A stretch of DNA of 64,000 bases from Candidatus Parcubacteria bacterium (GTDB lineage: Bacteria; Patescibacteriota; Minisyncoccia; Minisyncoccales; JAGLUP01): the NCBI GenBank assembly GCA_023134715.1, contig JAGLUP010000006.1, positions 75,305-139,304 on the forward strand. Reading direction: 5' to 3'. Below are positions 1 through 64,000 of this stretch, in pieces; within the stretch, counting starts at the first letter, position 1, and every line of letters begins with the position of its first letter. A program made the position numbers and the translations under genes. The notes below the pieces were generated by a model. That model saw nothing but the letters and a program-made list of their open reading frames with translations, was not told where the DNA came from and searched no databases.

Positions 1-1590
1 AAAAGATAACGCTCCTGATTTAATCGCCTCATCTAACGGCATTTCCTTTTCTATTATAATCAAATTTTGTTTAATTTTCTGATTAACAATTTCTTCAACT
101 TTTTTCATTTGTTCAGAAGTCATTTTTTCTGAATGAGAAAAATCAAAACGAAGCCGCTCTGAATTTATATCTGAACCCATTTGTTTTACATTACTGCCTA
201 AAACATCGCGCAAAGCTTGATGTAAAAGATGAGTGGCTGTATGAAGCTGAGGACTAATTTCCCCGCCCCCTCCAAATTTCTTTTTTACTCCTGCCCGAGA
301 AATCTCCTGGTGTTTCTTTAACTCTTTCTCAAATCCTTTCTCATCTACTTTAAGTCCTTTCTCTTCTGCCAATTCTTTCGTCATCTCTAAAGGAAATCCA
401 TAACTCTGATAAAGATTAAAAACAATATTTCCTGGAATAATTTTGAATTTTATAGCTTGAGTTTTAAATTCTTTCAACCCTTTTGCCAACGCTTTGCTGA
501 ATTTTTCGCTTTCATCCTGAATTACTGTTATTATGTCTGTTTCCTTTGTTTTAATTTCTGGATATACTATTCCGTAAATACTTATTATCTCTTTAATTAA
601 ATCAGCATACCAATTTTTTGACAAATTTAAAAGTTTTGCATGTCTAATCGCTCTTCGTAAAATTCGCCTCAAAATATATCCCCTATCAACATTACTCGGC
701 AAAACTCCATCAGCAATTAAAAAAACAGAGCCCCTAATATGGTCAGCAATTATTCTGTAGTTTGTAGTTTGTAGTTTGTGGTTTGTAGAAGAACTTTTTT
801 CTATACTCTCTATTAACGGCAGGAATAAATCGGTTTCATAGCTTGATGATTTTTGTTGTAAAATAGCGACTAATCTCTCAAATCCAATCCCTGTATCCAC
901 GTTCTTCTGTGGTAATAGAATATATTTATATTTTGGATTTTGGATTTTTTTATGGTATTCCATAAAAACCAAGTTCCAGATCTCTACAAAACGACCGCAA
1001 TCGCAATTAGGCCCGCATCCCTTAATACTGCACTTGCCTTTGCTGAATTTTCTGCCTTTATCATAATGTATTTCCGAACAAGGGCCGCATGGACCAATCT
1101 CGCCTGCGGGTCCCCAAAAATTATCCTCCATTCCAAATTCAAAAATCCGCTTATTGGGAATACCATTATCCTGCCAAATTTTTATAGATTCTTTATCTTT
1201 TGGAATTTCGTTTTTGCCTTTAAATACTGTTATGTATAATTTTTCTTTGTCTAATTTGCACTCATTTAATAAAAACTCCAGCGCCCATTTCACTGCTTCC
1301 TCCTTAAAATAATCTCCAAATGACCAATTGCCAAGCATTTCAAAAAAAGTATGATGAGTATCATCCCCCACCTCCTCAATGTCTGGAGTGCGAAAACATT
1401 TTTGAACCGAGCAGACGCGACTATAATGAGATTTTATTTTGCCTGAAAGCTCGGGCGTAAATTGCTGCATTCCAGCAGTAGTTAAAAGAACCGATTCATC
1501 GTCGGGAACAAGAGAGCTTGAGCCAACAATTTTATGCCCTCTCTTTTTAAAAAAATCTAAAAACTTTTGCCTTAGTTCAAACGAAGTCAT
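1..1590 (-). CDS. alaS: alanyl-tRNA synthetase, 5' part (runs off left edge)
   Basis: Charges tRNA-Ala with alanine in the cytoplasm. About 530 N-terminal residues are visible. They hold the class II catalytic core (SVQKCFRT, HHTFFEMLGNWSFGDYFK), the tRNA-recognition part (RIIADHIRGSVF, RGYILRRILRRAIRH), and the start of the editing domain with the zinc motif HTATHLLH near residue 452. The frame is open to base 1, so the C-terminal editing and oligomerisation domains lie outside. The ATG at 1590 overlaps the stop of the upstream coiled-coil gene (ATGA). Odd: residues about 261-275 are a low-complexity insert (SSSTNHKLQTTNYR) encoded by near-perfect 7-bp repeats, between the conserved YETDLF and RIIADHI blocks. 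Identification is firm. Confidence 0.97.
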   Translation of the reverse strand, partial: MTSFELRQKFLDFFKKRGHKIVGSSSLVPDDESVLLTTAGMQQFTPELSGKIKSHYSRVCSVQKCFRTPDIEEVGDDTHHTFFEMLGNWSFGDYFKEEAVKWALEFLLNECKLDKEKLYITVFKGKNEIPKDKESIKIWQDNGIPNKRIFEFGMEDNFWGPAGEIGPCGPCSEIHYDKGRKFSKGKCSIKGCGPNCDCGRFVEIWNLVFMEYHKKIQNPKYKYILLPQKNVDTGIGFERLVAILQQKSSSYETDLFLPLIESIEKSSSTNHKLQTTNYRIIADHIRGSVFLIADGVLPSNVDRGYILRRILRRAIRHAKLLNLSKNWYADLIKEIISIYGIVYPEIKTKETDIITVIQDESEKFSKALAKGLKEFKTQAIKFKIIPGNIVFNLYQSYGFPLEMTKELAEEKGLKVDEKGFEKELKKHQEISRAGVKKKFGGGGEISPQLHTATHLLHQALRDVLGSNVKQMGSDINSERLRFDFSHSEKMTSEQMKKVEEIVNQKIKQNLIIIEKEMPLDEAIKSGALSF

Positions 1591-1781
1591 TTTTCCATTG
1601 CTTCTCTTTTTAACGCTTCTTCGTATTCTCGAGCGGTTCTTGTAATATCTCTCGCAAGTGACTGCATTTTTTGGTCTATCTCGCGTATTTTTTTCTCAAA
1701 TTCTTGTTTTTCTCTTTCTAATTTTTCTATGTCGTCTTGAATTTTTTCTTGTTTATTTTTTATTTCTTGACTTTTTGACAT
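1587..1781 (-). CDS. small coiled-coil protein upstream of alaS
   Basis: A 64-residue, highly charged protein with heptad-like spacing (QEKIQDDIEKLEREKQEF) across most of its length, so one long coiled-coil helix is expected. No family is recognised. Its stop overlaps the alaS start by the ATGA pattern, and the pair appears to share the promoter at 1821-1849, so it is translationally coupled to alaS. The role is unknown; a small partner or adaptor is possible but there is no direct evidence. Confidence 0.7.
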   Translation of the reverse strand: MSKSQEIKNKQEKIQDDIEKLEREKQEFEKKIREIDQKMQSLARDITRTAREYEEALKREAMEK

Positions 1782-1820
1782 AATTTTTGTTAATTAAATT
1801 AATCTTCCTCGACCAATTAT

Positions 1821-1849
1821 ATTATAACTTATTAATTATAAACTGACAA
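1821..1849 (-). promoter_or_regulatory. sigma70-type promoter of the coiled-coil/alaS unit
   Basis: Minus-strand TTGTCA (1844-1849), 17-bp spacer, TATAAT (1821-1826). It overlaps the last codons of mnmA, leaving about 40 nt to the start of the 64-aa gene. Confidence 0.65.
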
Positions 1850-2870
1850 TCACTCCCCCGCCTAAAAGCTCATCTTTTTGATAAAAAACTGCTGATTGGC
1901 CGGGAGTAATCGCCATCTGCGGTTTATTAAAAACAACTTTATATCTTTTATTCTTTTTTATTACTGCCAAAACGGCCTTATGCCTATATCTTATCTTAAC
2001 TTTAATTTTTAAGGGCAGATTAGTATCTTTACCGGAAATCCAATTTATATTTTTAACTATCAATTCTTTATTATATAAATCTTTTTCATTCTTGGTAATA
2101 ATTAAATGATTTCTCCTTATATCTTTGGCTAAAACATAATAGGGACCCCCGCTAAATCCCAAACCCCTTCTCTGTCCAATAGTATAAAATGCCAAACCAT
2201 TGTGTTCGCCCATTATTTTCCCCTTGATATCAATAATTAAGCCTGGTTTTTGTTTAATATAATTTTTTAGAAAATCATTTGTTGTTTTTGGAATAAAACA
2301 AATTTCCTGCGAGCCAGAACTCTTATATGTTGGAAGATTAAATTTCTTTGCCAAACTTTTTACTTGCTTTCTTGTATAATTCCCCAAAGGAAATAAGACC
2401 TTTTTAAGCTGTCTCTGTTTTAAGCCCCACAAAAAATATGTCTGGTCTTTTTCCCTATCTTTCGCTTTCAAAATCTTATAATCGCTTATTCGCGCGTAAT
2501 GGCCGGTAGCAAGAAAATCAAATTTGACTTTTGCTTGCCTCAATTTTTTAAACAAAATTCCAAACTTAATTTCCTTGTTGCAAACCACGCAGGGATTTGG
2601 CGTTGTTCCCGCCTTATATTCTTTTAAAAAATAATCAATTACTTTTTTCTGAAATTCTTTTCTTAAATCTAAGACCAAAAAAGGAATTCCTAAAACTTCA
2701 GCGATTTTTCTGGCTCTTTTTTCCGCTTGCTCAAACTGCGGCAAATCACAAAGCTTCATAAAAACCCCTTCAACTTCAAAATCCTGTTTCTTCAACAGAG
2801 CCGCCGCCACAGACGAATCAATCCCGCCAGATAAAGCAATCACCACCTTTTGTTTTTTTAACAAATTCAT
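1836..2870 (-). CDS. mnmA: tRNA-specific 2-thiouridylase MnmA
   Basis: Inserts sulfur at C2 of the wobble uridine (U34) in tRNAs for Lys, Glu and Gln. The 344-residue protein has the N-terminal PP-loop SGGIDSS (residues 14-20), the catalytic Cys in PNPCVVCNKEIKF (C94, with C97 nearby) and the second catalytic Cys in SGSQEICFIP (C191), then the C-terminal beta-barrel part (GEHNGLAFYTIGQRRGLG). Length is normal for the family. The start MNLLKKQK at 2870 was preferred over a start 10 codons upstream because it begins at the usual distance from the PP-loop and the upstream stretch lies in the leader. Confidence 0.95.
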   Translation of the reverse strand: MNLLKKQKVVIALSGGIDSSVAAALLKKQDFEVEGVFMKLCDLPQFEQAEKRARKIAEVLGIPFLVLDLRKEFQKKVIDYFLKEYKAGTTPNPCVVCNKEIKFGILFKKLRQAKVKFDFLATGHYARISDYKILKAKDREKDQTYFLWGLKQRQLKKVLFPLGNYTRKQVKSLAKKFNLPTYKSSGSQEICFIPKTTNDFLKNYIKQKPGLIIDIKGKIMGEHNGLAFYTIGQRRGLGFSGGPYYVLAKDIRRNHLIITKNEKDLYNKELIVKNINWISGKDTNLPLKIKVKIRYRHKAVLAVIKKNKRYKVVFNKPQMAITPGQSAVFYQKDELLGGGVIVSL

Positions 2871-2886
2871 TAAATCAATATACCAT

Positions 2887-2917
2887 AAAAAAAGACCCAA
2901 GAGAATTATCTCCCAGG
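2887..2917 (-). terminator. intrinsic terminator after the HEAT-like gene
   Basis: On the minus strand a short GGGAGA/TCTCTT stem with G-T pairs and outer CC/GG pairs is followed by seven T. It lies between the HEAT-like stop (2930) and the mnmA start (2870). Confidence 0.55.
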
Positions 2918-2929
2918 CACATTGCTTTA

Positions 2930-3778
2930 TTATAGTCCTAACTCGGCTCTCAATATGTCTTTTCCCTCTTCTTTCCTACGGCTCAAAATCTCTGCAGCTA
3001 TTTCAACAATCTTTGGATGCGCGCTGTTAAGCTTGACCTGAAGTTCTTCTACAGATAATTCATACATTCTATGTCTGACAACGTAAAAGGCCTTCTCGGC
3101 AATTACAGAACCACCATCTAATTGAAGCAAAAGCTCTTTGTCTGTCCAGTGTTTCATTCTTGCTTTTATTGCATTTAATGCGTACATACTAACAGGGTTT
3201 TTTCCTTTGGTTGCTTCCTTAATAAGCGCTTTATCAATTTCCCTATTAGACAAAGAATATTTTTCGAACAAACATGTTATCTCTTCTTGAACACTTTCAT
3301 CTTTGTCTTTTAGCGCTTTAATAAGCGCTTTACGAACGTTCTTAGTATCTTCTGTAGTTACCTTAACAAGCTTGTTTGCCGCTGTTCTTTTAACACCTGC
3401 GTCTTTATCCTTCTTTAATACATGAATAAATGCTTTGACAGCATCTTTTCTGTCTATCTTTAATGCTCTTGCCGCCGCTCTTCTAACCCTAAAACATTCG
3501 CTTTTTTTCAAAATATGGATAATCACTTCTTCTTGTTCAGGATTCAAATCTCTTTGCTCTATTTCTGATAAAACTAATCTTTTTACGCCAGAATCACTGT
3601 TGGATAACGCCTCCGTTAAAGATATTGTAAACATAGACGATAAAATTTTATCAACATCTTTTACAGATATAGTATTTTTATATTCACCCAAAACTATATC
3701 TCTATCGCCTCCTGTCATTGTTGCCAACAACTCAATTTTTTTAATTTCCTTTTCAATCTTATCTTTTGATTCATTCAT
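2930..3778 (-). CDS. HEAT-repeat-like helical protein
   Basis: A 282-residue protein predicted to be almost entirely helical, with repeated 30-40 residue units such as ESVQEEITCLFEKY, GVKRTAANKLVKV and RVRRAAARALKID. The alternating charged and small residues resemble HEAT/armadillo scaffolds that bind proteins. No catalytic motif, signal peptide or membrane segment is visible. A strong SD (GAGGT) sits directly before the first ATG at 3784, so the second in-frame ATG at 3778 is the likelier start. It stands alone, with its own promoter (3828-3855) and terminator (2887-2917). Specific function is unknown. Confidence 0.75.
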   Translation of the reverse strand: MNESKDKIEKEIKKIELLATMTGGDRDIVLGEYKNTISVKDVDKILSSMFTISLTEALSNSDSGVKRLVLSEIEQRDLNPEQEEVIIHILKKSECFRVRRAAARALKIDRKDAVKAFIHVLKKDKDAGVKRTAANKLVKVTTEDTKNVRKALIKALKDKDESVQEEITCLFEKYSLSNREIDKALIKEATKGKNPVSMYALNAIKARMKHWTDKELLLQLDGGSVIAEKAFYVVRHRMYELSVEELQVKLNSAHPKIVEIAAEILSRRKEEGKDILRAELGL

Positions 3779-3827
3779 TTTCATTACCTCTTTAGTATAT
3801 TTATTTTTTAATTTTATTCTAACTAAA

Positions 3828-3855
3828 TTCTACACTAAAAACACAAAATGTCAAT
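3828..3855 (-). promoter_or_regulatory. strong promoter of the HEAT-like gene
   Basis: Minus-strand TTGACA (3850-3855), 16-bp spacer, TAGAAT (3828-3833), about 45 nt ahead of the SD and start. Confidence 0.75.
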
Positions 3856-3871
3856 AAAATTTTATAAATCA

Positions 3872-3887
3872 TCTGCGGCCGCAGATC
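3872..3887. terminator. perfect 16-bp GC-rich palindrome, probable terminator stem
   Basis: ATCTGCGG followed by CCGCAGAT forms a perfect palindrome between the RNase H-like gene stop (3925) and the HEAT-gene promoter. Only a modest T-rich tract follows on the minus strand, so terminator function is likely but not certain. Confidence 0.5.
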
Positions 3888-3924
3888 GTTTATAATAATT
3901 TTGAAAAATGACAACCTGAAAAAT

Positions 3925-4446
3925 CTATGTAAATCTGTCTGCGACTATTGAGGCGACGCAGGCCTCTGGTTTTATTTTTGGCTCAAAACCATTGCCTCTA
4001 ATCAAGCCGACCACTTCCTTAATCATATCCTTGGTCCCCCCATTCTCCCCCACATCAGCATGAATATAGCGAAACTGATAATTTAATTTTTCTTTCTCCC
4101 TTTTTTTAATCTCTTGAGCTAAAAACTCTCTCAGACAAAGAGCCAGTTCGCAGGAAAGTAAAACTTCTTCTAAAATTCGCTGATGCCGATTATAAAATTT
4201 TTTCTCTGGATTATTTTTATAATTTATTCTCTTTAGAAAAAACCTGCCCCCTTCTCCTGTCCTTAAGGCAACTATTACTACTGGAAACTGAGGATTTTCT
4301 TCTGACGATGAATCACAGCCCACAATAATATCATAAAACTTATCTGGTTTTTCTTCCATATATCTAAATATCTCCTGAATAACCTGCTCCAATACTAAAT
4401 TTCCTTTACTGGGATTAAAAAAATAACCGTTTAAAAACTTATTCAT
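3925..4446 (-). CDS. YkuK/DUF458-type RNase H-like protein
   Basis: A 173-residue protein of the DUF458 (YkuK) family, which has a predicted RNase H-like fold. The family pattern is complete: FFNPSKGNLVLEQVIQEI near the N-terminus, IIVGCDSSSE (the first acidic position of the fold), RFFLKRI, HADVGENGGTKDMIKEVVG, then GNGFEPKIKPEAC and VADRFT at the C-terminus. The substrate is not known for the family; a role in nucleic-acid processing is inferred. The start MNKFLNGYFF at 4446 matches the family N-terminus better than an 18-residue hydrophobic extension. Confidence 0.8.
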   Translation of the reverse strand: MNKFLNGYFFNPSKGNLVLEQVIQEIFRYMEEKPDKFYDIIVGCDSSSEENPQFPVVIVALRTGEGGRFFLKRINYKNNPEKKFYNRHQRILEEVLLSCELALCLREFLAQEIKKREKEKLNYQFRYIHADVGENGGTKDMIKEVVGLIRGNGFEPKIKPEACVASIVADRFT

Positions 4447-4500
4447 TATCTTCACACTAACAAAAAACTCAAAAAAATCAAGATTAAAACCCGCAATCAA

Positions 4501-4543
4501 AGGAGCTTAGCTCCGGGAGCTAAGCTACAGGAGCTAAGCTCCC
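4501..4543. repeat. GGAGCTTAGCTCC hairpin repeat cluster
   Basis: Three tandem, partly inverted copies of a GGAGCTTAGCTCC-like word. The same words recur at 20647-20683 and 21186-21230 next to the plus-strand cassettes. It is an intergenic hairpin-forming repeat. Confidence 0.6.
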
Positions 4544-4561
4544 TCGGTTTAATCTAAAATA

Positions 4562-4583
4562 AAATCCCGCAAAATTCTGCGAG
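4562..4583 (-). terminator. intrinsic terminator of the DUF92 gene
   Basis: Minus-strand stem CTCGCA/TTGCGGG-type hairpin followed by TTTTATTTT, 14 nt past the DUF92 stop. Confidence 0.6.
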
Positions 4584-4596
4584 ATTATTCCATTGC

Positions 4597-5361
4597 TTAA
4601 ATTAGACAAATATACAACACTATTGCTGAACATCCGGCAATAAAAGTTGTTGTAAAATTTATCCAGTGGGTGGTATTCTTATTCCCCCACTCTCTTTCTA
4701 TGGTGCAGCCAAGCAAACTGTCTATCGCAGCTCCTGCAAATCCAGCAAAAGAGCAAATTAAAAATACTGTAAATGAATATCCCCAAAACAATAAAGGTAA
4801 ACTCATTATTTCAGAACCGATTAAAGAAGACAAAAATCCCCCTAAGCTTACAGCTCCAGCAGTTCCAATTTCAACTTCCTCAATTCTTAATTTTCTAAAA
4901 TCAAACAAAACTGGTAGTTGCTTCAACTTAATCGCTACAGCCATCCCTATCTCTGTAGCTGAAGTATCTGCTAAAGCGCAAGTCATTGCCGCCCATAATC
5001 CTATAAGCCAAATAGGATCGGGATACGCTATATGAAACAATCCAAATATCATTGCCGCGCCGCCGTTAGCAAAAACATTTTTATAATCCCTCGTCTCCTG
5101 TCCTATGTTCTTTTTTTCTTTTTTCGCTTTTCCAATGCGAGTAACGATATTTCCGAAAACAAAAAACATTAACATTGGCCACACTCCTTTAGCTCCGAAA
5201 GCAATCAAGCAAACAGAACCCTGTGCTCCAGCTGAAAATACCGCTGTTTTATCTATCTTCTTTTTATTATATGCATACAGAAGAATTGCTCCTGTCGCTA
5301 TTATCAGCCCAAATACTTGCCAATCAAAAATATTTCCTATAATTTCATCTATTTTTATCAT
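4597..5361 (-). CDS. DUF92 (VTE6/TMEM19-like) membrane protein
   Basis: A 254-residue polytopic membrane protein with the DUF92 signature: ETRDYKNVFANGG (about residues 89-101), ALADTSATEIGMAVA, EIGTAGAVSLGG and GAAIDSLLGCTIE, the conserved polar residues lying between hydrophobic helices. Members include plant VTE6, a phytyl-phosphate kinase, so a CTP-dependent polyprenyl-phosphate kinase role in lipid metabolism is a family-based guess. The start is supported by the SD in GAGGTGGTAAAAGATG. It has its own promoter upstream and terminator downstream, and a MITE-like repeat separates it from tpiA. Confidence 0.8.
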   Translation of the reverse strand: MIKIDEIIGNIFDWQVFGLIIATGAILLYAYNKKKIDKTAVFSAGAQGSVCLIAFGAKGVWPMLMFFVFGNIVTRIGKAKKEKKNIGQETRDYKNVFANGGAAMIFGLFHIAYPDPIWLIGLWAAMTCALADTSATEIGMAVAIKLKQLPVLFDFRKLRIEEVEIGTAGAVSLGGFLSSLIGSEIMSLPLLFWGYSFTVFLICSFAGFAGAAIDSLLGCTIEREWGNKNTTHWINFTTTFIAGCSAIVLYICLI

Positions 5362-5409
5362 CTTTTACCACCTCAATTATATTTAAAATTTAATATACTA
5401 TAATTCTTA

Positions 5410-5437
5410 ATCCTAACAAATCTTATAAATATGTCAA
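5410..5437 (-). promoter_or_regulatory. promoter of the DUF92 gene
   Basis: Minus-strand TTGACA (5432-5437), 16-bp spacer, TAGGAT (5410-5415), about 50 nt from the start codon. Confidence 0.6.
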
Positions 5438-5447
5438 CAAAATTATA

Positions 5448-5549
5448 GAAAACGCAGAAAACAAATTTTGAAATCGTAGGTGTGGGCGAGCGCCCGAGCG
5501 AAGCGAGGGTAGGGATAAACGATTTCAAAATTTAGTTTTCGGAGTTTTC
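5448..5549. repeat. MITE-like inverted-repeat element, copy 1
   Basis: Ends pair as GAAAACGCAGAAAAC with GTTTTCGGAGTTTTC. Inside them TTTTGAAATCG pairs with CGATTTCAAAA, and the core is a GC-rich GGGCGAGCGCCCGAGCG segment. It lies directly past the tpiA stop. The same ends occur at 39977-40124 around a different core. Confidence 0.7.
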
Positions 5550-5554
5550 GAAAC

Positions 5555-6316
5555 TCAAAATACTATTTTTACTATCTTAATAAATTCTTGAGAATTTAAA
5601 GAGGCGCCGCCTATCAAAAGCCCATTCATTCCCGCCTCATCAATAAAATCTCTGGCATTCTTGCTTGTCACGCTTCCGCCATAAAGGATAGGAATTTTTT
5701 TTGTTAAAGATTTGCCTAAAAAAGAAATTAAAATCTTCTGAATCAACAACTTTGCGCTCATTGCCTCATCTATTCCACAGGCCTCTCCGCTTCCAATTGC
5801 CCAAATCGGCTCATAAGCAATACAAAATCCTGATTTGCTAATTTTTGATTTTGCCACGCCTGAAAGCGCTATTTTTATTTGTTTTTTAAAAACAGAAACA
5901 ATTTTCTCCTGCTCTTTTTCTTCTCCTGTTTCTCCTATGCATAAAATTGGTTTAAGTCCTGTTTTAATAACCGCCTTTAACTTTTGATTTATCATCTCAT
6001 CTGTTTCCTTAAAAATCTCCCTTCTCTCAGAATGACCGATAATAACATATTGACAACCTATTTTTTTAAGCATTACAGCTGAAATTTCTCCTGTAAAAGC
6101 GCCTTTTTCTTCCCAAAAACAATTCTGCGAGCCAAGCTTAATGCCTGCCGCCTGGTTTTTAATATCTGACAGATAGACAGAAGGAGGACAAATTACAACC
6201 TCTGTTCTTTTAATATTTCTCAACCCTTTTTTCACCGAACCAAAAAGCCGCTTCGCTTCTACTAAACTTTGAGGATTCATTTTCCAATTAGCAATAATAA
6301 GTGGTTTGTACTGCAT
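5555..6316 (-). CDS. tpiA: triosephosphate isomerase
   Basis: Interconverts dihydroxyacetone phosphate and glyceraldehyde 3-phosphate in glycolysis. The 253-residue protein has all catalytic elements of the TIM barrel: Lys in NWKMN (K12), His in IGHSERRE (H95), Glu in YEPIWAIGSG (E169) with the mobile loop, and the phosphate-binding YGGSV near the C-terminus. Length is normal. It sits alone between two copies of the MITE-like repeat (5448-5549 and 6325-6434), with galT upstream. Confidence 0.97.
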   Translation of the reverse strand: MQYKPLIIANWKMNPQSLVEAKRLFGSVKKGLRNIKRTEVVICPPSVYLSDIKNQAAGIKLGSQNCFWEEKGAFTGEISAVMLKKIGCQYVIIGHSERREIFKETDEMINQKLKAVIKTGLKPILCIGETGEEKEQEKIVSVFKKQIKIALSGVAKSKISKSGFCIAYEPIWAIGSGEACGIDEAMSAKLLIQKILISFLGKSLTKKIPILYGGSVTSKNARDFIDEAGMNGLLIGGASLNSQEFIKIVKIVF

Positions 6317-6324
6317 ATATAAAA

Positions 6325-6434
6325 GAAAACGAAAGAAATAAATTTTGAAATCGTGGGGCCCCGATAGGTGAAAGCTATCGGGGTAGGGCGCGGTTAGGGG
6401 GAAACGATTTCAAAATTTCGTTTCTGAAGTTTTC
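6325..6434. repeat. MITE-like inverted-repeat element, copy 2
   Basis: Outer arms GAAAACGAAAG and CTGAAGTTTTC, inner arms TTTTGAAATCG and CGATTTCAAAA, core with the perfect hairpin CCCGATAG/CTATCGGG followed by TAGGGCGCGGTTAGGGGG. The core is nearly identical to the copy at 17545-17665. Confidence 0.7.
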
Positions 6435-6439
6435 GATAT

Positions 6440-7483
6440 TTACTGTTTCCGTAAAAATTCTGCTGCTTTTTCTGGTTCAATGGTAGAAATTTCCATCCTC
6501 GTGCCAATTTCAAACCCTGCCCATGTTGATGTCTTAGGCAAAATAGTCCAGTGCCAATGATAATGAGGATATTTTTTTCCATCGCAGGGCGCGGTATGTA
6601 AATAAAAATTATAAGCTGGATCATTTAAAGCTTTATAAAGCTTAGATAAAGCCGCCCTAAAAGCTTCGGCAAGCTGTAATTTCTCTTTTTCAGTTATTTT
6701 TTCAAAATAAGAAAGATGTTTTTTAGGGGAAACAATAACTTGAAAAGCTGATTTTGAAGCAAAAGGGCAAAGAACTAAAAATCCTTTATTTTCAAAAACA
6801 ATTCTTTTTTTTGTCTTTTTTTCCCATTTATTCATCTCGCAATAAACGCATTTCCTATACTTTTTATAATATTTTTTAGAATTCAAAAGCGCTTTTCTCA
6901 AATCACTGTCAATAAGAGGAGTGGTAATAATTTGAGAATGAGGATGAGCCACTGTAGCTCCCGCCTCAACTCCGTGATTATGGAAAATAGAAATATAATT
7001 TACAAATTTTTCTTTACTTAACTCTATATATCTTTGCTGGTATGCGTCAAAAACTTCTTTAACTTTGTCCAATGAAAACTGAGCCATTTGTTTTTCGTGA
7101 TCACGGGTCACAAGCACTTCATGAAAACCAACTGCGTTCATTGTTTGATATAATTTATTTTCAGCTCGTTTATTTAATTCTGGATAAGGGCTAACAGCTG
7201 GATATTTATTGGGAACCACTATTGTGCTCCATTTTTTAGGGATTTTTTCTGACAAAACCTCTCTGCTGTTTAAAAGAATAAGTGTTGGTTTTTCTTGAGT
7301 CGAAATATTGCAAAAAGGACAAAGTTTTTTTGGAATTTTTTCTTTTTTCCGCCTCTCTTTCTTAAATGTCTCTGGTCTTCTTGCCCTGCCAGTAGCAATA
7401 ACAACCCAGTCCTTAGAAATAAGGTCATAACGAAGTTCTGAGGGAGATTTTACTCCGTGATTTTTTTTTGGTCTCTTAGTCAT
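6440..7483 (-). CDS. galactose-1-phosphate uridylyltransferase-like HIT-fold enzyme
   Basis: A 347-residue hexose-1-phosphate nucleotidylyltransferase of the GalT branch of the HIT superfamily. It has an N-terminal zinc CPFC pair (C55, C58), the nucleophilic histidine motif HPHSQ (H180 and H182; classic GalT has HPHGQ) and the second half with KYPHYHWHWTILPK. It probably transfers UMP or AMP between nucleotide sugars and hexose phosphates; the sequence does not separate GalT from ADP-glucose phosphorylase. It overlaps the upstream GT2 gene by 8 bp, suggesting a two-gene sugar unit. Confidence 0.85.
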   Translation of the reverse strand: MTKRPKKNHGVKSPSELRYDLISKDWVVIATGRARRPETFKKERRKKEKIPKKLCPFCNISTQEKPTLILLNSREVLSEKIPKKWSTIVVPNKYPAVSPYPELNKRAENKLYQTMNAVGFHEVLVTRDHEKQMAQFSLDKVKEVFDAYQQRYIELSKEKFVNYISIFHNHGVEAGATVAHPHSQIITTPLIDSDLRKALLNSKKYYKKYRKCVYCEMNKWEKKTKKRIVFENKGFLVLCPFASKSAFQVIVSPKKHLSYFEKITEKEKLQLAEAFRAALSKLYKALNDPAYNFYLHTAPCDGKKYPHYHWHWTILPKTSTWAGFEIGTRMEISTIEPEKAAEFLRKQ

Positions 7484-8195
7484 AAACTCTTTTTATTAAA
7501 TTCCATCTTATTTCAAAAACTTCAATTAACATCTTAATCATGCTTTTAAATCCTACTTTACTCTCTGTGTCATTTATCCAGGTTACTGGAATTTCTTTTA
7601 TTTTATATCCCATTTTTTTAGCAATTGCTAAAATTTCCACATCAAAAGCAAAACGATTTATTACTGCTTTTGAAAAAATATTTTTAACCGCTTTTGCTGT
7701 AAACCCTTTGAACCCGCATTGAGTGTCCCAAATCCCGAAAAGACCGGAAATTACTTGAACAATTAAATTAAAAACATTGCCAAGCATTATCCGCCACCAG
7801 GTCTGAGGCACAGCAATCACCGCGCCCTTTATATCCCGAGAGCCGATTACTACTTCCTGTCCTTTTTTAAATTCAGAAAATATTTTTTCTATCTGGTCAA
7901 TAGAAGTTGAATTATCAGCATCAGTAAATATTCTATAATCCCCTTTTGCCTCTAGCATTCCCTGTCTAACAACATATCCCTTGCCGTGATTTTCTTTATT
8001 ATCAATTAATCGCAAACATTTAATCTCCGGCTCCAGACCTTTAACAACTTCAGCTGTTTTATCTTTTGAACCGTCGCTTACAACCAAAATTTCATAATCA
8101 TAAGATTGCTTTGATAGATATTTATCAATTTCTTTTAAAGTTTTTGTTATTCGCTTTTCCTCGTTATACGCTGGAACAATAATAGACAAGTACAT
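7476..8195 (-). CDS. GT2 glycosyltransferase, dolichyl-phosphate glucosyltransferase (ALG5)-like
   Basis: A 239-residue GT-A fold transferase. It shows the N-terminal LSIIVPAYNEEKRI, ILVVSDGSKDKT and the metal-binding FTDADNSTS (a DxD-like motif), then GSRDIKGA and DTQCGFKGF, typical of the DPM1/ALG5 subgroup that moves a hexose from a nucleotide sugar to a polyprenyl phosphate at the membrane. There is no clear membrane anchor except a moderately hydrophobic stretch around residues 135-155. Its stop overlaps galT. The leader contains AT-rich direct repeats and, further up, a dispersed palindrome. Confidence 0.87.
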   Translation of the reverse strand: MYLSIIVPAYNEEKRITKTLKEIDKYLSKQSYDYEILVVSDGSKDKTAEVVKGLEPEIKCLRLIDNKENHGKGYVVRQGMLEAKGDYRIFTDADNSTSIDQIEKIFSEFKKGQEVVIGSRDIKGAVIAVPQTWWRIMLGNVFNLIVQVISGLFGIWDTQCGFKGFTAKAVKNIFSKAVINRFAFDVEILAIAKKMGYKIKEIPVTWINDTESKVGFKSMIKMLIEVFEIRWNLIKRVYD

Positions 8196-8197
8196 AA

Positions 8198-8266
8198 ATA
8201 ATAAGTGATTATTGATTATTGATAAATGATTATTAATTATTGATAAATGATTATTAATTCATTATA
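8198..8266. repeat. AT-rich direct repeats in the GT2 leader
   Basis: Three consecutive near-copies of a 20-25 bp unit built from TGATTATTAATTATTGATAA. A -10-like TATAAT on the minus strand (8261-8266) is at the upstream edge. Similar AT words occur past rplC (21775-21815). Confidence 0.55.
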
Positions 8267-8335
8267 ACAAAACAAACAAAAAAACAATAGTGAATAAGTA
8301 GAAAGTAGAAAGTAGAAAGTAAAGAAATAAAAAAC

Positions 8336-8371
8336 ATAACACATATAGCACGATCGTTGTATATGTGTTAT
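8336..8371. repeat. CGATCG-centred dispersed palindrome, copy 1
   Basis: ATAACACATATAGC, ACGATCGT, TGTATATGTGTTAT in order form a 36-bp near-perfect palindrome centred at 8353.5, with two mismatched pairs. It lies between the zinc-ribbon gene terminator and the GT2 leader. Other copies: 21634, 41445, 42120. Confidence 0.85.
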
Positions 8372-8387
8372 ACAATAAAATAAACAT

Positions 8388-8419
8388 AAAAAAAGAGACG
8401 CTCGGTTTTCCCAAACGCC
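8388..8419 (-). terminator. intrinsic terminator of the zinc-ribbon membrane gene
   Basis: Minus-strand stem GGCGTTTGG/CCGAGCGTC with an AAAA loop and three G-T pairs, then a T-rich run. Confidence 0.65.
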
Positions 8420-8443
8420 CTATTTTAATTCTATCTAAAAAAA

Positions 8444-8923
8444 TCATTTGTCTATTCTCGGAGTATGCCGCATTTCCCATCCAATCAACTCTTCGCCAAA
8501 TAATCTCATCACTTTTTTTAATTTTTCCCAATTTTGCTGGATTATCCTATTAACGTCCTCTTGATTTTCCGCTAAAATATCCCAATGATACGTCTCTCCC
8601 GGACTCGCATATAAAGAAGAATTAACATATATACTCCTCACTTTACCAAGAATCTTACTTATTCGATGATTTAATAAGAAGTTATATTTACACGCCCAAG
8701 ATTCTTCTATGGGAATATTCTGTTTACCTTGCGGAATAACCTCAAAATTTATTTTTACTATTCCGCATTTGTCACACTGATAATATCTCCGATTAAGAAA
8801 TATTAATTCTCCTCCACACTCACATTTTATTTTTGCTTTTTTGAAATACCGGCAAATAATTACTATAATTGCTATTATTGCCAAAAATCCCAATCCCATC
8901 CATAATAATTCTATTTTTCCCAT
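8444..8923 (-). CDS. membrane-anchored zinc-ribbon protein
   Basis: A 159-residue protein of unrecognised family. One hydrophobic segment lies at residues 6-26 (LWMGLGFLAIIAIIVIICRY), followed by a basic stretch and a four-cysteine zinc ribbon (CECGGEL..YYQCDKCG, about residues 34-54). The remaining about 100 residues look globular and soluble (WGEELIGWEM-like end: EELIGWEMRHTPRIDK). It is probably anchored with the ribbon in the cytoplasm. The start has the strong SD GAGGTGATAAAATG, as in the plus-strand cassettes at 20-21.5 kb. It is a stand-alone unit with a strong promoter and a terminator. Confidence 0.75.
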   Translation of the reverse strand: MGKIELLWMGLGFLAIIAIIVIICRYFKKAKIKCECGGELIFLNRRYYQCDKCGIVKINFEVIPQGKQNIPIEESWACKYNFLLNHRISKILGKVRSIYVNSSLYASPGETYHWDILAENQEDVNRIIQQNWEKLKKVMRLFGEELIGWEMRHTPRIDK

Positions 8924-8989
8924 TTTATCACCTCAATTTTCAAAGACCATCAGATTAGTTAATTTGACCAATCTTCATTTGATATTAAA

Positions 8990-9018
8990 ATCTTACCAAA
9001 AGTTCTTATCATTGTCAA
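8990..9018 (-). promoter_or_regulatory. strong promoter of the zinc-ribbon membrane gene
   Basis: Minus-strand TTGACA (9013-9018), 17-bp spacer, TAAGAT (8990-8995). The -35 box overlaps the map stop codon. Confidence 0.75.
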
Positions 9019-9761
9019 ATTTTTGTCAACACCTTGCTTCCGTCTTTTGTAACAGCTATCATATGTTCAAAATGGGCGGAGAGAGAACCGTCTCTTGTTT
9101 CCCAACCAAAACCGTCTTTTGATTTTTTTATTTGCCAGCTTCCGACTGTCACCATTGGCTCCAAGCAAAAAACCATACCTTCTTTAACTTTCTCGCCTTT
9201 ATGCCTTTGCCCATAATTAGGAATTTGCGGGTCTTCGTGCAATTTTTTTCCAATTCCATGCCCGCAAAGATCTCTAACAATTCCAAAACCCTGGGACTCA
9301 ATATGTCTTTGAATTGTATTGCCAATATCTCCAATTGTAACCCCTGGCCGCATTTTTTTTATTCCACGCTTTAGCGCTTTTCTTGTAACTTGAATTAAAC
9401 GTAAAATTTCTGGTTCAACTCCGCCCACTGGAACCGTAACCGCCATATCTGCGTAATATCCCTTGTATTTAATTCCTAAATCAAGAGAAAAAATATCTCC
9501 ATTTTTTAATTCATAAGCGTTTGGCGCGCCATGAACAATCACTTGATTGACAGAAGCGCATAAAGCCGCTGGGAAGCCGTCATATCCTTTAAAAGCTGGT
9601 TTTACCCCACACTTAAAAATATGGCTTTCAGCAGCCATATTTATCTCTTTAGTAGTAATTCCCGGTTCAACCATTTTTTGCAATTCTTTCATGATTTCTG
9701 CCAGAATCCTGCCTCCTTGCGCCATTATTTTAATTTCTTCCTCTGATTTTATTGTTATCAT
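9015..9761 (-). CDS. map: methionine aminopeptidase type I
   Basis: Removes the initiator methionine from nascent proteins. The 248-residue pita-bread enzyme has all five metal ligands in family positions: Asp in FSLDLGIKYKGYYADMAV (both D), His in LCGHGIGKKLHEDP, Glu in CLEPMV and Glu in SAHFEHMIAV. It starts at 9761 with ATGA overlap to adk. The order secY-adk-map is the classic spc-operon tail, so it is probably co-transcribed with the ribosomal genes. The stop overlaps the -35 box of the next gene's promoter. Confidence 0.96.
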   Translation of the reverse strand: MITIKSEEEIKIMAQGGRILAEIMKELQKMVEPGITTKEINMAAESHIFKCGVKPAFKGYDGFPAALCASVNQVIVHGAPNAYELKNGDIFSLDLGIKYKGYYADMAVTVPVGGVEPEILRLIQVTRKALKRGIKKMRPGVTIGDIGNTIQRHIESQGFGIVRDLCGHGIGKKLHEDPQIPNYGQRHKGEKVKEGMVFCLEPMVTVGSWQIKKSKDGFGWETRDGSLSAHFEHMIAVTKDGSKVLTKI

Positions 9762-10444
9762 TTTATGGCTTTTAAAATATCTGCAAATACTTCAGCAACT
9801 GTTTGCTCTCCCTTAATTTTTTCTACTGCTAAACCTTGCTCTTTAAAATAGTTAATCAAAGGAAGAGTTCTTTCTTCATATTCTTTCAAACGAGTTTTAA
9901 TAACTTCGGGGTCATCTAACCCCTTTCTTTTGAGTAATTTTGAACCATCTAAAGGACAATTTTCAAGATTTTCTGTTTCTGAATTCCAAAGAATAGGATG
10001 GCGCATTAATTCGCAAATTCTCCTGTGAGAATTCCGCCAAATTGATTGTTCGGCTGAAAGCAAAATATTAATAACTTTAATGTTTTCTTTTCCATAAAGT
10101 TCAACTAAAACAGGAATTATTTTTTCGCCTTCGTGCATTGTTCTTGGAGAACCAGAAAAAAGAATGCTCTTTTTTTCTTTTGTCAATTCCTCAATTTTTT
10201 CTTTTACTAAATAAGTAGCAAACGGTGGTGAACATAAAACTCCTTTTAGCCATAAATCTTTTTCTTTATTCAGAAAATATTTTTCGCCATCAGCTTCTAT
10301 AAACTCGTCTTTTTCAGCGTTCATAACCCTATTTTCAATCAACTTGCTTGTTTCAAAATAGTAAAGATCAAGCTTTTCAGAAAGCAAAATCCCCTGAGTT
10401 CCTTTTCCTGCGCCTGGCTGGCCAAGTAAAATTATAATTCTCAT
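9758..10444 (-). CDS. adk: adenylate kinase family nucleoside monophosphate kinase
   Basis: Phosphorylates AMP (or a related NMP) from ATP. The 228-residue protein carries the P-loop GQPGAGKGT (residues 8-16), an NMP-binding part (YYFETSKLIEN) and a LID-like insert with RRICE followed by CPLDGSKLLKRKGLDDPE. The usual zinc-type four-Cys LID is not evident. The NMP-binding region differs from E. coli Adk (SGSPRTMHEGEK where FPR is usual), so the substrate preference is less sure than the position between secY and map suggests. It overlaps map by 4 bp and follows secY by 4 bp. Confidence 0.85.
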   Translation of the reverse strand: MRIIILLGQPGAGKGTQGILLSEKLDLYYFETSKLIENRVMNAEKDEFIEADGEKYFLNKEKDLWLKGVLCSPPFATYLVKEKIEELTKEKKSILFSGSPRTMHEGEKIIPVLVELYGKENIKVINILLSAEQSIWRNSHRRICELMRHPILWNSETENLENCPLDGSKLLKRKGLDDPEVIKTRLKEYEERTLPLINYFKEQGLAVEKIKGEQTVAEVFADILKAIK

Positions 10445-10448
10445 AAAT

Positions 10449-11735
10449 TTAAAATGTTTCGTAATCTCGCATTTGAAGCTGAGCGTTAATTTGCTTAATA
10501 GTATCTAAAACCACGCTTACTATAATAAGCAGAGAAGTGCCTCCTATCATAAAAGAAAATGTCTGAATATCAGTTAAAGCGCTGATAATAAACGGCATCA
10601 CGGCGATTGTGCTTAAAAATAAAGCTCCGAAAAATAAAACTCTATTTAAAATATAATGCAGAAAGTGCGAAGTGGATTCGCCGGGTCGAATTCCTGGCAC
10701 AAAACCACCCATTTTTTTCAAATTATCAGCAATAGCTTTTGGATCAAAAGTAACTGCTGTATAAAAATAAGTAAAAAGAAACACTAAAGCAAAATAGAAA
10801 ATCCCATAACCCAGAAGATTTGCCTGCGGGTCAAAAAAATTTCCAACGCTCTTTGCGATATCGCCTATCACGCCCGGCGTTCCTCCTAAAAAACCGGCTA
10901 TCATCCCAGGAAAAAGCATAATAGATAAAGCAAAAATTATGGGAATTACTCCGGCTGGATTAAGATTTAACGGCAGATAAGTAGAAACACCGCCATACAT
11001 CTTTGAGCCCTTTACTCTTTTAGCGTAAGAAACAGGAATATTTCGCCGCGCCTCGTTAACCAAAACAACTCCGGCAATTATAACTAAAGCCAAACCAAGA
11101 AAAAGAATATAAGAAGGAGCCATGGAAACATCCCAGTTAATTAAACTCTGCCTGATTGACATTGGAAAACCAGAAATAATTCCAGCAAAAATCAAAAGGG
11201 AAACGCCATTGCCAATCCCCTTCTCTGAAATTAATTCTCCTAACCACATTAGAAACAAAGCCCCTGCTGTAATAGTTAAAATTGATGTTATGAATAAAAC
11301 TGGAGAAAGAGAACCTATTATATTCTGCCGCTGAAACAGGGTTAGCATCGCAAAACCCTGAAGAATAGCTAACGGCACGGTCAAAATTCTTCCATATTGA
11401 TTAAATTTCTGCCTACCTGCTTCTCCTTCTTCTTTATACATTTTTTCCAGCTGAGGAAAAATCATTGTTAATAACTGTAAAATAATAACTCCTGTGATAT
11501 AAGGTCCCAATCCAAGCATTACAATAGAAAGTCGCTCTAATGCTCCGCCAGTAAAAAGATTCATAAGACCAAGCATTTGATTCCCTGCAAAAAAATTCCT
11601 TAAATTCTCTATGTCTATACCAGGAATCGGGATATTAGCCATTATTCTAAAAACAACAAAAATCCCCAAGACAAACAGAATCTTATTGCGTAAATCCTTT
11701 ATTTTGAAAATTTGAGTAAACTTGTTTAATAACAT
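10449..11735 (-). CDS. secY: protein translocase subunit SecY
   Basis: Channel subunit of the Sec translocon in the inner membrane. The 428 residues include about ten transmembrane helices, the plug-proximal IPIPGIDIENLRNFF, the GLGPYITGVIILQLL segment, and the C-terminal GIRPGESTSHFLHYILNR region. Length is normal. It lies downstream of rplO by 10 bp as in most spc operons. The word AGCAAAGCGAA sits directly before its ATG, as it does before rplO and rpsL. Confidence 0.97.
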   Translation of the reverse strand: MLLNKFTQIFKIKDLRNKILFVLGIFVVFRIMANIPIPGIDIENLRNFFAGNQMLGLMNLFTGGALERLSIVMLGLGPYITGVIILQLLTMIFPQLEKMYKEEGEAGRQKFNQYGRILTVPLAILQGFAMLTLFQRQNIIGSLSPVLFITSILTITAGALFLMWLGELISEKGIGNGVSLLIFAGIISGFPMSIRQSLINWDVSMAPSYILFLGLALVIIAGVVLVNEARRNIPVSYAKRVKGSKMYGGVSTYLPLNLNPAGVIPIIFALSIMLFPGMIAGFLGGTPGVIGDIAKSVGNFFDPQANLLGYGIFYFALVFLFTYFYTAVTFDPKAIADNLKKMGGFVPGIRPGESTSHFLHYILNRVLFFGALFLSTIAVMPFIISALTDIQTFSFMIGGTSLLIIVSVVLDTIKQINAQLQMRDYETF

Positions 11736-11745
11736 ATTCGCTTTG

Positions 11746-12198
11746 CTATTTTACTTCGCCGCCTGCTTTCTCCACTTTTTCCTTTGCTGTTTTTGACACC
11801 TCGCACCTTTCTATTGTAAATTTTTTAGTAAGCTCTCCTTTTCCCAAAATCTTTACTCTTGGCGTCTTTCCTTTTATTTTACTAATTATTTCCCTTTTAA
11901 GCAATACTGCTGGATTTATCTTTTCTCCAGTTTTAAATTTATTCTCCAAAATTTCTATATTTAAAATAGTAATTTTTCCCGCCTTGCGGGATCCGCCTTT
12001 GGTGGAGGATTTTCTTTTATATCCTCTTAATTTATGATATTTTTTAATCAACTCTCTAATAATCGGCTGAAATTTTCTTCCAGCTCGAGATTTCTGACCT
12101 TTTACTCCACGGCCAGAATAAGTGCCCCGTTTGCCGCCTCTGGCAATCCGTTTCTTTGTCTTTGGTTTATGTTTTGGTTTTACTTCGTGTAGTTGCAT
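11746..12198 (-). CDS. rplO: 50S ribosomal protein L15
   Basis: Assembly protein of the large subunit. About 150 residues with the glycine/lysine-rich N-terminus (KRIARGGKRGTYSGRGVKGQ) and the C-terminal VKILGKGELTKKFTIE. The ATG at 12198 (MQLHEVKP) is preferred; a TTG five codons upstream is possible. It directly follows rpsE with no rpmD (L30) gene between, which is a marker of CPR genomes. Confidence 0.96.
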   Translation of the reverse strand: MQLHEVKPKHKPKTKKRIARGGKRGTYSGRGVKGQKSRAGRKFQPIIRELIKKYHKLRGYKRKSSTKGGSRKAGKITILNIEILENKFKTGEKINPAVLLKREIISKIKGKTPRVKILGKGELTKKFTIERCEVSKTAKEKVEKAGGEVK

Positions 12199-12253
12199 AT
12201 TCGCTTTGCTCAAAATTTAAAATTTTTAATCTTTAATCTTTTTTAATTTTTAT

Positions 12254-12757
12254 TTATGGTTTTTCTTTTTTAGTTTTTAGTCTTTCATTCAATTTTAGCT
12301 TTTCCAATGCTAAAATTGTGGCTTTAGCATTATTCAGTTTATTCCGAGATCTTGATAAAATTTTTGAAGAAATGTTTTTTATTCCGGCTAAAGTGCAAAT
12401 TACCCTTACTGTGCCGCCGGCGACTAACCCTCTCCCTTTTTTTTGTGGCTTAAGAAGAACCTTAGCCGCGCCAAACTTTGCTTCTGTTTGATAAGATATA
12501 GTATCATTAGAAATTGGAACAACCTTTACATTCTTTTTGGCTTTCTTGGTGGCTTTTTCTACTGCCTTGGCAACATCTAATCCTTTGGCAACCCCTAACC
12601 CGACCTTGCCTTTTTTATCTCCAACAACCATTACTGCGCGAAATTTAAAACGCTTTCCTCCCCTAGTAACCCTTGTAACTCTTGTCAAATCTAAAAGCTT
12701 GGATTCAAATCCATCTTTTGGTTCTTCTCTTCTTTTTTGAAATTTTTGTTTAAACAT
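12254..12757 (-). CDS. rpsE: 30S ribosomal protein S5
   Basis: Decoding-fidelity protein of the small subunit. 167 residues with the double-stranded RNA-binding start (LLDLTRVTRVTRGGKRFKFR), GDKKGKVGLGVAKGLDVAKAV and the C-terminal GGTVRVICTLAGIKNISSKI. It lies 4 bp downstream of rplR. Confidence 0.97.
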   Translation of the reverse strand: MFKQKFQKRREEPKDGFESKLLDLTRVTRVTRGGKRFKFRAVMVVGDKKGKVGLGVAKGLDVAKAVEKATKKAKKNVKVVPISNDTISYQTEAKFGAAKVLLKPQKKGRGLVAGGTVRVICTLAGIKNISSKILSRSRNKLNNAKATILALEKLKLNERLKTKKEKP

Positions 12758-12761
12758 GTTT

Positions 12762-13106
12762 TTAGAATTGTAGTCCTCCTTCTCTTGCCCCCTCAGCTAA
12801 TGCCTTTACTCTTCCATGATATTTAAACCCTCCTCTGTCAAAAATAATTTTTTTAATCTTTTTTTCCAACGCTTTTTCTGCAATCAATTTTCCTATCTCA
12901 CGAGCTATTACTGTTTTTTCTGCCTTTTTTTTCACATCATTGTCCTTTGCTGTAATAAGAATTTTGCCTTTTTCATCATCAATTAATTGAGCATAAATAT
13001 GTTTATTTGAACGAAAAACAGAAAGCCGAGGAACCGTTTTAGTGCCTTTTATTCTTGCTCTAATTTTTTTATGACGTTTAACTCTTTTTTGTTGTTTTTC
13101 TAACAT
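12762..13106 (-). CDS. rplR: 50S ribosomal protein L18
   Basis: Binds 5S rRNA in the central protuberance. 114 residues with RPRLSVFRSNKH-type core (VPRLSVFRSNKHIYAQLIDD), an AREIGKLIAEKA helix and the C-terminal FDRGGFKYHGRVKALAEGAR. Normal length and spc position. Confidence 0.97.
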   Translation of the reverse strand: MLEKQQKRVKRHKKIRARIKGTKTVPRLSVFRSNKHIYAQLIDDEKGKILITAKDNDVKKKAEKTVIAREIGKLIAEKALEKKIKKIIFDRGGFKYHGRVKALAEGAREGGLQF

Positions 13107-13118
13107 ATTATAAAAATT

Positions 13119-13661
13119 TTATTCTGCTGTTGCCGCTTTTTTCCCTACTTTCCTCCTTACTATTTCTCCTACATATCTAATTCCTTTGCCCTTATAGGGC
13201 TCTGGAGGCCGAATTTTCCTAATATTAGCGGCGACTTGACCTACTAATCCTTTGTCAATTCCTTTAATAGAAATAATATTCTTATTTACTAAAAATTCTA
13301 TTCCCTCTGGACAATCTACTTTTACTGAATGAGAAAAGCCAACTTTCAACACTAAATCACTCCCCTCTAAAGAAGCTTGATAACCTATGCCCTGAATTTC
13401 CAATTCTTTTTGAAAACCATCAGTTACTCCTATGAGCATATTAGCTATCAGTGCTCTTATTAAGCCCCAAAGAGCTGGCGCTTTCTTAGTCGCTAACTGG
13501 GTGGCAACAAAAACTTTCCCATCTTTTACATCTACCTTAATCTCATTGGGAATAACTCGAAAAAGCTCGCCTTTTGGGCCCTTCACAATTACCTTTTGGC
13601 TTTCTATTTTAATTTCCACTTTATCTGGTATTTCAATTGGTTTTTTTCCTATTCTTGACAT
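13119..13661 (-). CDS. rplF: 50S ribosomal protein L6
   Basis: Large-subunit protein near the factor-binding site. 180 residues in two similar halves, ending in the conserved RPPEPYKGKGIRYVGE. The start MSRIGKKPIEIP at 13661 lies just past the rpsH stop; a start 5 codons upstream would overlap rpsH. Confidence 0.97.
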   Translation of the reverse strand: MSRIGKKPIEIPDKVEIKIESQKVIVKGPKGELFRVIPNEIKVDVKDGKVFVATQLATKKAPALWGLIRALIANMLIGVTDGFQKELEIQGIGYQASLEGSDLVLKVGFSHSVKVDCPEGIEFLVNKNIISIKGIDKGLVGQVAANIRKIRPPEPYKGKGIRYVGEIVRRKVGKKAATAE

Positions 13662-13662
13662 A

Positions 13663-14064
13663 TTACCAAATTTCACAGATAATTTCTCCTCCTAATTTTT
13701 TCTTTCTTGCCTCTCCTCCAATCATCAGACCTTTTGGCGTAGAAATTATAATCAGTCCCTCTCCGCCCCTAACCAATCTTATTTCTTTATATCCGACATA
13801 AATCCTTTGGCCTGGCTTTGAAACTCTTTTTATCTCAGAAATTACCGGTATTTTATTTTTATAATTCAAAGTAATCTCTATTACTGCTTTTGTTCTTTTT
13901 TTAAATCTCTTTTTCTTTTTATCAATTTTTTTAATTAATCCCTGGTTCTCTAAAATTTTAGCGATTTCATATTTTACTTTAGAAAAAGGAACAGTCACTG
14001 TTGGGTGAGCAACTTTTTGAGCGTTTTTTATTCGATTTAACATATCGCTAATTGGATCTACCAT
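13663..14064 (-). CDS. rpsH: 30S ribosomal protein S8
   Basis: Central-domain assembly protein of 16S rRNA. 133 residues: [14 protein letters not shown] at the N-terminus, [18 protein letters not shown], and the C-terminal [20 protein letters not shown] with GGEIICEIW. It overlaps the rpsN stop by 7 bp. S8 is the usual spc-operon autoregulator, but no mRNA site was resolved here. Confidence 0.97.
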
Positions 14065-14243
14065 GATGATTTTTTTATTCCTGGAATTAATCCTTTATTT
14101 GCCATTTCTCGAAAGCATATTCGACATAAACCAAATTTGCGAATATAGCCATTTTTTCTACCGCACTTAAAACAGCGCCGAACAATCCGAGAACTGAATT
14201 TAGGTTTTTTCTTTGCCTTTACTATTAATGATTTCTTAGCCAT
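14058..14243 (-). CDS. rpsN: 30S ribosomal protein S14, zinc-binding type
   Basis: A 61-residue short (type Z) S14. The two CxxC pairs, [11 protein letters not shown] and [11 protein letters not shown], form a zinc ribbon. Overlaps both neighbours by a few bases. Confidence 0.97.
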
Positions 14244-14799
14244 TTTTTTTGATTGGGAATCCCATTAATTTTAATAATTCCAGCCCCTGCTCTTTTGTTT
14301 TGGCTGTTGTCGCGACTATTACTTCAAATCCAAAAATAAATTTGGATTTTTCCGGGGCAATTTCTGGAAAACAAATATGCTCTTTTATTCCAATAGTTAA
14401 ATTTCCATTTTTATCAACCGAACTTGATTTAATTCCTTGAAAATCTCGAGACCGAGGAAGGGCAATATCAATAAGCCGCGACAAAAAATCATACATTTTT
14501 TTTCTTCTTAAGGTTATTTTTATTCCCACGAATACGCCCTGTCTGATTTTAAAACCAGCTATCGATTTCTTAGCTTGCGTTAATACTGATTTTTGTCCTG
14601 TAATTAAAGTTAAATCATCAGAAATGCTTTTCCAAACTTTCTCTTGCTCTTTAGATGTTTTCCCGCTAATCAAGCGACCAAAACTATTATTTACTACCAC
14701 TTTCTCAATTTTAGGAACAGCCATTGGATTAGTATATCCGAGTTTTTCCATCATCGCTGGAATTACTTCTTTTTTGTATTTTTCTTGCAAACTTGTCAT
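14236..14799 (-). CDS. rplE: 50S ribosomal protein L5
   Basis: 5S rRNA-binding protein of the central protuberance. 187 residues with [37 protein letters not shown], the [10 protein letters not shown] block and a C-terminal [14 protein letters not shown]. The start MTSLQEKY at 14799 shares an ATGA with the rplX stop; a longer in-frame start exists but overlaps rplX by 16 more bases. Confidence 0.97.
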
Positions 14800-15101
14800 A
14801 TTTTTGCTTTGCATTTTTTACAAATTCTATATTTCTTTTTTGCTTCAATTATGTACCCTACGCGAACTGCTTTGCCGCACTTAGGACAAATTAATTTTAT
14901 ATTAGAAACAGAAATTGGAGCAGGCGCTTCTACTATTTGCCCTTTTTCTCCTTGTTTCTTTGGTCGAGTATGCTTTTTTCTAATATTTACCCCTTCTATC
15001 AAAACTTTTCTTTGTTTAGGAAAAACTCTAAGAATTTTATCTTTTTTTCCTTTATCCTTGCCAGATATTATTAATACTATATCATTTTTATGGATTTTCA
15101 T
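14796..15101 (-). CDS. rplX: 50S ribosomal protein L24
   Basis: Early assembly initiator of the large subunit. 101 residues with a KOW motif ([18 protein letters not shown]) and, at the C-terminus, a four-Cys zinc-ribbon-like stretch ([20 protein letters not shown]). ATGA overlap with rplE and a 4-bp overlap with rplN. Confidence 0.96.
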
Positions 15102-15469
15102 AGGACTTCTGGAGCTAATGTTACGATTTTCTCAAATCCTTTTTCTCTTAATTCTCTGGGTACTGGTCCAAAAATTCTTCCTCCTTTCGGATTTTTTGTT
15201 TTCGCGTCTAAAATTACTGCCGCATTCTCATCAAAACGAATATAAGAACCATCAACTCTTTTAAAAGCTCTTTTTTGTCTTACTATTACCGCTCTCACTT
15301 TATCATGTTTTTTCACCGGTCTTCTTGGCTCAGCTTTTTTAACAGAAACAACAATAATATCGCCAATTTGCGCGTATCTTCTCTTAGAACCGCCTAAAAC
15401 CTTAAAACACTGGATAATTTTAGCTCCAGTATTATCAGCAACTTTTAACATTGTTTGCGCTTGAATCAT
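15098..15469 (-). CDS. rplN: 50S ribosomal protein L14
   Basis: Large-subunit interface protein. 123 residues: [56 protein letters not shown], and the conserved [19 protein letters not shown]. Start chosen at MIQAQTML (15469), where ATG overlaps the rpsQ stop. Confidence 0.97.
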
Positions 15470-15699
15470 ATTTTTGACACTACTCTCCACCTTTTATCTT
15501 TACTTATTGGTCGTGTTTCTTCAATAATAACTTTATCGCCTGTTTTATATTCCTGCTTCTCGTCATGAGCTTTGTATTTCTTATGAACTTTATATCTTTT
15601 CTTATACTTTGGGTGTTCTTTTATACGTTCTACTCTAACTACAGCTGTCTTTGACATTTTAGTTGATGTTACTATTCCTGTTAATTGACGTTTTGGCAT
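15466..15699 (-). CDS. rpsQ: 30S ribosomal protein S17
   Basis: 5'-domain binding protein of 16S rRNA. 77 residues: [28 protein letters not shown]-type block ([19 protein letters not shown]) and [18 protein letters not shown]. Normal length and place after rpmC. Confidence 0.97.
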
Positions 15700-15703
15700 A
15701 AAT

Positions 15704-15880
15704 TTATTTTAAAATAGTTAAAATTCTGGCAATATCTTTTCTGACTTGCCTAATTTCTCTTACATTTTTTATTTTCCCTGAAGCTAAATCAAACCGCATT
15801 TGCCGCAATTCTTCTTGATTATCCATCAAAAGCTTTTGTAATTCTTTTTGAGATTTCTGTTTTAATTCTGTTATTTTCAT
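15704..15880 (-). CDS. rpmC: 50S ribosomal protein L29
   Basis: A 58-residue all-helical protein near the exit tunnel. The translation begins [18 protein letters not shown] and contains [20 protein letters not shown], the L29 signature. The ATG at 15880 overlaps the rplP stop (ATGA) and the stop is 4 bp before rpsQ. It fills what would otherwise be an unexplained gap between rplP and rpsQ. Confidence 0.95.
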
Positions 15881-16284
15881 GCTCGCGTTATAAATTTAGT
15901 TTTTACTGGTAATTTTATCGCTGCATCTTTAAACGCTTCTTTCGCTTTTTCTTCTTCTACGCCGTCTAATTCAAAAATAATCCTACCTGGCTTTACTGGA
16001 AAAACATAATGGTCAACGGTTCCTTTCCCTCCGCCCATTGGAACCTCTGTTCCTTTTCTGGTTACTGGTTTGAATGGAAAAATTCTAATCCAAAGCTTTC
16101 CTCCTTTCCTGATATATCTGATTATGACCCTTCTCGCCGCTTCAATCTGGCGGGAATTAATCCATTTCGCCTCTAATATCTTAAGACCGTAATTCCCAAA
16201 AGCTAACTCGCTTCCTCGAGTTTCATTTCCTTTTGAACGACCCTTTCTCCATTTACGATGTTTGACCTTTTTTGGTAATAACAT
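15877..16284 (-). CDS. rplP: 50S ribosomal protein L16
   Basis: Peptidyl-transferase-proximal protein. 135 residues: [60 protein letters not shown] and [20 protein letters not shown]. Overlaps rpmC by 4 bp. Confidence 0.97.
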
Positions 16285-16294
16285 GTTCAGTTTT

Positions 16295-16936
16295 TCATTT
16301 AGTAAACTCTTCGCCTTTATATATCCATACTTTTACTCCTATCACTCCATAGGTGCAATGAGCGTTTGCTGTTCCATAATCAATCCTTGCTCTTATGGTC
16401 TGAAGAGGAAGCCTGCCTTCTTTCAGCCACTCAGTTCTAGCAATCTCTGCGCCATTCAACCGTCCGGACAGTTCAATTTTTGCTCCTTTTGCCTCTTTAT
16501 TGGCCATAATTTTTTGCAATGCCTGCTTTAATACTCTTCTATAGGCAAACCTCTTCTCTATTTGTTGAGCAGCCCATTGGCTGGTTAAAACAGCATTTGT
16601 CCAAAAATCTTTGATTTCTCTAACATCTAATTTTAATTCACGCTTGCCTACTTTAATTTCTTTTTCTAATCTCTTTTTTATTTGTTCAATTCCTTTTCCT
16701 CCCCGCCCAATAATTAAACCAGGTCTGGCAGTATTTATGATAACGCTCAACTTGTTGGGAAAACGTTCAATTTCGATTCTTTCTATCCATGCGTCTTTTA
16801 ATGTTTTTTCTAAAAATTCTCTAATCCTAAAATCCTCTTCCAGATATTTAGCAAGATTCGCCTTACTTACCCAGCGAGAATCCCAGTCAGTTATTTTTTT
16901 TATTCTAAAAATTCTTGGATGAACTTTGTGAGTCAT
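16295..16936 (-). CDS. rpsC: 30S ribosomal protein S3
   Basis: mRNA-entry protein of the small subunit. 213 residues: [20 protein letters not shown], a KH domain with [20 protein letters not shown], and the C-terminal [20 protein letters not shown]. The N-terminus reads VHPRIFR where most bacteria have VHPHGFRLG, a small variation. Confidence 0.97.
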
Positions 16937-16974
16937 ATGAATTTAGTGTTTAGTTTAGCTTCGGTTTGGTGTAT

Positions 16975-17505
16975 CTAGAAGGCTTTTCTTCTAAATACTT
17001 TTTTTGAACTTTTTTCTACTTCGCCCGCCGTAGCTTTAGCGAAGGCGGGTCTCTTCTCAAATCCAACCTTTGGTTTTCTTTCCTTGCCCGCCTGAATGCC
17101 CGCAGGGCTTTCGGCGGGTTCTTTCTTAATTTCTTCAGTCTTCTTCTTGACTATTTTTTTCTTTTTTCCTTTTTCTATTTCATCTAATACTAAAGTGATA
17201 TGGGATGTCTTTTTTTGTATAGGGGCTGTCTGCCCTCTTGAACGCGGTCTCCATCTCTTAAGCTTTGGTCCTTCGTCTACTGTAATTTTGGAAATATAAA
17301 GATTCAACTCATCTAATTGAAAATCATTTTTAGCGCTGACCACGGCTGAATTCAAAAGTTTTAATAAGGATATAACAGCTTTTTTTACGGTAAAATTTAA
17401 AATAGCTTGAGCTTCGTCAATTTTTTTTCCACGAATCAAATCCGCAACTAATCGAACTTTCCTCGGCGCAATTCTTAAATGTTTAAGTTTAACTGTAATA
17501 GACAT
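16975..17505 (-). CDS. rplV: 50S ribosomal protein L22 with repeat-derived C-terminal tail
   Basis: Lines the polypeptide exit tunnel. Residues 1-110 are normal L22 (LKHLRIAPRKVRLVADLIRG, VDEGPKLKRWRPRSRGQT). The roughly 66 residues that follow are a lysine/glutamate-rich tail not found in ordinary L22. It contains EPAESPAGIQAGKE and RPAFAKATAGEVEKS, both encoded by GC-rich inverted repeats (17087-17118 and 17024-17049). The tail probably extends outside the ribosome. A MITE-like repeat lies just upstream, between rpsS and this gene. Confidence 0.95.
   Translation of the reverse strand: MSITVKLKHLRIAPRKVRLVADLIRGKKIDEAQAILNFTVKKAVISLLKLLNSAVVSAKNDFQLDELNLYISKITVDEGPKLKRWRPRSRGQTAPIQKKTSHITLVLDEIEKGKKKKIVKKKTEEIKKEPAESPAGIQAGKERKPKVGFEKRPAFAKATAGEVEKSSKKVFRRKAF
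17024..17049. repeat. GC-rich inverted repeat inside rplV (encodes AFAKATAGE)
   Basis: CCCGCC and GGCGGG arms flank GTAGCTTTAGCGAA. The read-through peptide is PAFAKATAGE in L22. The GC-rich composition stands out from the AT-rich surroundings. Confidence 0.7.
17087..17118. repeat. second GC-rich inverted repeat inside rplV
   Basis: CCCGCC and GGCGGG arms with an inner GCCC-GCA-GGGC hairpin. Encodes PAESPAGIQAG in the L22 tail. Confidence 0.65.
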
Positions 17506-17544
17506 ATATAATAATAAAATTTCTAATTTCTAATTTCTAAATAA

Positions 17545-17665
17545 ATTAAGAAAACGAAGAAAACAAATTTTGAAATCGTGGGGTCCCGATAGGTGAAAGC
17601 TATCGGGATAGGGCGCGGTTAGGGGGAAACGATTTCAAAATTTCGTTTTCAGAGTTTTCTTAATT
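17545..17665. repeat. MITE-like inverted-repeat element, copy 3 (within the S10 operon)
   Basis: Arms ATTAAGAAAACGAAGAAAAC and GTTTTCAGAGTTTTCTTAAT, inner TTTTGAAATCG/CGATTTCAAAA, core hairpin CCCGATAG/CTATCGGG and GGGCGCGGTTAGGGGG as in copy 2 at 6325-6434. It fills nearly all of the 165-bp gap between rpsS and rplV. Confidence 0.75.
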
Positions 17666-17670
17666 ATAGC

Positions 17671-17961
17671 TTACGGTTTGGTTTTTTTCTCCTCCTCTTT
17701 CTGCATTTTTCCGCCATGCCTTACAAACTTTGTTGTTGGAGCAAATTCACCAAGTTTATGTCCAACCATATCTTCGCTCACATAAACCGGCACATGCTCT
17801 TTTCCATTATGCACTCCAAATACAAATCCTACCATTTCCGGAGCAATGGTGCAAGCTCTGGACCATGTCTTGATAATAGTTTTATCTTCTTGTTTTAAAT
17901 TCAATATTTTCTTAAGTAATTTCTCGTCCACATAGGGACCCTTTTTAAGTGATCTAGACAT
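17671..17961 (-). CDS. rpsS: 30S ribosomal protein S19
   Basis: Head protein near the A and P sites. 96 residues: [40 protein letters not shown], and [20 protein letters not shown]. One bp separates it from rplB. The MITE-like element follows its stop. Confidence 0.97.
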
Positions 17962-17962
17962 A

Positions 17963-18802
17963 TTATCTTTTTTTCTTTTTACGTGGTTTAATAATAAGCT
18001 TATTTGTCCACTTTTTTTTCTTTCTCGTTTTCACCCCATAAGCCGGCTTGCCCCATGGAGTTTTGGGATGTTTTAATCCAATGCCTGTTCTTCCCTCTCC
18101 GCCGCCATGAGGATGATCGCAGGGATTCATCGCGCTTCCACGCACTTTTGGCCTTCTTCCTTTATAACGGCTTCTTCCGGCTTTTCCCAAATTAATAAAT
18201 CTATGCTCTGGATTGGAAACCATTCCAATTGAAGCAAAACATTCTTCAGAAACTTTTCTAATTTCTTTTGACGGCATTTCTATATTGGTATACTTGTCTT
18301 CGTGAGCTAAAACTCGAGCAGATGAACCGGCGCTTCTAACTATCTTCCCACCTCTTCCTCTCTCAAGTTCAACATTGTAAATCATTGTTCCTACTGGAAT
18401 GTTCTTTAATTTCAACCGATTACCGGGAGACAAAGAACCTTTTTCAGAAGTCATTACCGTATCTCCTACTTTTAAATTCTGAGGCGCAAGAATATATGCT
18501 TTTTGCTTGCTCTCATCTTGATATTGGATAAGAACAATAAAAGCTGTTCTATAAGGATCGTATTCCAAAGCAATAACCTCTGCCGGAATATCTAATTTAC
18601 TTTGCCCAAAATCAATAACGCGATAAAGCCGCTTTGCTCCTCCGCCCCGACGACGAACAGTTATTCTTCCAGACCTTGCCCTGCCTGCTTTTCTCTTAAG
18701 AGAAACCAACAGCCCTTTCTCCGGCTTTTTTTTGGTTAAAACAGAATAATCTATTCCCTTTGTCCCTCTTTGTCCTGATGTTGTTGGTTTATATAGTTTC
18801 AT
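17963..18802 (-). CDS. rplB: 50S ribosomal protein L2
   Basis: Core protein needed for subunit joining and peptidyl transfer. 279 residues: [20 protein letters not shown], the [19 protein letters not shown] block, and the C-terminal [20 protein letters not shown] with the conserved functional His. Normal length. Confidence 0.97.
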
Positions 18803-18803
18803 T

Positions 18804-19238
18804 TTAACGCGGCATTACTTCTATTTTTTGACCTTGTTTTATTTTTATAATCGCTTTCTTGTATCCCTTTTTCCAGCCAGTTGTCTTTCCTAACCTTCTT
18901 TTCTTAGAAGGAATATTTATTATTCTTACTGATAAAACATCAACTCCGTAAAGGCCTTCAATCGCTTTTTTTATCTCTATCTTATTACTTTTAGGCAAAA
19001 CCTTAAAAACATACTGATTATTCTTAGTTAAGTCAGTCGCCTTTTCAGTAATATGAGGAATCTTTAAAACCCTATATGCCTGCCCGCCAGTCGCCTTCAA
19101 AGGTTTAACATCTTTTCTTGCCTTTGAAACTATTTTTTTAGGTTTCTCTATTTTAATCTCTTTCTTGGACTTTTCTGGCTTAGGTTTTTCTGGCTCTTCA
19201 GGTTTTTCTTTTTTTTTGAATATATTGAATATTTTCAT
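18804..19238 (-). CDS. rplW: 50S ribosomal protein L23 with N-terminal extension
   Basis: Exit-tunnel protein that docks SRP and trigger factor. The L23 core occupies about the last 95 residues (LKIPHITEKATDLTKNNQYV, EGLYGVDVLSVRIINIPSKK, TTGWKKGYKKAIIKIKQGQK). About 50 extra residues precede it, made of K, E and P (KKKEKPEEPEKPKPEKSKKE). The ATG at 19238 (MKIFNIFKKK) is preferred over a TTG five codons upstream. Confidence 0.94.
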   Translation of the reverse strand: MKIFNIFKKKEKPEEPEKPKPEKSKKEIKIEKPKKIVSKARKDVKPLKATGGQAYRVLKIPHITEKATDLTKNNQYVFKVLPKSNKIEIKKAIEGLYGVDVLSVRIINIPSKKRRLGKTTGWKKGYKKAIIKIKQGQKIEVMPR

Positions 19239-19313
19239 AATTTCAAAATCCAAATTATTCCAAATTATTCCAAATAAAACTCAAAATCCAAAATCCAAAA
19301 TAATTTTTGACAT

Positions 19314-19985
19314 TTAGTCATTTGGATTTGATTTGACATTTGGGCTTTGGGTTTTGGGTTTAATAAAAGTTTCTTTTATTGCATCTATCGCCTCTTTCGG
19401 TATCATTAAATATTTATAATTCAGTAAATCCAAACAGTTTAAATCTTTTGCCTGAATTGTTGCTGTTTTGGGAATATTTCTCGCGCCCAAAATTGCGTTT
19501 TTATCTATTTTTGCTAAAGCAATTAAACAAGTTTTTGCCTTACAGGGAAAATTATTTAAAATATTAAACATAACTTTGGTTTTGGCTTTTTCCGGCTTCA
19601 ACTCATTCAAAACAATCAACTCTTTATCTCTTGCTTTCTGGCTTAAAACTATAAACAACGCCTTTGTTTTCATTTTTTTAGGAATTCTCTTCTTGAAATT
19701 TCTCTCATTGGTCGGACCAAATGTAATTCCGCCTCCTCGCCAAATTGGAGAACGAGTTGAACCTGCTCTTGCTCTTCCGGTTCCTTTCTGCCGCCATGGC
19801 TTTCTGCCGCCGCCTCGCACCGCTCCCCTGTCTTTGGTATGCGCGATAACTTTCCTGCGATTTGACATTTGAGAAACAGCTACTTGGTGAACTAAATCTG
19901 GGTTCATTTTCACATCAAAAATATCTGCCGGTAATTCAGTTTTTCCTGCTTCTTCCCCTTTTTGATTATAAACTGCAACTTTCAT
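19314..19985 (-). CDS. rplD: 50S ribosomal protein L4
   Basis: Exit-tunnel protein; in E. coli it also represses the S10 operon by attenuation and translation control. 223 residues: MKVAVYNQKGEEAGKTELPA, the loop RGGGRKPWRQKGTGRARAGS, and a C-terminal domain with LNCLDLLNYKYLMIPKEAID. The last dozen residues (KTQSPNVKSNPND) come from an AT-rich tandem intergenic repeat built from AAATCCAAA-like words and are not part of normal L4. It is the first gene after the island, with its own promoter at 20086-20113. Confidence 0.96.
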   Translation of the reverse strand: MKVAVYNQKGEEAGKTELPADIFDVKMNPDLVHQVAVSQMSNRRKVIAHTKDRGAVRGGGRKPWRQKGTGRARAGSTRSPIWRGGGITFGPTNERNFKKRIPKKMKTKALFIVLSQKARDKELIVLNELKPEKAKTKVMFNILNNFPCKAKTCLIALAKIDKNAILGARNIPKTATIQAKDLNCLDLLNYKYLMIPKEAIDAIKETFIKPKTQSPNVKSNPND

Positions 19986-20007
19986 ATAATTATAAATTAT
20001 AAAAATT

Positions 20008-20023
20008 GACTCTTTTCAGAGCC
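20008..20023 (-). promoter_or_regulatory. terminator-like hairpin in the rplD leader (possible attenuator)
   Basis: Minus-strand GGCTCT-GAAA-AGAGTC followed by AATTTTTATAATT, about 20 nt before the rplD start and 55 nt after the predicted transcription start. Because it lies between promoter and gene, an attenuation site is inferred. Confidence 0.45.
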
Positions 20024-20085
20024 AAAATTACCTTAACGGATTTCACTCTGCGCAATCAATTTAATATAACCATTGATATATTTTT

Positions 20086-20113
20086 ATATTACCCTTTTCC
20101 AAAAAAAAGTCAA
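20086..20113 (-). promoter_or_regulatory. promoter restarting the S10 operon at rplD
   Basis: Minus-strand TTGACT (20108-20113), 16-bp spacer, TAATAT (20086-20091). The context GGGGTTGACTTTTTTT matches the tuf promoter context at 24114-24123. Confidence 0.7.
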
Positions 20114-20146
20114 CCCCGTAGTGAGATGTTTAATCCCATGATGTTT

Positions 20147-20168
20147 AATCCCGTGGATTAAACACTAA
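20147..20168. repeat. 9-bp stem hairpin GTTTAATCC/GGATTAAAC
   Basis: Perfect 9-bp inverted repeat with a CGT loop, preceded by another GTTTAATCC copy. It stands at the left edge of the island, between the rplD promoter and the cassette 1 promoter. Confidence 0.5.
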
Positions 20169-20174
20169 CAAACA

Positions 20175-20203
20175 TTGACTTTTAGACCATAATTTGGTAT
20201 AAT
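20175..20203 (+). promoter_or_regulatory. cassette 1 promoter
   Basis: TTGACT (20175-20180), 17-bp spacer, TATAAT (20198-20203). The block is nearly identical to the promoters of cassettes 2 and 3. Confidence 0.85.
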
Positions 20204-20207
20204 ATAA

Positions 20208-20233
20208 TTGTTTCAAATAAATAAATGAAACAA
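20208..20233 (+). promoter_or_regulatory. cassette 1 transcript-start hairpin
   Basis: TTGTTTCA pairs with TGAAACAA around a 10-nt loop. It begins at the expected transcription start, so it would form the extreme 5' end of the mRNA. Confidence 0.6.
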
Positions 20234-20269
20234 TATTAAAAAACAAATATACAAAAAGGGTGATAAAAA

Positions 20270-20434
20270 ATGAAGATAAAAGTAATGTATGTAATTGGTG
20301 GAGTACTTTTGGGCTTCGGACTTACTAGGTTTGGCATATATATAGCTAGAGTCACTAATTCTTCAAAGATGATTGGAGCTGTATTCGGACTATTAACCGC
20401 AATAGGAATTATAATTATCTTGGAGTTGCTCTAA
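20270..20434 (+). CDS. cassette 1: 54-aa glycine-rich membrane peptide
   Basis: A 54-residue protein starting MKIKVMYVIGGVLLGFGLTR, with two hydrophobic segments (about residues 5-23 and 35-53) and a short polar turn (RVTNSSK). Two membrane helices are expected. The first half resembles the cassette 3 product (GGVLLGFGL against GHVLLGFGI), so the two are probably paralogues. The SD is GGGTGAT, 5 nt before the ATG. It is a complete transcription unit with promoter 20175, 5' hairpin 20208 and terminator 20442. It could be a small toxin, an envelope stress peptide or an assembly factor; function unknown. Confidence 0.75.
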   Translation: MKIKVMYVIGGVLLGFGLTRFGIYIARVTNSSKMIGAVFGLLTAIGIIIILELL

Positions 20435-20441
20435 AATCTTT

Positions 20442-20508
20442 TCGGGCGGACTATAAAAAAATAAAAGGTATTCAACTTAAGAAAAAGTTGCTCTGCCGAT
20501 TTTTTTTA
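20442..20508 (+). terminator. cassette 1 nested-hairpin terminator
   Basis: Outer stem TCGGGCGGA/TCTGCCGA (one bulge, one G-U) encloses an inner hairpin CAACTT/AAGTTG and ends in eight T. Nearly the same element follows cassettes 2 and 3. Confidence 0.75.
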
Positions 20509-20517
20509 TGTTATAAT
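20488..20517 (+). promoter_or_regulatory. candidate promoter of the small RNA
   Basis: TTGCTC (20488-20493), 18-bp spacer, TATAAT (20512-20517). The -10 is perfect but the -35 is weak and overlaps the cassette 1 terminator. Confidence 0.45.
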
Positions 20518-20523
20518 CTCTAT

Positions 20524-20623
20524 TGTGGTGGGGATGGCGCAGTGCTATACTTATATCAGTTAATAATCCTGGTTCTTGCATTACGTTAAGACCAGCAAAA
20601 GCTCTGCGAAAGCAGGGTTTTTT
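20524..20623 (+). ncRNA. candidate small RNA between cassettes 1 and 2
   Basis: About 100 nt with no ORF of note. It has a -10 TATAAT upstream, an internal hairpin CTGGTTCTT/AAGACCAG (20569-20595) and a terminator stem CTCTGC-GAAA-GCAGGG followed by six T (20602-20623). The 5' part contains GATGGCGCAGTGC, which resembles a tRNA D-arm, but no cloverleaf can be drawn. No Rfam family was recognised. Confidence 0.45.
20602..20623 (+). terminator. intrinsic terminator of the candidate small RNA
   Basis: Six-bp stem with a GAAA tetraloop and six T. Confidence 0.7.
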
Positions 20624-20646
20624 GTTCGCCTAAAATTTGTAAAAAA

Positions 20647-20683
20647 TTGTAAGGAGCTTTGTAAGGAGCTAAACTCCTTACAA
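20647..20683. repeat. TTGTAAGGAG repeat and hairpin before cassette 2
   Basis: TTGTAAGGAG occurs twice (20647, 20659) and the second copy pairs with CTCCTTACAA (20674-20683), a 10-bp stem. Related to the GGAGCTTAGCTCC words at 4501 and 21186. Confidence 0.55.
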
Positions 20684-20694
20684 TTCTACAAACA

Positions 20695-20723
20695 TTGACT
20701 TTTAGGCCATAATTTGATATAAT
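20695..20723 (+). promoter_or_regulatory. cassette 2 promoter
   Basis: TTGACT (20695-20700), 17-bp spacer, TATAAT (20718-20723). Confidence 0.85.
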
Positions 20724-20727
20724 ATAA

Positions 20728-20750
20728 TTGTTTCAAGTCAAAAGAAACAA
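20728..20750 (+). promoter_or_regulatory. cassette 2 transcript-start hairpin
   Basis: TTGTTTC/GAAACAA. The stem matches cassettes 1 and 3 but the loop sequence differs, which suggests that the stem itself is conserved. Confidence 0.6.
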
Positions 20751-20783
20751 ATTTAAAAAAATAAATATACCGAGGTGATGAAA

Positions 20784-21089
20784 ATGACATGGAAACTAAT
20801 TCGAAGAAAGGGCACACCTGTCTATATGGTATTGGATGAAAGGGAAGAAGAAGAATTAAAAAAAGAATGCGATCTAACCGACGCAGATATTGACATTTTA
20901 GGAGAATTCAGAACAAAAGAAGATGGTCTAGATGTAAAGGATAAAATTTTTACAGTGACTACTATAAATTCTTATACGGGCAAAAAAGAAGAAACATGGA
21001 GTCGCGAAGCTGGTGAAAACTTTGCTGATAGGTTAGATTTTGACGAAAATTTAGCAAAGACTATGCAAGAAATGCATTCTTTGTCTTAA
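20784..21089 (+). CDS. cassette 2: 101-aa acidic soluble protein
   Basis: A 101-residue protein without membrane segments or cysteines, acidic overall (EREEEELKKECDLTDADIDI, REAGENFADRLDFDENLAKT). It is unlike the cassette 1 and 3 products although it has the same promoter, 5' hairpin and terminator. The start at 20784 was chosen because the SD GAGGTGAT (20772-20779) then has the same spacing as in the other cassettes; in-frame GTG 20775 and ATG 20778 would lie inside the SD. Family not recognised. A soluble partner or immunity-like role next to the membrane peptides is only a guess. Confidence 0.75.
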   Translation: MTWKLIRRKGTPVYMVLDEREEEELKKECDLTDADIDILGEFRTKEDGLDVKDKIFTVTTINSYTGKKEETWSREAGENFADRLDFDENLAKTMQEMHSLS

Positions 21090-21095
21090 AGTCTT

Positions 21096-21160
21096 TCGGG
21101 CGGACTATAAAAAAACAAACGGTATTCAACTTAAAAAAAGTTGCTCTGCCGATTTTTTTT
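21096..21160 (+). terminator. cassette 2 nested-hairpin terminator
   Basis: Same outer stem and inner CAACTT/AAGTTG hairpin as at 20442, ending in eight T, 6 nt past the stop. Confidence 0.75.
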
Positions 21161-21185
21161 ATCTAATTTTCCCTGCCTGTAACTT

Positions 21186-21230
21186 AAGGAGCTTAGCTAC
21201 AGGAGCTTAGCTACAGGAGCTTAGCTCCTT
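21186..21230. repeat. tandem GGAGCTTAGCTACA repeat before cassette 3
   Basis: Three 15-bp copies of GGAGCTTAGCTACA-like sequence ending in GGAGCTTAGCTCC, able to fold as alternating hairpins. Confidence 0.6.
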
Positions 21231-21246
21231 GAAATTCTACAAAACA

Positions 21247-21275
21247 TTGACTTTCACGCCATAATTTGGTATAAT
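21247..21275 (+). promoter_or_regulatory. cassette 3 promoter
   Basis: TTGACT (21247-21252), 17-bp spacer, TATAAT (21270-21275). Confidence 0.85.
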
Positions 21276-21279
21276 GTAA

Positions 21280-21305
21280 TTGTTTCAAATAAATAAATGA
21301 AACAA
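21280..21305 (+). promoter_or_regulatory. cassette 3 transcript-start hairpin
   Basis: TTGTTTCA/TGAAACAA, identical to cassette 1 including the loop. Confidence 0.6.
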
Positions 21306-21341
21306 TATTAAAAAACAAATATACAAAAAGGGTGATAAAAA

Positions 21342-21494
21342 ATGAAGATTTTAAAAGGAATAGGACATGTTTTGCTTGGTTTTGGAATAGTAACATTGAC
21401 TACCGTGATAATAATACCAGGCACCCACATAGTGGAATCTTTCATAGGTGGGATGTTAATAGGCGTTGGTGGAATGTTTTGTGGAACTGAGTAA
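21342..21494 (+). CDS. cassette 3: 50-aa glycine-rich membrane peptide
   Basis: A 50-residue protein starting MKILKGIGHVLLGFGIVTLT, with two hydrophobic stretches (about residues 5-25 and 34-46) joined by PGTHIVE. It is probably a paralogue of the cassette 1 peptide; both keep VLLGFG and a glycine-rich second helix. The SD and its context (GGGTGATAAAAA) are identical to cassette 1. Function unknown. Confidence 0.72.
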   Translation: MKILKGIGHVLLGFGIVTLTTVIIIPGTHIVESFIGGMLIGVGGMFCGTE

Positions 21495-21516
21495 ACTCTC
21501 TCAAAAATCAGTCCTT

Positions 21517-21580
21517 TCGGGCGGACTATAAAAAAACAAACGGTATTCAACTTAAAAAAAGTTGCTCTGCCGATTTTTTT
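21517..21580 (+). terminator. cassette 3 nested-hairpin terminator
   Basis: Same nested structure as at 20442 and 21096, ending in seven T. Confidence 0.75.
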
Positions 21581-21633
21581 TATCTAATTTTTCAACTTTT
21601 TATTTTTTCCACTCAATTTTAACTTTTCAAAAC

Positions 21634-21669
21634 ATAACACATATACCACGATCGTTGTATATGTGTTAT
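21634..21669. repeat. CGATCG-centred dispersed palindrome, copy 2
   Basis: 36-bp near-perfect palindrome centred at 21651.5 with a single mismatched pair; the inner half reads TACCACGATCGTTGTA. It lies between the cassette 3 terminator and the rplC terminator. Confidence 0.85.
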
Positions 21670-21717
21670 ACTTTCCAACAAGCTATTTGAGAATAAAAGC
21701 CCATACAACATATAATA

Positions 21718-21755
21718 AAATAACAAATCAGGCCGATCGGCCTGATTTGTTATTT
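21718..21755. terminator. 38-bp perfect palindrome, bidirectional terminator past rplC
   Basis: AAATAACAAATCAGGCCGA is followed by its exact complement. It is 62 bp past the rplC stop and would end the tuf-rpsJ-rplC transcript. A and T tracts on both sides allow it to work in both directions. Confidence 0.8.
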
Positions 21756-21816
21756 ATTCGCCACTTATTAATTATCAATTATCATTTATTAATTATTAAT
21801 AATCAATAATTATTTA

Positions 21817-22413
21817 TCATTTGCTGATCGTTATTTCTAAAAATGTTCCGCGGCGGCCGGGAATTGCGCCACGAACAGCAAGTAAATTATTTTCTTTGTC
21901 AATTTTTACTATTTTTAAATTCTTTACTGTGATTCTTTCTACCCCCATCCGTCCAGGCATCTTCTTTCCTTTAATTACTCTTTGGGGGAAAGCGCTTCCA
22001 ACTGAACCAAGCGTTCTTTGTTCGTGCTTTACTCCATGAGTAGCGTTTCTTCCGGAAAATCCCCATCTTTTTACAGCGCCCTGGAATCCTTTTCCTTTAG
22101 AAATTCCAGAAATTTTAACCTTGCTACCCTCTTCAAAAACTGAAACATCAATCTTGTCCCCTATTTTATGCTCACCACTGCTTTCAAATTCTCTTAAATA
22201 TTGAAATTCTTTTCCTTTTTCTGTTTTTTTTATTCTTTTCTGTTTTTCTTTTTTAATAAACCCAACTTGAACTGCTTCATATCCATCTTTGTCTTTTGTT
22301 TTAAGCTGAACAACCTCGCAAGGACCTGCCTCAATTAAAGTAACAGGGACTACTCGTCCCTGTTCGTTAAAAATCTGCGTCATTTCTATTTTCTTACCCA
22401 ATATAAACTTCAT
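21817..22413 (-). CDS. rplC: 50S ribosomal protein L3
   Basis: Peptidyl-transferase-centre assembly protein. 198 residues: MKFILGKKIEMTQIFNEQGR, KGKGFQGAVKRWGFSGRNAT, SVGSAFPQRVIKGKKMPGRM. It lies 2 bp past rpsJ. Unusually, rplD does not follow directly; a terminator and a 1.8-kb island intervene. Confidence 0.97.
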   Translation of the reverse strand: MKFILGKKIEMTQIFNEQGRVVPVTLIEAGPCEVVQLKTKDKDGYEAVQVGFIKKEKQKRIKKTEKGKEFQYLREFESSGEHKIGDKIDVSVFEEGSKVKISGISKGKGFQGAVKRWGFSGRNATHGVKHEQRTLGSVGSAFPQRVIKGKKMPGRMGVERITVKNLKIVKIDKENNLLAVRGAIPGRRGTFLEITISK

Positions 22414-22415
22414 AT

Positions 22416-22757
22416 TTACATCTTTATCTCAATATCAACTCCTGCCGGCAAATTTAAATTCGTTAAAGCGTCAATCACTCTTGGATTAGGAGTTAAAATA
22501 TCAATCAATCGTTTATGGGTTCTCATTTCAAATTGCTCTCTTGAATCTTTATGAACAAAAGTAGACCTATTAACTGTGTATTTGTTAATTTCTGTAGGCA
22601 AAGGAATCGGACCCAAAACTTCTACTCCAAAACGAAGCGCTGTCTCAACAATCTGTCGGGCGCTGTTGTCTATAACCCTATGGTCATAACCCCGAAGTTT
22701 TATTCGAAGCTTGGGTTTTACTTCTTCTTTGACTTCCTTTTCTTTAACTTTCGGCAT
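22416..22757 (-). CDS. rpsJ: 30S ribosomal protein S10
   Basis: Head protein, also the NusE antitermination factor. 113 residues: [40 protein letters not shown], and [20 protein letters not shown]. About 10 extra charged residues precede the core. Confidence 0.97.
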
Positions 22758-22791
22758 TTTAGTTAAAAGAACAATTAATTATTCTATTTCT

Positions 22792-23985
22792 TTATTTGAT
22801 TATCTTTGTTACTACTCCTGCTCCAACGGTCTTACCTCCTTCGCGAATAGCAAACTTCTGTTTTTCTTCTAACGCAATCGGAGAAATAAGCTTAACTTTT
22901 AAATTGACAGTATCTCCGGGCATAACCATTTCAGTACCTTCTGGAAGAGTTACGTCTCCGGTAACATCAGTAGTTCTAATATAAAGTTGTGGTTTATAGC
23001 CGGTAAAAAATGGAGTGTGGCGACCACCTTCTTCCTTGCTTAAAATATAAACCTCGCCTTCAAATTCAGTATGAGGAGTAATTGAACCGGGCTTAGCTAA
23101 AACCTGACCCCTTTCTATTTCTTCTTTTTTAATTCCTCTAAGCAAAATTCCAACATTATCTCCAGCCCTTCCCTGGTCAAGAGATTTGTTAAACATTTCA
23201 ACGCTTACAGCGGTTGTTTTTACTGTTGGTTTTAGCCCTACTATTTCTATTTCTTCTCCTGAGTTGACTATTCCTCTTTCAATCCTTCCGGTAGGCACTG
23301 TTCCCCTTCCTTCAATTGAAAAAACATCTTCAATTGCCATTAAAAACGGCTTTTCAACATCTCTAACCGGTTCTGGAATATGTTCATCCACGGCATTCAT
23401 TAAGTCCAAAATTGGTTTAGCGGCTTCGTCATCAGCAGAGCTTGCTTCTAACGCTTTAAGGGCTGAACCGCGAATAATTGGAATTTCATCTCCGGGATAA
23501 TCATATTTTTTCAAAAGCTCTCTAAGTTCTGATTCAACTAAATCAATAATTTCCGGATCATCTACAGTGTCGCATTTATTTAAAAATACAACGAGCGCAG
23601 GCAATCCTACCTGACGGGCAAGTAAAATATGCTCTCTTGTTTGAGGCATCGCTCCGTCTGCGGCAGAAACAACTAAAATTCCGCCATCCATCTGGGCCGC
23701 GCCAGTAATCATATTTTTAATATAATCAGCATGACCAGGACAATCAATGTGAGCATAGTGCCTTTTTTCTGTTTCATACTCAACATGACAGACATTAATA
23801 GTCATACCACGCGCTTTTTCCTCTGGAGCTGAATCTATCTGGTCAACAGCTTTTTTAGAAGCGCTATAACCTTTTAAATCCAGAACCTTAAGAATAGCCG
23901 CTGTAAGAGTGGTCTTGCCATGGTCAACATGACCAATGGTGCCGATATTAACATGCGGTTTTGTTCTCTCAAATTTCTCTGCCAT
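22792..23985 (-). CDS. tuf: elongation factor Tu
   Basis: GTPase that brings aminoacyl-tRNA to the ribosome. 397 residues with G1 GHVDHGKT (18-25), G3 DCPGHADY, G4 NKCD and the domain 2-3 signatures ([32 protein letters not shown]). It is preceded by its own promoter at 24091-24119 and a leader of tandem CTTGTAT and TTTAGTA repeats, and is followed by rpsJ at 34 bp. Confidence 0.98.
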
Positions 23986-24090
23986 AAATTTTGTATCTTG
24001 TATCTTGTATCAAGTATCTTGTATAATTTTTACTATGGCTATATACAAAATACTAAATACTAAATACTAAATTATATTATATTACTTATT

Positions 24091-24119
24091 ATAATACTAA
24101 AAACTTTAAAAAAAGTCAA
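24091..24119 (-). promoter_or_regulatory. promoter of tuf-rpsJ-rplC
   Basis: Minus-strand TTGACT (24114-24119), 17-bp spacer, TATTAT (24091-24096). The leader (24086-23986) holds direct repeats TTTAGTA x3 and GATACAA x3. Confidence 0.7.
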
Positions 24120-24131
24120 CCCCAAACAATC

Positions 24132-24416
24132 CTAAAACGGTAAATCTTCAATTGTTACCCCTTGCTGAAGCTCTTTTGGCACATCGTCTTGCTTAGAATT
24201 TTTTTCTTCTACTTCTGTTTCTGTTCCCTTATTTAACTCCTCTATTATTTTTTTCTTTTCTAAAACATCCTGCTTAATAGGATTTAAGCCCCTCTTTTCT
24301 AAAATTCTCTTGTACTCATTAAAATTCATTAAAACCAAAACTGGCTTTTCGTCTTCAATGATTATAAACTTGCCTCCATCTGCCTCTATTAAATTTTTTA
24401 TTTCATTTAGATTCAT
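24132..24416 (-). CDS. Phd/YefM-like small protein with acidic tail
   Basis: A 94-residue protein. The N-terminal 40 residues (NLIEADGGKFIIIEDEKPVL then LMNFNEYKRIL) resemble the N-terminal fold of Phd/YefM antitoxins, which bind DNA as dimers. The rest is acidic and probably disordered (TETEVEEKNSKQDDVPKE). No toxin gene lies directly downstream; tuf comes next. It follows the DUF2283 gene by 3 bp, so it belongs to the small-gene cluster inserted between fusA and tuf. Antitoxin function is a weak inference. Confidence 0.55.
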   Translation of the reverse strand: MNLNEIKNLIEADGGKFIIIEDEKPVLVLMNFNEYKRILEKRGLNPIKQDVLEKKKIIEELNKGTETEVEEKNSKQDDVPKELQQGVTIEDLPF

Positions 24417-24419
24417 ATT

Positions 24420-24632
24420 TTAAGCGTTAACAAGCTTTCTCAAAGGAAAAAACCTCTGAATTTTTGCAAATTCATTTATATTTATTTTCATTATTTCAAT
24501 ATTAACAATCTCTCTATTTTTATCATAGTCAACTACTATGTTTTCTTTTATTTCAGAATCAACACTTTTCTTTTTACTTATTCTAATAGAAAGGATATTT
24601 GAATTTTTATCGTATTTTATTTGTGGTTTCAT
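24420..24632 (-). CDS. DUF2283 family protein
   Basis: A 70-residue protein with the DUF2283 pattern: YDKNSNILSIRISKKKSVDS, then ENIVVDYDKNREIVNIEIM. It lies 2 bp after the DUF4258 gene. In many genomes these two families sit side by side like a toxin-antitoxin pair, with DUF2283 as the presumed antitoxin. That functional reading is by association only. Confidence 0.75.
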   Translation of the reverse strand: MKPQIKYDKNSNILSIRISKKKSVDSEIKENIVVDYDKNREIVNIEIMKININEFAKIQRFFPLRKLVNA

Positions 24633-24634
24633 AA

Positions 24635-24901
24635 TTAAAAATATTTACTAATTTTAGATGTATCAATAATGGTAATAACATTTATTGAATCTTGCTTTAC
24701 TTCAAAAATTATTAAAAGTAAATGGTCTTTTTTTAATTTTTCATTAAAGTAAAGTTTTTTAGCAAGAACTCGCGAAAAATCAACTGATGACTTTTCAATT
24801 TTGTCTGCAAACCTGATAGCTTTTTTAACTAATTCTGCAGATATTTCTCTTTCCGCCATTCTTTCTAAAGCATGTGAAGAAAATTTTATCTCTAAATCCA
24901 T
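24635..24901 (-). CDS. DUF4258 family protein (toxin-like)
   Basis: An 88-residue protein with the DUF4258 N-terminus (FSSHALERMAEREISAELVK) and a C-terminal beta-strand part (HLLLIIFEVKQDSINVITII). Related proteins resemble RelE/BrnT-fold toxins. The start MDLEIKFSSHA at 24901 fits the family; a longer ORF starts 12 codons upstream. Partner of the DUF2283 gene. Confidence 0.7.
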   Translation of the reverse strand: MDLEIKFSSHALERMAEREISAELVKKAIRFADKIEKSSVDFSRVLAKKLYFNEKLKKDHLLLIIFEVKQDSINVITIIDTSKISKYF

Positions 24902-24988
24902 TATTTTCAATATAACAAACTTCTTCCCAAAAATCAAATTCTCTATTCCTCCAAAAACCGAAAAGTAAAAAATATTTGGTTGACAATT

Positions 24989-25684
24989 TTATCCTTTCGG
25001 TTGACCTACACGACCCTTCAAGATAATTATTTCTTCAAGAATTTTATCTATTAAACCAGAGTCCACTTTAGTAAAATAAACATTCACTGTATGTCTTGAT
25101 GAGTACACTCCTTGCTCCACTCCTTGAAAAAAAACAGCTTCATGGCTAATAAACTCTTCTCCTGTTCCTCCAAGAACAACCGGACGGTCTAAAATAGTTC
25201 TTGTTATAAAATAACCTTGTTTTTGATTTTTGCTTAAAATCGGTTCTATCGAAGAATCCAAAATATTTATCTCAAATCCAGGATTAGAGGCATGTATTTC
25301 CATGTCTTCTTTAAATGATTGCTGAGTTCCTCTACCTGCTCTACTTTCTATTTTTATATTTGGTCCTTTATAATACCATTCTACATCAGGATTGAGGGCA
25401 AAGGCATCAGAAAAATATGCATCTGCAGTGTCCAGTTGAACTTTTTCCCAATTCTCTGGATATTTTATTTCATATCCAAATTCTTCATTTGTATAAACTT
25501 TCCAATCTGCGGTTTCGTCTTTGGTGATTAGTGGCGATGTTTCAACTTCTTTCTCTGTTATTTGAAAATGCTGATACGCTAAAATTGCGCCCCCTGCGAT
25601 AACTGAAACTAAAAAAACAATCAGAAGCGCTACTGGAGTAGCAATTCCTTTATTTAAAATTGATTGAAATTGATTTTTGTTCAT
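24989..25684 (-). CDS. membrane-anchored exported protein with PsbP/YkoU-like 'YP-NW' domain
   Basis: A 231-residue protein with one N-terminal hydrophobic anchor (about residues 14-38, TPVALLIVFLVSVIAGGAIL) and an extracellular domain that begins WKVYTNEEFGYEIKYPENWE. This motif starts a PsbP-like fold common in exported proteins of this phylum. There is no lipobox cysteine. The function of such proteins is unknown. It sits between two toxin-antitoxin-like pairs in the fusA-tuf gap, so it looks like cargo of an insertion. Confidence 0.65.
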   Translation of the reverse strand: MNKNQFQSILNKGIATPVALLIVFLVSVIAGGAILAYQHFQITEKEVETSPLITKDETADWKVYTNEEFGYEIKYPENWEKVQLDTADAYFSDAFALNPDVEWYYKGPNIKIESRAGRGTQQSFKEDMEIHASNPGFEINILDSSIEPILSKNQKQGYFITRTILDRPVVLGGTGEEFISHEAVFFQGVEQGVYSSRHTVNVYFTKVDSGLIDKILEEIIILKGRVGQPKG

Positions 25685-25702
25685 ATTTTTTGATTTTAGT
25701 TT

Positions 25703-25975
25703 TTATTTATAAATCTCATGGGTGCCGATATTTAAAAATAAAACTTCATCGCTACTGATGAAAATAAATTTTACACGATAAGAATCATTTATCCAAAACG
25801 CCCAAGAATGTTGCTGCCCTCCTTTAAGTTTATGAGTTTTAAGTTGAAAATTAAAACAATTTTCTTTAAAAATCTTTTCTTTTTGTTCGGTTTGTTCAAC
25901 TACCCTTTTGGGCAACTTCTTTAAGGATTTAATAAACTTTTTTGAATATTCAATGTTTTTTATTCTTCCTGTCAT
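25703..25975 (-). CDS. RelE/YafQ-type toxin
   Basis: A 90-residue RelE/ParE-superfamily protein: EYSKKFIKSLKKLPKRVVEQ, the central KTHKLKGGQQHSWAFWINDSY and the C-terminal RVKFIFISSDEVLFLNIGTH. Family members cleave mRNA on the ribosome or act on gyrase. It overlaps the upstream antitoxin gene by 26 bp, the usual antitoxin-first arrangement. The Tyr-rich C-terminus (HEIYK) matches the YafQ type. Confidence 0.8.
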   Translation of the reverse strand: MTGRIKNIEYSKKFIKSLKKLPKRVVEQTEQKEKIFKENCFNFQLKTHKLKGGQQHSWAFWINDSYRVKFIFISSDEVLFLNIGTHEIYK

Positions 25976-26216
25976 AAATCTTTAATGCTTCCTTTAAAGA
26001 TGGAGCGCTAATTGTTTCTCCTCTCTTATGTTCCTGCAGCCCTTCCTCAACTAATTTATCTAATTCCTTTGCTTCTTTTCCATGCAAATAGTAGGTGGGA
26101 ACCGCTTGTTCTCTTAATTTTTCATATTCTTTCAAAGGCAAAACCACAAAACCGCCTTCTCTCTTTATGCTTTTTTTTGAAATACTTATTAAATTTTTAT
26201 CTAAAACTGTCGCCAT
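25950..26216 (-). CDS. antitoxin of the RelE/YafQ pair
   Basis: An 88-residue protein: MATVLDKNLISISKKSIKRE, then GGFVVLPLKEYEKLREQ, a Phd/YefM- or AbrB-like DNA-binding part, followed by an acidic helix region (KEAKELDKLVEEGLQEHKRG) that would wrap the toxin. The start at 26216 is preferred over one 10 codons upstream. Overlaps its toxin by 26 bp. Confidence 0.72.
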   Translation of the reverse strand: MATVLDKNLISISKKSIKREGGFVVLPLKEYEKLREQAVPTYYLHGKEAKELDKLVEEGLQEHKRGETISAPSLKEALKIYDRKNKKH

Positions 26217-26262
26217 ATTTTTTAATTTTAACAAACTATTCTGCAAAAATCAAATTTCTCAC

Positions 26263-28371
26263 TTACTTTCGCTTACCTTCGATTATTTCTTGGGTAATAT
26301 TTTGAGGAACTTCTTGATAGCTGTCAAATTCCATTGTAAAATTTCCTCTTCCCTCTGTTAAAGATCTTATAGCTGTGGCATAACCAAACATTTCTGACAA
26401 AGGTATTTTGGCGTCAATCACTTTCATCTTCAATCTATCTTCAGTTTTCTCAATCTTGCCTCTACGAGAAGATAAATCGCCGATAATATCTCCAAAAAAA
26501 TCTGACGGAATGACAACTTCTAATTTCATAATCGGCTCTAAAATAATTGGATTTGCGTTTCTTGAGGCCTCTTGAAATGCCTGAGAAGCAGCGATTTTAA
26601 AGGCTATTTCAGATGAGTCAACATCATGAAAAGAACCGTCATATAAAGTTACTTCCATATCTATCATATGATATCCGGCCACAACCCCTTTATCCAGCGC
26701 CTCTTTTACTCCTTTTTCTACCGCGGGAATAAATTCCTTAGGAATATCCCCTCCTTTTATTTTATCAACAAATTCAAAACCCTCGCCTCTTTCTTTTGGT
26801 TTAATTCTTAACCAAACATGGCCATATTGTCCACGGCCGCCTGACTGGCGAATGTATTTCCCTTCTGCTTCAGCCTCTGCTTTAATCGTTTCTTTATACG
26901 CCACTTGAGGCCTTCCGACATTTGCCTCTACATTAAATTCCCGCTTCATTCTGTCAACAATTATTTCTAAATGCAGTTCTCCCATTCCCGAAATAATTGT
27001 TTCCCCTGTCTCGATATCACTCTTTATTCTAAAAGTAGGATCTTCTTCTGAAAGCCGTTTCAAAGACATGCCCATTTTCTCCTGGTCAGCTTTTGTTTTT
27101 GGCTCAACCCGAATAGAAATAACTGGCTCTGGAAAAGTAATTTCTTCTAAAATAATCGGCTTGGACTCATCGCAAAGAGTATGTCCGGTGCCCGTGTCTT
27201 TTAATCCTACAGTAGCTCCAATTTCTCCAGCGTAAATTTCTTCTACTTCCTCGCGAGAATCAGCATGCATTCTTAAAATTCTTCCGATTCTTTCTTTTTT
27301 GCCAGTAGTTGAGTTTAAAACATAAGAGCCCTTTATCAAATGACCTGAATAAACACGGAAATAAGTTAAACTGCCGACATAAGGGTCTGTCGCAATTTTA
27401 AAAGCCAAAGCGGAAAATGGTTCATTATCACCTGCTTTTCGCTCTACCTCTTCCCTGGTATTAGGATTAATCCCTTTTATAGGCGGCAAATCCAATGGAC
27501 TTGGCAGATAGTAAATTACACCGTCCAGCACTGGCTGAGTTCCTTTGTTTTTTAAAGCTGAACCGCAAAATACAGGAATAAGCCTATAATCCAAGGTCGC
27601 TTTTCTTAAAACTGCTTTTAATTCTTCAACTGAAATTTCCTCTTCAGCTAAACATTTTTCTAAAAGCTGTTCATCTTCAGCTGAAATTTTTTCTACTAAT
27701 TTTTTGCGCCATTCTTTTGCTTTGTCGTTTAAATTCTCTGGTATTTCTTTTTCAACAACTTTTTCGCCAAGATCTCCTTCAAAATAAATAGCTTTCATTT
27801 TAAGCAAATCAATTACTCCCTCAAGATTTGATTCAGAACCAATTGGAATATTTAAAGCAACTGCGTTTGGGGAAAGCTTTTCCCCAATTGAGGCAAAGCT
27901 CTTTTCAAAATCAGCTCCCATTCTATCCAGCTTATTAATAAAACATATTCTTGGAACGTTAAATTTATCTGCCTGACGCCAAACTGTTTCTGACTGCGGC
28001 TCTACTCCAGCCACGCCGTCAAAAACTACTACTGCCCCATCCAAAACACGCAAAGAGCGCTGAACTTCAGCGGTAAAATCAATATGGCCGGGAGTGTCAA
28101 TAATATTAAACCTATGCTCGTTGCTTTTTTCTTTTGTTAAATATTCTTCTGCAGACCAAAAACAGGTTGTCGCCGCGGAAGTAATGGTAATCCCCCGTTC
28201 TCTTTCCTGTTCCATCCAGTCCATTACTGCTTCGCCTTCGTGAACTTCTCCGATTTTATGAGAAATTCCAGTGTAAAATAAAACCCGCTCGGTTACTGTT
28301 GTTTTACCGGCGTCAATGTGCGCGATAATTCCTATATTTCTTGTTTTTTCTAATAAATACTTTCTTGCCAT
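26263..28371 (-). CDS. fusA: elongation factor G
   Basis: Translocation GTPase. 702 residues with G1 AHIDAGKT (17-24), G3 DTPGHIDF, G4 NKLDRMGAD, and domain IV-V blocks ([34 protein letters not shown]). The start [12 protein letters not shown] at 28371 is the family start; the ORF continues 41 codons upstream into the toxin remnant. It is separated from rpsG by an antitoxin and truncated toxin. Confidence 0.97.
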
Positions 28372-28378
28372 AAATTTT

Positions 28379-28504
28379 TTATTTATAATGGTTGTTGACA
28401 TCAATAATTTCAATTGTGTCTTTTTCTCTAAAAACAAAAATCGCCCTGTATTGGTGGATGTTAAGATATTTTCTAATTTCAGAGTGAAGGGCAATTATTT
28501 TCAT
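28379..28504 (-). pseudogene. truncated RelE-like toxin (C-terminal half)
   Basis: A 41-codon ORF: start [12 protein letters not shown], then [17 protein letters not shown] and [11 protein letters not shown]. The second half matches the C-terminal strands of RelE-family toxins, whose full length is about 85-90 residues. The N-terminal half is missing. It starts 2 nt past the antitoxin stop, so gene order is still antitoxin-toxin. It is probably a decayed or minimal toxin. Confidence 0.55.
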
Positions 28505-28506
28505 AC

Positions 28507-28728
28507 TTATTTAAAATATAAAGAACGTTTTAATCCTTTTTCTAAACTCTGGATAAATTTTTGATTATACTTTCCAGTTTTTTTAAAACTCTTAACAACT
28601 TCTCTCGCGTTTCGAGTCGGCGGAGAAGCAAAAATATTTTCGTTCATTATCTGACGAAGATACTCATACCGAAGCGTGCTTTCAATAAGTTTATTATATT
28701 CTTTTTTGGGTATAGTAATAGTAGCCAT
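28507..28728 (-). CDS. antitoxin-like protein
   Basis: A 73-residue protein: MATITIPKKEYNKLIESTLR, YEYLRQIMNENIFASPPTRN, KSFKKTGKYNQKFIQSLEKG. The N-terminus resembles small antitoxins that pair with RelE toxins in this phylum. Its partner at 28379-28504 is truncated. It lies between rpsG and fusA, where most bacteria have no gene. Confidence 0.6.
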   Translation of the reverse strand: MATITIPKKEYNKLIESTLRYEYLRQIMNENIFASPPTRNAREVVKSFKKTGKYNQKFIQSLEKGLKRSLYFK

Positions 28729-28775
28729 ATATTTTCATATTACCCTAAATTTGAATTTAGTCAATAAATCAAATT

Positions 28776-29246
28776 TTACCAAGAAAAATGAGCAAAGGCG
28801 CGGTTTGCTTCTGCCATTCTATGGGTATCGTTTTTCTTTTTTATCGCCGCTCCTTCATCCTTAGAAGCAGCTAATAATTCTTCGGCTAAGCTATCTCTCA
28901 TTGGTCTTCCTTTCTTTGTTTTAGCGGCCTGTATGAGCCAACGTATTGCCAAACCTAATTTTCTTTTTCCCTTAACTTCTTTTGGCACTTGATAAGTCGC
29001 GCCCCCTACTCTTCTTGACTTTACCTCTAAAAGTGGTGAAGTATTTTTAATCGCCAATTCAAAAATCTCCAAGGGTTCTTTCTTGGTTTTTTTCTTAATA
29101 ATATCAAAACTTTGATAAACAACTTTTCGGGCAATTGTTTTATTGCCCTTTTCCATAATCTTGTTTATAAACTTAGAAACTAAAACACTGTCATAAACAG
29201 GATCTGGTAAAATTTCTCTTGTTTTTATTTTTTTTCTTCGAGCCAT
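28776..29246 (-). CDS. rpsG: 30S ribosomal protein S7
   Basis: Head-assembly protein. 156 residues: [40 protein letters not shown]-type block ([15 protein letters not shown]), [20 protein letters not shown] and the end [10 protein letters not shown]. It lies 6 bp after rpsL. Confidence 0.97.
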
Positions 29247-29252
29247 AATAAT

Positions 29253-29747
29253 TTATTCTTTGGGAGCGGCTGTTTCTACCGGCTTAGTTTCTTCTACTGG
29301 CTTACTCTCTTGCTCTTTTGCTTTTGGCGCTCCACCTCCTTTTTCTCGCTTTGTTCCATATTTGCTTCTCTCCTGTTTTCTTCCCTGCACTCCTTCGGTA
29401 TCTAATACTCCTCTTACAATATGATATCTTACTCCGGGTAAATCCCTTACTCTTCCTCCTCGAATCAAGACAACCGAATGTTCCTGTAAATTATGCCCTT
29501 CTCCCGGAATATAAGCGGTAACCTCTGCTCCATTGGTCAAGCGAATCCTGGCCACTTTTCTTAAAGCGGAATTCGGCTTCTTAGGGGTAACGGTAAAAAC
29601 CTTAACACAAACCCCCCTCTTAAACGGAGACCCATAAAACTTAGGCCTGTTCTTTAAAGTATTAAAGCTAAAAGCAAGACCTCTTGTCTTTTTTTGCTTT
29701 TTTACCTTTTTTCTTGATTTTCTAACTAATTGATTAATCGTAGGCAC
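29253..29747 (-). CDS. rpsL: 30S ribosomal protein S12 with C-terminal extension
   Basis: Decoding-site protein. Normal S12 occupies about residues 1-132 ([70 protein letters not shown]). A proline/glutamate tail of about 30 residues follows ([20 protein letters not shown]), absent from typical S12. The start is GTG at 29747. The word AGCAAAGCGAA lies just upstream. Confidence 0.96.
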
Positions 29748-29823
29748 GTTCCTTCGCTTTGCTCAGTCAAATTAAAAGTTAAAATTTAAAAATTAAAAAT
29801 GACAAAACAAAAATATAAAAATA

Positions 29824-29844
29824 ATCAAGCGTTTTATGCTTGAT
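29824..29844 (-). promoter_or_regulatory. hairpin at the 5' end of the str transcript
   Basis: ATCAAGC/GCTTGAT 7-bp perfect stem that covers the expected transcription start. It is followed by TTATTTTTATATTTTTG on the minus strand, so it may act as a 5' stabiliser or an attenuator. Confidence 0.45.
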
Positions 29845-29847
29845 ATG

Positions 29848-29875
29848 ATAATAACAAAACTAAAAAATTTGTCAA
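29848..29875 (-). promoter_or_regulatory. str operon promoter (rpsL-rpsG)
   Basis: Minus-strand TTGACA (29870-29875), 16-bp spacer, TATTAT (29848-29853). Confidence 0.75.
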
Positions 29876-29902
29876 ATTTCGCTACCGAATCAAATAAAAA
29901 TT

Positions 29903-29939
29903 ATCTTAAATCGTCCACCACGAATGGACGAGATAAGAT
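29903..29939 (-). terminator. intrinsic terminator of the M50 protease gene
   Basis: Stem ATCTTATCTCGTCCA/TGGACGATTTAAGAT followed by AATTTTTATTTG on the minus strand, just past the stop at 29945. Confidence 0.7.
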
Positions 29940-29944
29940 AAAAA

Positions 29945-30592
29945 TTAAAATGGCAGCGCCCCTCCTATTATCAAACTGAAAAGAGGTATGCAGACAAAAG
30001 GAATTACAATATAAATCATAAACAAAAGCATTCCCACAAGAACGAAGATAGAATATTTTAAAAAAAGTGATTCAATTTTTCTTGCAAGCTGAGGAAAAAA
30101 TGTTGAAAGAATATGAGAGCCGTCAAGAGGAAAAATAGGCATTAAATTAAATACTCCAAGAAGAACATTAATCCAGATAAAAACGCTGAAAAAATCGATA
30201 AAGGCAGTATTTGATGTTCCTAAAAGCTGCAAACCCAATCCAGCTGTGATAGCCATTAAAAAATTAGAGGTCGGTCCGGCTAAAGCAATTAATCCTGGTC
30301 CCCATTTTTGATTTCTTAAATTATAAGGATTAAAAGGAACCGGCTTGCCCCACCCAAATCCTGCAATAAAAAGAAATAATGTCCCCATTGGATCTAAATG
30401 AGCAAGAGGATTTATAGTTAACCGACCCTGAAGCTTAGCAGTATGATCTCCTAAAAAATCAGCGACTAAAGCATGAGAATATTCATGAATACTAAGCGCA
30501 AAAATAATTGCTGTGGCAATCATAAAAAAAGCTAACGGATTTTCAAAAAGAATTAAAAATAACATTAAGTAAATTATAACAGAAATTTGCAA
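29945..30592 (-). CDS. site-2 protease family (M50) zinc metalloprotease
   Basis: An intramembrane protease of 215 residues with about six hydrophobic segments. The zinc motif HEYSH (H36, E37, H40) lies in the second helix and the third zinc ligand motif NLMPIFPLDGSHIL near residue 160. There is no PDZ or CBS domain, so it is the minimal type. It cleaves membrane-bound substrates; the target is unknown. It has its own terminator and is divergent from rpmB. Confidence 0.88.
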   Translation of the reverse strand: MQISVIIYLMLFLILFENPLAFFMIATAIIFALSIHEYSHALVADFLGDHTAKLQGRLTINPLAHLDPMGTLFLFIAGFGWGKPVPFNPYNLRNQKWGPGLIALAGPTSNFLMAITAGLGLQLLGTSNTAFIDFFSVFIWINVLLGVFNLMPIFPLDGSHILSTFFPQLARKIESLFLKYSIFVLVGMLLFMIYIVIPFVCIPLFSLIIGGALPF

Positions 30593-30615
30593 AAAAATAC
30601 AATGTTTGCTAATAT
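30587..30615 (+). promoter_or_regulatory. rpmB promoter
   Basis: TTGCAA (30587-30592), 17-bp spacer, TAATAT (30610-30615). The expected start of transcription at about 30622 is 2 nt before the ATG, so the mRNA would be leaderless. Confidence 0.55.
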
Positions 30616-30623
30616 ATGGGCAT

Positions 30624-30842
30624 ATGAAAGAATGTTTAGTTTGCGGAAAAAAATCAATGATGATTCAGAAGCTGAAAAAGCTTCGTGGAAAATATAATCC
30701 CACCATCAAAAAAAGAAAGTATCCCAATCTTCAATGGGTGCGTATTCCGCTTGATATAAAAAAAGAAAAATATAAAAAATTCGCAGGCAAAAGAATAAAG
30801 GCCTGCGCAAAATGCATCAAAGCGTTATATAAAACTAAATAA
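30624..30842 (+). CDS. rpmB: 50S ribosomal protein L28
   Basis: A 72-residue L28 starting MKECLVCGKKSMMIQKLKKL, with KYPNLQWVRIPL (family PNLQ core) and the C-terminal RIKACAKCIKALYK. The CLVC and CAKC pairs indicate the zinc-binding form. It is the only ribosomal gene on the plus strand. There is no SD before the ATG, in line with a leaderless mRNA. A terminator follows. Confidence 0.93.
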   Translation: MKECLVCGKKSMMIQKLKKLRGKYNPTIKKRKYPNLQWVRIPLDIKKEKYKKFAGKRIKACAKCIKALYKTK

Positions 30843-30857
30843 TTACATATACAAAAA

Positions 30858-30886
30858 ACTCCCCACCAATATGGGGAATTTTTTAA
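30858..30886 (+). terminator. rpmB intrinsic terminator
   Basis: Stem TCCCC/GGGGA with an eight-base loop, followed by ATTTTTT. A-rich upstream bases let it also serve the opposite strand. Confidence 0.75.
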
Positions 30887-30903
30887 TTGAAAAATAATAA
30901 AAC

Positions 30904-31668
30904 TTAAGCTCCTAAATCAAATCTTTGTTTTATTGCTTCTCTATAGCGGCAATAATCGCAATCACCTGTTCTCTTTGGTATAATATTGCTCATAAGACAT
31001 TTATGAATATCAGATATTGTCTTTTCCACCCAATCATAATTTCCTTTGTAAGGCAAAATTTTAATGTCAAACTCCAGCTTAGCGTCAAAGGCCTCTTTAT
31101 CAGTGTCGCCATTGCAGTAGACAAAATAACCTGTGTCTGAAACCTTAAATCCATTTTTCGCGAACAGCCATTGATAAACTTCCATCTGCCTCTTATAGCT
31201 AATTTGCCATTCAGCGTCTAAATTCACTTCTCCTGTTTTAGAAGTCGCCTTATAATCAACAATTATTAATTCTTCTTGAGGATCAACCCAAACATCATCT
31301 ATGCCGCCTGTAATAAGTAAATTAGTCGGCTCGTGCAAATATGTAATCCCCGCTCGTAAAGCGTCTCTCCATTCATTCATTTTTTCATGCTGAAAAGGAA
31401 CCGCGTCAATTCCATATTCTTTCATTAGGGGATGCGCGGTGTTTTCCGCCCGATGAATATCAAACTCTTTTTTTAAAAGCAAATCAACCGCGTTATTCAA
31501 AGAAAAAGGATAACCAGGAGGCCGGGCAATTCCAAGACGGCGGTCAAGATAAAAACAACGAGAGCATTCTAAAAATAAATCAATTTTAGAACGGCTTATT
31601 CTAAAAGGCAATTTTGACCCTGGCTCAAAAATATTTGTTGTCCTGTTTGGATTATAATATTTAGACAT
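30904..31668 (-). CDS. RecB/Cas4-like PD-(D/E)XK nuclease with Fe-S cysteines
   Basis: A 254-residue nuclease-fold protein. The core GGIDDVWVDP and ELIIVDYKAT carries the Asp and D-x-K of the PD-(D/E)XK site (about residues 120-143). Two cysteines near the N-terminus (LFLECSRCFY, C35 and C38) and CDYC near the C-terminus could hold a 4Fe-4S cluster, as in Cas4 and AddB. QMEVYQWLF matches motif IV (QxxxY). No cas genes or CRISPR array are in the window, so a stand-alone DNA-repair or processing nuclease is likely. A probable 6S RNA ends 12 bp upstream. Confidence 0.85.
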   Translation of the reverse strand: MSKYYNPNRTTNIFEPGSKLPFRISRSKIDLFLECSRCFYLDRRLGIARPPGYPFSLNNAVDLLLKKEFDIHRAENTAHPLMKEYGIDAVPFQHEKMNEWRDALRAGITYLHEPTNLLITGGIDDVWVDPQEELIIVDYKATSKTGEVNLDAEWQISYKRQMEVYQWLFAKNGFKVSDTGYFVYCNGDTDKEAFDAKLEFDIKILPYKGNYDWVEKTISDIHKCLMSNIIPKRTGDCDYCRYREAIKQRFDLGA

Positions 31669-31679
31669 TTTACAATTTA

Positions 31680-31817
31680 AAAGTCCTGAGTTCTTTTTAT
31701 AGAATCTGTGAAAAAAACTCTAAGTGGGTGTCCGCAAATATAACCCAAGGGTCATATCGATATAGAACTCCCTGCGAAAAAATTTGTTCCAGAATCTATA
31801 ATAGAAGCTCAGAACTA
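31680..31817 (-). ncRNA. ssrS: probable 6S RNA
   Basis: About 138 nt read from a strong promoter. The ends pair: AGTTCTGAG with CTCAGGACT, then TTCT/AGAA and TTATAGA/TCTATAA and further pairs, giving a closing stem of about 25 bp. A large internal bubble follows, and an apical hairpin ATATGACCC/GGGTTATAT with CGCA/TGCG below it. The 3' side of the apical hairpin reads GGGTTATATTTGCGG, much like GGGTTACAGCCTGCGG of E. coli 6S RNA. The long single-bubble hairpin mimics an open promoter and would bind RNA polymerase. The call is by eye; the length is at the short end for 6S. Confidence 0.55.
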
Positions 31818-31822
31818 CCTAT

Positions 31823-31851
31823 AGTATAGCGCTTCCAACACCCCCTGTCAA
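31823..31851 (-). promoter_or_regulatory. promoter of the probable 6S RNA
   Basis: Minus-strand TTGACA (31846-31851), 17-bp spacer, TATACT (31823-31828), just past the ndk stop. Confidence 0.8.
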
Positions 31852-31857
31852 TATGTG

Positions 31858-32466
31858 TTATTCCTTGATTCCGTCCAGATTCACATCGTATAAAATTTTA
31901 TCCTGAACAAGATTATATCTTAAAATCTCATCTTCAGAAAACCAAATTTTAATTTCTCGCTCAGCTTCTTCCGGCAATCCAGAAGCGTGAATCAAATTCC
32001 TAACGCTTCTTTGGTCCATGTCAGCCATAGTGTACGAATCAAGCGTAAAATCTCCGCGAATTGTTCCAATGTCTGATGTTAATGGCTCAGTGCCACCGGT
32101 AATTTTTCTTACCAGCTCTACCGCCTGATTCCCCTGCCAAATCATAGCTATAACAGGTCCGGAGCTTAAATATTTCGCATTTGCTTTTAGCACTGCTTGA
32201 CCGTTATCCATATTGGTTTTATACGGAGACTGCAGTCCTTTTTTTTCATAAGCCGCTCTAGCTTTTCTGCCGACCTCTTCAAGCCATGCATCTCCGCCAA
32301 TTTCATAATAATGCCTAGTTGCCAACTCTATAGAAGGAACTATCATCTTTAAGCTCATAAGCTTTAGTCCTGTACGCTCATACCTTTTAATAATCTCGCC
32401 AATTAAAGAACGTTGGACTCCGTCCGGCTTTATTAAAACTAATGTTTTTTCTTCTTTAGGATGCAT
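31858..32466 (-). CDS. ndk: nucleoside diphosphate kinase, long form with insertion
   Basis: Transfers the gamma phosphate between NTPs and NDPs. The protein is 202 residues against the usual 130-150. The N-terminus (TLVLIKPDGVQRSLIGEIIK) and the region GPVIAMIWQGNQAVELVRKI are typical. About 45 residues (GDAWLEEVGRKARAAYEKKG and following) are inserted near the substrate-cap helix. The active histidine is in NLIHASG, where most enzymes have NxxHGSD; the Asp is not present. The C-terminal helix is also longer. Activity is likely but altered. It overlaps the ComEC-like gene by 28 bp. Confidence 0.88.
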   Translation of the reverse strand: MHPKEEKTLVLIKPDGVQRSLIGEIIKRYERTGLKLMSLKMIVPSIELATRHYYEIGGDAWLEEVGRKARAAYEKKGLQSPYKTNMDNGQAVLKANAKYLSSGPVIAMIWQGNQAVELVRKITGGTEPLTSDIGTIRGDFTLDSYTMADMDQRSVRNLIHASGLPEEAEREIKIWFSEDEILRYNLVQDKILYDVNLDGIKE

Positions 32467-33311
32467 AAATTATTTCCATCGGAGATAATTTTTATATCTC
32501 CATTTAAATCTGTTCTTAATATCTTTATACCAAATTTTTCCAGAGTTGCCAAGACCTCTGGGTGTGGATGACCATATCTGTTATCTCTGCCGCATTGAAT
32601 AATAGCAATTTCTGGATTAACTTTTTTTAGGAAATTTTCAGCAGACGAGGTCTTTGAACCATGATGCCCAACCTTTAAAATATCTGAAACCAAATTAATT
32701 TGTTTTTTAACAAGCTTGCGCTCTACTGATTTAGAAATATCGCCAATAAGTAAAAAAGAGTTTTGCCCAAAAACCAATCGCGCGACAACCGAGGTATTAT
32801 TAGCGTTTTTAACTTTTTCGCCCTGCAAACTCTCAAACGGATGTAAAACTTCTATGCCTCCGCCAGTAAAAATTATTTTCTGGCCAGCTTGAGCAATTGT
32901 TATTTTAGCTCCCTCCTGCTCAAGCAAGCCCTGCCATTCTTTATATTCCCCTGTCTCACGAACAACCCCAGTCCACAAAACCTGCTCAACCTTGTATCTT
33001 TTCAAAACCTCAATTAAACCGGCAATATGGTCATGGTCTGGATGAGTTAAAATTATTAAATCAATAGCTCTATCCCAAAAAGGCATTTCTTTTCCCAGCT
33101 TTTCCAAAACAGCGGAGGATGGGCCTCCGTCAATCAAAATCTGATGTTTTTGCCCTGTCTCAATAAAAATAGCGTCGCCCTGACCAACATCAAAAAAAAC
33201 AACTTCTAAAGATTGCGAATTTAAATCAAAAACAACTGCCCACGCTAAAACATTCAAACAAAATAAAAATCCAAAACCGAAAAAAACAATTTTCTTATTC
33301 CTGAATGACAT
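32439..33311 (-). CDS. ComEC-like metallo-beta-lactamase hydrolase, exported
   Basis: A 290-residue protein with an N-terminal membrane anchor or signal (KKIVFFGFGFLFCLNVLAWA) and the beta-lactamase-fold domain that follows the pore domain in ComEC. The metal-binding residues are in FFDVGQGDAIFIETG, LTHPDHDHIAGL, LIGDISKS and VGHHGSKTSS, with RYGHPHPEVL at the end. It would hydrolyse phosphodiesters, perhaps the non-transforming DNA strand, outside the membrane. The ComEC pore domain is not on this protein. Start chosen at MSFRNKK (33311), right after a hairpin. Confidence 0.85.
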   Translation of the reverse strand: MSFRNKKIVFFGFGFLFCLNVLAWAVVFDLNSQSLEVVFFDVGQGDAIFIETGQKHQILIDGGPSSAVLEKLGKEMPFWDRAIDLIILTHPDHDHIAGLIEVLKRYKVEQVLWTGVVRETGEYKEWQGLLEQEGAKITIAQAGQKIIFTGGGIEVLHPFESLQGEKVKNANNTSVVARLVFGQNSFLLIGDISKSVERKLVKKQINLVSDILKVGHHGSKTSSAENFLKKVNPEIAIIQCGRDNRYGHPHPEVLATLEKFGIKILRTDLNGDIKIISDGNNLCILKKKKH

Positions 33312-33318
33312 TTTAATT

Positions 33319-33350
33319 AATAGACCCACAGATTATTCTATGGGTCTATT
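33319..33350 (-). terminator. hairpin past the 67-aa basic protein
   Basis: Perfect 10-bp stem AATAGACCCA/TGGGTCTATT with a 12-nt loop, followed on the minus strand by AATTAAAATG. The T-run is weak, so some read-through into the ComEC-like gene is possible. Confidence 0.55.
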
Positions 33351-33376
33351 ATCATCTTTAAGGTAATTCGTTCGGT

Positions 33377-33580
33377 TTATTTCAACTTTGCCGCCTGATC
33401 TCCAGACAAAACTCTCCAGCATTCATGAGGACCAACCTTTGATTTAGCTACCGCAAAATATCTAGTAGTTGTTTTTCCTGTTTTTTTACTTTTTGACTTT
33501 TTTTCTACTACCTTATAATCGTCTGTTTCAAATTTTTCTTTTGACTTTACGTCGTAAAAACTTAATTTTTCTTTTGCCAT
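33377..33580 (-). CDS. small basic protein of unknown function
   Basis: A 67-residue lysine-rich protein: EKLSFYDVKSKEKFETDDYK, KSKSKKTGKTTTRYFAVAKS, HECWRVLSGDQAAKL. Similar small proteins occur widely in this phylum, but no named family is recognised. The basic charge suggests nucleic-acid binding. It stands alone and is followed by a hairpin. Confidence 0.65.
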   Translation of the reverse strand: MAKEKLSFYDVKSKEKFETDDYKVVEKKSKSKKTGKTTTRYFAVAKSKVGPHECWRVLSGDQAAKLK

Positions 33581-33626
33581 AATAATATAAATTTAATTGA
33601 TACTTAGAATCTTAAATCGACCTTTT

Positions 33627-33944
33627 TTATTTATTCTTATTATTATAGTATAACGAAGATTTTTTTACAATGATTTTATAAACATTCTCAATAAAATCGC
33701 CTCCGGCATAACCAATAATAAAAGCCAGGCCCGGACTGATACAACTCAAACCCAAAAAATTGACACCGGTCTCTTCAATAGAAATAGCGCAAAGAAGACC
33801 AACTATCCCGGAAATAAACATCATGCCGAAAAAGTAAGGCAAATTAAATCCAACATTTTTATAGGAATATTGATGCTTAACAAAGCCAACCAATCCCCTA
33901 ATCACTCCTCCGCCAAATCCAGCAATTAAAATCAATAAATACAT
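33627..33944 (-). CDS. small multi-pass membrane protein
   Basis: About 105 residues with three hydrophobic segments (MYLLILIAGFGGGVIRG, GMMFISGIVGLLCAISI, GLSCISPGLAFIIGYAGGDF). The glycine-rich helices and the C-terminal FIENVYKIIVKK resemble uncharacterised small membrane proteins (DUF4257-like in style); function unknown. A longer ORF begins at 34034, inside the upstream gene, but the hydrophobic domain starts at 33944. Confidence 0.6.
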   Translation of the reverse strand: MYLLILIAGFGGGVIRGLVGFVKHQYSYKNVGFNLPYFFGMMFISGIVGLLCAISIEETGVNFLGLSCISPGLAFIIGYAGGDFIENVYKIIVKKSSLYYNNKNK

Positions 33945-33963
33945 TAATATATTATAAAGGATT

Positions 33964-34986
33964 TTAAAGTAATTTGCTATACCCCTGCGTGATTTCTTCA
34001 ATAATTCTTTCCCAATCAATCTCTCTTGAATCAATGTAATTCCAAAGCGTATAACGTTCAGGCCTGATTGAACTTACTTCTTTTAAAAAACTATGTTGGA
34101 ATTTTTTATCTTTTAATGGTATAAGCGCAAACTCATAAACTCCAAGATTCTCCATTCTATTTTTTATATCCTCAAACAAATTTCTTGAATTAAATATTAA
34201 GCCGGATAAACTATCCGCGTATTTTGAATAAACTTTTGCTGAAATCAATGTTCCAGCGCCAGCAAGCTGACCGTGCAAATATTTTCCATTTATCTTATCT
34301 TCAAATAACCTCTCAAGCTCATGTTCACTGCCGGAACAATAACAAGAATTTTCTTCCATAGCAATCCCTGACAGAATCAATGCCTCTGCGAGCTTCCTAT
34401 CATCTTCTGTATTTATTCTATTTATCGCCTCAAAGCTTAATTTTTTATAAAAATCTGAAAACTTCTCGCCCGCCTTCTCTGCTAAGCTTAAATCTTGAAG
34501 CGCAACCATATTAGAAAGCAAATCGCAAATCCCTGACTTTTTTAATTCTTCGGAGTTTTTCCAAAAATTTAAGGGAATAATTAATTTTCTTGGATATTTT
34601 CCAGGAACGGTCTCCCGCTTTCCCTTATTATTATAAAGTGAAAAATTCTTAGAAACAAGTCCATCGTGCGAAGGAGCGGTAGGAATGGAAATAAATTTTA
34701 AAGAAAGGTCTGAACTTATTTTCTTGGCAACATCTATGGCTTTTCCCCCGCCAAACCCCACAACTGGTTGTTTTTTAATTTGCTTTTTAATTTCCTCTGC
34801 TGTCTTTATAGACGCTTCTTTAACTAAATGAAATTTTTTAATTCCGGCCTGTAAAAGTAAATTCTTTGTAAAATCATTATCATTAGTAATAATTTCTTTT
34901 CCTTTTAATTCATTAAAAATCAAATCAGAATCACTGATAAACTTTAATTCTATTCCTCTTTGTTTTAATAACTGTTTAATATCCAT
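33964..34986 (-). CDS. sn-glycerol-1-phosphate dehydrogenase-like (AraM/EgsA family)
   Basis: A 340-residue member of the iron-containing alcohol dehydrogenase / dehydroquinate synthase superfamily. The NAD-binding GFGGGKAIDVAKK (about 77-89), the signature SIPTAPSHDGLVS, and the metal ligands in ICDLLSN, SGSEHELERL and HGQLAGAG match glycerol-1-phosphate dehydrogenases. These reduce dihydroxyacetone phosphate to G1P, the backbone of archaeal lipids; a few bacteria have the AraM form. It could supply an unusual phosphoglycerol stereoisomer. Neighbours are IscU-like and thioredoxin genes, which do not explain its role. Confidence 0.82.
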   Translation of the reverse strand: MDIKQLLKQRGIELKFISDSDLIFNELKGKEIITNDNDFTKNLLLQAGIKKFHLVKEASIKTAEEIKKQIKKQPVVGFGGGKAIDVAKKISSDLSLKFISIPTAPSHDGLVSKNFSLYNNKGKRETVPGKYPRKLIIPLNFWKNSEELKKSGICDLLSNMVALQDLSLAEKAGEKFSDFYKKLSFEAINRINTEDDRKLAEALILSGIAMEENSCYCSGSEHELERLFEDKINGKYLHGQLAGAGTLISAKVYSKYADSLSGLIFNSRNLFEDIKNRMENLGVYEFALIPLKDKKFQHSFLKEVSSIRPERYTLWNYIDSREIDWERIIEEITQGYSKLL

Positions 34987-34988
34987 AT

Positions 34989-35381
34989 TCAGACCTTTAG
35001 ATATTTTTCAATTACTTTTCTTAATGTTCTTTTAGCTAACTCTGAACAATGAACTTTAACTCCGGGCATATCGCCCAAATGTTTAACTATATCTTCTGTT
35101 TTTATTTTCCCTGCCTTGCTTATCGTTATACCGCTTATCATATCGCAAAGAGCAGAGCCGGAAACAAGAGCGCCGGCGCATCCAGTGGTTTGAAACTTTG
35201 CCTGTTTTATAATATTATCCTTAATTTTAAGATAAATTTCCATCGTGTCTCCGCACGGTCCGGTATAAGAAGAAAAAACTGAAGCATTTTCAATTTTCCC
35301 TAAATTTTTCTTTTCTACAAAATACTCTTGAGCTTTTTCAGAATATCCTAATTTTTTTAATAATTCAACCGTATTACTCAT
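34989..35381 (-). CDS. IscU/NifU-like Fe-S scaffold protein
   Basis: A 130-residue protein with the three scaffold cysteines: GPCGDTMEIYL (where IscU has NPVCGD), TTGCAGALVSGSALCDM, and VHCSELAKRTLRKVIEKY. It would assemble Fe-S clusters for the ferredoxin and nuclease encoded nearby. No IscS, IscA or SufBCD gene is in the window. It overlaps nothing but lies 3 bp from its neighbours on both sides, so it is probably in an operon with the thioredoxin. Confidence 0.85.
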   Translation of the reverse strand: MSNTVELLKKLGYSEKAQEYFVEKKNLGKIENASVFSSYTGPCGDTMEIYLKIKDNIIKQAKFQTTGCAGALVSGSALCDMISGITISKAGKIKTEDIVKHLGDMPGVKVHCSELAKRTLRKVIEKYLKV

Positions 35382-35384
35382 TTA

Positions 35385-35651
35385 TTACTTGTCTTTGTTT
35401 TCTAAGATGGCGTCAACGAGAACTTGTTTTTCTGGTTCGCCGGAAAATCTGGTGATTTCCTTGCCTTGTTTATCCAAATAAATAAAAGCGGGTAAACCAA
35501 AAAGTTGATATTGCTGTTTTACTTCGGGGTTTTCGTCAACCCCAATATATTCGGTCTCTAACCAGGGATATTCTTTTTCAATTTCCTCCCAGCGCGGTTT
35601 CATTATTTTACAGCCCGGACAATTCTTGGCTCCAAATTTTAATACTTTCAT
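35385..35651 (-). CDS. thioredoxin-like protein
   Basis: An 88-residue thioredoxin-fold protein starting MKVLKFGAKNCPGCKIMKPR, with active site CPGC (residues 11-14) and the cis-proline in FGLPAFIYLDKQG. Reduces disulfides in the cytoplasm; no signal peptide. A longer start at 35669 would fall inside the repeat element 35653-35813, so 35651 is chosen. First gene of the Trx-IscU-G1PDH group. Confidence 0.88.
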   Translation of the reverse strand: MKVLKFGAKNCPGCKIMKPRWEEIEKEYPWLETEYIGVDENPEVKQQYQLFGLPAFIYLDKQGKEITRFSGEPEKQVLVDAILENKDK

Positions 35652-35652
35652 A

Positions 35653-35813
35653 GGAAACAAATTTTTCAATGCAAGAATTCTGGATTTTCTGAGACGCGTA
35701 GGGCTCCCTCCCGTCCCGATAGTTTCCGCCTATCGGGACGGGAAGGGATAAAGCGCGAGGAAAAGACAGAATTCGAGCAAAAAAAATTTTAAAATTTAGT
35801 TTTTAGAGTTTTC
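35653..35813. repeat. MITE-like inverted-repeat element, copy 4 (second core type)
   Basis: Ends resemble those of the other copies (GAAACAAATTTTTCAA and TTTAGTTTTTAGAGTTTTC). The core contains AGAATTCTGGATTTTCTGAG, ACGCGTAGGGCTCCC and a perfect hairpin CCCGTCCCGATAG/CTATCGGGACGGG. It abuts the thioredoxin start. Confidence 0.7.
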
Positions 35814-35844
35814 TGAATTCAAAAAATAATTATTATTCAACTTT

Positions 35845-37062
35845 TTATACAAAACCAAAAACCATAGCCAATCCTAATCCAAAAATAATAAGACCGGCTA
35901 TTAAATGTAAATATCTTATATTCTTTTCCTTCCACGCGGAAACATCTTCCACTTTTCTTAAACCTAAATAAATCAAACCAATTATTACCAACATCGGAAA
36001 AATAAATATCAAATTATACATTAATAGCCAGGGAAAAATTTCCATTAATTCACAGGCAGATAAAATCCCGCCGCAAATAATATAAGGGCCGATAGTGCAA
36101 GGAAGTAAAAATACAGTAACAAAAGCGCCTACCCCAAACGCTCCTTTAGGCGAAGTAATTCCAGAGATTATTTTTTTAACTTTTGGCCTTAAAAACATCG
36201 GCATTTCAGTTAAAAATCCTCCCGGCTTATACTTTAAAAAATCTCTGATATTTAAAATTCCTAATATAGTTGCCGCTCCTCCTAAAAATTTATAAATCCA
36301 AATTTTAACCGAGGTCAGAACCTGAATGGTCTGAAAAAATTTAATAATTATCAATCCATAGAAAAAATACATCACAAATACAGAGGCAACAAAAGCTAAG
36401 CCAGTTAATAGAACCCTTTTTTTATCTTTAGGATTATAAGTTAAAATAGCGGTAAGCATTAAAATTAGAACTGCCAAGGCGCAGGGATTTACAGCGTCCA
36501 CTGCGGCTAAAGATAAAATTTTAGCCAAAGTAAGCTGTGTTTTAATTTTTCCCGAAGATTGTCCTGGGTTGTCTGGTAATGTTTGAAATCCCTGTTTTAA
36601 TATTTTCGGCTTGCCGGGTAAAGAATCTATGTCTAAATCTTTAAAATGAACAGAAGAGCCATCTATCAAAGGACATTTATTACTGTCTTTATTTTCAATC
36701 ATTTCTCTAACATTATCCAAAATCGGTTTATCTCCTAAAATATGTTCTTGTTTATTAAAAATTATCAAAGGAATGCCTAATCCTGAATCATAAACAGAAT
36801 TATATTCGTAAAGCAAGGGGGCGTTCTCTTTCTGCTGATAAATCTCGTATTCTACAATAACTAAATTCGGATATTCTTTTGTCAATTGTTCAAGAACCAA
36901 TGGATCCGCCTGAGCGCAATGAGTACAGCCAATGCCGGTAAAATAAACTATGCAAACATTATCATCCTCCTGCGCTAAAATCCCCTGACCAATCCCAAAA
37001 CCAAAAACCGCAATTATTCCCAAAAAAACAAATTTTAATAAAACATTTTTTTGTTTTAACAT
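35845..37062 (-). CDS. DsbD/CcdA-like membrane thiol-redox protein with N-terminal thioredoxin domain
   Basis: A 405-residue protein. A signal peptide (residues 1-30) precedes an extracellular thioredoxin-like domain with CTHC in YFTGIGCTHCAQADP. A polytopic domain of about six helices follows from residue 185, with the DsbD/CcdA signatures DAVNPCALAVLILM and LLPCTIGPYIICGG, whose cysteines relay electrons across the membrane. It would pass reducing power from the cytoplasmic thioredoxin to surface disulfides. Domain order (Trx first) differs from E. coli DsbD. Confidence 0.85.
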   Translation of the reverse strand: MLKQKNVLLKFVFLGIIAVFGFGIGQGILAQEDDNVCIVYFTGIGCTHCAQADPLVLEQLTKEYPNLVIVEYEIYQQKENAPLLYEYNSVYDSGLGIPLIIFNKQEHILGDKPILDNVREMIENKDSNKCPLIDGSSVHFKDLDIDSLPGKPKILKQGFQTLPDNPGQSSGKIKTQLTLAKILSLAAVDAVNPCALAVLILMLTAILTYNPKDKKRVLLTGLAFVASVFVMYFFYGLIIIKFFQTIQVLTSVKIWIYKFLGGAATILGILNIRDFLKYKPGGFLTEMPMFLRPKVKKIISGITSPKGAFGVGAFVTVFLLPCTIGPYIICGGILSACELMEIFPWLLMYNLIFIFPMLVIIGLIYLGLRKVEDVSAWKEKNIRYLHLIAGLIIFGLGLAMVFGFV

Positions 37063-37072
37063 TTTAATTTTT

Positions 37073-37411
37073 CTAAATTTTCACCAATGAAGTGAATTTG
37101 TTAAAATTTAACAATGTTTTAGATATCTTAAAAAATTCGTCTATATTTTTATTCTTTTTCAGATAAAACTCGGCTAAAACATCCCTAAATCTTAATAATT
37201 CCTTTAAGCCCTTTTGCCAGCGCTGGTCATTGATTGTCAAATCTATAAGCTCAAACGCCCTATTTAAACAATTTAAAATTTCTTGCTCATTATTTTTTAC
37301 CAGCCAGCTCTTTGTACGAGAAAATTCAGCCGCAATATTTAGAATCTGCTCTTCTTTAGAAAAATTCTGCCACTTCTGTGATCCTAAATTTTTATGAAAT
37401 TTATTCTCCAT
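37073..37411 (-). CDS. uncharacterised helical protein
   Basis: A 112-residue all-helical protein (KEEQILNIAAEFSRTKSWLV, CLNRAFELIDLTINDQRWQK, KELLRFRDVLAEFYLKKNKN). No family named. It overlaps the DUF5674 gene by 11 bp, so the two are co-translated. The pattern suggests a small cytoplasmic protein acting with DUF5674 or with the DsbD-like gene 10 bp downstream, but function is unknown. Confidence 0.65.
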   Translation of the reverse strand: MENKFHKNLGSQKWQNFSKEEQILNIAAEFSRTKSWLVKNNEQEILNCLNRAFELIDLTINDQRWQKGLKELLRFRDVLAEFYLKKNKNIDEFFKISKTLLNFNKFTSLVKI

Positions 37412-37760
37412 AAATCAACTTTTTAATTATTTGATTAATTTTATTTCTTATCTCCTGATTTTCAACATTCATTGAGTAATTATCTTGAGAAGGCCTAATA
37501 TTAATTAAGGAAGAATATTCAATCTGTTCTTCTTTTTTTTGCTTTAGAGAATATAAATTAGCGCCCCATAAATTTTTATTATCAGACCCGTCTTTTATAA
37601 GCAATTCAGCGGCATCAGAATGAAGCTCTCCGCCCAAAGCAATTATTTCGCGCTCAATATCAACTACAAACTTAATCATTTCTTTAAAAGGATTATCTAA
37701 GAACTTTTTCAGATATTCTTTATTTATTTTTTCTTTAATAATTTCTATTGGATATTCCAT
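37401..37760 (-). CDS. DUF5674 family protein
   Basis: A 119-residue protein that matches the DUF5674 pattern: MIKFVVDIEREIIALGGELH, SDAAELLIKDGSDNKNLWGA and SLINIRPSQDNYSMNVENQE. Function is unknown; the family is common in Patescibacteria. It lies 5 bp after the HD-domain gene and overlaps the next one. Confidence 0.8.
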   Translation of the reverse strand: MEYPIEIIKEKINKEYLKKFLDNPFKEMIKFVVDIEREIIALGGELHSDAAELLIKDGSDNKNLWGANLYSLKQKKEEQIEYSSLINIRPSQDNYSMNVENQEIRNKINQIIKKLIYGE

Positions 37761-37765
37761 TAATT

Positions 37766-38428
37766 CTAAAGCAGTTTAAAATTATTAATTACCAAGCCGA
37801 AATCATAATTTAAATATTTTGCCGCTTTTCTGCAGTAAACCATTCTGTTTGTAAAAATTTCAAAATACTCCATAATCGGCACAAAATTAGTGTCAATTTT
37901 AAAAGTTAAAGTAATTCTTTTCTTTGTTTTATCAATTTTTAAACGGCTCATTTTTGTCGCAAAATTAACCCTATCATGAATGTCAGATTTTATCTCATCT
38001 ATAACTTTGCGAATTACTCTTGAGCGATGCACATCTGACTTGTCAGCCAAAACAACAACAGCGGAAATCGGATTGGTAAAATTCATTTCTCCTTTATCGT
38101 GATTAGAAATCGCTTCCATAATTAAAACCAACTCTTCGGGACTAAAATCATTGCTAAAAACCTGCTGAAAAAGCAAAGCTCCGAAATAATTATGATTAGT
38201 GCGGCTTAAAAAATTTGCCATATCATGGCAGAACCCGGCAATCGCAGACAATTCCTGCTCTTTTTCACTTAATCCTATTTCTTTAGCAACGCTCCTCGCG
38301 CGATCAGCCACTAGATTAGAATGCCTTAAGCCATGCTCTGTAAAAGAAAGAGCGGCAAGAGAAATTTCTGTTTGTTTAATAAATTCTAAAATATAAAGAT
38401 TTTTTTTAACTTGTTTTAAAGTAATCAT
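37766..38428 (-). CDS. HD-domain phosphohydrolase
   Basis: A 220-residue protein with HD metal residues in order: HGLRHSNLVADRA, AGFCHDMANFLSRTNH, AISNHDKGEM and VVVLADKSDVHRSRV. Such proteins hydrolyse nucleotides or cyclic nucleotides. The C-terminal third has beta-strand character (KKRITLTFKIDTNFVPIMEY). The substrate cannot be read from the sequence. Probably in an operon with ybaB upstream and DUF5674 downstream. Confidence 0.82.
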   Translation of the reverse strand: MITLKQVKKNLYILEFIKQTEISLAALSFTEHGLRHSNLVADRARSVAKEIGLSEKEQELSAIAGFCHDMANFLSRTNHNYFGALLFQQVFSNDFSPEELVLIMEAISNHDKGEMNFTNPISAVVVLADKSDVHRSRVIRKVIDEIKSDIHDRVNFATKMSRLKIDKTKKRITLTFKIDTNFVPIMEYFEIFTNRMVYCRKAAKYLNYDFGLVINNFKLL

Positions 38429-38442
38429 AAATTAAATTAAAA

Positions 38443-38700
38443 TTAAAAATTAAAATCAGGCATCTGCGACATTTTTTGAGCCACAGCCATTTGAACTTTT
38501 TTTATTGCTTCATTAAAGCAATCCTTTAAAATTTTTTCCTGTTCTTGCTTGCTAAATTCTGAATTAAGCTGAATCTCTTCAATTTCCATCTTTCCGTTGA
38601 AAATAACTTTTATTCCTTGTTTTTCAACCTCCACTCTTTCATCTTTAAGAGAATCCTGCAGCTCCTTAAGTCTTTTTAATTGTGATAATTTATCAAACAT
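38443..38700 (-). CDS. YbaB/EbfC nucleoid-associated protein
   Basis: An 85-residue protein with the family plan: N-terminal helix (LSQLKRLKELQDSLKDERVE), a short beta section (KQGIKVIFNGKMEIEEIQLN) and a C-terminal helix (EKILKDCFNEAIKKVQMAVA). Dimers clamp DNA. It is a little shorter than E. coli YbaB (109 residues). Confidence 0.85.
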   Translation of the reverse strand: MFDKLSQLKRLKELQDSLKDERVEVEKQGIKVIFNGKMEIEEIQLNSEFSKQEQEKILKDCFNEAIKKVQMAVAQKMSQMPDFNF

Positions 38701-38719
38701 ATTTCGTATTTATTATTTA

Positions 38720-38905
38720 TTATTTATTTTCCTCAATCGCCTCAACTGGACAGGACTGAATTGCCTGCTTTATACATTCTTTATCCTTGTCTAAATCTGC
38801 CCCTTGCTTTATCTGGGCTTTACCTTCAATAATCTCAAAAACATCAGAACATAAATTTTGGCAAATGCCGCAGCCAACGCATTTTTCTTTGTTTATTTTA
38901 ATCAT
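38720..38905 (-). CDS. single-cluster 4Fe-4S ferredoxin
   Basis: A 61-residue ferredoxin: MIKINKEKCVGCGICQNLCS supplies three cluster cysteines and SCPVEAIEENK the fourth. The cluster motif is CxxCxxC...CP. The start at 38905 is chosen because the longer ORF (to 38992) overlaps the mscS 3' end and adds a non-family region. Confidence 0.92.
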   Translation of the reverse strand: MIKINKEKCVGCGICQNLCSDVFEIIEGKAQIKQGADLDKDKECIKQAIQSCPVEAIEENK

Positions 38906-38909
38906 ATTT

Positions 38910-39950
38910 TTATTGTGTTTTATTAAGAAAAATTGTTTGGGTAGGATAAGCCATTTCAATACCCTCCTGTTCAAAACGTTCTTTAATCGCAAAATTCATC
39001 TCCTGTTGAGTGTTCATATAATCAACATAATTACTGGAATTTAAATAATAGACAATTTCAAAATTTAAACTGGAATCCCCGAATTCTTTAAAATGAACCC
39101 TGTCTATTTCTGCTAACTCAGCTTTTGCTATAATCTCTTTAATAATATTAGGAATTCTCTTTAATTTCTCTGTAGAAATTTCATAAGTCACGCCAAAACC
39201 AAAAATAATCCTTCTCTTCTCCATTTTCTTATAGTTATGTATTCTTGCTTCTGTTAATTCTTTATTTGAAACCACTAATTCTTCTCCCTGAAGGGTTTGA
39301 AGCCGCGTAGATTTTATGCCAATTTTTTTAACTACCCCCATATCGGTTCCCACAATAATAAAATCCCCCACTTGAAAGGGTTTATCAAAATAAATAGAAA
39401 CCGAAGAAAAAATATCAACCAAAATATTTTGTAAAGCAAAAGCAATAGCTATGCCTCCGATTCCCAAACCAGCGATTAAAGCGGAAACATCATAACCAAA
39501 ATTTGATAAAATAATCACTACAGCCACACCCCATAAAGCGCCTTTTAAAACCTTGGTTAAAATATCAATAACGCCAGTATCAACCCCTGCTTCTTCTTTT
39601 CGCTTTTCTAAGATAATCTTTTTGGCGCCATAATCAATCAAATCCTGGCATCCTTTTATTACATAGTAAGCAACACTGATAAAAACCGCGTAATAAAGAA
39701 CAGCAGCTATAAATTCTGGAACTTGAATAAACTGGGAAGCAATATACAAAGGCAGGAAAAAATAAAAAGACCAGCCAATGTTCTCAATAATCTTTATTAA
39801 TAAATCATCAAGCTCTGTGCTGGTTTTTTCAGCAAGCTTTTTAAGCTTAGCAATTATAAAATGCTTAAAAATCTTCAAAGCAATAACTGTTGCCACAAAA
39901 ACTCCTAAAGCTAAAATATGCTCTTGTGTAAATAAAAATTTAATCTCCAT
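38910..39950 (-). CDS. MscS-family mechanosensitive channel
   Basis: A 346-residue channel with about four transmembrane segments. The pore-lining helix and gate region read IAGLGIGGIAIAFALQNILV, followed by the beta domain (KPFQVGDFIIVGTDMGVVKK) and the C-terminal alpha/beta domain. It releases solutes on hypo-osmotic shock. Monocistronic in appearance, with a MITE-like element upstream. Confidence 0.92.
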   Translation of the reverse strand: MEIKFLFTQEHILALGVFVATVIALKIFKHFIIAKLKKLAEKTSTELDDLLIKIIENIGWSFYFFLPLYIASQFIQVPEFIAAVLYYAVFISVAYYVIKGCQDLIDYGAKKIILEKRKEEAGVDTGVIDILTKVLKGALWGVAVVIILSNFGYDVSALIAGLGIGGIAIAFALQNILVDIFSSVSIYFDKPFQVGDFIIVGTDMGVVKKIGIKSTRLQTLQGEELVVSNKELTEARIHNYKKMEKRRIIFGFGVTYEISTEKLKRIPNIIKEIIAKAELAEIDRVHFKEFGDSSLNFEIVYYLNSSNYVDYMNTQQEMNFAIKERFEQEGIEMAYPTQTIFLNKTQ

Positions 39951-39976
39951 ATTTTTTATGTTATATTTTCTAAATA

Positions 39977-40124
39977 GAAAACGCAGAAAACAAATTTTTC
40001 AAGGCGAGAATTCTGGATTTTCTGAGACGCGTAGGGCTCCCATCGCGAAAGCGACGGGATAAAGCGCGAAGAAAATTCAGAGTTTGAGCCAGAAAAATTT
40101 CAAAATTTAGTTTCCGGAATTTCC
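39977..40124. repeat. MITE-like inverted-repeat element, copy 5 (second core type)
   Basis: Ends GAAAACGCAGAAAACAAATT and AATTTAGTTTCCGGAATTTCC match copy 1 ends (5448-5549). The core is the type seen in copy 4: AGAATTCTGGATTTTCTGAG, ACGCGTAGGGCTCCC, then a short hairpin TCGCGAAAGCGA. The right arm covers the last codons of the SGNH gene. Confidence 0.75.
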
Positions 40125-40781
40125 AAAATTTAAAATTATTATCTTGTTTTTAATTAAAAAATCTTTTACGATTTCAAATATTTTTTCATGACCTTTTGAA
40201 TTCGGATGCAAACCATCCTCTAATAAATTTTTGTAATCCAATTCTATCCACTTCTCAAAAATCTCAATAAAATAAATCTTATTTTCCGTGCAAACCGATT
40301 TTATAATTTCATTATATTTCCGGATATATTCGTTCTTGTATGATTTGCCTGTCTTGCTCCATGGAAGAGGTGTAACTTTTATTTCTTCAACCGGCGTTAA
40401 TCCAATAAAGACAATCTTTAAGGAATAACTCCTCGCAAGATGAGATAATTCTTGTAAATTTTCTTCAAATTTCTCCAATTCTGTCATAAACTCTTTTTGA
40501 CTTTCCACAAAACAAGCATCATTAACGCCAATCTCAAATATTATTATCGTTTCTTCATTCTCCGACATTCGCAACATTCGCAACGGCGCTTCAAATTCAA
40601 ATCGTTTCAGCAAATCTTTAGTCGCATCTCCGTCTATACCGAGATTATAAACTACAAAATAATCTTCTGAATCAATAAATTTTCTATCTAAAAACCTTCT
40701 TAATCTCTGAACCCAACCGCCTTGCTCATAATCCCATGCGCCATAGCTAATTGAATCTCCAAAAACACAAATCCTTGCCAT
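40107..40781 (-). CDS. SGNH/GDSL hydrolase
   Basis: A 224-residue esterase-type protein with the four SGNH blocks: VFGDSISYG (Ser), NLGIDGDATKDLLKR (Gly), FEIGVNDACF (Asn) and DGLHPNSKGHEKI (Asp and His). No signal peptide, so cytoplasmic. Substrates in the family include acyl esters and acetylated sugars. The last six or so residues (NFGNSGN) come from the adjacent repeat element, so the natural end may have been altered by its insertion. Confidence 0.88.
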   Translation of the reverse strand: MARICVFGDSISYGAWDYEQGGWVQRLRRFLDRKFIDSEDYFVVYNLGIDGDATKDLLKRFEFEAPLRMLRMSENEETIIIFEIGVNDACFVESQKEFMTELEKFEENLQELSHLARSYSLKIVFIGLTPVEEIKVTPLPWSKTGKSYKNEYIRKYNEIIKSVCTENKIYFIEIFEKWIELDYKNLLEDGLHPNSKGHEKIFEIVKDFLIKNKIIILNFGNSGN

Positions 40782-40795
40782 AATTTTCTAAGCGA

Positions 40796-40846
40796 CGGAG
40801 ACTCGTCCTCCCCTACAAACGCAGGAGGTCGGGTCTCCTTTGTTTT
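40796..40846. repeat. strong GC-rich hairpin upstream of the SGNH gene
   Basis: GGAGACTCGTCCTCC pairs with GGAGGTCGGGTCTCC with two mismatches around an 11-nt loop, next to CTTTGTTTT. A similar CAAAGGA...TCCTTTG hairpin is at 41216-41294. Confidence 0.55.
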
Positions 40847-40918
40847 ACTGATATATTATTTTTATTATAGCAAATATATTTAAAATCGCAACTATCGCGC
40901 GCTCATAAAAACCAAAAG

Positions 40919-40942
40919 AAAAAAGGGACGATTCCCTTTTTA
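40919..40942 (-). terminator. intrinsic terminator of the small zinc-ribbon gene
   Basis: AAAAGGGA/TCCCTTTT stem with an ATCG loop and an extended T/A base, 20 nt past the stop. Confidence 0.7.
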
Positions 40943-40961
40943 TTTATTATTTTATCTATAT

Positions 40962-41132
40962 CTATGAATACAACTCTTTCCTTGCTAACTGAAATCGGTT
41001 TTCACTAACAACTACCCCGCACTTATTACAGCAACAATCATTTGTTCCATAAGGATCTTTAATAATCTTTCCCTTACATCCTAACTCATAGCAATCTCCT
41101 ATTATTTTCCAATTTTTTGACGTTCCTGACAT
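40962..41132 (-). CDS. 56-aa zinc-ribbon protein
   Basis: A 56-residue protein starting MSGTSKNWKIIGDCYELGCK and ending FQLARKELYS. It has cysteines in DCYELGC and NDCCCNKCGVVV, enough for a zinc site. No family recognised. It has SD AGAGG 9 nt before the ATG, a TTGACT promoter at 41183-41211 and a terminator, so it is a complete single-gene unit resembling the cassettes at 20-21.5 kb. Confidence 0.65.
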   Translation of the reverse strand: MSGTSKNWKIIGDCYELGCKGKIIKDPYGTNDCCCNKCGVVVSENRFQLARKELYS

Positions 41133-41182
41133 TTTTAATGTGCCTCTTTTATTTATATATAATTTTATTTATATAATAAACT

Positions 41183-41211
41183 ATAATGCCACATTAAAAT
41201 AAAAAAGTCAA
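41183..41211 (-). promoter_or_regulatory. promoter of the 56-aa zinc-ribbon gene
   Basis: Minus-strand TTGACT (41206-41211), 17-bp spacer, CATTAT (41183-41188). The -10 is imperfect. Confidence 0.5.
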
Positions 41212-41215
41212 AATA

Positions 41216-41294
41216 AAAAACAAAGGAGGACGCCGCCCTCAGCGAGGGCGAACCTCGCCAAGAATTTTCTGGACGGGGGCTTCCTTTGTTTTTG
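41216..41294. repeat. GC-rich hairpin element with CAAAGGA/TCCTTTG ends
   Basis: AAACAAAGGAGG pairs with the distal TTCCTTTGTTT. Inside, CGCCCTC/GAGGGCG forms another hairpin. GC content far exceeds the surroundings. Related to 40796-40846. Confidence 0.55.
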
Positions 41295-41340
41295 ATAAAT
41301 AAAAGCAAAATCAAACTATACCTCTATTCGCTTATAAATC

Positions 41341-41372
41341 GCAATATAACTTTCCCGCAATATAACTTTTCC
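41341..41372. repeat. 16-bp tandem repeat (GCAATATAACTTTCCC), two units
   Basis: GCAATATAACTTTCCC followed directly by GCAATATAACTTTTCC. Same period as the array at 41381. Confidence 0.6.
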
Positions 41373-41380
41373 AAACTTCT

Positions 41381-41444
41381 CCCATCAAAATCCTTTCCCA
41401 TTGAAATCCTTTCCCATTGAAATCCTTTCCCATTGAAATCCTTT
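41381..41444. repeat. 16-bp tandem repeat (CCCATTGAAATCCTTT), four units
   Basis: Four head-to-tail 16-bp units, the first with one variant site (CCCATCAAAATCCTTT). The array ends exactly where the palindrome at 41445 begins. Confidence 0.85.
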
Positions 41445-41484
41445 GTATAACGCATATAGCACGATCGTTGTATATGTGTTATAC
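41445..41484. repeat. CGATCG-centred dispersed palindrome, copy 3
   Basis: 40-bp near-perfect palindrome centred at 41464.5, starting GTATAACGCATATAGC. It is 69 bp past the stop of the PaaX/Cas2-like gene and abuts the 16-bp tandem array. Confidence 0.85.
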
Positions 41485-41553
41485 TCTGTAGCCCGCAATA
41501 AAAAGCAAAAAATAAAAAATAAGATAAAAAATCAAATTTTTATTTATTTAAAA

Positions 41554-42108
41554 TTAAATTTCTATCTCTTTAATCAGGAAAATTTTTACAAATTTATCCA
41601 ATAAAAAAGCTCTTATTATTTTTTCTAAATCTTTACTTACCTCATAAGGCGAAATCCAAATGCTTCGTTGAAGTTTCTGAAACCCTAAATTATATAAAAA
41701 TTTTCTGAAGTTATCTCTATATTTTCTTTTCTTTTCTGGAATATCAAAAATTACCATAATCCATTTTTTATCTTTTCGCTTTTTTAATTTTGATTTAAAT
41801 TTTGGATTTAATTTATATTCTACTGTAAGCGCTTTTTGTTTTCCTTTTACGGTCAATAAAATTCCCCTCCCCTCTTCTAAATTCTTGATTTTAATATATC
41901 CTTTCTTTTTTAAATAATTAATAAATTGCCCGAACTGCCTCTTGCTTCTTTTCCGTTCATACTCCCGCCAAAATTTAAAACTATCTGGATTGCAAACATC
42001 TCTCCAGCTTCTTACTGTGAATATCTCGTGTGGTTCGGCAATTTTCCCTAATTCTTCAAAAACAGAATATAAATCCCATAAAAATTTGTCTGTTAAGGGA
42101 ATTTTCAT
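41554..42108 (-). CDS. PaaX-like regulator with Cas2-like domain
   Basis: A 184-residue protein. The N-terminal 100 residues are a winged-helix type region (RKRSKRQFGQFINYLKKKGY, then EGRGILLTVKGKQ). The C-terminal 70 residues match a Cas2-like ferredoxin fold: KWIMVIFDIPEKKRKYRDNF, FRKFLYNLGFQKLQRSIWIS. This is the layout of PaaX-type repressors; in CPR genomes such proteins are often named Cas2. No cas1 or CRISPR array is visible. The start MKIPLTDKF at 42108 is chosen since the longer start lies inside the palindrome. A -10 TATAAT at 42118-42123 gives a nearly leaderless mRNA, and the palindrome overlaps it, suggesting autoregulation. Confidence 0.75.
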   Translation of the reverse strand: MKIPLTDKFLWDLYSVFEELGKIAEPHEIFTVRSWRDVCNPDSFKFWREYERKRSKRQFGQFINYLKKKGYIKIKNLEEGRGILLTVKGKQKALTVEYKLNPKFKSKLKKRKDKKWIMVIFDIPEKKRKYRDNFRKFLYNLGFQKLQRSIWISPYEVSKDLEKIIRAFLLDKFVKIFLIKEIEI

Positions 42109-42117
42109 CTTAAAATT

Positions 42118-42123
42118 ATTATA
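42118..42123 (-). promoter_or_regulatory. -10 element of the PaaX/Cas2-like gene, overlapped by palindrome copy 4
   Basis: Minus-strand TATAAT 10 nt before the ATG. A -35 resembling TACAAC lies 17 bp upstream within the palindrome. A bound repressor on the palindrome would block polymerase. Confidence 0.5.
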
Positions 42124-42157
42124 ACACATATACCACGATCGTTGTATATGTGTTATA
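42120..42157. repeat. CGATCG-centred dispersed palindrome, copy 4 (probable operator)
   Basis: 38-bp near-perfect palindrome centred at 42138.5, one mismatched pair, same sequence as copy 2. It sits between the PaaX/Cas2-like gene start and the SdpI stop. Confidence 0.85.
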
Positions 42158-42164
42158 CAACCTT

Positions 42165-42803
42165 TTAGCTTTTTAATTCTTTTTGATATTCGAAATAAGA
42201 ATAAGCGATTAAATAAACGCTGATAAAAATTACCGGAACTATAATAAAAATAAAAGCATAGTCCTCTAAAATAATTCCCAATAAAGCAATTATTCCCGCT
42301 ATTTTGAATAACCTGCCGCCTAATTTATGTGTCTTATTCCAAACTATTTCACTGCTTAAAGTCCACGGAGTTTTAATTCCAATAAACCAATTTCTTTTAG
42401 CGTTTTCCATTAAAACGCCGCAATAATAAAACAAAGCGCCCAAAGCAGGCATCATCAGCTGAACCATATTAAATCTAAAACCAAGATTCCAAAAAATAGT
42501 TAAAATATAGACATACAAAAGAAAACCAATAATTAAAACAATAAATCCATCATAATATTTTCTAAACTTTTCAATATTTTGCTTTAAAGGATCTATCTTA
42601 GGAACTAAAAGGAAAAGCAAGAATAAACCAATAGAAAACATTGGCATTAAAAATAAAGCCCAAAATCTTGGCATATAATCATCTACCTCCCCCCTACTGT
42701 TCCAATGCGACGCCATTTTTTCCGGCATCTGAGGATACAAATAAACACCAATCAAAAATGATATTAAAATTAGTCCTAATGTAATTACTACGCTTTTCTT
42801 CAT
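42165..42803 (-). CDS. SdpI-family membrane protein
   Basis: A 212-residue protein with about six transmembrane segments. The N-terminal DUF1648-type motif is YPQMPEKMASHWNSRGEVDD, and the C-terminal SdpI part contains NAKRNWFIGIKTPWTLSSEI and WNKTHKLGGRLFKIAG. B. subtilis SdpI gives immunity to the SdpC toxin and relays a signal; most homologues are uncharacterised. It overlaps the last cohesin-like gene by 4 bp, so it ends that operon. Confidence 0.88.
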   Translation of the reverse strand: MKKSVVITLGLILISFLIGVYLYPQMPEKMASHWNSRGEVDDYMPRFWALFLMPMFSIGLFLLFLLVPKIDPLKQNIEKFRKYYDGFIVLIIGFLLYVYILTIFWNLGFRFNMVQLMMPALGALFYYCGVLMENAKRNWFIGIKTPWTLSSEIVWNKTHKLGGRLFKIAGIIALLGIILEDYAFIFIIVPVIFISVYLIAYSYFEYQKELKS

Positions 42804-44254
42804 ATTTCTTCAATGTCTTTTAGTTCTTTTTTTATAACTCGTTCAATGTCAGCTAAATTTTTCAAAAGCTCTTTCTCCGCTTGTTTTTCTTCTTCAGTTA
42901 ATGCTCGCTGTTGCTTGGCTTTCCTGAAGAGCTTGAGCTGAAGCTCTATATCTTTGCAAAGTTCATTATATTCTTTATAAAATTTATTTTTCAAATCTTT
43001 GCTTTCTCTTTTAATGGCTCGCTGAGTATTTATAATCCTAAAGAAAAGATAAATAAGAATAATCAGCAAAATAAGCAAAAGAATAAGAAGGAGTAAGTTG
43101 AACAAGGAATAATCTATGAACCAGGGACCAAGAACAAAACCAGAAAGAATAACCTTGACAATATATTCTTTGGAAGGATAACTTATTGCTCCCAGAGCGT
43201 CTTTTGCTTTTGCTGAAATTATATATTTGCCTGATTTAAACAAGCCATCTTCATTGATTAACCAATCTCCTTTTTCATTGCTTTTTGTTTCCCATTTTTT
43301 TATCAACTCTTGAGCTTTCTCAAAGAAAACAATTACTGTGTAACCAGGCGCAGCTGTTCCCTCTATGTGAAACACTTCTTCTCCTGATATAAAGGTCTCA
43401 GGACAGACAGCAACTTCAGGCGCAGGAATTGACTCTACGTTAATCTCTGAAAAAGCAGTAAAGGCATTTCCGGCATTATCTATTGCCTTAACTTCTAATG
43501 TATAAACTCCGGGCTCTTGAAGAGGTATTTTGTAAGGATTTGCTTGCGGCTCCATTAATGTTAAAATATCTTGCTCCCCGATTTTAATTTCGTAATGGTT
43601 TATTCCTGAATCGTCATCTTTTGCTTCAAAATATAAAAGAGGATGAGGATTAGCAGGATAACCTTCATTATCCACGATTATCTCAAAAGGCTCAGGCGGT
43701 TCGGTATCAATTTTAATTTTTTCAGAAATGTTTATAAAATAACTGCCTCCTTTGCTTAATTTAAAAATATTAGTTCCTCTCCCGTCGTCGGCTAAAATTA
43801 TCTCTTTTCCAAAATATAATTTTGCCTGGCCTGAAAATTTTCCCTGAAAAATTACATTCAACACTTTTCCAGAACTGCCAGTATATCCAGGAGAAGGCAG
43901 TCCTCCTCCAAAAATAATTGTGCCTGCTCCATTAGAATAAACCGGCTCTTTAACCCACATACCAAAAATAGAATTGGTCTTTGAGACCTTTATTACTTTT
44001 AATTGAGCAGAAGGATAATAAAGCACAGCTTGAGCCGCGTTAACAGCCGCTCCATCTGTATTAAGCATTATATTTACAGAAAAACTCTGCCCAATATTAT
44101 AACTCCCCTGAGATGGAGAAAGACAAAGAGAAGCCCCCTCAGCCCTTACGGGCTGCGCTAAACCAACGCCAAACAACAAGAACACTAAACCGACACAAAA
44201 CCAAAAATTTCGCGTCTGTTTCGTGTATAAGTTTCGTGTTGGTTTAGTGTTCAT
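42800..44254 (-). CDS. cohesin-domain surface protein 1
   Basis: A 484-residue exported, membrane-anchored protein. A signal region (RNFWFCVGLVFLLFGVGLAQ) precedes a cohesin-like domain (about residues 40-175; ASLCLSPSQGSYNIGQSFSV, GGGLPSPGYTGSSGKVLNVI). Ig-like segments follow (HYEIKIGEQDILTL, YTLEVKAIDNAGNAFTAFSE) with an extra Big-type domain (VFHIEGTAAPGYTVIVFFEK). A transmembrane helix (about residues 380-405) leads to a cytoplasmic coiled coil. It is one of four tandem paralogues and the only one with the extra domain. Its N-terminus (MNTKPTRNLYTKQTRN) is encoded by the dispersed repeat. Confidence 0.82.
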   Translation of the reverse strand: MNTKPTRNLYTKQTRNFWFCVGLVFLLFGVGLAQPVRAEGASLCLSPSQGSYNIGQSFSVNIMLNTDGAAVNAAQAVLYYPSAQLKVIKVSKTNSIFGMWVKEPVYSNGAGTIIFGGGLPSPGYTGSSGKVLNVIFQGKFSGQAKLYFGKEIILADDGRGTNIFKLSKGGSYFINISEKIKIDTEPPEPFEIIVDNEGYPANPHPLLYFEAKDDDSGINHYEIKIGEQDILTLMEPQANPYKIPLQEPGVYTLEVKAIDNAGNAFTAFSEINVESIPAPEVAVCPETFISGEEVFHIEGTAAPGYTVIVFFEKAQELIKKWETKSNEKGDWLINEDGLFKSGKYIISAKAKDALGAISYPSKEYIVKVILSGFVLGPWFIDYSLFNLLLLILLLILLIILIYLFFRIINTQRAIKRESKDLKNKFYKEYNELCKDIELQLKLFRKAKQQRALTEEEKQAEKELLKNLADIERVIKKELKDIEEI

Positions 44255-44280
44255 AGGTTTCGTGTTCGGTCTCGTGTTTA
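44204..44280. repeat. degenerate GTTTCGTGT repeat at a cohesin gene junction
   Basis: Successive variants of GTTTCGTGT and GTTTAGTGT. Read on the minus strand they encode the HETEHETYEH tail of the upstream protein and the MNTKPTRNLYTKQT head of the next. Confidence 0.7.
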
Positions 44281-45563
44281 AATTTTTCTTCCATCTTCTT
44301 GAATTGTTCTTTCCTTCTTCTCATTATTTTCTGATGCCTTGTCCATAAATAATATCCAATTAAAATAATTATAATTATTAAAATTAAAATTAAAATCCAC
44401 CAAGGGAAAGAAACTCCTTTAAACTGAATTCCCTTTTTGTTTAAAGATATTCCGTCTGGAAAAATTTGAAGTTTTACTGTCCCCTCTTTCCAATTTCCAG
44501 CTTTATCATAAGCCCTTACTACAATTAAATATTTTCCTATTTCTAAAGAAGGCAATCTATAAGGAGTGGTTATTTCCACAAAAAAACCAGTTGGTTTTTC
44601 TTTCTTCTCTTTTGTGATGTCAATATATTTAATCTCATAGTGGTCTAATCCAGAAAGCGCGTCAGTGGTTATAAACGAAACTAAGGGTTGTTTTTCGCTT
44701 GTTTTTAAAGACGGTTCCACTGTCGGAGTAAAACCAGCCGGAGAGCCAGCGTCAATTTGAACTAAATAGTGGCTTGTTCCTCCCCAAACATTTTCTTTTT
44801 CCACTTTTACATGAAAATACCAAATTCCGTCTTCCACCTCGCCATAAGAGACCGAAGCGTAATCTCCTTCTGCTCTGTTATCAGGCGTCCCGGTTGGATC
44901 TTGGTCAAAACTGTAACTAAAATTAGCTGCTCCCTCCTCTCTTTCCCAGCCAAAAGTAGGATTATTGTTTTTATACCACCTATTCTTATCAGAATGAGTT
45001 AAAGAAAAGACATTAGGCCCTTCAGGCGGAGGAACTACAAGATTATAAACTCCCCTTCCCATTGAGGTTAAAATATCTGTTCCATCAGGGTCATTTCTAA
45101 GAACCTTGGAAGAATCCAAAAAAACAATTGATGTTTCTCCGGGAGAAAGAACTCTAAAAGTAACAGTAGAAACTAAACCCGAAGAGGTATTAATCCCTGG
45201 AGAAGGAATGCCGCCCATAAAACTCAAAGTTCCTTCAGTGTTGGAATAAGCAGGTTGAGATATCCAGACAGAAATAAAGGACTTGCCTGCTGTTGGGCTT
45301 GCTACTTGAAGTTTTGTTGGATCAAATTTTAAATTTACTTCAACAGCGTTAATATCCTCTCCATTAGTATTAACAAAAATAGAAACATCAAAAGTACTGC
45401 CGATAAAAAAACTCCCTGAAGAAGGAGAAAGATATAAAGAAGCCCCCTCAGCCCTTACGGGCTGCGCTAAACCGACACTAAACAACAAGAACACTAAACC
45501 GACGCCAAACCAAAAGTTTCGCGTCTGTTTCGTGTATAAATTTTGTGTCTGTTTAGTGTCCAT
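44244..45563 (-). CDS. cohesin-domain surface protein 2
   Basis: A 439-residue protein: signal region (GVGLVFLLFSVGLAQPVRAE), cohesin-like domain (SLYLSPSSGSFFIGSTFDVS, FVNTNGEDINAVEVNLKFDP, GGIPSPGINTSSGLVSTVTF), the 'SLTHSDKNRWYKNNNPTFGW' module and a second Ig-like module (HYEIKYIDITKEKKEK, VVRAYDKAGNWKEG), then a C-terminal transmembrane helix and a short basic cytoplasmic tail ending HETEHETYEH. Start MDTKQTQN at 45563 overlaps the upstream stop by 11 bp. Close paralogue of the genes at 45553 and 46983. Confidence 0.85.
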   Translation of the reverse strand: MDTKQTQNLYTKQTRNFWFGVGLVFLLFSVGLAQPVRAEGASLYLSPSSGSFFIGSTFDVSIFVNTNGEDINAVEVNLKFDPTKLQVASPTAGKSFISVWISQPAYSNTEGTLSFMGGIPSPGINTSSGLVSTVTFRVLSPGETSIVFLDSSKVLRNDPDGTDILTSMGRGVYNLVVPPPEGPNVFSLTHSDKNRWYKNNNPTFGWEREEGAANFSYSFDQDPTGTPDNRAEGDYASVSYGEVEDGIWYFHVKVEKENVWGGTSHYLVQIDAGSPAGFTPTVEPSLKTSEKQPLVSFITTDALSGLDHYEIKYIDITKEKKEKPTGFFVEITTPYRLPSLEIGKYLIVVRAYDKAGNWKEGTVKLQIFPDGISLNKKGIQFKGVSFPWWILILILIIIIILIGYYLWTRHQKIMRRRKEQFKKMEEKFKHETEHETYEH

Positions 45564-45592
45564 AGGTTTCGTGTTCTGTTTCGTGTTTAAGT
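45474..45592. repeat. degenerate GTTTCGTGT repeat at a cohesin gene junction
   Basis: Same word family as at 44204, spanning the stop of cohesin 3 and the start of cohesin 2. Confidence 0.65.
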
Positions 45593-46977
45593 TTTTCTTC
45601 TAATTCTTGTTTTTCTTTTTTAAATTCCTGCTTTAATTGTTCGGATTGCATTTCTCTCTGTTCAATTTTTTTAATCTCATCTAACGCTTCCCTTATTTCT
45701 TTTATTCCTTTCTTAAATCCAAACCTGCCTCTGGTTGAAAAATAAAAAATCAAAGACCCTGTTCCTAAAATTAAAACGGTTATGATAAAATAAATTATCC
45801 ACCATGGGAAAAGAACGCCTTTTACCTGAATTCCTCTTCCCTCTATATAAGAAACAAAAGGAGCAATCAGCTGAAATCGAACTTCTCCTTCCTGCCAGTT
45901 CCCTGCTCTGTCATAAGCTCTAATAATAACACTGTATTTCCCTTGTTTTTTATCCGACATTCTAAGAGGAGAAACAGCTTCTGTAAAAAAGGGCTGCTGA
46001 ATCGGTATTTGATTAAGGTCTCTTACGCTTACCTCATAATAATCTATCCCTGAATGCGAATCTTGGGTCTCAAAATAAATAAAACGAGAATAAGTTTCTG
46101 CTTGTGGAACAAATTTTTGAGGAGGAGTTTTATCAATTTTTACTGAAAAATGACTGGTCTTTCCCCAAATTCCCTGCTTTTTAGCTCTCAGATGAAAATA
46201 CCAAATTCCATCAGCAACATCGGTATAAGATTTAAAACTAATTTCTCCTTCGGAAACAGTATCTGGAACTTCTTTTGGATTTTGAGAAAAACTAAAACTA
46301 AAATTAGAAAGCCACTCGGCTTTTTCCCAAAAAAAACTGGGATTAGAATCACTATACCAAAGGTCAGAGTCAGGATGAGTTAACGACATTATTTTTGGTC
46401 CCTCGGGATGAGGAATTAAAATTTCGTAAACACCGTTGATATTTGTGGTAAAAATCGGCGTGCCTTTTCCGTCAGACAAAAGCAACTTTGAAGAATCTAA
46501 AATTTCAATCTTAGCTTTTCCAGACGACTTTGCCCTAAAAGTAATCGTAGAGACCAAACCTGAAGAAGTCATAATTCCTTCAGGCATTCCCCCTTTAAAA
46601 GAAATAGTTCCTCCGCTATTGGAATAACTCGGAGGAACTATCCACTCTGAAATAAAAGATTTTGTTGCTGTGGGAGATGTTACCTGTAAAATCTCCGGAG
46701 GAAATTTTAAATCAAGCTCTACTGCGTTGATTTTCTGATTCTTGGTATCAACATAAACAGAAACAGAAAACGTGCTCCCTACAAAAAAAGTTCCCTGCGA
46801 TGGAGCGAGATAAAGCGAAGCCCCTGCCGCCTTTACGGACTGCGCTAAACCGACGCTAAACAAAAACACTAAACCGACACTAAACCAAAAGTTTCGCGTC
46901 TGTTTCGTGTATAAGTTTTGTGTCTGTTTCGTGTCCATAGGTTTCGTGTATAAGTTTCGTGTCTGTTTCGTGTTCAT
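45553..46977 (-). CDS. cohesin-domain surface protein 3
   Basis: A 474-residue protein (456-461 if a later Met is used; two of the N-terminal repeats each begin MDTKQTQNLYTK or MNTKQTRNLYTK). Signal region VGLVFLFSVGLAQSVKAAGA, cohesin-like domain (SLYLAPSQGTFFVGSTFSVS, AVELDLKFPPEILQV, GGMPEGIMTSSGLVSTITFR), the LTHPDSDLWYSDSNPSFFW module, and an Ig-like module (IIRAYDRAGNWQEGEVRFQL). A transmembrane helix and a charged coiled coil (EALDEIKKIEQREMQSEQLK) follow, ending in HETEHETYGH. Tandem duplication has extended the N-terminus. Confidence 0.85.
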   Translation of the reverse strand: MNTKQTRNLYTKPMDTKQTQNLYTKQTRNFWFSVGLVFLFSVGLAQSVKAAGASLYLAPSQGTFFVGSTFSVSVYVDTKNQKINAVELDLKFPPEILQVTSPTATKSFISEWIVPPSYSNSGGTISFKGGMPEGIMTSSGLVSTITFRAKSSGKAKIEILDSSKLLLSDGKGTPIFTTNINGVYEILIPHPEGPKIMSLTHPDSDLWYSDSNPSFFWEKAEWLSNFSFSFSQNPKEVPDTVSEGEISFKSYTDVADGIWYFHLRAKKQGIWGKTSHFSVKIDKTPPQKFVPQAETYSRFIYFETQDSHSGIDYYEVSVRDLNQIPIQQPFFTEAVSPLRMSDKKQGKYSVIIRAYDRAGNWQEGEVRFQLIAPFVSYIEGRGIQVKGVLFPWWIIYFIITVLILGTGSLIFYFSTRGRFGFKKGIKEIREALDEIKKIEQREMQSEQLKQEFKKEKQELEEKLKHETEHETYGH

Positions 46978-46981
46978 AAGT
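46846..46981. repeat. degenerate GTTTCGTGT repeat, longest tract
   Basis: About 130 bp of tandem variants (GTTTCGTGTATAAGTTTTGT-like units) that encode the repeated TKQTRNLYTKPMDTKQTQN head of cohesin 3. Confidence 0.7.
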
Positions 46982-46982
46982 T

Positions 46983-48158
46983 TTATGCCAGTTTAACGTT
47001 CTGCTGTCGGTTTCGTGATTTAATCACCTGCCAAATTATTGCAAGTCCGATTAAAATCAACAAAAGGATAGCCATATCTTTCCATGTCGCTTTATATGGT
47101 GGTGTAATTTCCGCTATTCTTTTATTTCCCGCTTTATCAATCGTTTTAACTAATATCTTGCTTCTCAAGCTCTGGTCTTCCAGTAAATAAGGACTCTCCC
47201 CTACTTTCCAACCTTTTTTGGCGATTTTTAGCGTCCATATTCGCGGTATTTCGCGTATCTCATAATGCTCAATTCCCGAGGTCTTGTCATCGGCCGCGAA
47301 AACCAAATAATTCTTTCCTTCAATTTCAGTAATTTTTGGCTCAAATTCCTCTGGAGCCGCAGTATCAATCATTGCCCGAAAACTCACTTTCGGTCCCCAC
47401 TCTCTTTCGCGACTTTCACGTAAAAGAAAGTAATAAATTCCATCGCCTTGTTCTTTAAAATCATACTCCATCGCTCCCATCCAAAATGCCACTCCCTCTT
47501 TGGGCTCTGGCTCATCTGAAATTTCATCTGGTTCAGCTTGAGGATCTCGGCTTAAAATCCAACTATATTCTGCTCCTTCAACTAAATCCCAATAAAGAGA
47601 AAGTATATTATTGTTATACCATTTATTTTGGTCTGGATGCGATTCAGAGGAAATCCCGGGCAAGCCCTCTGGCTGTTTTAAAATTTCATATTCTCCTTGT
47701 AAAAAATTTGATTGGGCTAACGAACCCTCTCCGTCATTTAATAAAATCTTAGAATTATTTTCAAAAGCAATTTTTGCTTTGCCAAGAGCTTCTGCTGAAA
47801 AAATAATCTTAGCCAATAAGCCGTCTCCCTTGAATCCATTCGGCGTCCCGCCGGCAAAAGAAATTTTTCCATTTTTAAATTCCGGCTTTTTTACAAAAAA
47901 TTTTAAAATTGAATCTCCTTTGCTGAAATCAATCGCTTCTAATAAATTTGAAGGAAATGTTAAATACGCCTCAACCGCGTTTATTTCTTCTCCCTCAGTG
48001 TCTATTCTAAGCTCGGTTAAAAAACTATCTCCTTGATAAATTGTCTGCGATTGCGGCGCCAAATATAAACTCGCCGCCTGGCCTCCAAAAGGCCACACTA
48101 AACAGACACTAAACAAAACACTAAACAGAATCGAAACCTTTTTATTTTTTTGAACCAT
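46983..48158 (-). CDS. cohesin-domain surface protein 4
   Basis: A 391-residue paralogue with signal peptide (ILFSVLFSVCLVWPFGGQAA), cohesin-like domain (SLYLAPQSQTIYQGDSFLTE, EGEEINAVEAYLTFPSNLLE, GGTPNGFKGDGLLAKIIF), the SSESHPDQNKWYNNNILSLY module, the Ig-like module (HYEIREIPRIWTLKIAKKGW), one C-terminal transmembrane helix and a short basic tail. It lacks the repeat-encoded N-terminal head of the others and may be the least altered copy. Its start overlaps the GxxExxY gene by 17 bp. Confidence 0.82.
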   Translation of the reverse strand: MVQKNKKVSILFSVLFSVCLVWPFGGQAASLYLAPQSQTIYQGDSFLTELRIDTEGEEINAVEAYLTFPSNLLEAIDFSKGDSILKFFVKKPEFKNGKISFAGGTPNGFKGDGLLAKIIFSAEALGKAKIAFENNSKILLNDGEGSLAQSNFLQGEYEILKQPEGLPGISSESHPDQNKWYNNNILSLYWDLVEGAEYSWILSRDPQAEPDEISDEPEPKEGVAFWMGAMEYDFKEQGDGIYYFLLRESREREWGPKVSFRAMIDTAAPEEFEPKITEIEGKNYLVFAADDKTSGIEHYEIREIPRIWTLKIAKKGWKVGESPYLLEDQSLRSKILVKTIDKAGNKRIAEITPPYKATWKDMAILLLILIGLAIIWQVIKSRNRQQNVKLA

Positions 48159-48528
48159 AGATTCTTCTAATTATTTGCACACCATCTGGCATGCCGAAAT
48201 TTATAAGATAACCTAATTTATAACCAGAAACTTTCAAATAATACCAAAATTGTTTAATATCTTCCTGTATTAAATTAGGTTTAACTTTTAATTCAATAAA
48301 AATAATATTATTTACTACTAAATCTGGAATATAAGTACCTACCTTTTTATTATTATATAAAATATCAATTCTTTTTTCTTTCTCTACAGCCAAGCTCTTG
48401 TTTTTCAAACCTAAATAAAATGAGTTTTGATAAACCTTTTCTTTGTGCCTATTTCTAAATTGTTTATAAATATCAAAAGCCACTCCTTGAATAATATATG
48501 ATTCTTGTTTATATAATAATTCTGCCAT
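48142..48528 (-). CDS. GxxExxY family protein
   Basis: A 128-residue member of the GxxExxY family, a PD-(D/E)XK-like nuclease fold. It begins AELLYKQESYIIQGVAFDIY and has IPDLVVNNIIFIELKVKPNL, in which D and E-x-K match the active site, and QFWYYLKVSGYKLGYLINFG. Family function is uncertain. It sits between the dockerin gene and the cohesin paralogues as an apparent insertion, overlapping the next gene by 17 bp. Confidence 0.8.
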   Translation of the reverse strand: MAELLYKQESYIIQGVAFDIYKQFRNRHKEKVYQNSFYLGLKNKSLAVEKEKRIDILYNNKKVGTYIPDLVVNNIIFIELKVKPNLIQEDIKQFWYYLKVSGYKLGYLINFGMPDGVQIIRRIYGSKK

Positions 48529-48531
48529 AAG

Positions 48532-48572
48532 TTTAGAGTCAGTTTCGTGTAGAGTTTAGTGTCGGTTTAGTG
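48532..48572. repeat. degenerate GTTTCGTGT/GTTTAGTGT repeat
   Basis: Three to four variants of the word between the GxxExxY start and the dockerin hairpin. Confidence 0.55.
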
Positions 48573-48608
48573 CAGGATAATTTTTAACTTATGTTAAAAA
48601 TTATCCTG
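48573..48608. terminator. perfect 16-bp stem hairpin overlapping the dockerin stop
   Basis: CAGGATAATTTTTAAC pairs with GTTAAAAATTATCCTG around a TTAT loop. The stem contains the TAA stop of the dockerin gene. There is no long T-run beyond it, but the stem itself is A/T-rich. Confidence 0.6.
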
Positions 48609-49551
48609 TCCATTGATACATCATTATTGAAAAATCAATAATGCTTACATTTCCGTCAAAATTAATATCAGCGCATTTATTTGACGGCCTGGCTTGCTCC
48701 CAAAAGTAAAGCAGAATGCTGAAATCTATTATATTCACGCTTCCATCAAAATTTAAATCCGCTCCCTGACAGACTAAGGCGCCTGGCGACACGACCAAAA
48801 AAGAAAGGGTTTGAGAAAATGGGCTCTGCTCGCCCTCGCCGAAAAGAGCTTTGGCCCGGGCTTTATGCTCTGCTTCTTCTAAAAAACCAGTATTTAATTT
48901 ATATGACCATTTTCCATTTTCGCTGGCGCCAGTTGTCTTTACAGTTTCCTTTGAGGAAATAAAAATATTAACCTGGCTCTCTGGAAATGCCTGACCAAGA
49001 ATATCAACAATGTTTCCTTTTTCCACATGGGTCGGAGTAAGGGCTATCGTAGGTGAAATGAAAATCCCTGAGATAGTAGTGGTCATCTTAGCTAAAACGC
49101 TCACTGTAAAACTTAAAGTAACCGATTTTCTTGCATCAGAATCTTCAGCGAAAATTCCAAAAGTGCAAACCCCGCCCGACAGCCCTGTTAATTCTTTTTC
49201 AAACAGACCTGATTTTTCAGCAAAAAAAGTGGCTGCAACTTTCCCGTTTTTTAAAATAGTTAAAAAAGCATTAGGATAAGCTCTGCCTTTTAAAATAACC
49301 TTTCCCGGCGATACTATTATTGTTCCTCCGCTGCCGCCGCCAGAAGGCGGAGGCTCGGGTTCTTCGCCAAATTCACGCACAGTAGCTGTTGTAGAAATAT
49401 CTACCGTTGAATCACCCTGACAATAATTTAAATTTACAGCTAAAAAAAATGTTAAAGCAAAAATTATTCCGAAAAATAAAACTACGAATCTTGCATTTCT
49501 TTTCGTGTTCTGTTTCGTGTCTGTTTCGTGTCTGTTTCGTGTCTTCTCCAT
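48601..49551 (-). CDS. dockerin-domain surface protein
   Basis: A 316-residue exported protein. A signal region (ARFVVLFFGIIFALTFFLAV) leads to a linker (EPEPPPSGGGSGGTIIVSPG), two Ig-like segments (ILKGRAYPNAFLTILKNGKV; DILGQAFPESQVNIFISSKE), and a C-terminal type I dockerin. The dockerin has two EF-hand-like repeats, ADLNFDGSVNIIDFSILLYF and ADINFDGNVSIIDFSIMMYQ, each with the calcium-binding D-x-N-x-D-x-S pattern. It is the natural partner for cohesins, and four cohesin-like genes follow directly. Start MEKTRNRHETD at 49551, itself repeat-encoded. Confidence 0.85.
   Translation of the reverse strand: MEKTRNRHETDTKQNTKRNARFVVLFFGIIFALTFFLAVNLNYCQGDSTVDISTTATVREFGEEPEPPPSGGGSGGTIIVSPGKVILKGRAYPNAFLTILKNGKVAATFFAEKSGLFEKELTGLSGGVCTFGIFAEDSDARKSVTLSFTVSVLAKMTTTISGIFISPTIALTPTHVEKGNIVDILGQAFPESQVNIFISSKETVKTTGASENGKWSYKLNTGFLEEAEHKARAKALFGEGEQSPFSQTLSFLVVSPGALVCQGADLNFDGSVNIIDFSILLYFWEQARPSNKCADINFDGNVSIIDFSIMMYQWTG
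49501..49545. repeat. degenerate GTTTCGTGTCT repeat at the dockerin start
   Basis: Four near-perfect tandem copies of TGTTTCGTGTC, encoding RNRHETDTKQNTKRN. Confidence 0.7.
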
Positions 49552-49570
49552 TGTTATATTATAACAAAAA

Positions 49571-49599
49571 ATCACCCAATTTAAAACATTGAATGATTT
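49571..49599 (-). terminator. probable terminator past the NAEPGGHY protein 1 gene
   Basis: Minus-strand AATCATTCAAT/ATTGGGTGATT imperfect stem followed by TTTTTTG. The repeat words and the stop of 49642 lie upstream. Confidence 0.5.
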
Positions 49600-49605
49600 T
49601 ATATT

Positions 49606-49649
49606 TTTCGTGTCGGTTTAGTGTTTTTGTTTTGTGTCGGTTTAGCGCG
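49606..49649. repeat. degenerate GTGTCGGTTTAGTGT repeat
   Basis: Tandem variants of GTGTCGGTTTAG and TTTTGTGTCGG at the end of the NAEPGGHY 1 gene. Confidence 0.55.
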
Positions 49650-50565
49650 ACTCTCCTCTAATTAAAATCCTGACTGCTGCTGCCCATCTTCTTCGAGTTA
49701 AGATAAGCAATATTATAAATATTAATAATCCTAAAACGACTTTCCATGGAAACGCCCAAAAAGTAATAACTTTTGACTCTAAGGGAATATTGCCTGCCCC
49801 ATAAGTTCCACTCAAGGTAGCAATATATTTTCCTCCCCAAAGCCATTTTTGATTCCAAGAGGCCTCAAACTTTCTTACAGAACTCGGCAGAACACTTTTT
49901 TGAACCAAAGGAATTTCCGCTACCTTTTTGCCTTGCAAGTCAGTAATACTTATAGAAGCGCTTGCCCTTGAATGAATTGTTCCTAAATTTTCAAATTTGA
50001 TTTCAAAAGGAATCGGTCCGTATTCAAAATAATTTCGCGGAGCGCTAAACTCTTTTACTATTAAATTCTCTTTCATTTCTCCGGGAACTGTTAATAAAAC
50101 CAAAGCGCCAACTCTTGGAATTATTGAAGCTCCGGTTATTCCGGGTCCAGTAACTCCTGTAGAACCAGCTATAACTGTGCCGTAATGCCCGCCCGGCTCT
50201 GCGTTCTCTGGAATTCTTATAGTAAATTTTATTTTTTTCTCTTCTTTTGGCGTTAAAATAAATTTTTCGTGCTCGCATTTTGTCCATCTGGCAAGAGAAT
50301 AACTTTCGGTTTCCGCGGGTTCAACAATCACATGTCCTGACTCTCCGGTAGGAACAATATCTTCTATTGTCATTTTCACTGAAATTGTATGTTCTGAACT
50401 TGGATTACCTACTTTAATATAATTTTCAATCACATCTCCCGGATTTCCTGTTATTTCAAAAGTTAAAGGCGAAAGCCCAATACCAGGCGCGTCTGCAAAA
50501 ACTGCCTGACTCAAAATCATTCCTCCAATAGCCAAAATTAGAAAAAGAAAGTTTTTTCTTTTCAT
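49642..50565 (-). CDS. exported NAEPGGHY-motif protein 1 (DUF916-like)
   Basis: A 307-residue protein: signal peptide (MKRKNFLFLILAIGGMILSQ), a beta-rich domain (GIGLSPLTFEITGNPGDVIE; FTIRIPENAEPGGHYGTVIA), a second beta domain (FEYGPIPFEIKFENLGTIHS), one C-terminal transmembrane helix (residues about 275-295) and a short basic tail. The plan resembles the DUF916 proteins that accompany WxL surface proteins in Gram-positives. It presumably anchors the pilin-like product of the next gene. Paralogous to 51379-52437. Confidence 0.75.
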   Translation of the reverse strand: MKRKNFLFLILAIGGMILSQAVFADAPGIGLSPLTFEITGNPGDVIENYIKVGNPSSEHTISVKMTIEDIVPTGESGHVIVEPAETESYSLARWTKCEHEKFILTPKEEKKIKFTIRIPENAEPGGHYGTVIAGSTGVTGPGITGASIIPRVGALVLLTVPGEMKENLIVKEFSAPRNYFEYGPIPFEIKFENLGTIHSRASASISITDLQGKKVAEIPLVQKSVLPSSVRKFEASWNQKWLWGGKYIATLSGTYGAGNIPLESKVITFWAFPWKVVLGLLIFIILLILTRRRWAAAVRILIRGESR

Positions 50566-50606
50566 TAGAAATTTTTCCTTTACCCTTTAATTAATAAACG
50601 CGGGAT

Positions 50607-51242
50607 TTAAGGAGCTGCGGCAACCATGGTTAAAGTAATAGTATCAGTATAGCTTCCATTCTCCTTATTCGCGACACAAGACGCTTTAATTACCATAGTA
50701 ATTTCATGACCAGCTACTTCGGTTCGAGTAGTTTTGCTCGCAAAGGTCTGACCTCCGGTTTTTATTTCCCCTACTGTAGTATCTCCCCAGTGATCATAAT
50801 TAGAGCCAATAGTTGACGATGCAGAAGTGGCTTCAGCGCCATAAATATCAGTGCCTGCCGCAACAGTGCCAGTGGCGCTAACCGAACCAATTGTGCTCGT
50901 TGAACCCCAATCCAACCCATCATTAGCGCCCGTTAGGGTAATTTTATATCCGTCAGCAGAGTTGGTTTTAGCAGTTAGGATAATACTGCTGCTAGTGGCA
51001 ACAGATGTAACACCCGCTGTGCTAACCAAATCAGGACTAAGAGTAGTTGAAGTCGTATTTGACGTAAGCGTCATCCACTCCTGAACCGTAGCTGTAATCT
51101 CCACAGAGGTAGCGACCGCTTCCACGGTATCAATATTAGAAGGCGCAAAACTATACATTCCCATTACCCCGGTTATTGTTAAAACCAATCCAATCGCAAT
51201 AGCTAAAACTATATCCTTATTTTGATTTATTATTTTTGCCAT
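50607..51242 (-). CDS. exported Ser/Thr-rich pilin-like surface protein
   Basis: A 211-residue protein with a short N-terminal charged part and a hydrophobic helix (IVLAIAIGLVLTITGVMGMY), then a Ser/Thr/Ala-rich beta domain (NTTSTTLSPDLVSTAGVTSV; TKTNSADGYKITLTGANDGL-like section reads LTAKTNSADGYKITLTGAN) and a C-terminal strand SYTDTITLTMVAAAP. No cysteine pair other than one Cys (KASCVANKENG). Sandwiched between the two NAEPGGHY proteins, as WxL proteins are with DUF916 partners, but no W-x-L motif is seen. Abundant surface subunit is a fair guess. Confidence 0.65.
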   Translation of the reverse strand: MAKIINQNKDIVLAIAIGLVLTITGVMGMYSFAPSNIDTVEAVATSVEITATVQEWMTLTSNTTSTTLSPDLVSTAGVTSVATSSSIILTAKTNSADGYKITLTGANDGLDWGSTSTIGSVSATGTVAAGTDIYGAEATSASSTIGSNYDHWGDTTVGEIKTGGQTFASKTTRTEVAGHEITMVIKASCVANKENGSYTDTITLTMVAAAP

Positions 51243-51330
51243 TTTTTATTTTAGAAATTTTTAAATACTTAATTGTCCGACCTTTATTATAATAATATAG
51301 TTATTAACAAATAATTTATATTCTTTTATA

Positions 51331-51348
51331 ATAACACATCCCCCCCCA
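51331..51348. repeat. half palindrome word and C8 tract upstream of the surface subunit gene
   Basis: ATAACACAT, the outer half of the dispersed palindrome, is followed by eight C (51340-51347). Homopolymer tracts of this length are prone to slippage. Confidence 0.4.
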
Positions 51349-51378
51349 CAAAAAAACCAACCTGTGGAAAACTCAAAC

Positions 51379-52437
51379 CTATGTTCCATGTTTCATACCT
51401 GCCAGCGCTCTTAAAGAAGCGATAATTCTTTTTCTGGCCAAGAACAAACCTATCCCTATGAATAATAAAATAAAACTGATTTTCCAAGGTAATGCCCAAA
51501 AAATTATTGCTTGATTTATGTTTAAAGCGCTTTTCTCTTCTCCAAGGTCTAAAACCACTTTATATTTCCCGATTGGAGTATTTTGAGTTAGAAAATCAAA
51601 AGGCGAAAATCCAACTGGGAATCTTCTTGTCTTCCCCGGCAAAATTGTTGTTCTTCTTACCTCGGTCTCCCCTACTTTTCTCCCTAAAAAATCATAAACT
51701 AAAATTTTTCCTGAAATTTTATGATGAAAAATGTCATTGTTTTTAATCCTTAAAATAAAATCAGACGGAGTTTTTTCAACAATGCTTATATCCGCGGCCA
51801 CTGCTTCTGAAATTATATTCCCTGCAAACGCCAGGAGCTTCTCCAAATTTTGCAGCCGCTGCTCTTTTGGAATGCTAAATTCAACAATTTCAACCTGTTT
51901 CTCTGTTTCTACCGGCTCCAAGGAAAGCGTCTTCACTGAAAACAAAAACAAAACTCCAACAACCGGAATAGACCTGGGCTGTCCCTCTTTAAAATAAAAA
52001 GAAGGCAATTGCGGTTCAAAAAGCATCACGGCATAATGGCCGCCCGGTTCCGCGTTCCCCGGAATCTTAATTGAAAAATCAATATATCTCTTTTCCTTTG
52101 GTTCTAAAATAAAATCTGAATTTTCTATCTCAAACCATTTGCGGGAAGCAAAAGAAATGTCTTGCGAAGATTCGTCAAACAGCATCTCTCCCGTCTCATC
52201 AGCCGCTGTAAAATCAGTTAATCTTACGGCCACAGGCATTGCGGCATCGCTTAAATTTCCAAGTTTTATCTTTTTCAGAAATGTCTCGCCCGGAAAAACA
52301 TCCAATTCAAAAACTTGAGGCGAGACCGACATGCCCAAACTATCCACCTGAGCATCCGCCGCATAAAAAGGCAGCGCTAAACAGACACAAGACAAAGTGC
52401 TAAACAGACACAAAACTTTTTTTAATAATTTCTTCAT
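51379..52437 (-). CDS. exported NAEPGGHY-motif protein 2 (DUF916-like)
   Basis: A 352-residue paralogue of 49642-50565. Signal peptide (KVLCLFSTLSCVCLALPFYA), a beta domain with LGMSVSPQVFELDVFPGETF and FSIKIPGNAEPGGHYAVMLF, a middle segment (VETEKQVEIVEFSIPKEQRL), a second beta domain (ILVYDFLGRKVGETEVRRTT), and a C-terminal membrane helix with a basic tail. The start MKKLLKK at 52437 has ATGA overlap with the ATPase stop, so the ATPase gene and this gene are translationally linked. Confidence 0.72.
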   Translation of the reverse strand: MKKLLKKVLCLFSTLSCVCLALPFYAADAQVDSLGMSVSPQVFELDVFPGETFLKKIKLGNLSDAAMPVAVRLTDFTAADETGEMLFDESSQDISFASRKWFEIENSDFILEPKEKRYIDFSIKIPGNAEPGGHYAVMLFEPQLPSFYFKEGQPRSIPVVGVLFLFSVKTLSLEPVETEKQVEIVEFSIPKEQRLQNLEKLLAFAGNIISEAVAADISIVEKTPSDFILRIKNNDIFHHKISGKILVYDFLGRKVGETEVRRTTILPGKTRRFPVGFSPFDFLTQNTPIGKYKVVLDLGEEKSALNINQAIIFWALPWKISFILLFIGIGLFLARKRIIASLRALAGMKHGT

Positions 52438-53624
52438 AATCGCCAACAATAAAATTTCTCCAAAAGTCCATCATAAGTTAAAAACTTTAATTTTATATCA
52501 GGATAAAAACTTTTAAATTGTTTATACTTGCCCTCCTTTGCTTCGGCCAAGTTAAACTTAATTTCAAAGGCCTGATTGCCAATAACAAAATCAACCTCTT
52601 TTTTGTCTTGCGTGCGCCAAAACTTAATTTTATTGATATCTTTTGTTGTTCTTAAAAACTCTCTGAAAACAATATTTTCTAAATACGCCCCTTTATCTGT
52701 TCGTTTATTTATTGGATTAAAATTGTCTAATAATAAATTTCTCAGACCTAAATCGTAAAAGTATGCTTTGGGCATTTTAGTCAACTCTTTTCTTAAATTC
52801 TTATAATAGGGCTTTATCAGCGCAATCTGATATGACTTCTTCATTATATACAAATATTCTTCTACTGTCTTATGGGCTATATTGAGAGTATTGGCTAATT
52901 CTTGCGAATTTAACAATTCGCCTGTTTGGCCGGCTATGATTTTCAAAAGAGAAAAATATTTGTCAACATTTTTTATACCGGCATCGCTAATATCTTTTTT
53001 AATGTAAGAAGAAGCGATATCTTCTAATACTATTCTTTGAGAATCATCGCTGCCCGCCAAAACAACCTTGGGATAACCGCCGCAGATTAGATACTTGTTC
53101 CATAGCTTTATTAATTTCTCTTTATAATAAACCGACAGTTTTTTGTTTTTTCGCTCAAGCAACTCATTCTCTTGGTTAAAGACCAAAAATTCGTCAAAAT
53201 TCAAAGGATAAACTTCAAATAAAAACTTTCTACCTACTAAGCTGTCTTTAAATTTCTTGTCAATATAAAAAGCAGATGAACCAGAAGCGATAATTTTAAT
53301 TTGCTTTCTCTTTTCGTCATAAAGCAGTTTTAAAAAATTAGTAGGATCGTTAAGATATTGGATTTCGTCAATAAAAACATACTGTTTTGATTTGCTGTCC
53401 GGAATCAGCTCAAAAATATTATAAGGATGCTTGTTTAATAATTCTAAATAAGTGGGATTTTCTAAATTAAAGTAATAACAAGCGCGACCCTTTTTTTCTA
53501 AAAAGTTCTTTAACATTATTAAAAGACAAGTTTTACCGGTTTGCCTGGCGCCGGTTAGAATAATAAACTCATCTTTTAACAACGTTTTTTTTATTGCTGA
53601 AAAAATTTCTCTTGGATATAACAT
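52434..53624 (-). CDS. AAA_14/DUF4143 family ATPase 1
   Basis: A 396-residue P-loop ATPase of the AAA_14-DUF4143 type. Walker A is ILTGARQTGKTCLL (about residues 23-36), Walker B VFIDEIQYLNDP, sensor region IIASGSSAFYIDKKFKDSLV, then the C-terminal DUF4143 with a winged helix (LANTLNIAHKTVEEYLYIMK) and a nuclease-like end (KIKFWRTQDKKEVDFVIGNQ, AFEIKFNLAEAKEG). Such proteins are common and poorly understood. Own strong promoter at 53659-53687. The last eight codons recur at 53861-53885 as a fossil. Confidence 0.85.
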   Translation of the reverse strand: MLYPREIFSAIKKTLLKDEFIILTGARQTGKTCLLIMLKNFLEKKGRACYYFNLENPTYLELLNKHPYNIFELIPDSKSKQYVFIDEIQYLNDPTNFLKLLYDEKRKQIKIIASGSSAFYIDKKFKDSLVGRKFLFEVYPLNFDEFLVFNQENELLERKNKKLSVYYKEKLIKLWNKYLICGGYPKVVLAGSDDSQRIVLEDIASSYIKKDISDAGIKNVDKYFSLLKIIAGQTGELLNSQELANTLNIAHKTVEEYLYIMKKSYQIALIKPYYKNLRKELTKMPKAYFYDLGLRNLLLDNFNPINKRTDKGAYLENIVFREFLRTTKDINKIKFWRTQDKKEVDFVIGNQAFEIKFNLAEAKEGKYKQFKSFYPDIKLKFLTYDGLLEKFYCWRL

Positions 53625-53658
53625 AATAATTTAGATAATTTATAAGCTATCAATACTA

Positions 53659-53687
53659 ATAATATCAGATATTATAATACTTGTCAA
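53659..53687 (-). promoter_or_regulatory. promoter of ATPase 1
   Basis: Minus-strand TTGACA (53682-53687), 17-bp spacer, TATTAT (53659-53664). Confidence 0.8.
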
Positions 53688-53860
53688 GTAGTATTGAATC
53701 TTAAAATTAAGAGAATGGACTACCCTAATTATATGTCATTTAGGGGAATGATATATTAATTCCCACGGATAAACAAATTTAATCGCCCTTTTCGCTTATA
53801 TAATGGTCTGATATACCAGTCAAGTTTTAACAAAATGTTGTCTGGTATACTGGTCAAGTT

Positions 53861-53905
53861 ATAATCGCCAACAATAAAATTTCTCTATTTGTCAAGTAGT
53901 ATTAA
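53861..53905 (-). pseudogene. fossil of a deleted ATPase cassette
   Basis: Bases 53861-53885 are identical to 52436-52460, the last eight codons and stop (EKFYCWRL) of ATPase 1. Directly upstream, 53886-53905 repeats the TTTGTCAAGTAGTATT promoter edge (compare 53681-53696). The body between promoter and stop is missing, consistent with deletion of one copy of a duplicated gene. The rest of the 333-bp gap (53625-53957) holds two 18-bp direct repeats TTGACCAGTATACCAGAC / TTGACTGGTATATCAGAC (53819-53859) and no gene. Confidence 0.6.
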
Positions 53906-53957
53906 ACCTAAATAAATATTATAATTATCTATTCAAGCAGAGCTATTTTGAAAGGCG

Positions 53958-55202
53958 CTATGTAAAATATAACGGAAGTTGATTTATTTCCAAATTTTTG
54001 ATTTTTACATTTGCGCTCTCTAATTTTTTATTAAATAAAATCGCTTTTTTGTTTTTAAACTTATTAGAAAACAAGATTAAATTCTTAAAATCTTTTTCGG
54101 AAAACTGATTTCTATATTTTACTTCAATCGGAATAATATTATTATTTCTAACATTAACAAAATCAACTTCGTGTTTATACGCGTCCCTCCAGAAAAATTT
54201 ATAATCTTTAATGGAAATGACAAAATTTTCAGCCAGCCTGCCAATTTCCATAAAATCTGAAACCGCCCAGCTGAATGAAGGAGAAGCTAAATAAAATCTT
54301 TTAAGTTTTTTTTCGGAGGTTAGCAGATTGCGGGAAAAATTATAAATCTTTTTAACTAAAAAAGATTCTTCCAAATAAAAAAGGTAATTGCTTAAAGTCT
54401 TGTTGGAAATGCCAATTTCGCGCGACAAATCCCGGTAATTGATGAAAATGCCCGGATTCTGTCCGATAATTTTTACTAATCTCCATAAAATTTCCGGATT
54501 GTCTATCGGGAAAATTTGCGGAATATCTTCAAAAACTATTTTTTTAATAATTGAAATAAAGTATTCTTTTCTTTCTTTCGTCCCCATGTCAACACTTTCC
54601 ACAAATTGGCTTTGTAAAAATATTTCAAATTCTTTTTCAATTTCCGCCCTGAAAACCAATGGTTTTTTTAATAAATCGCTCTTGTTTTTAAAGTATAGAT
54701 ACTCTTTAAAATTTAAAGGAGGGAGAAAAAAGCTCTTTATTCTCCCGGCAAGACTTTCTTGGGTTTTCTTCTTGACAAAAAGGGATGTTGACCCTGAAAT
54801 AAAAATTTTAAGGTTTGGATAGAGGTCATAATAAATTTTTATTTTTGATTGAAAGTTTTTCAGCTTTTGGATTTCGTCCAAAAACAGAAAAACTTTTTTC
54901 TTGCGAAAATCAACCTGCGTTTGCTTCTCAAAATTTTGCAGCAATTCCTCTAAATCTACTTTTTCTTCATCAAAAGTAAAATACCAGATAGAAAAAGCGT
55001 CTGTTCTGTTTTTCAATAAATAATTTATAATTTGGAAAAAAAGCGTGGTTTTACCCGTTCTCCTTAATCCCACCAATTCTATAATCTGTTTTTTATCAAT
55101 ATATTCCAAAAGGTCGTTAAAAAAATCTCTTTTTTTTAAAAAAGCATATTTAAATCCTTTTTCCCAGTGCCTATTATATTTTAATAAATTTAAGTTTTTC
55201 AC
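53958..55202 (-). CDS. AAA_14/DUF4143 family ATPase 2
   Basis: A 414-residue ATPase of the same family as 52434-53624. Walker A is VGLRRTGKTTLFFQI, Walker B VFLFLDEIQKLKNFQSKIK, then IFISGSTSLFVKKKTQESLA, a winged helix (LSREIGISNKTLSNYLFYLE) and the C-terminal FWRDAYKHEVDFVNVRNNNI with IPIEVKYRNQ. The nuclease-like E-x-K in VKYR is kept. The two ATPases are diverged, not recent copies. Own promoter at 55243-55270. Confidence 0.85.
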   Translation of the reverse strand: MKNLNLLKYNRHWEKGFKYAFLKKRDFFNDLLEYIDKKQIIELVGLRRTGKTTLFFQIINYLLKNRTDAFSIWYFTFDEEKVDLEELLQNFEKQTQVDFRKKKVFLFLDEIQKLKNFQSKIKIYYDLYPNLKIFISGSTSLFVKKKTQESLAGRIKSFFLPPLNFKEYLYFKNKSDLLKKPLVFRAEIEKEFEIFLQSQFVESVDMGTKERKEYFISIIKKIVFEDIPQIFPIDNPEILWRLVKIIGQNPGIFINYRDLSREIGISNKTLSNYLFYLEESFLVKKIYNFSRNLLTSEKKLKRFYLASPSFSWAVSDFMEIGRLAENFVISIKDYKFFWRDAYKHEVDFVNVRNNNIIPIEVKYRNQFSEKDFKNLILFSNKFKNKKAILFNKKLESANVKIKNLEINQLPLYFT

Positions 55203-55242
55203 TTCTAATGAAATTATATTTTATTGGAAAGTATTTACTTGT

Positions 55243-55270
55243 ATTATATAATATCTAAACATCTTGTCAA
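55243..55270 (-). promoter_or_regulatory. promoter of ATPase 2
   Basis: Minus-strand TTGACA (55265-55270), 16-bp spacer, TATAAT (55243-55248), about 40 nt from the start codon. Repeat words of the GTTTCGTGT family lie between this and the giant gene stop (55300-55343). Confidence 0.8.
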
Positions 55271-55343
55271 TAGGTAAAAAGCCTTTCCTTGAATAATATT
55301 AGTGTCTGTTTCGTATCCAAGTTTTGTGTCAGTTTCGCGTATA

Positions 55344-58300
55344 TTAGTAATTCGCTGTGCATATATAATGAATGGTTACGCTATAATCTCCGTTGGACTG
55401 GATGCTGGAAACAGATGTCCTATACATAATAGTAGTCGTGGCGCCGGAAGCGGGAGCGGCGCTGTCCGCTACCCTATCGCCGGGAGTAGTAGTTGCAAAA
55501 CCAGCGTATTTAGTGGAAGCGGCAAACCTGTCCACGCTTCCGCCGCCGCCAAGATTATTATCGCTGGTAGTGTAGCCAAAACCGCATGTGCTGGAAGCGT
55601 TGCAGGTATCAGGCCAAACAGCTGGAGTGGAATTAGCGTAATTCCATCTGGTAATGTAAGTGCCAGTCGCTCCTAACTGCAATCTTCCATTATCGCTAGC
55701 CCAAGCTGTTATGTTATAGCCGCCGGAATAAGAAGTTGTGGCGTATAATATAGTAGTGCCGGTGGCAGTGTAATCGTTTATACTGTTTAAAGTGCCTAAA
55801 TCAGTTGTGGCAGAACTGACTGAAAATTCCAAATCAGAAGACATTCCAATATACCAAGAACCATTAGTTGGCGGGTCATTAACCGCTGAATAAGGAGTAT
55901 TTAAAGCTGAAATATCATCTCTCTGCCAATTTTCAGAAATGCACTTATCTACTCCAGAACCTGCAGTGCTTGAAGCAGAAATAATATAGTTGCTTCCGTA
56001 ATCTGAATAATAATCATAGTTATCAAAACCGCCAAAAGCGATTGCCAAATTATATTTATAAGTGGTAGTGGCAGAACTTGTTTTTGAATATTCCCTAATT
56101 CTAACAGCCCCGTCAGTATTGGGCTGAGGAGTTTTACCGTCAGCCCCGCTGCCGGTTGTCTGGGTAGTTGACGCGCTCCCCCAGCCGCTGTTATATTTCC
56201 ATATCGTAGCCGGAACGCTTGTTTCCTCACTCCCTACGCTGTAAAAAGTGGAAGGAGAGTTTTGGTTGTCGTAGGATGTCTTAATCCAATCCCCGCTCCT
56301 TGCTGTATCTGAAACCCTGACTTCATCAATCGTGCCGTCAAATTTTGAAAATCCGGGTAAAGCCCCAATCCACAAAGCATCGTCATCCTGCAAAATCGTT
56401 CCTGTGCTCTGGTCGTATGACTGACTGGATTCATCACCATTAAGATACGCCACAACTCTTGAACCATTATACTTTACAGCAAAATGATACCAATCATCTA
56501 CGGTTAGAACAGCTGTAACATCGTCATAACCTCCTTCATCAATCTCGACATACACTTTGCTATTAAAAAGCCATATCCAATATTGCCTATGAGTATTGTC
56601 TCCTTTAGCAATCAGACCTGAATTCTGAATAAAACTGTCGGGCTTAAACCAGAAAGTTACTGTTACATAATCTGGATTCAATGAAGAATCATCCTCACAG
56701 CTAATATAATCATCGCTGCCGTCAAAAACATCCGCGCCGTCAATCTGGCCTGTGCCGTCTTGAGTGCTGGTAGAAGTTCCGTCAAAATTATTTGGAGTGC
56801 CATCGTTAGAGTTAATAGTAGAATCGGTATGAGTAGCATTTTCTCCAGCATTATATTCCTGTAAATGCTGAACGAGCTTGAAATTAGAATTCCATGTGCC
56901 TGTAATGTCCCATTGGTCAGAAGAGCTTGCGTTTCCATAATACATATAGAGGACTGTATCCGCAGAATGAGAAAGAGAATCAACCTCTATCCAGGCAATC
57001 ACTTCTCCGGTAGAGGAAGCGTATTTTTCTATTTCATGGTCTAATTTTGTTGAACCATCAGCTTTGGTAAAGAGAATGTCTCCTCCGTCAGATTGTCCAA
57101 CGTGCCCGCCATTGGTAGTATCTTTCCAGTCAGTGCTGGTTGAATTAATAAGAACCGGAAAATTAGTTTGAGTGGATGTGGCCACTTTTGTATGGTCAAT
57201 AGTAATTTTCTCGCGATAAGACCAACTGCTGTTATACCAAGGAGCAGCGGCAGAAATAGTAATATCATTGTCGCCTGTATCAACATCAGTAGAAGTCGCC
57301 GCAGCGTCAACAACATGAGCCCCCAAATACCAATCAACATTTAAAGTCGCGCCTGCGTCAGGCGGGTCTTCGTTATTCAAAGTAGTATTTAAAACCGTTA
57401 GAGTCCCTCCGGATAAATTTAGATAATTCCATGTTGACTCTTGAACACTGCAAGTCCCATTGCAAGCAAAATCCCATAAACTGCTTGCTCCTTGTCCAAC
57501 AATAGTAATATCTCCGGAACTTGAACCACCGCCCTTAACATTTAATGTGGCGCCGGAATCAACAGTAGTGGTGGCATTTTGCTGGACATAAACCTTGCAT
57601 TGTCTGTCGGCTCCGGCTGTTCCATCAAAATCAGTGGCATAACTCCAATAATCAGTGGTAGTAGAAATTGTATGATAGTCGCCCCAGATAAATAATTTCC
57701 CGTCATCGCCTGTTCCGTCTCCCGACTCATCGTGATCCATTGAATAAAGAGAGCCTGTAGAATCAACAGTACTGGTCGCAGAATAAGAATTCCACATCCT
57801 GACATCAGTGCTGGCGCCAACCTCTAAGGTGCTGTAAATATCAGCTCCGGTTGAAGTGGAATTGATAGTATATAAAGGAGCGTCAGTTACCCAAGTTGGT
57901 TCAGATGCTGTGGGCTTTAAGGTTCCATTATTTCCTTGTCCTGAACTGTCAGCAGTGGTTGTGCCTGTTCCTTCAGCAAAATGCCATAAACCGACTAATC
58001 CTGTTTCATTTTTAAACAATCCTTGATAGTGTTCATTAATCTCGGTAGAGCTCAACGCCCGATTGTAAATCCTCACCTCGTCAATTGCGCCGTTAAAATA
58101 CTGAGCCATAGCGGATGTATCTTCATTATATATAGCTCCAATGCTACAAATCCTGTTATTATCAAGACTACTATACCCAGAAATGTCAGTAGGACTGTTG
58201 GCATCCTCAGAGCCATCAATATATAATCTTAAATTATCCCCATCTCTCATTGCGGCAACGAAATGCCACTCCCCATCAGCATATTGTGAAGTGCTGAATA

Positions 58301-61300
58301 CATTTTTTCTCGTACTATTATCGTCTATTGCGACTTTTATTGTTCCATCAGAACGACCTCCGTCAGTAGTGAATGCAATACCATAACGTTTACCTCCTGA
58401 CCATCCAGAACCCTTCACAACAATCCAACCATCTCCGCCACTGGTTGCTTTAATCCACGCTGACACGGTAAAATTACCGCTTCCCATAAGAAGACTCGAA
58501 CCATCCCCGCAGTCAACATAATCATTGTCTCCGTCAAAATCCAAAGAAGAATTACCCTTTAAAGAATTAAGGTCTAATGTTGAACCTGTCCAGGTAGTGG
58601 TTGAGCCGCCGACTCCATTGAAAAATCTTCCCTGCGCTTCAATGGTTTTTCCTGAAGCAACAGTAAATGAAGTTCCGTTGGCGAGTTGCCAGTTGTGAGT
58701 AGAGGTCGCGTTTTCAGAAATTGTCCATCCGCCCGCAGTATTGTTAAAATTAACATCAAAGAAGGAGGAACTGCCAGGGTCTATTGTTTCCCCGGCATCT
58801 CCGGAATCAAAAGTTACTGCGCCGCTTTGGGCTGTAAATGTCCCGGAATTTGACCAAGAACCGCCAACAGTAATTGCATAATTTGAACTTGAAGCGTCTA
58901 AGGAATTACTTCCTGAAATTGTTAAATCATTATTAACATCAATGCCTCCTGCTAAAGTAGTGGTTCCTGAAAAACTAATATCATAAACAGTAGTAGTGCC
59001 TGAACCGCCTAAATTGCCTTCGCCAGATAAACTCACAGCTCCAGAATCAACATCAGCCGCTAAAATTCCGCTGACAGAAATATCTCCTCCTTGGACAACA
59101 AGATTTTGTCCGTTTAAATCTAATGTGCCATCTGTAATAGTTAAATCATTGGTAGTTGTAGCCGCGTCCTGAAAATCCCACACGCCGCCAGAACCATCAA
59201 AGGTTAAATCATAAAAATCCGAGCCGCCAGTAGTAATAGTTTTACCGGAAGCGGTAGCGTTAAATAAAACCGTTCCGCTGTTGTGGGTAAAGGTTCCTGC
59301 GTTAGACCAACTGCCGCCTATTGCTAATGTTCCAGAAGTAGAAGTAACAGCGCCAGTTGTAATAGTCAAATCATTAGTAGTTGTAGCCGCGTCTTGAAAT
59401 GTCCAGCCGCCGCCAGAACCATCAAAGGTTAAATCATAGAAATCAGAACCACCAGTTGTGATAGTTTTTCCAGTGGTAGTAGCCGTGAATTGAACAGTTG
59501 AAGAAGCGGCTGTAAAAACAGCGGTGGAAGAAGCTGTCCAGGAACCGCCGATAGAATAGGTAGATGTAGTAGAACCGGTAAAAGTGGCGCTGCCATCAAT
59601 GTGCAAATCACCTTTTGCGCCGCCATGGGTTAAAGTAACATTGCCGCCCGGAGCAAATTCTTTACCTATCCAAATATGAAGTTCAGAATCATTATCAACA
59701 ATTAAAGAAGCGCTTGGAGAAGTTGTCGCTGTAAAATGAATATCTGAATCATCATCTTTATCATAATCAACCATATCAGCGATAGTTAAGGCAGTGCTGG
59801 TTTTATCTGAACGGGCGATGACTGCCCCTCCGTAAATATCAAAACCAGTAATATTTGAACTGCCATTATTGGCAATAGTAACAGCTGTTCCTTTATAGGT
59901 CGCGTCTCCGCTAATCCAAGCGGTAATAGTTGAACCAGCGGAAATACCTGTAATACTGGTAATCTCATAAACACCGCCGGCAGTAGTGCTGGCAGACCAA
60001 CTGCCCGCGCCATCTACTTTCAATAGAATGCTTTTATCCGCCCCAATATTAGAACCGCCTTCAGTTTGATAAACAGTTCCTGAAACAGTGATATTAGAGG
60101 TCATCCCAATGTACCAAGAACCATTAGTCGGCGGGTCATCAACCGCTGAATAAGGAGTATTCATGGTGCCGGCGCTATTTCTATGCCATGAATCAGAAAT
60201 ACACTTATCCACTCCAGAGCTTTCAGTGCTTGAAGCAGAAGTGATATAATTACTCCCTTGGTCTGAATAATAGTTATAAGCGCCAAACCCTGATTGAGAA
60301 GAAACCGCTAAATTATATTTATAGGTAGTGGTGGCGGAACTTGTTTTTGAATATTCCCTGATTCTAATTGCTCCGTCTGTAGTCGGCTGGGGGGTTTTAC
60401 CGTCAGCCCCACTGCCGGTTGTCTGGGTAGTTGAAGCCGTGCCCCATCCACTGTTATATTTCCATATCGTAGCTGGAACGCTTGTCTCCTCACTCCCAGT
60501 TGTCCCTATACTCGGCTCAGGCGAGGCATATTTACGGACAAAAACTTCGTCTACATACCACGTAGCATCATGATGGCCAGTGAAGTGTATATATGTGAAA
60601 CTTGAAAAAGTGGTATCAGTCTCGGTTCGTCTTGAATTCCCATCAATTTTAAAATCAAGAGTTCCAGCATTGTACCAATCAAGCTCAAATATATAATAGG
60701 TACTTGAAATGGTATTGGGAGTTATGTATGGCCATTGTTCTTCAAGTCTAACACCATCATTATATTCCATAAGGCGCTCTCTATTGACATTTATCCTATG
60801 GTATATTGCATACCCATTGTAAGGGTCATACGAGGTGGATAAACCATCAGAATAAGCTATCTGAAATGATTCATCACAGTCAGATGAATATACTTTAGCC
60901 ATAATAGCATATCCTTGATTATCTGTATCGACAGGAGCATGAACTCCATCTGTTACACCTGCTCCCATTCTTAGATGATTCCGTCCATTTTGAACGCTAA
61001 CTGATGAGCTGCCTGTTGTAATAGACCAATCTCCTTGTCCATCTATACTCCCTATACTATAACTCTCAAAATCATCAAAGAACGCAAAGGTGCTTGTTCC
61101 GTTGCTCGTAGTGGTTGCACTTGCGTTTCCATAATACATGTAGATAGTGGTGGTGGCAGAGCCGGTTAAAGTGGGGATCTCTGCCCAGAAAGTAGAAGTT
61201 GAAGAAGTTGTATAATCTTCTCGCCAATAATCAATTAAGGTAGTTCCATTGCTGGTGGTAAATCTGACATCATCAAAGTCATCTTGGCAATGACCATCGC

Positions 61301-64000
61301 AGGTAACATCTCCGCCAGTGGAAGTCGCAACCTCTATTTTAACCTGATAATCGGTTTGAGTAGAAGTGGTATTAGAAATAGGAATTGATTTTCTGTAGGA
61401 CCAACTGCTGTTATACCAAGGAGCAGCAGCAGAAATAGTAATGTCATTATCGCCTGTGTCAATATCAGTAGAAGTGGCGTCTTTGTTAACAACATGAGCC
61501 CCCAAATACCAGTCAGTATTTAATGTGCCGCCTGTAACCGAAGTGTTTCCGGTTTTAGCGTTAAGAAAAGTAGGGGTCCCGGCTTGAATAGTGGTTGTAG
61601 CCGGAGCAGTGGAACAACCGTCTTTGTAAAGCCATTCTCCTCCTGCTCCGTTAAAATTAAGCAAATGAAACGCTGACCCGCCGTCAGTAATGGTTTTGCC
61701 GGAAGCGGTAGCGTCAAAAGTAACCGTTCCGCTGTTGTGGGTAAAGGTTCCAGAGTTAGAATAACTGCCGCCAACAGTTAAAGTTGCAGAAGTAGAAGTT
61801 ACTGAACCATTAGTAATGGTGAAATCATTGGTAGTGGTAGCAGCGGCGCTAAAAGTCCAACCGCCGGAACCGTTGTTAAAAGTTAAATTGTAAAAATCAG
61901 AAGAGCCAGAGTTAACTGTTTCCCCTGCGTCGGCTGAATCAAAAACAACTGTTGAAGTAGCGCAAGTAAAGGTTCCTGACGAACTATCCCAGGAACCGCC
62001 TAAATTAATTTGGCAGCCATCCAGTTCTCCATCGTCAGTGGCGTCTAAGGTGCCATTGATTGTAATGTTGTTGGTAATGTCTAATTCATAACCATTGGTA
62101 TTTAAAGTATCTCCGCTCTGAACAGTTAAAGAATCCGCGACTAAATCAGATGATAAATCAGTGGTGTCTGGCGAAGTTCCGATTTCCAAATTTCCCAAGT
62201 TCTGGTCTTCATCCGCGTCCTGATAAGTAAGGTCTCCGTCAAAAATAACTTTTCCAGTGCCGCCTGCTTTGGTAAAGACACCGCCTGCGGCAATAGCAAC
62301 ATTGCCCGCGATATTAATGTTGTTGTCAGCCGCTTGGGCTAAAGTTCCATTAGTTAAATTAAAAGCGTTATTAACATCTAAAGCGTCCTGCAATGTCCAC
62401 TCTCCTCCTGAACCATTAAATGTAATACTGGAAAAGGAAGAACCTCCTGCGGTAATTGTTTTCCCGGAGGCGGTAGCGTCAAAGGTTACTGTGCTGGTTG
62501 AATGGGTGAAGGTTCCGGTGTTGGACCAGCTGCCTCCTACTGTGAAAGCAGAAGAAGTGGCAGCAATCAAGGTACTGCTCGCTGTAATAGTGACATTGCC
62601 GCCAACATCTATAATAGGGTTATGGGTAGCTCCAGTAACACTCATTACATCTAAAGCATTGCCTATTGTTAGATTATTATTAATGGTAAATGTCTGGCCG
62701 GTAGTTGTGGCTAAGGTATAGGTCGGACCTGTGGCTGTATATGTGCAGTAGATGGATACTTTCCAATCCGCCTGATAAGGCTTGCCACCATCCCAACCAC
62801 AAGTAGCTGGCGGTGGATTTGTAGAGTGATATGTTTCATATTCATCCGCAATATGATATCCCGCAATACTATCGTAACTAAACTGGAAATGTTGCGCACC
62901 AAACCAAATACTAAGCATATAATCAGTAGAAGCTACAACTGAACCGCTGAGAGACATATTATTCCATTGAGCCGATGTAGGAGCATCGATTTCATTACCA
63001 TAGCAAATTCTGGAATCATCACTAGTTTTATAAATAATAGGTCTTAATTTGCCTCCAGCTGTAGTTTCTTTGCCATAAAACGATATTTTTGATACAGTTC
63101 CATCGCTTACTGGTGAAAAAGAATAAAAACCATCAATATAATTATTGTAATAGGTCATCAAACCGTCTCCTATATCTGTATACCCAAAAGTCAATCCAGC
63201 GGCGTGCCTCACGGGATAAACAGCATTGTCTAAAAACTCCTGCGGGATTTCAACTGTTAAAACGCCCGTCTGTTCATTTATGTTTAATCTGCCCCAAACT
63301 TCTGCGCCAGCGCTGTCAATTATCTTTGGTCTGTAAACATGAAACGCTTTTCCTGCCCGGTAATTCTTTCCGCCCATTTTGGAATAATCACCTTGCTTTG
63401 TGGAGTGATAAACCGCGTAAGAACCAACAACATTTTCGGGTCTGTAAGTCGTGGTGGCATTGTCTTTATAGCAGGCTGTATCTATACAATAATCCGCTTC
63501 GGGATTATCCGCTAAAGTCAAAGCTGGCTGATAAAAGAAATCCAAACCCTTGCTTTCAATGTTTAAACTCACAATGTTAGTTGCGGGTTTTTCTTTTAAG
63601 ATGATTTCAAACTCAAACTCATTATCATTTTGAGGATAAAAATGGGCTTCTCTTTTTTCTTCTATCCACTTCAGCTTGTTTCCCTCTGATTGAAGACTGT
63701 TAGTAGAAGCGGTTGTCGGCAAGCTCACGGAAATAGAACACTCCTCATCCCATTTGTTGAGTTTAACATAAGGAGCTAAAGGAGAATTTTCTTTTGTCCC
63801 TACTTCAATAATGTCATTGCCTAAAGTTTTTAAAACATATCTTGGAGAATCTGTTTCTTCTGGATTTTTATCTTTAACAGAATAAAACTTTAATGGTTTA
63901 ATTTTGTCAAAGGTTAATTCCTGAACTTTTTCTTTTTCCAACACTTTTCCGGTAATATAGCTGACTGCTTTATCTAAATGAAAAAAATCAATAATTTTAC
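55344..64000 (-). CDS. giant repeat-rich surface protein, N-terminus beyond the window
   Basis: More than 2880 residues, open to the right edge; the GTG at 63944 is not the real start because the frame continues upstream without a stop. Numbered from that GTG, the visible domains are: a beta-rich head (to about 300), many 40-residue beta repeats with variants of TVTFDATASGKTITDGGSAF (about 480-2090), two DUF2341 units (PWYNSSWSYRKSIPI near 841 and PWYNSSWSYREKITI near 2235) with MYYGNASATT strings, two LamG-like carbohydrate-binding units (FDGDNDYVDCGDGSSLL near 1798, FDGSDDYISCEDDSSLN near 2403), and a C-terminal 'YICTANY' end. Very Ser/Thr/Gly-rich. Adhesion or cell-cell contact is likely. 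No catalytic domain seen. Confidence 0.85.
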   Translation of the reverse strand, partial: KIIDFFHLDKAVSYITGKVLEKEKVQELTFDKIKPLKFYSVKDKNPEETDSPRYVLKTLGNDIIEVGTKENSPLAPYVKLNKWDEECSISVSLPTTASTNSLQSEGNKLKWIEEKREAHFYPQNDNEFEFEIILKEKPATNIVSLNIESKGLDFFYQPALTLADNPEADYCIDTACYKDNATTTYRPENVVGSYAVYHSTKQGDYSKMGGKNYRAGKAFHVYRPKIIDSAGAEVWGRLNINEQTGVLTVEIPQEFLDNAVYPVRHAAGLTFGYTDIGDGLMTYYNNYIDGFYSFSPVSDGTVSKISFYGKETTAGGKLRPIIYKTSDDSRICYGNEIDAPTSAQWNNMSLSGSVVASTDYMLSIWFGAQHFQFSYDSIAGYHIADEYETYHSTNPPPATCGWDGGKPYQADWKVSIYCTYTATGPTYTLATTTGQTFTINNNLTIGNALDVMSVTGATHNPIIDVGGNVTITASSTLIAATSSAFTVGGSWSNTGTFTHSTSTVTFDATASGKTITAGGSSFSSITFNGSGGEWTLQDALDVNNAFNLTNGTLAQAADNNINIAGNVAIAAGGVFTKAGGTGKVIFDGDLTYQDADEDQNLGNLEIGTSPDTTDLSSDLVADSLTVQSGDTLNTNGYELDITNNITINGTLDATDDGELDGCQINLGGSWDSSSGTFTCATSTVVFDSADAGETVNSGSSDFYNLTFNNGSGGWTFSAAATTTNDFTITNGSVTSTSATLTVGGSYSNSGTFTHNSGTVTFDATASGKTITDGGSAFHLLNFNGAGGEWLYKDGCSTAPATTTIQAGTPTFLNAKTGNTSVTGGTLNTDWYLGAHVVNKDATSTDIDTGDNDITISAAAPWYNSSWSYRKSIPISNTTSTQTDYQVKIEVATSTGGDVTCDGHCQDDFDDVRFTTSNGTTLIDYWREDYTTSSTSTFWAEIPTLTGSATTTIYMYYGNASATTTSNGTSTFAFFDDFESYSIGSIDGQGDWSITTGSSSVSVQNGRNHLRMGAGVTDGVHAPVDTDNQGYAIMAKVYSSDCDESFQIAYSDGLSTSYDPYNGYAIYHRINVNRERLMEYNDGVRLEEQWPYITPNTISSTYYIFELDWYNAGTLDFKIDGNSRRTETDTTFSSFTYIHFTGHHDATWYVDEVFVRKYASPEPSIGTTGSEETSVPATIWKYNSGWGTASTTQTTGSGADGKTPQPTTDGAIRIREYSKTSSATTTYKYNLAVSSQSGFGAYNYYSDQGSNYITSASSTESSGVDKCISDSWHRNSAGTMNTPYSAVDDPPTNGSWYIGMTSNITVSGTVYQTEGGSNIGADKSILLKVDGAGSWSASTTAGGVYEITSITGISAGSTITAWISGDATYKGTAVTIANNGSSNITGFDIYGGAVIARSDKTSTALTIADMVDYDKDDDSDIHFTATTSPSASLIVDNDSELHIWIGKEFAPGGNVTLTHGGAKGDLHIDGSATFTGSTTSTYSIGGSWTASSTAVFTAASSTVQFTATTTGKTITTGGSDFYDLTFDGSGGGWTFQDAATTTNDLTITTGAVTSTSGTLAIGGSWSNAGTFTHNSGTVLFNATASGKTITTGGSDFYDLTFDGSGGVWDFQDAATTTNDLTITDGTLDLNGQNLVVQGGDISVSGILAADVDSGAVSLSGEGNLGGSGTTTVYDISFSGTTTLAGGIDVNNDLTISGSNSLDASSSNYAITVGGSWSNSGTFTAQSGAVTFDSGDAGETIDPGSSSFFDVNFNNTAGGWTISENATSTHNWQLANGTSFTVASGKTIEAQGRFFNGVGGSTTTWTGSTLDLNSLKGNSSLDFDGDNDYVDCGDGSSLLMGSGNFTVSAWIKATSGGDGWIVVKGSGWSGGKRYGIAFTTDGGRSDGTIKVAIDDNSTRKNVFSTSQYADGEWHFVAAMRDGDNLRLYIDGSEDANSPTDISGYSSLDNNRICSIGAIYNEDTSAMAQYFNGAIDEVRIYNRALSSTEINEHYQGLFKNETGLVGLWHFAEGTGTTTADSSGQGNNGTLKPTASEPTWVTDAPLYTINSTSTGADIYSTLEVGASTDVRMWNSYSATSTVDSTGSLYSMDHDESGDGTGDDGKLFIWGDYHTISTTTDYWSYATDFDGTAGADRQCKVYVQQNATTTVDSGATLNVKGGGSSSGDITIVGQGASSLWDFACNGTCSVQESTWNYLNLSGGTLTVLNTTLNNEDPPDAGATLNVDWYLGAHVVDAAATSTDVDTGDNDITISAAAPWYNSSWSYREKITIDHTKVATSTQTNFPVLINSTSTDWKDTTNGGHVGQSDGGDILFTKADGSTKLDHEIEKYASSTGEVIAWIEVDSLSHSADTVLYMYYGNASSSDQWDITGTWNSNFKLVQHLQEYNAGENATHTDSTINSNDGTPNNFDGTSTSTQDGTGQIDGADVFDGSDDYISCEDDSSLNPDYVTVTFWFKPDSFIQNSGLIAKGDNTHRQYWIWLFNSKVYVEIDEGGYDDVTAVLTVDDWYHFAVKYNGSRVVAYLNGDESSQSYDQSTGTILQDDDALWIGALPGFSKFDGTIDEVRVSDTARSGDWIKTSYDNQNSPSTFYSVGSEETSVPATIWKYNSGWGSASTTQTTGSGADGKTPQPNTDGAVRIREYSKTSSATTTYKYNLAIAFGGFDNYDYYSDYGSNYIISASSTAGSGVDKCISENWQRDDISALNTPYSAVNDPPTNGSWYIGMSSDLEFSVSSATTDLGTLNSINDYTATGTTILYATTSYSGGYNITAWASDNGRLQLGATGTYITRWNYANSTPAVWPDTCNASSTCGFGYTTSDNNLGGGGSVDRFAASTKYAGFATTTPGDRVADSAAPASGATTTIMYRTSVSSIQSNGDYSVTIHYICTANY

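Follow-up and report, generated by a model that had tools for sequence, protein, structure and literature searches.

Three small-gene cassettes between rplC and rplD and a probable one-gene shift of a ribosomal transcription boundary in a Patescibacteria genome

Among bacterial gene strings, that of S10 is one of the most conserved. In the 64,000-nt stretch of Candidatus Parcubacteria DNA analyzed here (the window) the string is encoded on the minus strand, and 1,831 bp separate rplC (21817-22413) from rplD (19314-19985). Upstream of this gap tuf (22792-23985, assigned as an open reading frame and by homology) heads a putative unit tuf-rpsJ-rplC, in which rpsJ (22416-22757) is placed 34 bp after tuf and only 2 bp before rplC, the last gene; downstream of it rplD heads a second putative unit. 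The source genome has been assembled to 0.76 Mb in 12 contigs and is 90% complete; the window lies inside one contig (C9), with the gap about 95 kb into it. A search for tRNA genes found none. A preliminary description of this DNA reported about 1.8 kb of plus-strand material between rplC and rplD, and this has been confirmed: the island consists of three small-gene cassettes in tandem.

The cassettes follow one another head to tail along the plus strand. Their small ORFs are different, and they share one order of parts: a promoter with an extended -10, a shared A-rich leader, a Shine-Dalgarno (SD) sequence of the GGTGA or GAGGTG type, the ORF and a shared 3′ terminator element. All three promoters, starting at 20175, 20695 and 21247, read TTGACT-17-TATAAT with a TG-extended -10 and agree with the consensus at 11 of 12 positions. 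In cassette 1 the promoter (20175-20203) is followed by an ORF of 54 amino acids (20270-20434) with two hydrophobic segments and by a 3′ element (20431-20509) that matches the terminator model R1, built from the copies of seven relatives without those of the source genome, at E 1.3e-4. Cassette 2 comprises the promoter (20695-20723), an ORF for a soluble protein of 101 amino acids without a close relative (20784-21089, SD GAGGTG), whose stop codon TAA continues straight into the AGTC of the 3′ element, and the element itself (21085-21162; R1 match at E 1e-4). Cassette 3 comprises the promoter (21247-21275), an ORF of 50 amino acids with two hydrophobic segments (21342-21494, SD GGTGA) and a 3′ element folded as a structured terminator with U8 (21506-21583; fold z -3.5, R1 match at E 0.047). 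The plus-strand spacer between cassettes 1 and 2 (20510-20625) carries a stable stem followed by T6 (fold z -2.5); it is single copy in the genome and could be a small RNA with a terminator stem, or a cassette remnant.

The ends of the cassettes are repeated over 118 nt (leader) and 78 nt (3′ element). Copies 1 and 3 of the leader are 93% identical, with copy 2 at 64%, and the 3′ elements of cassettes 2 and 3 are 100% identical, whereas the ORFs of the three cassettes differ. The ORFs of cassettes 1 and 3 have the motif VLLGFG in common, yet five of its six codons differ. Each of the three ORFs obtained its best coding score in its own frame when scored against the genes of the window. Judging from the hydrophobic segments, the two products of about 50 amino acids would be located in the membrane. 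Searches of the three ORFs against Pfam, NCBIfam and PHROGs gave chance-level matches only, no relative of the 101-amino-acid protein was found in the order, in viral contigs or in phages, and the island had no match among plasmids. The structure of this protein, predicted from the single sequence (pLDDT 73), gave no fold match at E 0.001. Low-threshold Rfam matches in the island were rejected as miRNA-like chance matches.

On the rplC side the island is bordered by a perfect palindrome of 38 bp (19+19 nt; 21718-21755), T-rich on both sides, which is likely to be a bidirectional terminator. Its fold on the minus strand was equalled by none of 200 shuffled sequences (z -5.9), and its T tract is interrupted (TTATTTTATT). 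A second hairpin, with arms 87% complementary, is found at 21629-21674 (z -5.3). On the opposite side a minus-strand promoter-like site is present at 20086-20113, reading TTGACT-16-TAATAT with 9 of 12 consensus positions. Both features had been proposed in the preliminary description, as the terminator of tuf-rpsJ-rplC and as the promoter of rplD; both are where it placed them, and termination at the first is probable. The rplD site has GGGGTTGACTTTTTTT in common with tuf, upstream of which the promoter core GGTTGACTTTTTTT is located at 24108-24121 (minus strand). Within the window this core occurs before rplD and tuf only (2 found, 0.13 expected), and in the whole genome exactly three times, each before a gene. 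The start point of rplD transcription is uncertain: TAATAT makes a weak -10 sequence, and the hairpin of the predicted rplD leader is overlapped by another promoter-like site (20025-19996, 10 of 12 positions). This leader (19986-20080, minus strand; z -2.65) contains a predicted terminator hairpin at 20025-20006 followed by U5, with CAGAGU:GCUCUG as an alternative pairing; the hairpin and U5 could equally end transcripts before rplD.

The S10 gene string was then compared in 114 genomes of the order, selected independently of gap size. The expectation that the rest of the order would have one uninterrupted S10 operon has not been borne out: of 108 genomes, 107 have an rpsJ-rplC gap of 55 bp or more, the median being about 147 bp, so the usual break lies there. 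The source genome is the sole exception, and it also has the largest rplC-rplD gap. Sense promoters were found in a third of the rpsJ-rplC gaps, at 1.6 per kb vs 0.5 in shuffled sequences. In the relatives rplC is preceded by a hairpin, e.g. ACUGGGC-UAGU-GCCCAGU, and a U run, and a short strand upstream of the hairpin (CUAGUC, AUUGCC, ACUAACC and others) complements its loop; examples are L102:13599-13654(-), L151:1839-1894(+) and L093:14136-14189(-). The hairpin shows 18 two-sided covarying cells (reached in 0 of 500 shuffles), and the upstream strand pairs with the loop of its own genome at a mean score of 12.4, against 8.3 (sd 0.4) with the loops of other genomes. A model of the whole element, R2 (a CUAGUC/AUUGCC-type strand, a GGGC-loop-GCCC hairpin and a U run), matches most relatives and has no credible match in the window, where the best hit (E 0.085) falls at an unrelated place. 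At gathering score no Rfam family was detected in the window or at the loci of 15 relatives. The comparison has revealed a conserved but uncatalogued leader RNA before rplC, which to judge from its sequence is attenuator-like, has no Rfam counterpart and could serve the order as a feedback element of its own.

These data also bear on the proposal that the split had removed the rest of the operon from the control of the classic L4-dependent leader. The tuf-rpsJ gap (median 34.5 bp in the order) leaves no room for a leader of the E. coli type, and a long structured 5′UTR directly before rpsJ is absent; since, in addition, no Rfam match was obtained, what the source genome has lost is the order's own rplC leader and not the classic one. 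The idea that the leader now before rplD is the rplC leader, shifted together with the boundary, was tried and is unsupported: the test of the upstream strand against the loop was not significant (p 0.29), and the R2 model gave no credible match.

At the rplC-rplD junction the median gap is 16 bp. The insertion is not unique, as antisense small genes are present there in many relatives. The gap exceeds 100 bp in 31 of the 114 genomes and 200 bp in 23, and wide gaps often hold a single antisense small gene. When SD-led ORFs of at least 25 codons on the opposite strand were counted at eight junctions, 17 were found at rplC-rplD (a few probably spurious), one at rpsJ-rplC and none at the six others, the excess occurring despite the longer median gap of rpsJ-rplC. 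Among these junctions rplC-rplD stands out as a hot spot for antisense small genes. Their proteins have no recognizable mutual relationship; 11 of 18 contain a membrane-like segment and others are zinc-ribbon, DUF4177-like or DUF7352 proteins. On a tree built from four ribosomal proteins, 15 changes are required to account for the 15 cassette-bearing genomes, so the cassettes have been repeatedly gained, or lost, and genomes of the same genus differ at the junction in two pairs (G012 vs G058; G005 vs G050). An SD match of at least 5 nt precedes 4.5% of 1,110 ribosomal protein genes of the order vs 15 of 19 cassette genes, a contrast that is partly circular because the SD helped to choose some of the ORFs.

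Several further observations were made in the relatives. At L086, L077, L109, L078 and L088-L092 an inverted repeat of 120-150 bp, cruciform or cloverleaf-like, lies just past the rplC stop codon; arms like GCGAGGGAAGTAATTTTT recur at this junction in several families, possibly as a dispersed miniature element. Loci L078 and L091 (genomes G113 and G114) have a promoter-like start and the conserved terminator at rplC-rplD without an ORF between them and are likely emptied cassettes. At L070 (G109) the rplC-rplD gap of 1,430 bp holds an insert in the same direction as the operon, encoding a protein with a nucleotidyltransferase domain (PF18765), perhaps part of a HEPN-MNT toxin-antitoxin pair. 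Loci L221 (G113) and L231 (G090), from different families, have an apparently identical cassette region, by cross-binning or recent transfer. Away from ribosomal genes, L044/L219 and L247 contain arrays of unrelated small ORFs in which every ORF has a promoter, a strong SD and a terminator to itself.

The shared 3′ element of the cassettes (CTTTCGGGCGGACTATAAAA...TTGCTCTGCCGATTTTTTTT) is confined to the island within the source genome, and GGGCGGACT also closes small antisense genes at rplC-rplD of other families. The latter motif alone proved too loose for searches, as many of its matches in the order are tRNA-like genes and its viral matches are unrelated sequence. Model R1 ranks the three island copies as its best matches in the window. 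They fit its pattern AGUCY...GGGC-R-GACU-NUAAA...GCC..U6, except that some 36 additional nt precede the 3′ arm and one pair of the stem is broken. Across the order R1 has 11 strong sites, those of the source genome not counted; six genomes, the source genome included, have this terminator at rplC-rplD. It also ends antisense cassettes between rpsG and fusA in G171 (L232) and after rpsI in G180 (L222), the latter encoding a 57-amino-acid membrane-like protein. The stem shows four two-sided covarying cells vs 1.0 in shuffles (3 of 500); its loop, GACUNUAAA, is conserved. When a stricter pattern of the 3′ element was used, only two genomes across 84,980 species and no viral contig matched. Our preferred reading of the element is a lineage-specific terminator for small-gene cassettes. 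A pseudoknot between its AGUC and GACU, both of which are nearly invariant, is possible.

We favor the view, with a probability of about two in three and for one assembly, the single genome of its family in the comparison, that the locus forms two ribosomal transcription units, that the boundary between them has been displaced downstream by one gene and that a cassette array occupies the new gap. The split into two units described earlier fits the sequence of this genome; given the usual rpsJ-rplC break, it is a shift of a boundary and not a first split. The usual layout of the order, tuf-rpsJ / leader-rplC-rplD-rplW, would have become tuf-rpsJ-rplC / rplD-rplW. The tuf-rpsJ-rplC transcript would probably stop at the 38-bp palindrome, which could halt stray plus-strand transcripts as well, and rplD with the genes downstream would restart at the tuf-like promoter through a leader of about 95 nt with an attenuator-like hairpin. 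A strong promoter, an SD and a structured terminator within each cassette are predicted to start its transcription, allow its translation and end its transcript. The array was probably enlarged by recombination between common cassette ends, given that the similarity of the ends greatly exceeds that of the ORFs.

The island might instead be a degenerate foreign insertion, a remnant of phage or plasmid small genes that is merely tolerated in the gap. The strong SD sites unlike those of host ribosomal genes, the orphan proteins, the phage-type DUF7352 protein in the cassette of one relative, the two relatives with promoter-plus-terminator remnants and the patchy gain and loss all speak for such an origin, which we nevertheless consider unlikely: each of the three ORFs is uninterrupted, has an SD and scores as coding in its own frame, the cassettes have intact promoters and terminators that resemble one another, and no match to phage or plasmid was obtained.

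It is rather unlikely that the operon is unsplit and that RNA polymerase continues past rplC and across the antisense island to rplD, as in a noncontiguous operon. The mRNAs of the small genes would in that case be antisense to an untranslated spacer of the ribosomal mRNA, and the two would be coupled by interference and RNase III. The arrangement fits the published definition (PMC7154746), and several relatives' layouts argue for co-transcription: in 9 of 15 the -35 box of the antisense gene lies no more than about 11 nt from the rplD start, and six of these nine boxes overlap the first rplD codons (in one of the nine genomes the promoter is weak), so there is little room for an rplD promoter in them. 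In the source genome, by contrast, rplD is separated from the first small gene by 284 nt, which contain the tuf-like promoter; this new promoter and the terminator-like palindrome after rplC, with 17 pairs, argue against it. An assembly artefact, suggested by near-identical repeats of 78-118 nt within 1.8 kb through which the number of cassettes could be miscounted, is very improbable, because the flanks on both sides are unique sequence deep within a contig and independent, unrelated MAGs have the same type of insertion at this junction, which also counts against the misassembly considered in the preliminary description.

With the boundary shift as the preferred reading, the recurrent opposite-strand gains and the move by one gene can be regarded as a natural experiment on ribosomal protein supply in minimal genomes; a literature search returned nothing on breaks of ribosomal operons in Patescibacteria. 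A wider proposal would be quite speculative: that rplC-rplD is an order-wide preferred landing site of mobile small-gene cassettes with a common conserved-loop terminator, and that antisense transcription tunes ribosomal protein synthesis, replacing the rplC leader here.

Among known systems, integron cassette arrays consist of tandem, promoterless small ORFs with like ends and variable content, at a fixed site under a common promoter. The island resembles them in its tandem small ORFs between like ends and in the variable content at a fixed site, and differs in that every cassette has its own 11/12 promoter and its own terminator. In E. coli the L4-controlled leader is a long structured 5′UTR of the S10 operon (PMC10931766). 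In this order, a hairpin and U run in the leader ahead of the L3-L4 genes would attenuate transcription in a similar manner; the order's leader, however, precedes rplC and not rpsJ, its upstream strand pairs with the hairpin loop and it has no Rfam match, while the source genome is without it and has a different hairpin leader before rplD. The noncontiguous operon menE-menC-MW1733-ytkD-MW1731 of Staphylococcus aureus (reviewed in PMC7154746) likewise has opposite-strand gene(s) between operon genes, as do the source genome with three plus-strand ORFs and its relatives with single ones; in the source genome the interrupted genes are a ribosomal string, three cassettes stand in place of one gene, and a likely terminator and a new promoter mark the boundary.

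Follow-up and report, generated by a model that had tools for sequence, protein, structure and literature searches.

A gene for a short winged-helix/Cas2-like protein and the palindromes around it probably form one two-part system, comparable to a REPtron but built on this protein and not on an HUH transposase. REP/RAYT is the standard example of a short palindromic repeat that has a gene of its own. We describe the system from the window, by which we mean the whole stretch of 64,000 nucleotides that was analyzed, part of a 762-kb patescibacterial draft genome (G000).

The window gene, its palindromes and its protein

The gene (wHTH + Cas2-like, PaaX_M) occupies 41554..42129 on the minus strand as an open reading frame of 191 aa, and alignment with relatives points to the ATG at 42108 as the likely start, giving 184 aa. 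Its cognate palindrome, which we call family A, was found four times in the window, with no strand assigned. One copy (42120..42157) lies 12 bp upstream of the likely start codon, and another (41445..41484), which carries the substitution ATAACG in one arm, lies about 70 bp past the stop codon. The two dispersed copies are between co-directional genes (8336..8371) and 3' of the ribosomal operon containing rplC (21634..21669). An earlier sequence-only reading of this DNA had located all four correctly, including the pair that brackets the gene, and chance would not give them, 100 shuffles having produced 0. Its count of four holds for the window but not for the genome, in which a whole-genome search returned 11 copies of family A. 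The same reading had placed a palindrome over the -10 box of the gene, which was not established, the promoter scan giving no more promoter-like sites than shuffles. It had also put the non-bracketing copies near terminators, which is not true of all: the gene pairs on either side of dispersed family-A copies may be convergent, divergent or co-directional, and promoters are not preferred.

The window protein matched Pfam PaaX_M (3e-21) and Pfam Cas2 (4e-6; 27.3 bits, cut-off 23.8), and scored 32.6 bits against the cas2 model TIGR01573, above the cut-off of 24.5; the Cas2 family cut-offs were passed only by this protein and some of its relatives. On these scores, it would belong to the Cas2 family by its domain only. 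Against the PaaX equivalog TIGR02277 it reached 25.1 bits, below the cut-off of 264.55, and by score it does not appear to be PaaX, the repressor of phenylacetate genes. Pfam gave no match to a Y1 transposase, and an HUH-type motif was present in 1 of 131 proteins, the window protein not among them. An AlphaFold2 model built from 75 sequences (pLDDT 84, mostly >93 in the Cas2-like part) predicted a winged helix at the N-terminus and a ferredoxin-like domain at the C-terminus. Among known folds, E. coli PaaX (8a39) matched best, with Z 10.1 and an alignment spanning residues 1-184, the entire chain, and the C-terminal half of the model matched Cas2 structures with Z ~9. Across 131 relatives, Asp129 (191-aa ORF numbering), Arg138 and Ser156 were 100% conserved and Gln154 was 99% conserved, and this combination of invariant Asp, Arg and Ser with Gln is the Cas2 pattern.

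Like the PaaX repressor (PDB 8a39; TIGR02277), the protein has a winged helix followed by a Cas2-like domain, and the structural match runs the whole chain. Unlike PaaX, it is ~184 rather than 305 aa long and is without PaaX's C-terminal part, and its gene is unlinked to phenylacetate genes and has many dispersed sites. With CRISPR Cas2 it shares the ferredoxin-like domain, the conserved Asp, Arg and Q.S motif, and a score that passes the TIGR01573 cut-off. Here, however, the domain is fused to a winged helix and associated with dispersed palindromes, and neither cas1 nor a CRISPR array was noticed in an unsystematic look at the neighbors of the loci read. A phage-borne origin was considered and rejected, viral contigs having given one gene match and zero palindromes.

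Bracketing, architecture and palindrome families

We sampled gene surroundings from the same order together with 80 loci of named genomes, nearly all Patescibacteria. A palindrome lay at most 130 bp from 65 of 131 distinct genes, and on both sides of 32, while half of the relatives had no palindrome detectable nearby. At the 80 named loci, a palindrome was near 33 genes, compared with 41 of 718 control ORFs (Fisher p=8e-17), and both-sided bracketing occurred at 19, compared with 3 of the 718 controls; Markov-simulated sequence matching the first 858 kb contained 0 palindromes. The bracketing palindromes are ~36 bp long and vary in sequence between loci. Bracketing of genes for the Cas2-like domain by perfect palindromes of 36 bases, which form a family of their own, is often seen in Patescibacteria.

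One explanation is that the protein is a PaaX-type repressor, for which the upstream palindrome would be the operator of its own gene and the other copies would be operators of the genes beside them. Its fold is like that of E. coli PaaX, with a MarR-like winged helix, a median of 20 bp separates the upstream palindromes from the start codon, and conservation at the central and A/T positions described below resembles that of a dimer site. Yet flanking palindromes were about equally frequent on the two sides (50 upstream and 47 downstream among the 131 genes), and dispersed copies occur between convergent genes, in operons and inside rsmH. Copies are not kept between species of one genus, and the genes neighboring them are functionally unrelated. 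A purely regulatory operator does not account for the whole pattern, and we consider a regulon of this kind unlikely.

We computed the architecture of the palindromes over 65 independent sites. The common plan is a self-complementary 4-mer inside R-C....G-Y, with an A/T block ~10 bp out; C stands at position -3 in 94% of the sites, and positions -9 to -11 are nearly always A/T. The central 4-mer is mostly self-complementary (GATC, CATG, GGCC, TATA, TCGA, AATT, ATAT or ACGT), which leaves the palindrome without a loop. Symmetry falls at positions -5 to -8, and these are also the variable positions of family A in the window genome. Between pairs of copies around one gene, 37 half-positions change symmetrically and make up 74 of 127 differences. 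Such symmetric differences would be expected whether a dimer site is under selection or the arms are copied from a template. They may favor a hairpin-only, single-strand mechanism of the REP type, and the self-complementary centre together with the asymmetry tolerated at -5 to -8 would favor a double-stranded dimer site. A GTAG/CTAC tag as in RAYT stood beside only 2 of 97 palindromes.

Long perfect inverted repeats with symmetric substitutions between copies could also be RNA hairpins, acting as terminators or 3'-end stabilizers, and a downstream copy often sits at the stop codon, touching it in 17 of 47 cases. The palindromes are loopless, however, with a self-complementary central tetranucleotide; the copies read showed no T-tract, and Rfam gave no match in the window. 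Copies also lie within co-directional operons and in frame in rsmH, and a role as hairpins would leave the link with one protein family unexplained. We attach almost no weight to this explanation.

Three PaaX_M/Cas2-like paralogues are present in the window genome, each with its own palindrome family. In a census for which about half the genome was read and pattern searches were added (pattern search alone covering most of C6, C9:1-75304, C10 and part of C7), ~20 copies of family B and at least 2 of family C were counted beside the 11 of family A. Family B brackets its paralogue outside the window on contig C11 (G000:C11:1865-2476) and has one copy (AAATAACAAATCAGGCCGATCGGCCTGATTTGTTATTT) in the window at 21718..21755; family C adjoins a paralogue on C7. 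The single-contig genome G071 has two paralogues and a separate palindrome pair for each. Palindromes and proteins have diversified together, since palindrome distance tracks protein distance (Mantel r 0.29, 0 of 5000 permutations as high), with a correlation that is modest. In family B, the arms that meet at CGATCG are in some copies alike (same-arm pairs) and in others different (mixed-arm pairs), and this re-assortment suggests exchange at the palindrome centre. Family B had 0 copies in 29 relatives.

We also observed other repeats in these genomes. Short tandem repeats (ccattgaaatcctttcc) at 41340-41446 of the window abut the downstream palindrome. At 3862-3895, the window contains TTATAAATCATCTGCGGCCGCAGATCGTTTATAA, whose core CTGCGGCCGCAG is in common with family C of the same genome and which may be a diverged copy, and at 48573-48608 there is another palindrome (CAGGATAATTTTTAACTTATGTTAAAAATTATCCTG) with no assigned gene. 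Family-B palindromes are clustered ~480-650 bp apart at G000:C9:43603-45463 and C9:16572-17079. Genome G071 (L251-L309) has a looped palindromic repeat, GGGGTCTATCCCTTGCG-TAATC-GCAAGGGTTAGACCCC, in ~15 copies (for example at 46862, 205625 and 255661), which differs from the loopless PaaX_M palindromes.

Distribution and movement of the palindromes

Family A was found in 4 of 247 genomes of the order, with 11, 2, 1 and 1 copies. The sequence-only reading had asked whether the gene accompanies the palindrome in every genome. G049 (2 copies) and G021 (1 copy) carry family A with no gene match, so that relic palindromes may outlive the gene. Gene-less genomes showed only these one or two copies, and never the large numbers that would have spoken against a link. 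Genome G099 has the gene and 8 palindrome copies, and its relatives G009, G055 and G079 gave no gene match and 0 copies.

Another enzyme might instead move the palindromes as selfish elements, the PaaX_M gene having captured a palindrome as its operator or riding as cargo. The gene-less palindromes of G049 and G021 are in keeping with this, the protein family has no recorded catalytic activity, and the coding insertions described below resemble those of Rickettsia palindromic elements (RPEs; PMC2229807). Such an enzyme would not explain why each paralogue has its own palindrome family, why palindrome similarity tracks protein similarity, or why the gene-less close relatives of G099 are without copies, and no other gene was noticed to recur with the palindromes in a non-exhaustive look. 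We judge this explanation very unlikely.

At two loci, a copy is missing from the matching site in genomes of the same genus. One copy in G049 lies between rnpA and yidD and is missing at the same junction in G004 and G076, which belong to the same genus; the difference amounts to 63 bp, palindrome included, and so exceeds the palindrome in length. A second G049 copy is missing at the matching place in G004 and G076, where other sequence differs too. In G025, a palindrome makes up codons 134-146 of rsmH, in frame; it falls in a loop that most relatives have in a short form and with no palindrome. Decayed palindromes are present at the same insertion point in G017 and G029, and the in-frame coding insertion thus comprises one clear case and two decayed ones.

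The unlinked loci L161 and L168 share 80% DNA similarity over 698 bp, ending near the outer palindrome edges, and the similarity between L168 and L176 likewise ends near these edges, stopping at them or at most ~25 bp off; most other pairs of unlinked loci are too diverged for an edge comparison. Some copies moved within larger duplications, as C5:206533/207336 and C5:17807/19016 share flanks. We found no target-site duplication in the flanks examined, and likewise no excision product or exact junction. The flanks of G099 are too diverged from those of G009 and G055 for a base-exact empty site, and the chorismate mutase/prephenate dehydrogenase site has a single useful relative. Locus L215 was rejected as a clean empty site for the L227 palindrome; another PaaX_M gene is there.

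A dispersed repeat of ~72 bp (AACATTTTAACATTT-type) was observed at L015:1752-1830 and in ~30 other places in G049, G004 and G076. In G049, one copy separates yidD from yidC, a place at which the other two genomes lack it.

The sequence-only reading had left two possibilities, an operator or a REP-like element spread by the Cas2-fold protein. The REP-like reading has the stronger support: dozens of loci show bracketing on both sides, every paralogue comes with a family of its own, copies are scattered without regard to promoters, some are missing at matching sites, and one lies in frame inside rsmH; spreading by the protein is the part of it that we infer. The palindrome may act as an operator in addition, given the resemblance of the protein to PaaX and the nearness of the upstream copy to the start codon, but this leaves the downstream copies and the scatter unexplained.

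Proposed mechanism and known systems

In the REPtron-like system that we favor, the short protein (~180-200 aa) would recognize its cognate ~36 bp palindrome, probably as a dimer. The winged helix would bind the palindrome and the Cas2-like domain, with its invariant Asp, would help to cut or join at the central self-complementary tetranucleotide, so that new copies would arise by cutting and joining at the palindrome centre. The palindrome borders the gene on both sides, and the scattered palindromes would be short non-autonomous copies. We infer binding, dimerization, cutting and copying from the fold of the protein and the anatomy of the palindromes, and the protein would then be what moves the palindrome. 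Autoregulation through the upstream copy is a likely accompaniment, perhaps as autorepression that arises as a side effect, and it may even be the protein's only activity. Since the fold that it resembles most is that of the transcriptional repressor PaaX, the protein may do no more than bind. More specifically, we tentatively raise the possibility of a site-specific recombinase or nuclease that binds the 36-bp palindrome, cuts the central tetranucleotide, joins or copies the halves, and spreads both solo palindromes and the palindrome-gene-palindrome unit.

REPtrons consist of a TnpA-REP/RAYT gene with its cognate REP/REPIN repeats (PMC3116915, PMC8266576). As in REPtrons, palindromes border the gene, usually with one gene per family, short copies are scattered, several flavors occur per genome, each tied to its own gene, and protein and repeat co-evolve. 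Unlike REPtrons, the system has a winged-helix plus Cas2-like protein without the Y1/HUH domain of a RAYT, its palindromes are ~36 bp long with a self-complementary centre and without loop, bulge or adjacent GTAG tag, and there are ~10-20 copies rather than hundreds. It thus shares the bordering and scattered palindromes with RAYTs, but not the domain or the tag, loop and bulge. RPEs, which measure 105-146 bp and have no known cognate gene or mobilizer (PMC2229807), are likewise mobile palindromes that occur in intergenic DNA and also, in frame, within conserved proteins, whereas the palindromes described here are ~36 bp and have a cognate gene.

In the open-access literature (subscription journals and preprints lying outside the search), we found no paper joining PaaX, Cas2 and palindromes, and none joining PaaX with Parcubacteria or REP with Patescibacteria. 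The sole match for Cas2-like, palindrome and transposase concerns mycobacterial CRISPR. A repeat with a dedicated gene is a known arrangement, and the protein fold looks new to such repeats; should the Cas2-like domain turn out to be the recombinase, the system would form a category of its own.

The finding would place a REP/RAYT-type arrangement on an unrelated fold in the Patescibacteria, a group with tiny genomes about whose mobile elements little is known. It supplies a candidate mobilizer for loopless palindromes and for insertions into essential genes, and it suggests that many 'PaaX' or 'Cas2' annotations in Patescibacteria may belong to repeat systems. If the recombinase proposal is true, a Cas2-fold protein would have a Cas1-independent role in mobilizing DNA, and the palindrome and its gene would amount to a minimal mobile element of a new class. 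The system points to a possible, testable connection of Cas2-fold proteins with DNA mobility beyond CRISPR.
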